Assembly (NCBI GenBank): GCA_023512255.1
Contig: JAILZY010000132.1
Coordinates: 1-8,005, forward strand
Origin: a bacterium
GTDB taxonomy: Bacteria; SZUA-182; DTGQ01
Direction of reading: 5' to 3'
Length of the DNA stretch: 8,005 nt
Shown: positions 1 through 8,005 of the stretch, one piece after another
Layout of the letters: each line of letters opens with the position of its first letter
Numbering within the stretch: the first letter of the stretch is position 1
Program-made: the position numbers and the translations under genes
Notes under the pieces: generated by a model
What the model saw: only the letters and a program-made list of their open reading frames with translations
Database searches by the model: none
Told to the model about the DNA's origin: nothing

Positions 1-139
1 ACTTTCTTCTCTCTTTATTTTCTCTCCTCCCCTTTATATTTTCAACATTATTTTTTCAACATGGGGAACATCTGGCTAGCTCTCTTCATTTCTTTATCGG
101 TGGAAATGATTAGAGAAATCAGCACATTTGCCCATCCAA
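1..139. other. Intergenic stretch at the left edge, pyrimidine-rich
   Basis: No gene is supported here. The plus strand starts with a C/T-rich tract (1-38), then has TTTTCAACAT twice (39-48 and 53-62). The second copy runs into the 18-bp repeat at 58-75. No clear hairpin plus T-tract terminator for the carboxypeptidase gene, which ends at 140, is visible. On the minus strand the purine-rich tract near 21-32 could be a ribosome binding site for a gene to the left of the window, but no start codon is inside the window. Confidence 0.45.
58..75 (+). repeat. 18-bp repeat, left copy of an inverted pair
   Basis: AACATGGGGAACATCTGG is found here and, as its exact reverse complement, at 7930-7947. 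The match stops at both ends of the 18 bases. Read on the minus strand this copy is followed, after 25 nt, by GGGGAGGAGAGA (32-21), and the other copy is followed on the plus strand by a similar GGAGGAGGAGA. It lies 64 bp past the stop of the carboxypeptidase gene. Identity is seen directly; role (operator, dispersed repeat or leader element of genes outside the window) is unknown. Confidence 0.8.
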
Positions 140-1681
140 TCATTTTGGATCGAGCAGAAATTCAACAATTTTATCTTGAATCGATTTGCAGATATGATGC
201 TGATTTCTGTTTTTGTTCATCATGATTGAAAAGGCAATTAGCTCGTCATGGTAAGAGTAGATATAGCCAGACAGGCAGGAGACCCCGTCAATTAGCCCGG
301 TCTTGACCCGCACTCTGTCCTGCACCTTAGGACTCCTCAGCCGTTTTCTCATCGTGCCATCAACACCAGCTATGGCCAGGGATGAAAAGTATTCCGGCTG
401 ATATTCAAATTTCTGCTGCATAAAGGTCAGAAGATCTACAATCTTTTTGGGAGTAGTGAGGTTATTTCTTGACAGCCCACATCCATCTGCGGGCAAAAAA
501 TCCTCAGCCCCAAGGCCCGACTCTTCCAAAAAATCCCTGATCGCGGCCAGCCCCTTTTCTGTCGTTCCCGGAGCCCCCTTGCTTTTGGCCCCAAGAGCCT
601 TCAAAAGCTGTTGGGCGATAAAGTTATTGCTGAACTTATTTAGACTAGCCACAATCTCCGAGAGGGGTTGGGATCGGTGGATACAAATCACCTTCGCCTC
701 CTCAGGAACGATACCTGGCCTTACCGGGCCTGAAATGTCAATCCCTTTTTGGCGAAGCATCTCTTTGATCACCTCGGCTGCATATCGGGAGGGCGCTTTA
801 ATGGCTCGATAGAGAGTCAGGGGCTTGTGGCGGATAGAGATCTGGCCAGACACGGTGAACGAATTCACTCCGTCCTCAAAATGCCTGGCAATAGTCAGGG
901 CTCTGCGTGGAGAGCGGGAGACAGTAGTTGCCTTGTTGATTACCCGGATCGCTCCCCCGCTTGAGGGAGGCTCCCAGCAGATCGAAGGCTTTTGCCCAAC
1001 CTTTGATCCAGGCCGAATCACAAAGGTTATGGTATTAAAATTAACCGATAACGCCCCGCTTTCTGCCCGGTACCAAACTGATGGGTCTCCACCTAAATGT
1101 TCCTCATTCTCCTCATCGGGAGCGAAGTAGGAATCATCAAAGACCAGCCCTTCGGTAACTTTCCTAACCCCAGCTTCTTTGACCTGCTGAGCCAGCGCCT
1201 CGATCTCTTCGGTAACCAGGAGCGGATCTCCGAATCCCTTGATGTAGAGAGGCCCTATAATCAATCCTCCGGCAGATAACTGTTTGGCATAGATAATGGT
1301 TGGGAAGGAGTAGTCGGGCTTGAACTTGGCCAAGGCTGCGGCTGAAATGAACAGCTTTTGATTTGAGGCTGGGATGAGCAGCTCGTTTGAGCAAATATCA
1401 GCCAGCACCTGACCGGTTTTTAAAGAGGTGATATAGAGGCCGACCTTCATCTCCCGCACGGCTGGATGGGAATAGAGGATAGATGTAATCTTATCCTGAA
1501 GTGGATACAGGATAGGCCGCCGCATCGAAGAGGCTACAGCTTCGGCTTTACCAGCCTGAGCAGTGGGTGAGCAAAGTAAAATATAGGCAAAGAGTGGAAG
1601 GCAAACAAAAGCCAAAAGAGGCCGCAGAACAACAAGAGTTGACTTTTTGGTCTGGTAATTAGTAGTAGCTATAGGTTCCAT
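140..1681 (-). CDS. dacB: D-alanyl-D-alanine carboxypeptidase/endopeptidase, PBP4 type (peptidase family S13)
   Basis: Penicillin-binding protein that trims or cleaves peptidoglycan cross-bridges outside the cytoplasmic membrane. All three active-site motifs are visible: S106-N-Q-K109 (nucleophile and general base), S351-N-N353 (the family's usual S-D-N, here with Asn in the middle) and K460-T-G. The long insertion of about 240 residues between the first two motifs is typical of S13, and 513 residues is a normal family length. The N-terminus has a KK pair, a hydrophobic core and a likely signal-peptidase cleavage after AQA (residue 43), so the protein is exported. I chose the ATG at 1681 because the signal peptide starts properly there and a GGAG (1693-1696) lies 11 nt upstream. 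The same frame is open to a TTG at 1729, but that start has no ribosome binding site and would add 16 residues before the signal peptide. It appears monocistronic. Function is certain at family level; whether carboxypeptidase or endopeptidase activity dominates cannot be told. Confidence 0.93.
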   Translation of the reverse strand: MEPIATTNYQTKKSTLVVLRPLLAFVCLPLFAYILLCSPTAQAGKAEAVASSMRRPILYPLQDKITSILYSHPAVREMKVGLYITSLKTGQVLADICSNELLIPASNQKLFISAAALAKFKPDYSFPTIIYAKQLSAGGLIIGPLYIKGFGDPLLVTEEIEALAQQVKEAGVRKVTEGLVFDDSYFAPDEENEEHLGGDPSVWYRAESGALSVNFNTITFVIRPGSKVGQKPSICWEPPSSGGAIRVINKATTVSRSPRRALTIARHFEDGVNSFTVSGQISIRHKPLTLYRAIKAPSRYAAEVIKEMLRQKGIDISGPVRPGIVPEEAKVICIHRSQPLSEIVASLNKFSNNFIAQQLLKALGAKSKGAPGTTEKGLAAIRDFLEESGLGAEDFLPADGCGLSRNNLTTPKKIVDLLTFMQQKFEYQPEYFSSLAIAGVDGTMRKRLRSPKVQDRVRVKTGLIDGVSCLSGYIYSYHDELIAFSIMMNKNRNQHHICKSIQDKIVEFLLDPK

Positions 1682-1752
1682 ATCCACGTAAGCTCCATGA
1701 TGGCCACAGGTGATAGTGATGTGAGACAAGATAGCTTTTAATCTTTTTGTGT

Positions 1753-1777
1753 ATCATAAATTGACCTTCACGGTCAA
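1753..1777 (-). promoter_or_regulatory. Candidate promoter with overlapping palindromic operator upstream of dacB
   Basis: On the minus strand a 17-bp palindrome TTGACC-GTGAA-GGTCAA (1777-1761) is followed two bases later by TATGAT (1758-1753), a 5/6 match to the -10 box. The palindrome fills the -12 to -35 region, where a repressor or spacer-binding activator would sit. TTGACC is too close (13 nt) to act as -35 for TATGAT, and the correctly spaced hexamer (TGTCTT) is poor, so the promoter may depend on an activator. It lies about 70 bp upstream of the dacB ATG. The palindrome is seen; its function is inference. Confidence 0.4.
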
Positions 1778-2035
1778 GACAGATTGAAGAGTTTTTCACA
1801 TTCTCTTTTCCCCTAGCTCAATCTTTTTGTTGATTTTCCTAGTAAATATAGCCAAGAGGGATTATAATTTAAGAGTATTTTATGTTACTGCTGCTTTTGC
1901 AGAAATTTCTTAACGCCTTGAAATCCTTAGAAAGTTACCTCTGACACCAAACCCAATAAAATCAATGGGTTAGAAAAAATTGCAAAAACATATTCTTATT
2001 CTTAGCCGTAAGGTGTGGACTGTGATAAGCAAAAT
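1778..2035. other. Intergenic gap upstream of the nuclease-helicase gene
   Basis: No gene is supported in this AT-rich stretch. It must contain the plus-strand promoter for the nuclease-helicase, but no convincing one stands out: TATAAT at 1863-1868 lacks a good -35, and TTACCT-N16-TAAAAT at 1935-1962 is weak. Small stem-loops occur at 1891-1902 (CTGC-TTTT-GCAG) and 1950-1971 (AACCCA, 10-nt loop, TGGGTT). Neither is followed by a T-tract. Confidence 0.4.
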
Positions 2036-2041
2036 GAGGAG
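2036..2041 (+). promoter_or_regulatory. Ribosome binding site fixing the nuclease-helicase start
   Basis: GAGGAG lies 5 nt before the ATG at 2047. It supports this start, and the first residues (ADFHLHS) already belong to PHP motif I, so no later start is possible. Confidence 0.8.
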
Positions 2042-2046
2042 CATAG

Positions 2047-5000
2047 ATGTATTTTATCGCTGATTTTCATCTCCATTCTTACTATTCTAGGGCTACCAGC
2101 AAGGATTGCTGCCCTGAGCAGCTTGGTCAGTGGGCCAGACTCAAAGGGGTGCAGGTGATCGGGACCGGAGACTTTACCCACCCCGGTTGGATTAAAGAGC
2201 TCAAAACCAAGCTTACTCCAGCGGCACAAGAGGAGGGATTATATCAGCTAAAACCTGAATACAGCGCCCCCTCTTCTGTCCGGCAGGCTTTGGTAGCCGG
2301 TGGCGCTGCGGATGCAGGGCAGGTTCGGTTTGTGCTCTCGGCTGAGATCAGCTCTATTTATAAAAAGAGTGGACGGGTCAGGAAAATACACAATCTGGTG
2401 TTAGTACCCGATATGGCTAGTGCAGAAAGGATTAATGCTGCCCTGGCTCGGTTTGGTAATCTTAGTTCAGATGGCAGACCAATCCTTGGGCTGGACAGCA
2501 GGAGGGTGCTTGAGATCTGCTTAGAGTGCTGCCCTCAGGTGATCTTTATCCCGGCCCATATCTGGACTCCACATTTTTCGCTCTTTGGCTCACAGTCAGG
2601 CTTTGACCACCTTACGGAATGCTTTGAGGATCTTTTTGAACACATCTTTGCCCTAGAGACAGGCCTGTCTTCGGATCCAGCTATGAATTTTAGACTCTCG
2701 GCCCTAGACGGCTATACCCTTGTTTCCAACTCCGATGCCCACTCGCCGAAAAATTTGGCCAGGGAGGCCAATTGCTTCGATACCGAACTCTCCTATCCGG
2801 CCATACGGCAGGCACTCAAAACGAAAGACCTTCAAACGTTCCGTGGGACTATCGAGTTTTATCCTCAGGAGGGAAAATATCACTATGATGGGCACCGGCT
2901 CTGCCAAGTGTGTTGGTCGCCTGAGCAGACTCTGGCTGCGGGCGGAGTCTGCCCCCGCTGCGGAAGAAAAGTAACGATCGGAGTGATGCACCGAGTGGTT
3001 GAGCTGGCTGACCGTCCAGTCGGCGGCCGGCCAAAATCACCGACTCCAGCCTGGGAGTCCCTCATCCCTCTGTCTCAGATTCTGGCCGAGCTCTACCAGG
3101 TGGGTGAGGGAAGCAAAAAGGTCGAGCAGGCGTATTTTCAGCTCCTGGCTAGTCTGGGAGATGAGTTGAGCATCCTGCGGACCATTCCCTTAGAGGAAAT
3201 TCAGGCCCGATCAAATCCCCTGCTGGCCGAGGGGATCCGCAGGGCGCGGGAAGGTAGGGTGAATATTCGTCCTGGGTTTGACGGAGAGTATGGCAAGGTT
3301 CAATTATTTGATGATCAGGACCGGCAAAAATTCAAGGCCCAGATGAGCCTATTTGGGATCATGGATCTTCCCTCTGGAAATAGAAAAGAGGCGGCTGGAA
3401 ATAGAAAAGAGGCGGCGGAAGAAAATCGGCCTGATGGTGAAGAGAAGGTCGGCTCTCTCAATTACCCTGCCTCCTCAGTCCCATCCGAGAGGATGAGAGG
3501 AGCCTTTGGCAAGGAGGAGCCGCAGGCCAGAGCGTCCCAAAGGCAGCTTTCCGGCAGACTAGAAATCCCCCCCCTGGCGACTCAAAGCCAGCAGGGAGCT
3601 GAGCCGAAGCAGCCCCCATCTTCTGCCTTCTTCCATACTCTGCCGCCCCCCTGGTTCCTTCAGCTGAACGAGGAGCAGCGCCAGTGTGTTACCTCTGACC
3701 GCGGGCCGATTATTATCATTGCTGGCCCAGGCACAGGCAAGACCAGGACCTTGGCCTGTAGGATCGCCTACCTGATCCATCAGCAACACATCCCGCCGTC
3801 GCGTATTTTGGCCATTACCTTCACCAACAAGGCTGCTCAGGAATTAGCCTCTAGGATCCGCCAGATACTCTCGCCGTCTGAGATGGAAGCCGAGGATAGC
3901 CTGCTCAGCGGCACCTTTCACCAGCTCTGCTTAACCATTTTGCAGGAAATCTCAGAGAGTGGCTATCACAGCAGTGCGTCGGCCGGGAAAATCCTACCGG
4001 TCAAAACCCTGCTCAATGAACAGGATGCCCTCCTGCTGGTCAAGGAGGCTGTGGAGGTTGCAAGATGCGCATCTTCATCATTCTCTGCCCTGGGGGGAGG
4101 AGGGGCCGTCAGTGGCAGAGTGACTAGCCCCCTTAGCCGGCTGCTCTCTCAGCCGCAGCGAATCTATCAGTGGATATCAAAAATAAAATCAAGGTCCTGG
4201 GGACTTGATCTTCTCCAGGCAGGATATTTACTCAAGCCTTTAGATTCTTCGCCTCCGCCTCCGCCGCCGGTCTGGATGAAGGAGGCTGTGCTTGAGCTAT
4301 CCCTACCGCTCGATCTTACGGCGGATGATCTTTGGCTGTGCTGCCTGGCCTATCAAAATCTCTTGTATCGCTATCAGGCCTATGACTATGACGATCTTTT
4401 ACTTGCCGTAGTGCGGCTTTTTCAGTCCGAGCCCAATATCCTGCACAACTACCAACGCCGCTTCTTGCAAGTGCTGGTGGATGAATTTCAGGATGTAAAT
4501 GAGATTCAATACCTCCTGGTCAAGCTGCTGGCAGGCCAGAATGGATATGGTCTTGTGGTCATCGGAGACCCGGACCAGGCCATCTATGCTTTCCGGGGCG
4601 CAGACTATCGGTTTTTTTTTCAGCTTCAGGAGGATTTTCCCAGCCATCGACTCTTTCGTCTCACCGAGAACTACCGCTCTCAAGGGTATATTCTTCAGGC
4701 TGCTTCGGCCTTGATTAGGCATAATCCTGACCGCATGGAGCTTGATTTGAAACCCGCTCGATCGCAAGAAAAATCCCTCTCCCGGGGCAACCGGACTATT
4801 AAGTTGCACCTTGTCAGCAGCGAGCAGGCCGAAGGGATAGGCATTGTCCGGCAGATCGCCAGGATGATGGGAGGGATCGATATGCTGGGGGCTCATGGAC
4901 AGGGGGAGAGTGAAAATCAGCTCAGGCTTTGGCAGGGGAGGGGAGAGCCTCGGTTGGTCGAGGAGAGGGCAGAGCTTGGCTTTTCCGATTTTGCCGTCTT

Positions 5001-6039
5001 AATTAGAGCCGGCCGACAGGCTGGGCCTCTTGAAACATGCTTTCTTCGGGCCGGGATACCATATCGGGTAGTCGGGCAAAAGGGGTTTTTGCAAAATCCC
5101 GCTGTTCAGACTACCGTGGCCTTGCTTCGCTTTTTGGCTAATGCAGAAGATGATTTTACAATGATGAATCTTCTCTATCACTGGGAGAAGAGCCACTGGA
5201 GCATCGGCGGCAGTGGGCCATTGGTCAGACAGAAGCTTCAGCAGCTTGCTAGCCAAAGGCCATGTTCGCTCTTCCAGGCGATCAGACATGCTCTACATGA
5301 GCAGACAGCAAGCCCATATGAGCTTCCAGCCTTGGTGAAAAATCGGCTCCAGGCTCTTCTTTCTCTCTGGGAGGAGCATCATCTTAGAATTTATGAGCCT
5401 GCGGATCAGCTTATTTTTGATCTAATCCGCTGGCAGGAGGAGGAGAGAGCAAGATCAGAAACCAGATGGCGTGTGGGCTCAGATCAGAAGGGTGAGGATC
5501 AGGCATCTTCCCTTTTCGAAGATTTAGATAGGCTCTATCAGTGTTCAAAGCAATTTTCATCTGCTGTTGAATTCCTCAAGAGCCTTCTTCTTTTCCGTGA
5601 TGGAGACCTCGAATATCAGGGGAAAAACACATCAAGGCAAGAGGCTGTCTCTTTGATGACCATCCATGCAGCCAAGGGGTTAGAATTTCCCGTGGTGTTT
5701 ATATGTGGACTGGAAGAGGGACCACTGCCCTACCGCCACTATGATTGGATCAATGAGCAAGCCAAGTATTCTAACCCCACCTCGGCGCAGCTTCCCCATG
5801 AGGAAAGCTGGCAGCGCCCAGAGGATCAGCGCCAGCGACAAGAGGAGCGCCGTCTGTTCTATGTAGCCATCACCCGGGCGAAGGATGAGTTAATATTTTT
5901 TTCAGCACGCCGCCGCCGACACAATCAGCAGGTGATCTCAACTCAACTCTCTTCCTTTCTGGCTGAAATCCCTGACCATCTGTTAAGCGAAGTCTCGTTC
6001 TCTCCTGCAATCAAATCTCGTCAATTGCGGCTGTTTTGA
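2047..6039 (+). CDS. Endonuclease Q-like PHP nuclease fused to a UvrD/PcrA superfamily-1 DNA helicase
   Basis: A 1330-residue two-enzyme protein. Residues 1-425 match endonuclease Q, which nicks DNA 5' of deaminated bases. Visible are the PHP metal-site motifs H8-x-H10, D42/H45, E100, H115, H171/H176 (PAHIWTPHFSLFG) and D230-x-H232, then a zinc site C286/C289/C302/C305 and the conserved RPGFDGEYGKV end of the domain. Residues 437-530 are a low-complexity linker. Residues 531-1330 are a full UvrD-type 3'-5' helicase: Q motif (LNEEQ, 540-544), Walker A AGPGTGKT (559-566), Ia TFTNKAAQE (591-599), Walker B VDEFQD (811-816), GDPDQAIYAFRG (840-851), TENYRS (873-878), MTIHAAKGLEFP (1204-1215) and YVAITRAKDEL (1272-1282). 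No key residue is missing. QMSLF (432-436) and the terminal QLRLF (1326-1330) resemble sliding-clamp-binding motifs. It stands alone in its operon. Family calls are firm; a concerted repair function is inference. Confidence 0.93.
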   Translation: MYFIADFHLHSYYSRATSKDCCPEQLGQWARLKGVQVIGTGDFTHPGWIKELKTKLTPAAQEEGLYQLKPEYSAPSSVRQALVAGGAADAGQVRFVLSAEISSIYKKSGRVRKIHNLVLVPDMASAERINAALARFGNLSSDGRPILGLDSRRVLEICLECCPQVIFIPAHIWTPHFSLFGSQSGFDHLTECFEDLFEHIFALETGLSSDPAMNFRLSALDGYTLVSNSDAHSPKNLAREANCFDTELSYPAIRQALKTKDLQTFRGTIEFYPQEGKYHYDGHRLCQVCWSPEQTLAAGGVCPRCGRKVTIGVMHRVVELADRPVGGRPKSPTPAWESLIPLSQILAELYQVGEGSKKVEQAYFQLLASLGDELSILRTIPLEEIQARSNPLLAEGIRRAREGRVNIRPGFDGEYGKVQLFDDQDRQKFKAQMSLFGIMDLPSGNRKEAAGNRKEAAEENRPDGEEKVGSLNYPASSVPSERMRGAFGKEEPQARASQRQLSGRLEIPPLATQSQQGAEPKQPPSSAFFHTLPPPWFLQLNEEQRQCVTSDRGPIIIIAGPGTGKTRTLACRIAYLIHQQHIPPSRILAITFTNKAAQELASRIRQILSPSEMEAEDSLLSGTFHQLCLTILQEISESGYHSSASAGKILPVKTLLNEQDALLLVKEAVEVARCASSSFSALGGGGAVSGRVTSPLSRLLSQPQRIYQWISKIKSRSWGLDLLQAGYLLKPLDSSPPPPPPVWMKEAVLELSLPLDLTADDLWLCCLAYQNLLYRYQAYDYDDLLLAVVRLFQSEPNILHNYQRRFLQVLVDEFQDVNEIQYLLVKLLAGQNGYGLVVIGDPDQAIYAFRGADYRFFFQLQEDFPSHRLFRLTENYRSQGYILQAASALIRHNPDRMELDLKPARSQEKSLSRGNRTIKLHLVSSEQAEGIGIVRQIARMMGGIDMLGAHGQGESENQLRLWQGRGEPRLVEERAELGFSDFAVLIRAGRQAGPLETCFLRAGIPYRVVGQKGFLQNPAVQTTVALLRFLANAEDDFTMMNLLYHWEKSHWSIGGSGPLVRQKLQQLASQRPCSLFQAIRHALHEQTASPYELPALVKNRLQALLSLWEEHHLRIYEPADQLIFDLIRWQEEERARSETRWRVGSDQKGEDQASSLFEDLDRLYQCSKQFSSAVEFLKSLLLFRDGDLEYQGKNTSRQEAVSLMTIHAAKGLEFPVVFICGLEEGPLPYRHYDWINEQAKYSNPTSAQLPHEESWQRPEDQRQRQEERRLFYVAITRAKDELIFFSARRRRHNQQVISTQLSSFLAEIPDHLLSEVSFSPAIKSRQLRLF
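3376..3417 (+). repeat. In-frame 21-bp tandem duplication in the linker
   Basis: Two copies of a 21-bp unit (3376-3396 and 3397-3417) differ only at their last base and encode GNRKEAA twice (residues 444-450 and 451-457). They sit at the start of the low-complexity linker between nuclease and helicase, shortly after the QMSLF motif. A recent slippage duplication in a region of low constraint is the simplest reading. Confidence 0.9.
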
Positions 6040-6065
6040 AGCTGTTTGAGGTTTTTAGACACTAT

Positions 6066-6103
6066 GAAGAATACCCTACTCGCAGAAGAATACCCTACTT
6101 GCG
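6066..6103. repeat. 19-bp tandem repeat, two copies
   Basis: GAAGAATACCCTACTCGCA (6066-6084) is followed at once by a second copy (6085-6103) with 17 of 19 bases identical. It starts right after a T, so that TGAAGAATACCC could be read as a TG-type element end. Nothing in the flanks shows a transposase. Confidence 0.75.
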
Positions 6104-6130
6104 ACCTTAAAACCGTAGACAATCCATCGC

Positions 6131-6156
6131 CTTATTTGCATTACTTATTTGCATTA
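6131..6156. repeat. 13-bp exact tandem repeat, two copies
   Basis: CTTATTTGCATTA occurs twice without a gap (6131-6143 and 6144-6156), and the copies are identical. It lies in the non-coding region downstream of the helicase gene and probably arose by slippage. Confidence 0.8.
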
Positions 6157-6255
6157 TCAGTGTTTGGCCGTAGAATATCTCCACCCGTCTATAAACCTTA
6201 GTCGCTCTTATTTATTAGCTACCATTAAGAGACATAACCCTAATAAGAGTTAAGC

Positions 6256-6270
6256 CCCTTCGAGGGTTTT
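6256..6270 (+). terminator. Weak candidate terminator of the nuclease-helicase gene
   Basis: CCCT-TCG-AGGG (6256-6266) followed by TTTT is the only hairpin plus T-tract on the plus strand downstream of the helicase stop. The stem is only 4 bp and it lies 217 nt after the stop, so the call is tentative. AAGC before and TTTT after could add a few weak pairs. Confidence 0.25.
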
Positions 6271-6359
6271 ATGGTTGTTCTGTATACCTTAAGGGTTTAT
6301 GGTGTCTGATATATAAGAGCTACCTTAGTTAGGGTCTATAACCCTTAGTTAGCCTGGCT

Positions 6360-6554
6360 TTATTCATCCTCCTCTAGGATAATGGCATCGACCGGGCAGC
6401 TTTCAACTGCCTCATAACAGGAATCCATAGCCTCTTCGGGAACTTCATCCGTAATCACATGAGCTCTTTCACCATCGATTTCAAATACTTCTGGACAAAG
6501 CTCTTCGCATTGCCCACAGCCTATGCACAGTTCACCATCCACAATAGCTATCAT
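6360..6554 (-). CDS. Single-cluster [4Fe-4S] ferredoxin
   Basis: A 64-residue acidic electron carrier of the cytoplasm. Cysteines C10, C13 and C16 plus C53 (followed by Pro) form the expected ligand set of one [4Fe-4S] cluster. C20 and C46 match the two extra cysteines that form a disulfide in Desulfovibrio gigas ferredoxin II-type proteins, in place of a second cluster. The acidic tail EEDE and a chain of about 60 residues are normal for this group. The ATG is fixed by GAGGAGG 9 nt upstream, which lies inside the preceding gene, and the two genes share ATGA, so translation is probably coupled. The electron donor and acceptor cannot be told: no partner oxidoreductase is in the window. The cluster type is secure; the disulfide is inferred from the family. 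Confidence 0.93.
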   Translation of the reverse strand: MIAIVDGELCIGCGQCEELCPEVFEIDGERAHVITDEVPEEAMDSCYEAVESCPVDAIILEEDE

Positions 6555-6937
6555 TGGCTTGATCCTCCTCGTGATAAAGTAATAAAATCTCCATCCTCGA
6601 ACTCTTTTAACCTGCTGATGTCGCCTATTATGCGACCAACAATATTAACCTTATCCGCACTGATGATTTCATTGCCCTCGCTCAGTGGCGTTGGTCCAAA
6701 GAAAATACATAGTGCTTTGCCTGTCGGCCAATAGCCAAGCTCACCGACCTCTACCGTATCACGAGCGGTTTTGTCTAGCTCGCTACTGACCGGGATCGAG
6801 AAATAGATTTCCTCTCCCCAAAGATTTCCAGACGATTCTATCGGCAATCGCTCCCAGATGAGCTTAGCCGTAGGGGTATCGTTTAGTATACCTTCAAGTT
6901 CAATGTTGCCAACCTTAATATTAATTTTATGAGACAT
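6551..6937 (-). CDS. Cyclophilin-like fold protein (TM1367 / DUF369 type)
   Basis: A 128-residue soluble protein with no signal peptide or membrane segment. It matches the small cyclophilin-like family known from Thermotoga TM1367 and many archaea and anaerobes. The family hallmark is the stretch around residues 66-84 (GELGYWPTGKALCIFFGPTP), plus the earlier IWERLPIES and GEEIYFSIP segments and the later VGRIIGD. The fold is that of cyclophilins, but prolyl isomerase activity is not established for the family, so the biochemical role is open. The ATG at 6937 has GGAG (6948-6945) 7 nt upstream. It is the first gene of a two-gene operon: its TGA overlaps the ferredoxin ATG by four bases. The pairing might reflect a shared redox or folding task, which is inference only. 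Confidence 0.88.
   Translation of the reverse strand: MSHKINIKVGNIELEGILNDTPTAKLIWERLPIESSGNLWGEEIYFSIPVSSELDKTARDTVEVGELGYWPTGKALCIFFGPTPLSEGNEIISADKVNIVGRIIGDISRLKEFEDGDFITLSRGGSSQ
6564..6570 (-). promoter_or_regulatory. Strong ribosome binding site of the ferredoxin, inside the upstream gene
   Basis: GAGGAGG on the minus strand, 9 nt before the ferredoxin ATG, lies within the last codons of the cyclophilin-like gene (Arg-Gly-Gly). This strong internal site suggests that the ferredoxin is made at equal or higher level than its partner from the same message. Confidence 0.75.
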
Positions 6938-7006
6938 ATTTCATCTCCACTACCCTAAAAATCATAGTCTAAGCTACGAAAGAGATAGTATAGACAAGGT
7001 GATAGT

Positions 7007-7035
7007 CTTATAGCATTTATCGAAAAGATTGTCAA
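7007..7035 (-). promoter_or_regulatory. Sigma-70 promoter of the cyclophilin-like/ferredoxin operon
   Basis: On the minus strand a perfect TTGACA (7035-7030), a 17-nt spacer and TATAAG (7012-7007) are visible. The spacer ends in TGC, giving an extended -10 (TGnTATAAG). The start codon at 6937 is about 60 nt past the expected transcription start. ATAGTCT recurs at 6964-6970 and 7002-7008, the second copy within the -10 region, and may be a regulator site. Confidence 0.75.
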
Positions 7036-7047
7036 TTACGATGGTAG

Positions 7048-7080
7048 AAATCAGCAATTCAGACTGAGAATTGCTGATTT
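7048..7080. terminator. Perfect 13-bp hairpin between lepB and the next operon
   Basis: AAATCAGCAATTC (7048-7060) and its exact reverse complement GAATTGCTGATTT (7068-7080) enclose a 7-nt loop. It lies 161 nt past the lepB stop and 12 bp upstream of the -35 box of the next operon. The stem is AT-rich and on the minus strand has only three T after it, so it is a weak intrinsic terminator for lepB at best; an operator or an mRNA-end stabiliser fits equally well. The structure is certain, the role is not. Confidence 0.5.
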
Positions 7081-7105
7081 TGATGCGACTTGTAGAAATT
7101 TTTCC

Positions 7106-7157
7106 GGCAAACTCTGGAGTGGCTGGCAAACTCTTGAGGGGGCGGCAAACTCTGGAT
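7106..7157. repeat. Triple direct repeat with 19-bp period
   Basis: GGCAAACTCTGGAG (7106-7119), GGCAAACTCTTGAG (7125-7138) and GGCAAACTCTGGAT (7144-7157) share GGCAAACTCT and GA at an exact 19-bp spacing. The bases between copies are G-rich. A partial GGCAA follows at 7171. Regularly spaced subterminal repeats are typical of IS21-type element ends, and TGTAGAAATTTTTCC precedes copy one (7091-7105). A relic end is therefore possible, but no transposase gene or second end is seen. Other readings are an array of protein binding sites or an intergenic repeat. Confidence 0.7.
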
Positions 7158-7241
7158 AGGGATTAGATGCGGCAATTTTAAGTTTTTTCCTTGAAAACCA
7201 CAAGGGGCCGGTGCGAAACCACGGGGGCTTTGCGCGAGCAG

Positions 7242-7832
7242 CTAATGCAATATCTTGGCAAAACGGCTCCAGCGGACCCAATTTGATTCTGCATCCCATG
7301 ACCAGTAAATGATAAAAGCTTTACCTTTAATCATATCCTCTGGCAGAAGTCCCCAGAATCGACTGTCAAGGCTACAATCACGATTGTCCCCCATAACAAA
7401 GAAATATCCCTCGGGAATGGTTATCGGGCCATAGTTATCGCGGACAGAAGAGAGACCTACAGCGGCCTCACCGCCTTCATGAATAACGTAGGGCTCATAC
7501 AGCGGCTTGCCGTTGATGAAAACCTGCTTATTTCGAATTTCCAGGGTATCGCCAGGTTTTCCGATCAGCCGCTTGATAAAGTCGCGGGAGGGGTCTTGAG
7601 GGTATTTAAAGACGATAATATCCCCGCGTTCGGGCTTTTCAAACCGGTAAATAAATTTATTAACTAGGATATGATCCCCGATCAATAGGGTCGGAATCAT
7701 GGATCCTGATGGAATTTTAAAGGCTTGAACTACAAAGGTGCGGATGACAAGGGCTAGGGCGATGGCGATAACAATTGCCTCGAGATATTCTCGGTAAATC
7801 GACTTTCTTTTGATTTCTCTGTTTTGATTCAT
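7242..7832 (-). CDS. lepB: Signal peptidase I
   Basis: Membrane-bound serine/lysine protease that removes signal peptides from exported proteins on the outer face of the cytoplasmic membrane. The 196-residue protein has one N-terminal membrane segment (about 18-37) after a basic cytoplasmic start, then the family boxes in order: box B with catalytic S44 (PSGSMIPTL, 41-49), box C (GDHILVNKF, 52-60), box D RGDIIVFKYP (69-78) with catalytic K87 in IKRLIGKPGD (86-95), and box E MGDNRDCSLDSRFWG (147-161). C153 is unusual at a position that more often holds N or R. The C-terminal VRWSRFAKILH is intact. Length is normal for single-span enzymes. The ATG at 7832 follows a distant GAGGG (7850-7846, 13 nt), so initiation may be modest. 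It has its own promoter. The S13 carboxypeptidase in this window is a likely substrate. Confidence 0.96.
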   Translation of the reverse strand: MNQNREIKRKSIYREYLEAIVIAIALALVIRTFVVQAFKIPSGSMIPTLLIGDHILVNKFIYRFEKPERGDIIVFKYPQDPSRDFIKRLIGKPGDTLEIRNKQVFINGKPLYEPYVIHEGGEAAVGLSSVRDNYGPITIPEGYFFVMGDNRDCSLDSRFWGLLPEDMIKGKAFIIYWSWDAESNWVRWSRFAKILH

Positions 7833-7884
7833 AAAAATGATGAATCCCTCGAAAAGTTAATATATAAGACATAATAAAAAATCA

Positions 7885-7913
7885 ATTTTAATCATTACTG
7901 AAAGATTTGTCAA
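7885..7913 (-). promoter_or_regulatory. Sigma-70 promoter of lepB
   Basis: On the minus strand TTGACA (7913-7908), a 17-nt spacer and TAAAAT (7890-7885) give a near-consensus promoter. The expected transcript starts near 7878 and has an AT-rich leader of about 45 nt. The right copy of the 18-bp repeat ends 16 bp upstream of the -35 box. Confidence 0.75.
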
Positions 7914-7929
7914 GCTCTCCAGCAACTTC

Positions 7930-7947
7930 CCAGATGTTCCCCATGTT
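7930..7947 (-). repeat. 18-bp repeat, right copy of an inverted pair
   Basis: CCAGATGTTCCCCATGTT on the plus strand is the exact reverse complement of 58-75. It sits directly upstream of the lepB promoter. On the plus strand it is followed after 7 nt by GGAGGAGGAGA (7955-7965), echoing the purine tract beyond the left copy. Confidence 0.8.
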
Positions 7948-8005
7948 TAAATTAGGAGGAGGAGATAAGCCGCAGGGGAAGGGTATTGAGGTAAAAGATA
8001 ATAGT
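7948..8005 (+). other. Purine-rich right edge, possible leader of a gene beyond the window
   Basis: GGAGGAGGAGA at 7955-7965 looks like a strong ribosome binding site on the plus strand, but no ATG or GTG follows at a proper distance. Either it is the leader of a rightward gene starting outside the window or a simple purine repeat. Confidence 0.25.

Follow-up and report, generated by a model that had tools for sequence, protein, structure and literature searches.

A widespread fusion of endonuclease Q with a UvrD-like helicase as a candidate clamp-associated excision-repair enzyme

The locus described here raises two questions: whether an endonuclease Q (EndoQ) and a UvrD-like helicase are truly joined in a single protein, and what such a protein may do. 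The window, that is, the whole stretch of 8,005 nucleotides of contig JAILZY010000132.1 that was analysed, has one long open frame on its + strand, at positions 2047-6039. This frame is intact, begins with an ATG that is aligned with the starts of its relatives, and encodes 1330 amino acids. Its parts are as follows.

2047..6039, + strand: EndoQ-UvrD fusion gene, 1330 aa, stop codon included; the one-frame architecture is also found in relatives
2047..3318, + strand: endonuclease Q half, residues 1-424, with PHP domain, zinc site and C-terminal domain; identified by P. furiosus EndoQ in the PDB (E 1.1e-45) and by a fold match (TM 0.76/0.85)
2902..2964, + strand: zinc site CxxC...CxxCG, residues 286-306; C289 is variable among relatives
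3340..3354, + strand: QMSLF, residues 432-436, the first of two beta-clamp-binding-like motifs; its distance from DGEYG is constant in 69 of 74 fusions
3355..3663, + strand: linker between the halves, residues 437-539; low-complexity, with pLDDT <50 for the equivalent in relative L009
3664..5901, + strand: UvrD-like SF1A helicase, residues 540-1285; PF00580, PF13361, PcrA match (E 1e-84) and motifs
6022..6036, + strand: second beta-clamp-binding-like motif, QLRLF, residues 1326-1330, at the C-terminus

The nuclease half can be assigned from several directions. Searching the PDB with residues 5-424 returned P. furiosus EndoQ (PfuEndoQ) as the sole match, and the same protein was the top Foldseek match (E 2e-34) of an AlphaFold2 model of residues 1-449 (pLDDT 84.6, pTM 0.87, from an alignment of 29 sequences), with 28-29% identity over the aligned model. 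Other PHP proteins reached at best E 4.5e-5, with a TM of about 0.3 on the query. The EndoQ motifs are located at H8/H10, E100, PAHIWTPH (169-176), SNSDAH (227-232) and FDGEYGK (411-417), and the four zinc-site cysteines (C286, C289, C302 and C305) are all present, C289 not being invariant among relatives. The PHP fold, the metal and pocket residues and the zinc site are common to this half and to the EndoQs of P. furiosus (5zb8, 7k30) and T. kodakarensis.

In the PDB alignment, the metal residues E76, H84, H139 and D193 of PfuEndoQ correspond to E100, H115, H171 and D230, and its lesion-pocket residues H139, G169 and S171 to H171, G206 and S208, all mappable metal and lesion-pocket residues being retained. 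E76, H84 and H139 form the metal site of PfuEndoQ, and the loss of each one abolishes activity (PMC8307549), while we infer the metal role of D193 from the Asn at that position in the 7k30 form. According to a review, H139, G169 and S171 are said to exclude normal bases and to hold uracil or hypoxanthine. E100, H115, H171, G206 and S208 show no variation among 29 sequences that span many phyla. The equivalent of D230, the catalytic Asp position, is Asn in one relative (L087), which counts against a role in deamination repair. The TIGR00375 score (152 bits, below the curated NCBIfam cut-off of 326.6) likewise counts against this role, but this cut-off is also missed by 152 of the 153 Bacillota genomes matching the profile, and TIGR00375 is therefore a narrow equivalog that does not represent the whole EndoQ family. 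Overall, sequence, fold and active-site residues support the first half as an EndoQ, not another PHP family, with a predicted EndoQ activity.

The second half is matched by Pfam UvrD-helicase (E 1.1e-65) and UvrD_C (E 3.7e-41) and, in the structure database, by the sequences of PcrA and UvrD. It shares all SF1A motifs, Walker A and B included, with PcrA, UvrD and Rep, from LNEEQRQ (540-546) through EERRLFYVAITRA (1266-1278), and 32 full-length fusions all keep the key helicase residues unchanged. It nevertheless differs from these three helicases in remaining far below their equivalog cut-offs (392 vs 911 bits for PcrA, 314 vs 1144 for UvrD, 343 vs 951 for Rep), in its position in the tree and in carrying a clamp motif at its C-terminus. 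The helicase tree separates the fused helicases from a group made up of PcrA-like copies from the same genomes (SH-aLRT 94). A separate PcrA, with a different C-terminal stretch lacking the clamp motif, is encoded in this genome, and most of the tested fusion hosts also encode a separate PcrA-like helicase, the fusion being the sole UvrD-like match in two Desulfobacterales metagenome-assembled genomes (MAGs). In a full-length model of relative L009, the nuclease half matches PfuEndoQ with a TM of 0.86, and the helicase half matches UvrD with TM values on the target of up to 0.86. The pTM of the whole-protein model is 0.60, and the arrangement of the domains is thus not fixed by the model, which counts against the mechanism proposed below.

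It is confirmed that the 1330-residue protein is a full-length endonuclease Q joined to a complete UvrD-like SF1A helicase. The original prediction had described an intact EndoQ-like first half with a CxxC...CxxC zinc site, followed by a helicase with every SF1A motif. All the motifs that it quoted were found in place, including the cysteine pairs C286/C289 and C302/C305, and the helicase is complete, with Pfam and PcrA matches far beyond chance. It had also proposed comparing a predicted structure with EndoQ crystal structures and looking for loss of the lesion pocket; the model is nearest to PfuEndoQ, with other PHP families far behind, and the pocket is kept.

Such fusions had further been suspected in other genomes, and they proved to be numerous. 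EndoQ and helicase share one frame in 67 of the best 80 genomic loci for the EndoQ half, a sample skewed towards fusions, as the query itself is one. The same architecture occurs in genomes of the same genus, family and order, the same-genus copy containing a frameshift. Record titles place these proteins in Bacillota, Chloroflexota, Gemmatimonadota, Latescibacterota, Nitrospinota and Thermodesulfobacteriota, and further in Calditrichota, Elusimicrobiota, Spirochaetota, Cloacimonadota, KSB1 and Aminicenantes; this figure of about 12 phyla rests on those titles, and as many of the genomes are MAGs, some labels are possibly wrong. The TIGR00375 profile has matches in 153 of 299 sampled Bacillota genomes, at least 31 of which (out of the 299) contain fusion-sized frames of about 980-1360 aa, open-frame length being used as a proxy for fusion.

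A tree of 110 EndoQ domains, built with a quick method, gathers all fused forms in one group (support 98). Six unfused or split members are nested inside this clade and are read as probable later losses. Next outside it, with a weak support of 81, is L077, in which EndoQ and helicase are adjacent separate genes ending in QLGLF and QREFF, respectively; unfused Nitrospirota and Peregrinibacteria EndoQs lie beyond. Most Bacillota EndoQs, taken by score to be of the B. subtilis type, branch off as a deep clade of their own without helicase. This type (TIGR00375), to which the B. pumilus enzyme that nicks at deaminated bases and AP sites belongs (PMC6202378), is of the same family as the nuclease half of the fusion, but its sampled tails are devoid of the clamp motif by the pattern used. 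The EndoQ tree and the gene adjacency in L077 fit a single fusion of neighbouring genes, probably followed by a few losses. The helicase tree agrees with a single origin without proving it. An assembly artefact or a chance fusion is ruled out by the one-frame design in 67 of 80 independent loci and by the single-fusion tree.

Two beta-clamp-binding-like motifs, QMSLF (432-436) and QLRLF (1326-1330), were overlooked in the original prediction. QxxLF is a consensus for binding to the beta clamp, which, being a dimer, offers two such sites (PMC12309361). With a broad pattern, requiring a Q-led motif exactly 15 residues past DGEYG or within the last 12 residues, the first motif is found in 69 of 74 fusions (background 6% in the same proteins) and the C-terminal one in 56 of 60 complete fusions (background 3%). 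Strict QxxLF is present at 35 of 73 first sites and 46 of 58 C-terminal sites, against a background of about 0.1% or less, and at 15 of 30 and 16 of 21 in representatives below 70% identity, where the background rises to 0.3% at most; these counts all come from related sequences and are not independent. The stretches flanking both motifs are otherwise variable across relatives and poorly ordered in the L009 model, and the linker also varies in length and is disordered in L009. Both motifs are thus of the QxxLF type and lie in exposed or disordered stretches, as in beta-clamp clients, making the protein a putative clamp binder. This reading is weakened by the first motif, which is often degenerate in Bacillota (QMSFF, QLCLI), strict QxxLF being kept at this site in about half of the fusions.

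The first motif also provides a link to stand-alone EndoQs. Archaeal EndoQ binds PCNA through a C-terminal PIP box, which stimulates its activity, as shown for the Thermococcus enzyme, and terminal clamp motifs had already been noted in bacterial EndoQs (PMC4858679). The same clamp-like motif stands at the very end of several related unfused EndoQs and, given that earlier report, the first motif is probably ancestral to EndoQ, the second one sitting after the helicase. A clamp-binding motif after the EndoQ domain is therefore shared with the P. furiosus and T. kodakarensis proteins, to whose stand-alone design, with its PCNA (PIP) motif, the fusion adds a linker, a helicase and a second clamp motif.

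Among 5.39 million open-access papers, those on EndoQ include none that describes its fusion to a helicase. While the parts are known singly, their combination in one protein, its occurrence across phyla and the paired clamp motifs seem not to have been reported. EndoQ has been portrayed as mainly archaeal, with few bacterial cases (PMC4858679, PMC4357722); as 153 of the 299 sampled Bacillota genomes have a member of the family, its bacterial role has probably been underestimated. The natural fusion points to a helicase and a sliding clamp as EndoQ partners, and offers one protein for testing this partnership, for which cultured relatives such as Sporomusa and Propionispora can also serve.

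The genomic surroundings are ordinary. The neighbours in the window are a PBP4-type carboxypeptidase, a cyclophilin-like protein and a signal peptidase I, and no RNA elements were found within it. Comparison of 80 relatives' loci revealed no conserved operon partner: a single neighbour cluster recurs often (12 of 80 loci), and it resembles, as judged by eye, a generic ABC transporter ATPase; the partner function would thus reside in the protein itself.

We consider it fairly probable that the protein works with the clamp in excision repair, with deaminated bases and AP sites as its targets; in this model we infer the activities, the clamp binding, the polarity and the order of steps. UvrD-type helicases move 3' to 5'. 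The two clamp-binding motifs would anchor the protein to the beta sliding clamp dimer; the EndoQ half would flip out uracil, hypoxanthine, xanthine or an AP site and nick 5' of the lesion. The helicase would then load at the nick and travel 3' to 5' along the intact strand, peeling off the lesion-bearing strand as a 5' flap. Tracking on the intact strand is preferred because a 3' to 5' motor on the nicked strand would leave the lesion behind. An EndoQ cut leaves a 5'-phosphate and a 3'-OH (PMC4357722), and the 3'-OH would be extended by a clamp-bound polymerase before a separate 5' nuclease and a ligase complete the repair; a clamp-bound primer end together with a flap would amount to long-patch repair. 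This proposal builds on what is demonstrated, namely domain identity, catalytic residues, conserved motifs and the long-lasting linkage of the halves, and is further supported by the completeness of the helicase, the L077 gene pair, the single-fusion tree and the lack of an operon partner. A broader claim, held more tentatively, is that of an undescribed and widespread pathway operating beside glycosylase repair in about 12 phyla, in which one clamp-docked polypeptide, engaging both clamp sites, would incise and unwind for long-patch resynthesis.

The fusion had been proposed as a self-contained alternative to glycosylase-based repair, and neither part of this description holds as worded. As a replacement for uracil-DNA glycosylase (UDG) it is not supported and was rejected: a UDG-superfamily gene occurs in 38 of the 40 genomes with the fusion, and this genome has two, besides encoding EndoV. 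"Self-contained" is too strong, since the clamp motifs imply partners (beta clamp, polymerase, ligase) and the protein contains no flap nuclease. EndoV, found in 10 of 41 genomes, including this one and near relatives, and missing in 31, gives no clear rule, and its absence was rejected as a driver of the fusion. With UDG nearly always and EndoV sometimes alongside it, the fusion is an additional route and not a substitute for others; the need for it where they coexist is unexplained, which counts against the repair reading.

This coexistence also feeds an alternative in which the EndoQ fold is kept for another substrate, such as AP sites only, or single-stranded or branched fork DNA, as deaminated bases would already be handled by UDG in nearly all hosts. 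The protein would then be a clamp-linked fork or AP-site factor, its helicase stripping the nicked strand or clearing proteins at stalled forks. The low identity to PfuEndoQ and the missed TIGR00375 cut-off leave room for this, and clamp motifs suit fork work, but the pocket residues equivalent to H139, G169 and S171 are kept without exception in 29 relatives, and this alternative is judged unlikely.

Quite unlikely, too, is that the halves are largely independent, the fusion simply keeping EndoQ and helicase together at the clamp in a fixed ratio while the helicase does the general work of UvrD in mismatch repair, nucleotide excision repair or transcription conflicts. The long linker of variable length, the six unfused EndoQs persisting within the fused clade and the two Desulfobacterales MAGs would agree with it; however, the retention of one fusion over some 12 phyla (by record titles), mostly beside a separate PcrA-like helicase, suggests coupling.

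Gabija GajAB likewise pairs a nuclease with a UvrD-like helicase, but consists of two proteins with an unrelated nuclease and acts in defence. The PADLOC models GajB and RTasHel match the helicase half, as expected for any UvrD-like helicase, and a defence role for bacterial EndoQ was suggested earlier (PMC8307549). An anti-phage role is nonetheless unlikely, and a Gabija-like factor against uracil- or hypoxanthine-containing phage or plasmid DNA highly improbable, as the fusion has no GajA-like partner, defence neighbours or conserved neighbours across relatives, its flanks are housekeeping genes, EndoQ occurs in half of the sampled Bacillota genomes and is not patchy like defence genes, and the clamp motifs point to replication or repair. 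A phage origin was rejected as well: among the 20 of 35 phage records listed, none matched the EndoQ half and all matched the helicase only.

In the tree of 110 EndoQ domains, the Bacillota loci L098-L106, L109-L112 and L117 form a second deep bacterial EndoQ clade, which carries no helicase. The EndoQ family is present in half of the Bacillota genomes sampled (299-genome survey with family TIGR00375), a frequency at odds with the published view of a mainly archaeal enzyme. Fused and unfused copies also occur together, separated by about 7 kb, at locus L114 of a Bacillota genome (G079):

1052-4699, + strand, fused EndoQ copy
11753-13087, - strand, unfused sister EndoQ copy

This pair looks like a duplication followed by loss of the helicase part.

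The EndoQ half of a Spirochaetota relative (L087) reads SNSNAH instead of SNSDAH. By sequence comparison, this Asn occupies the position of an Asp in Pyrococcus furiosus EndoQ, which is Asn in the 7k30 crystal form; this half may be a naturally inactive or altered nuclease.

Interrupted fusion frames were also observed. At locus L047, a TAG stop in the linker (LNPEQ*AAV, around 6906-6910) places EndoQ and helicase in two frames, and may reflect a point mutation, an assembly error or readthrough. In G041, a genome from the genus of the window, the frame changes near EndoQ residue 107 (L089/L149); the fusion is otherwise 71% identical to that of the window.

In two Desulfobacterales MAGs (G013 and G015), the fusion is the sole UvrD-like match at E 1e-15; it may be their only UvrD-type helicase, or else these MAGs may be incomplete.

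The fusion's neighbours in the window are:

140-1729, - strand, PBP4-type D-Ala-D-Ala carboxypeptidase
6551-6937, - strand, cyclophilin-like protein
7242-7832, - strand, signal peptidase I

An 88% identical copy of the cyclophilin-like protein lies close to the fusion in G041.
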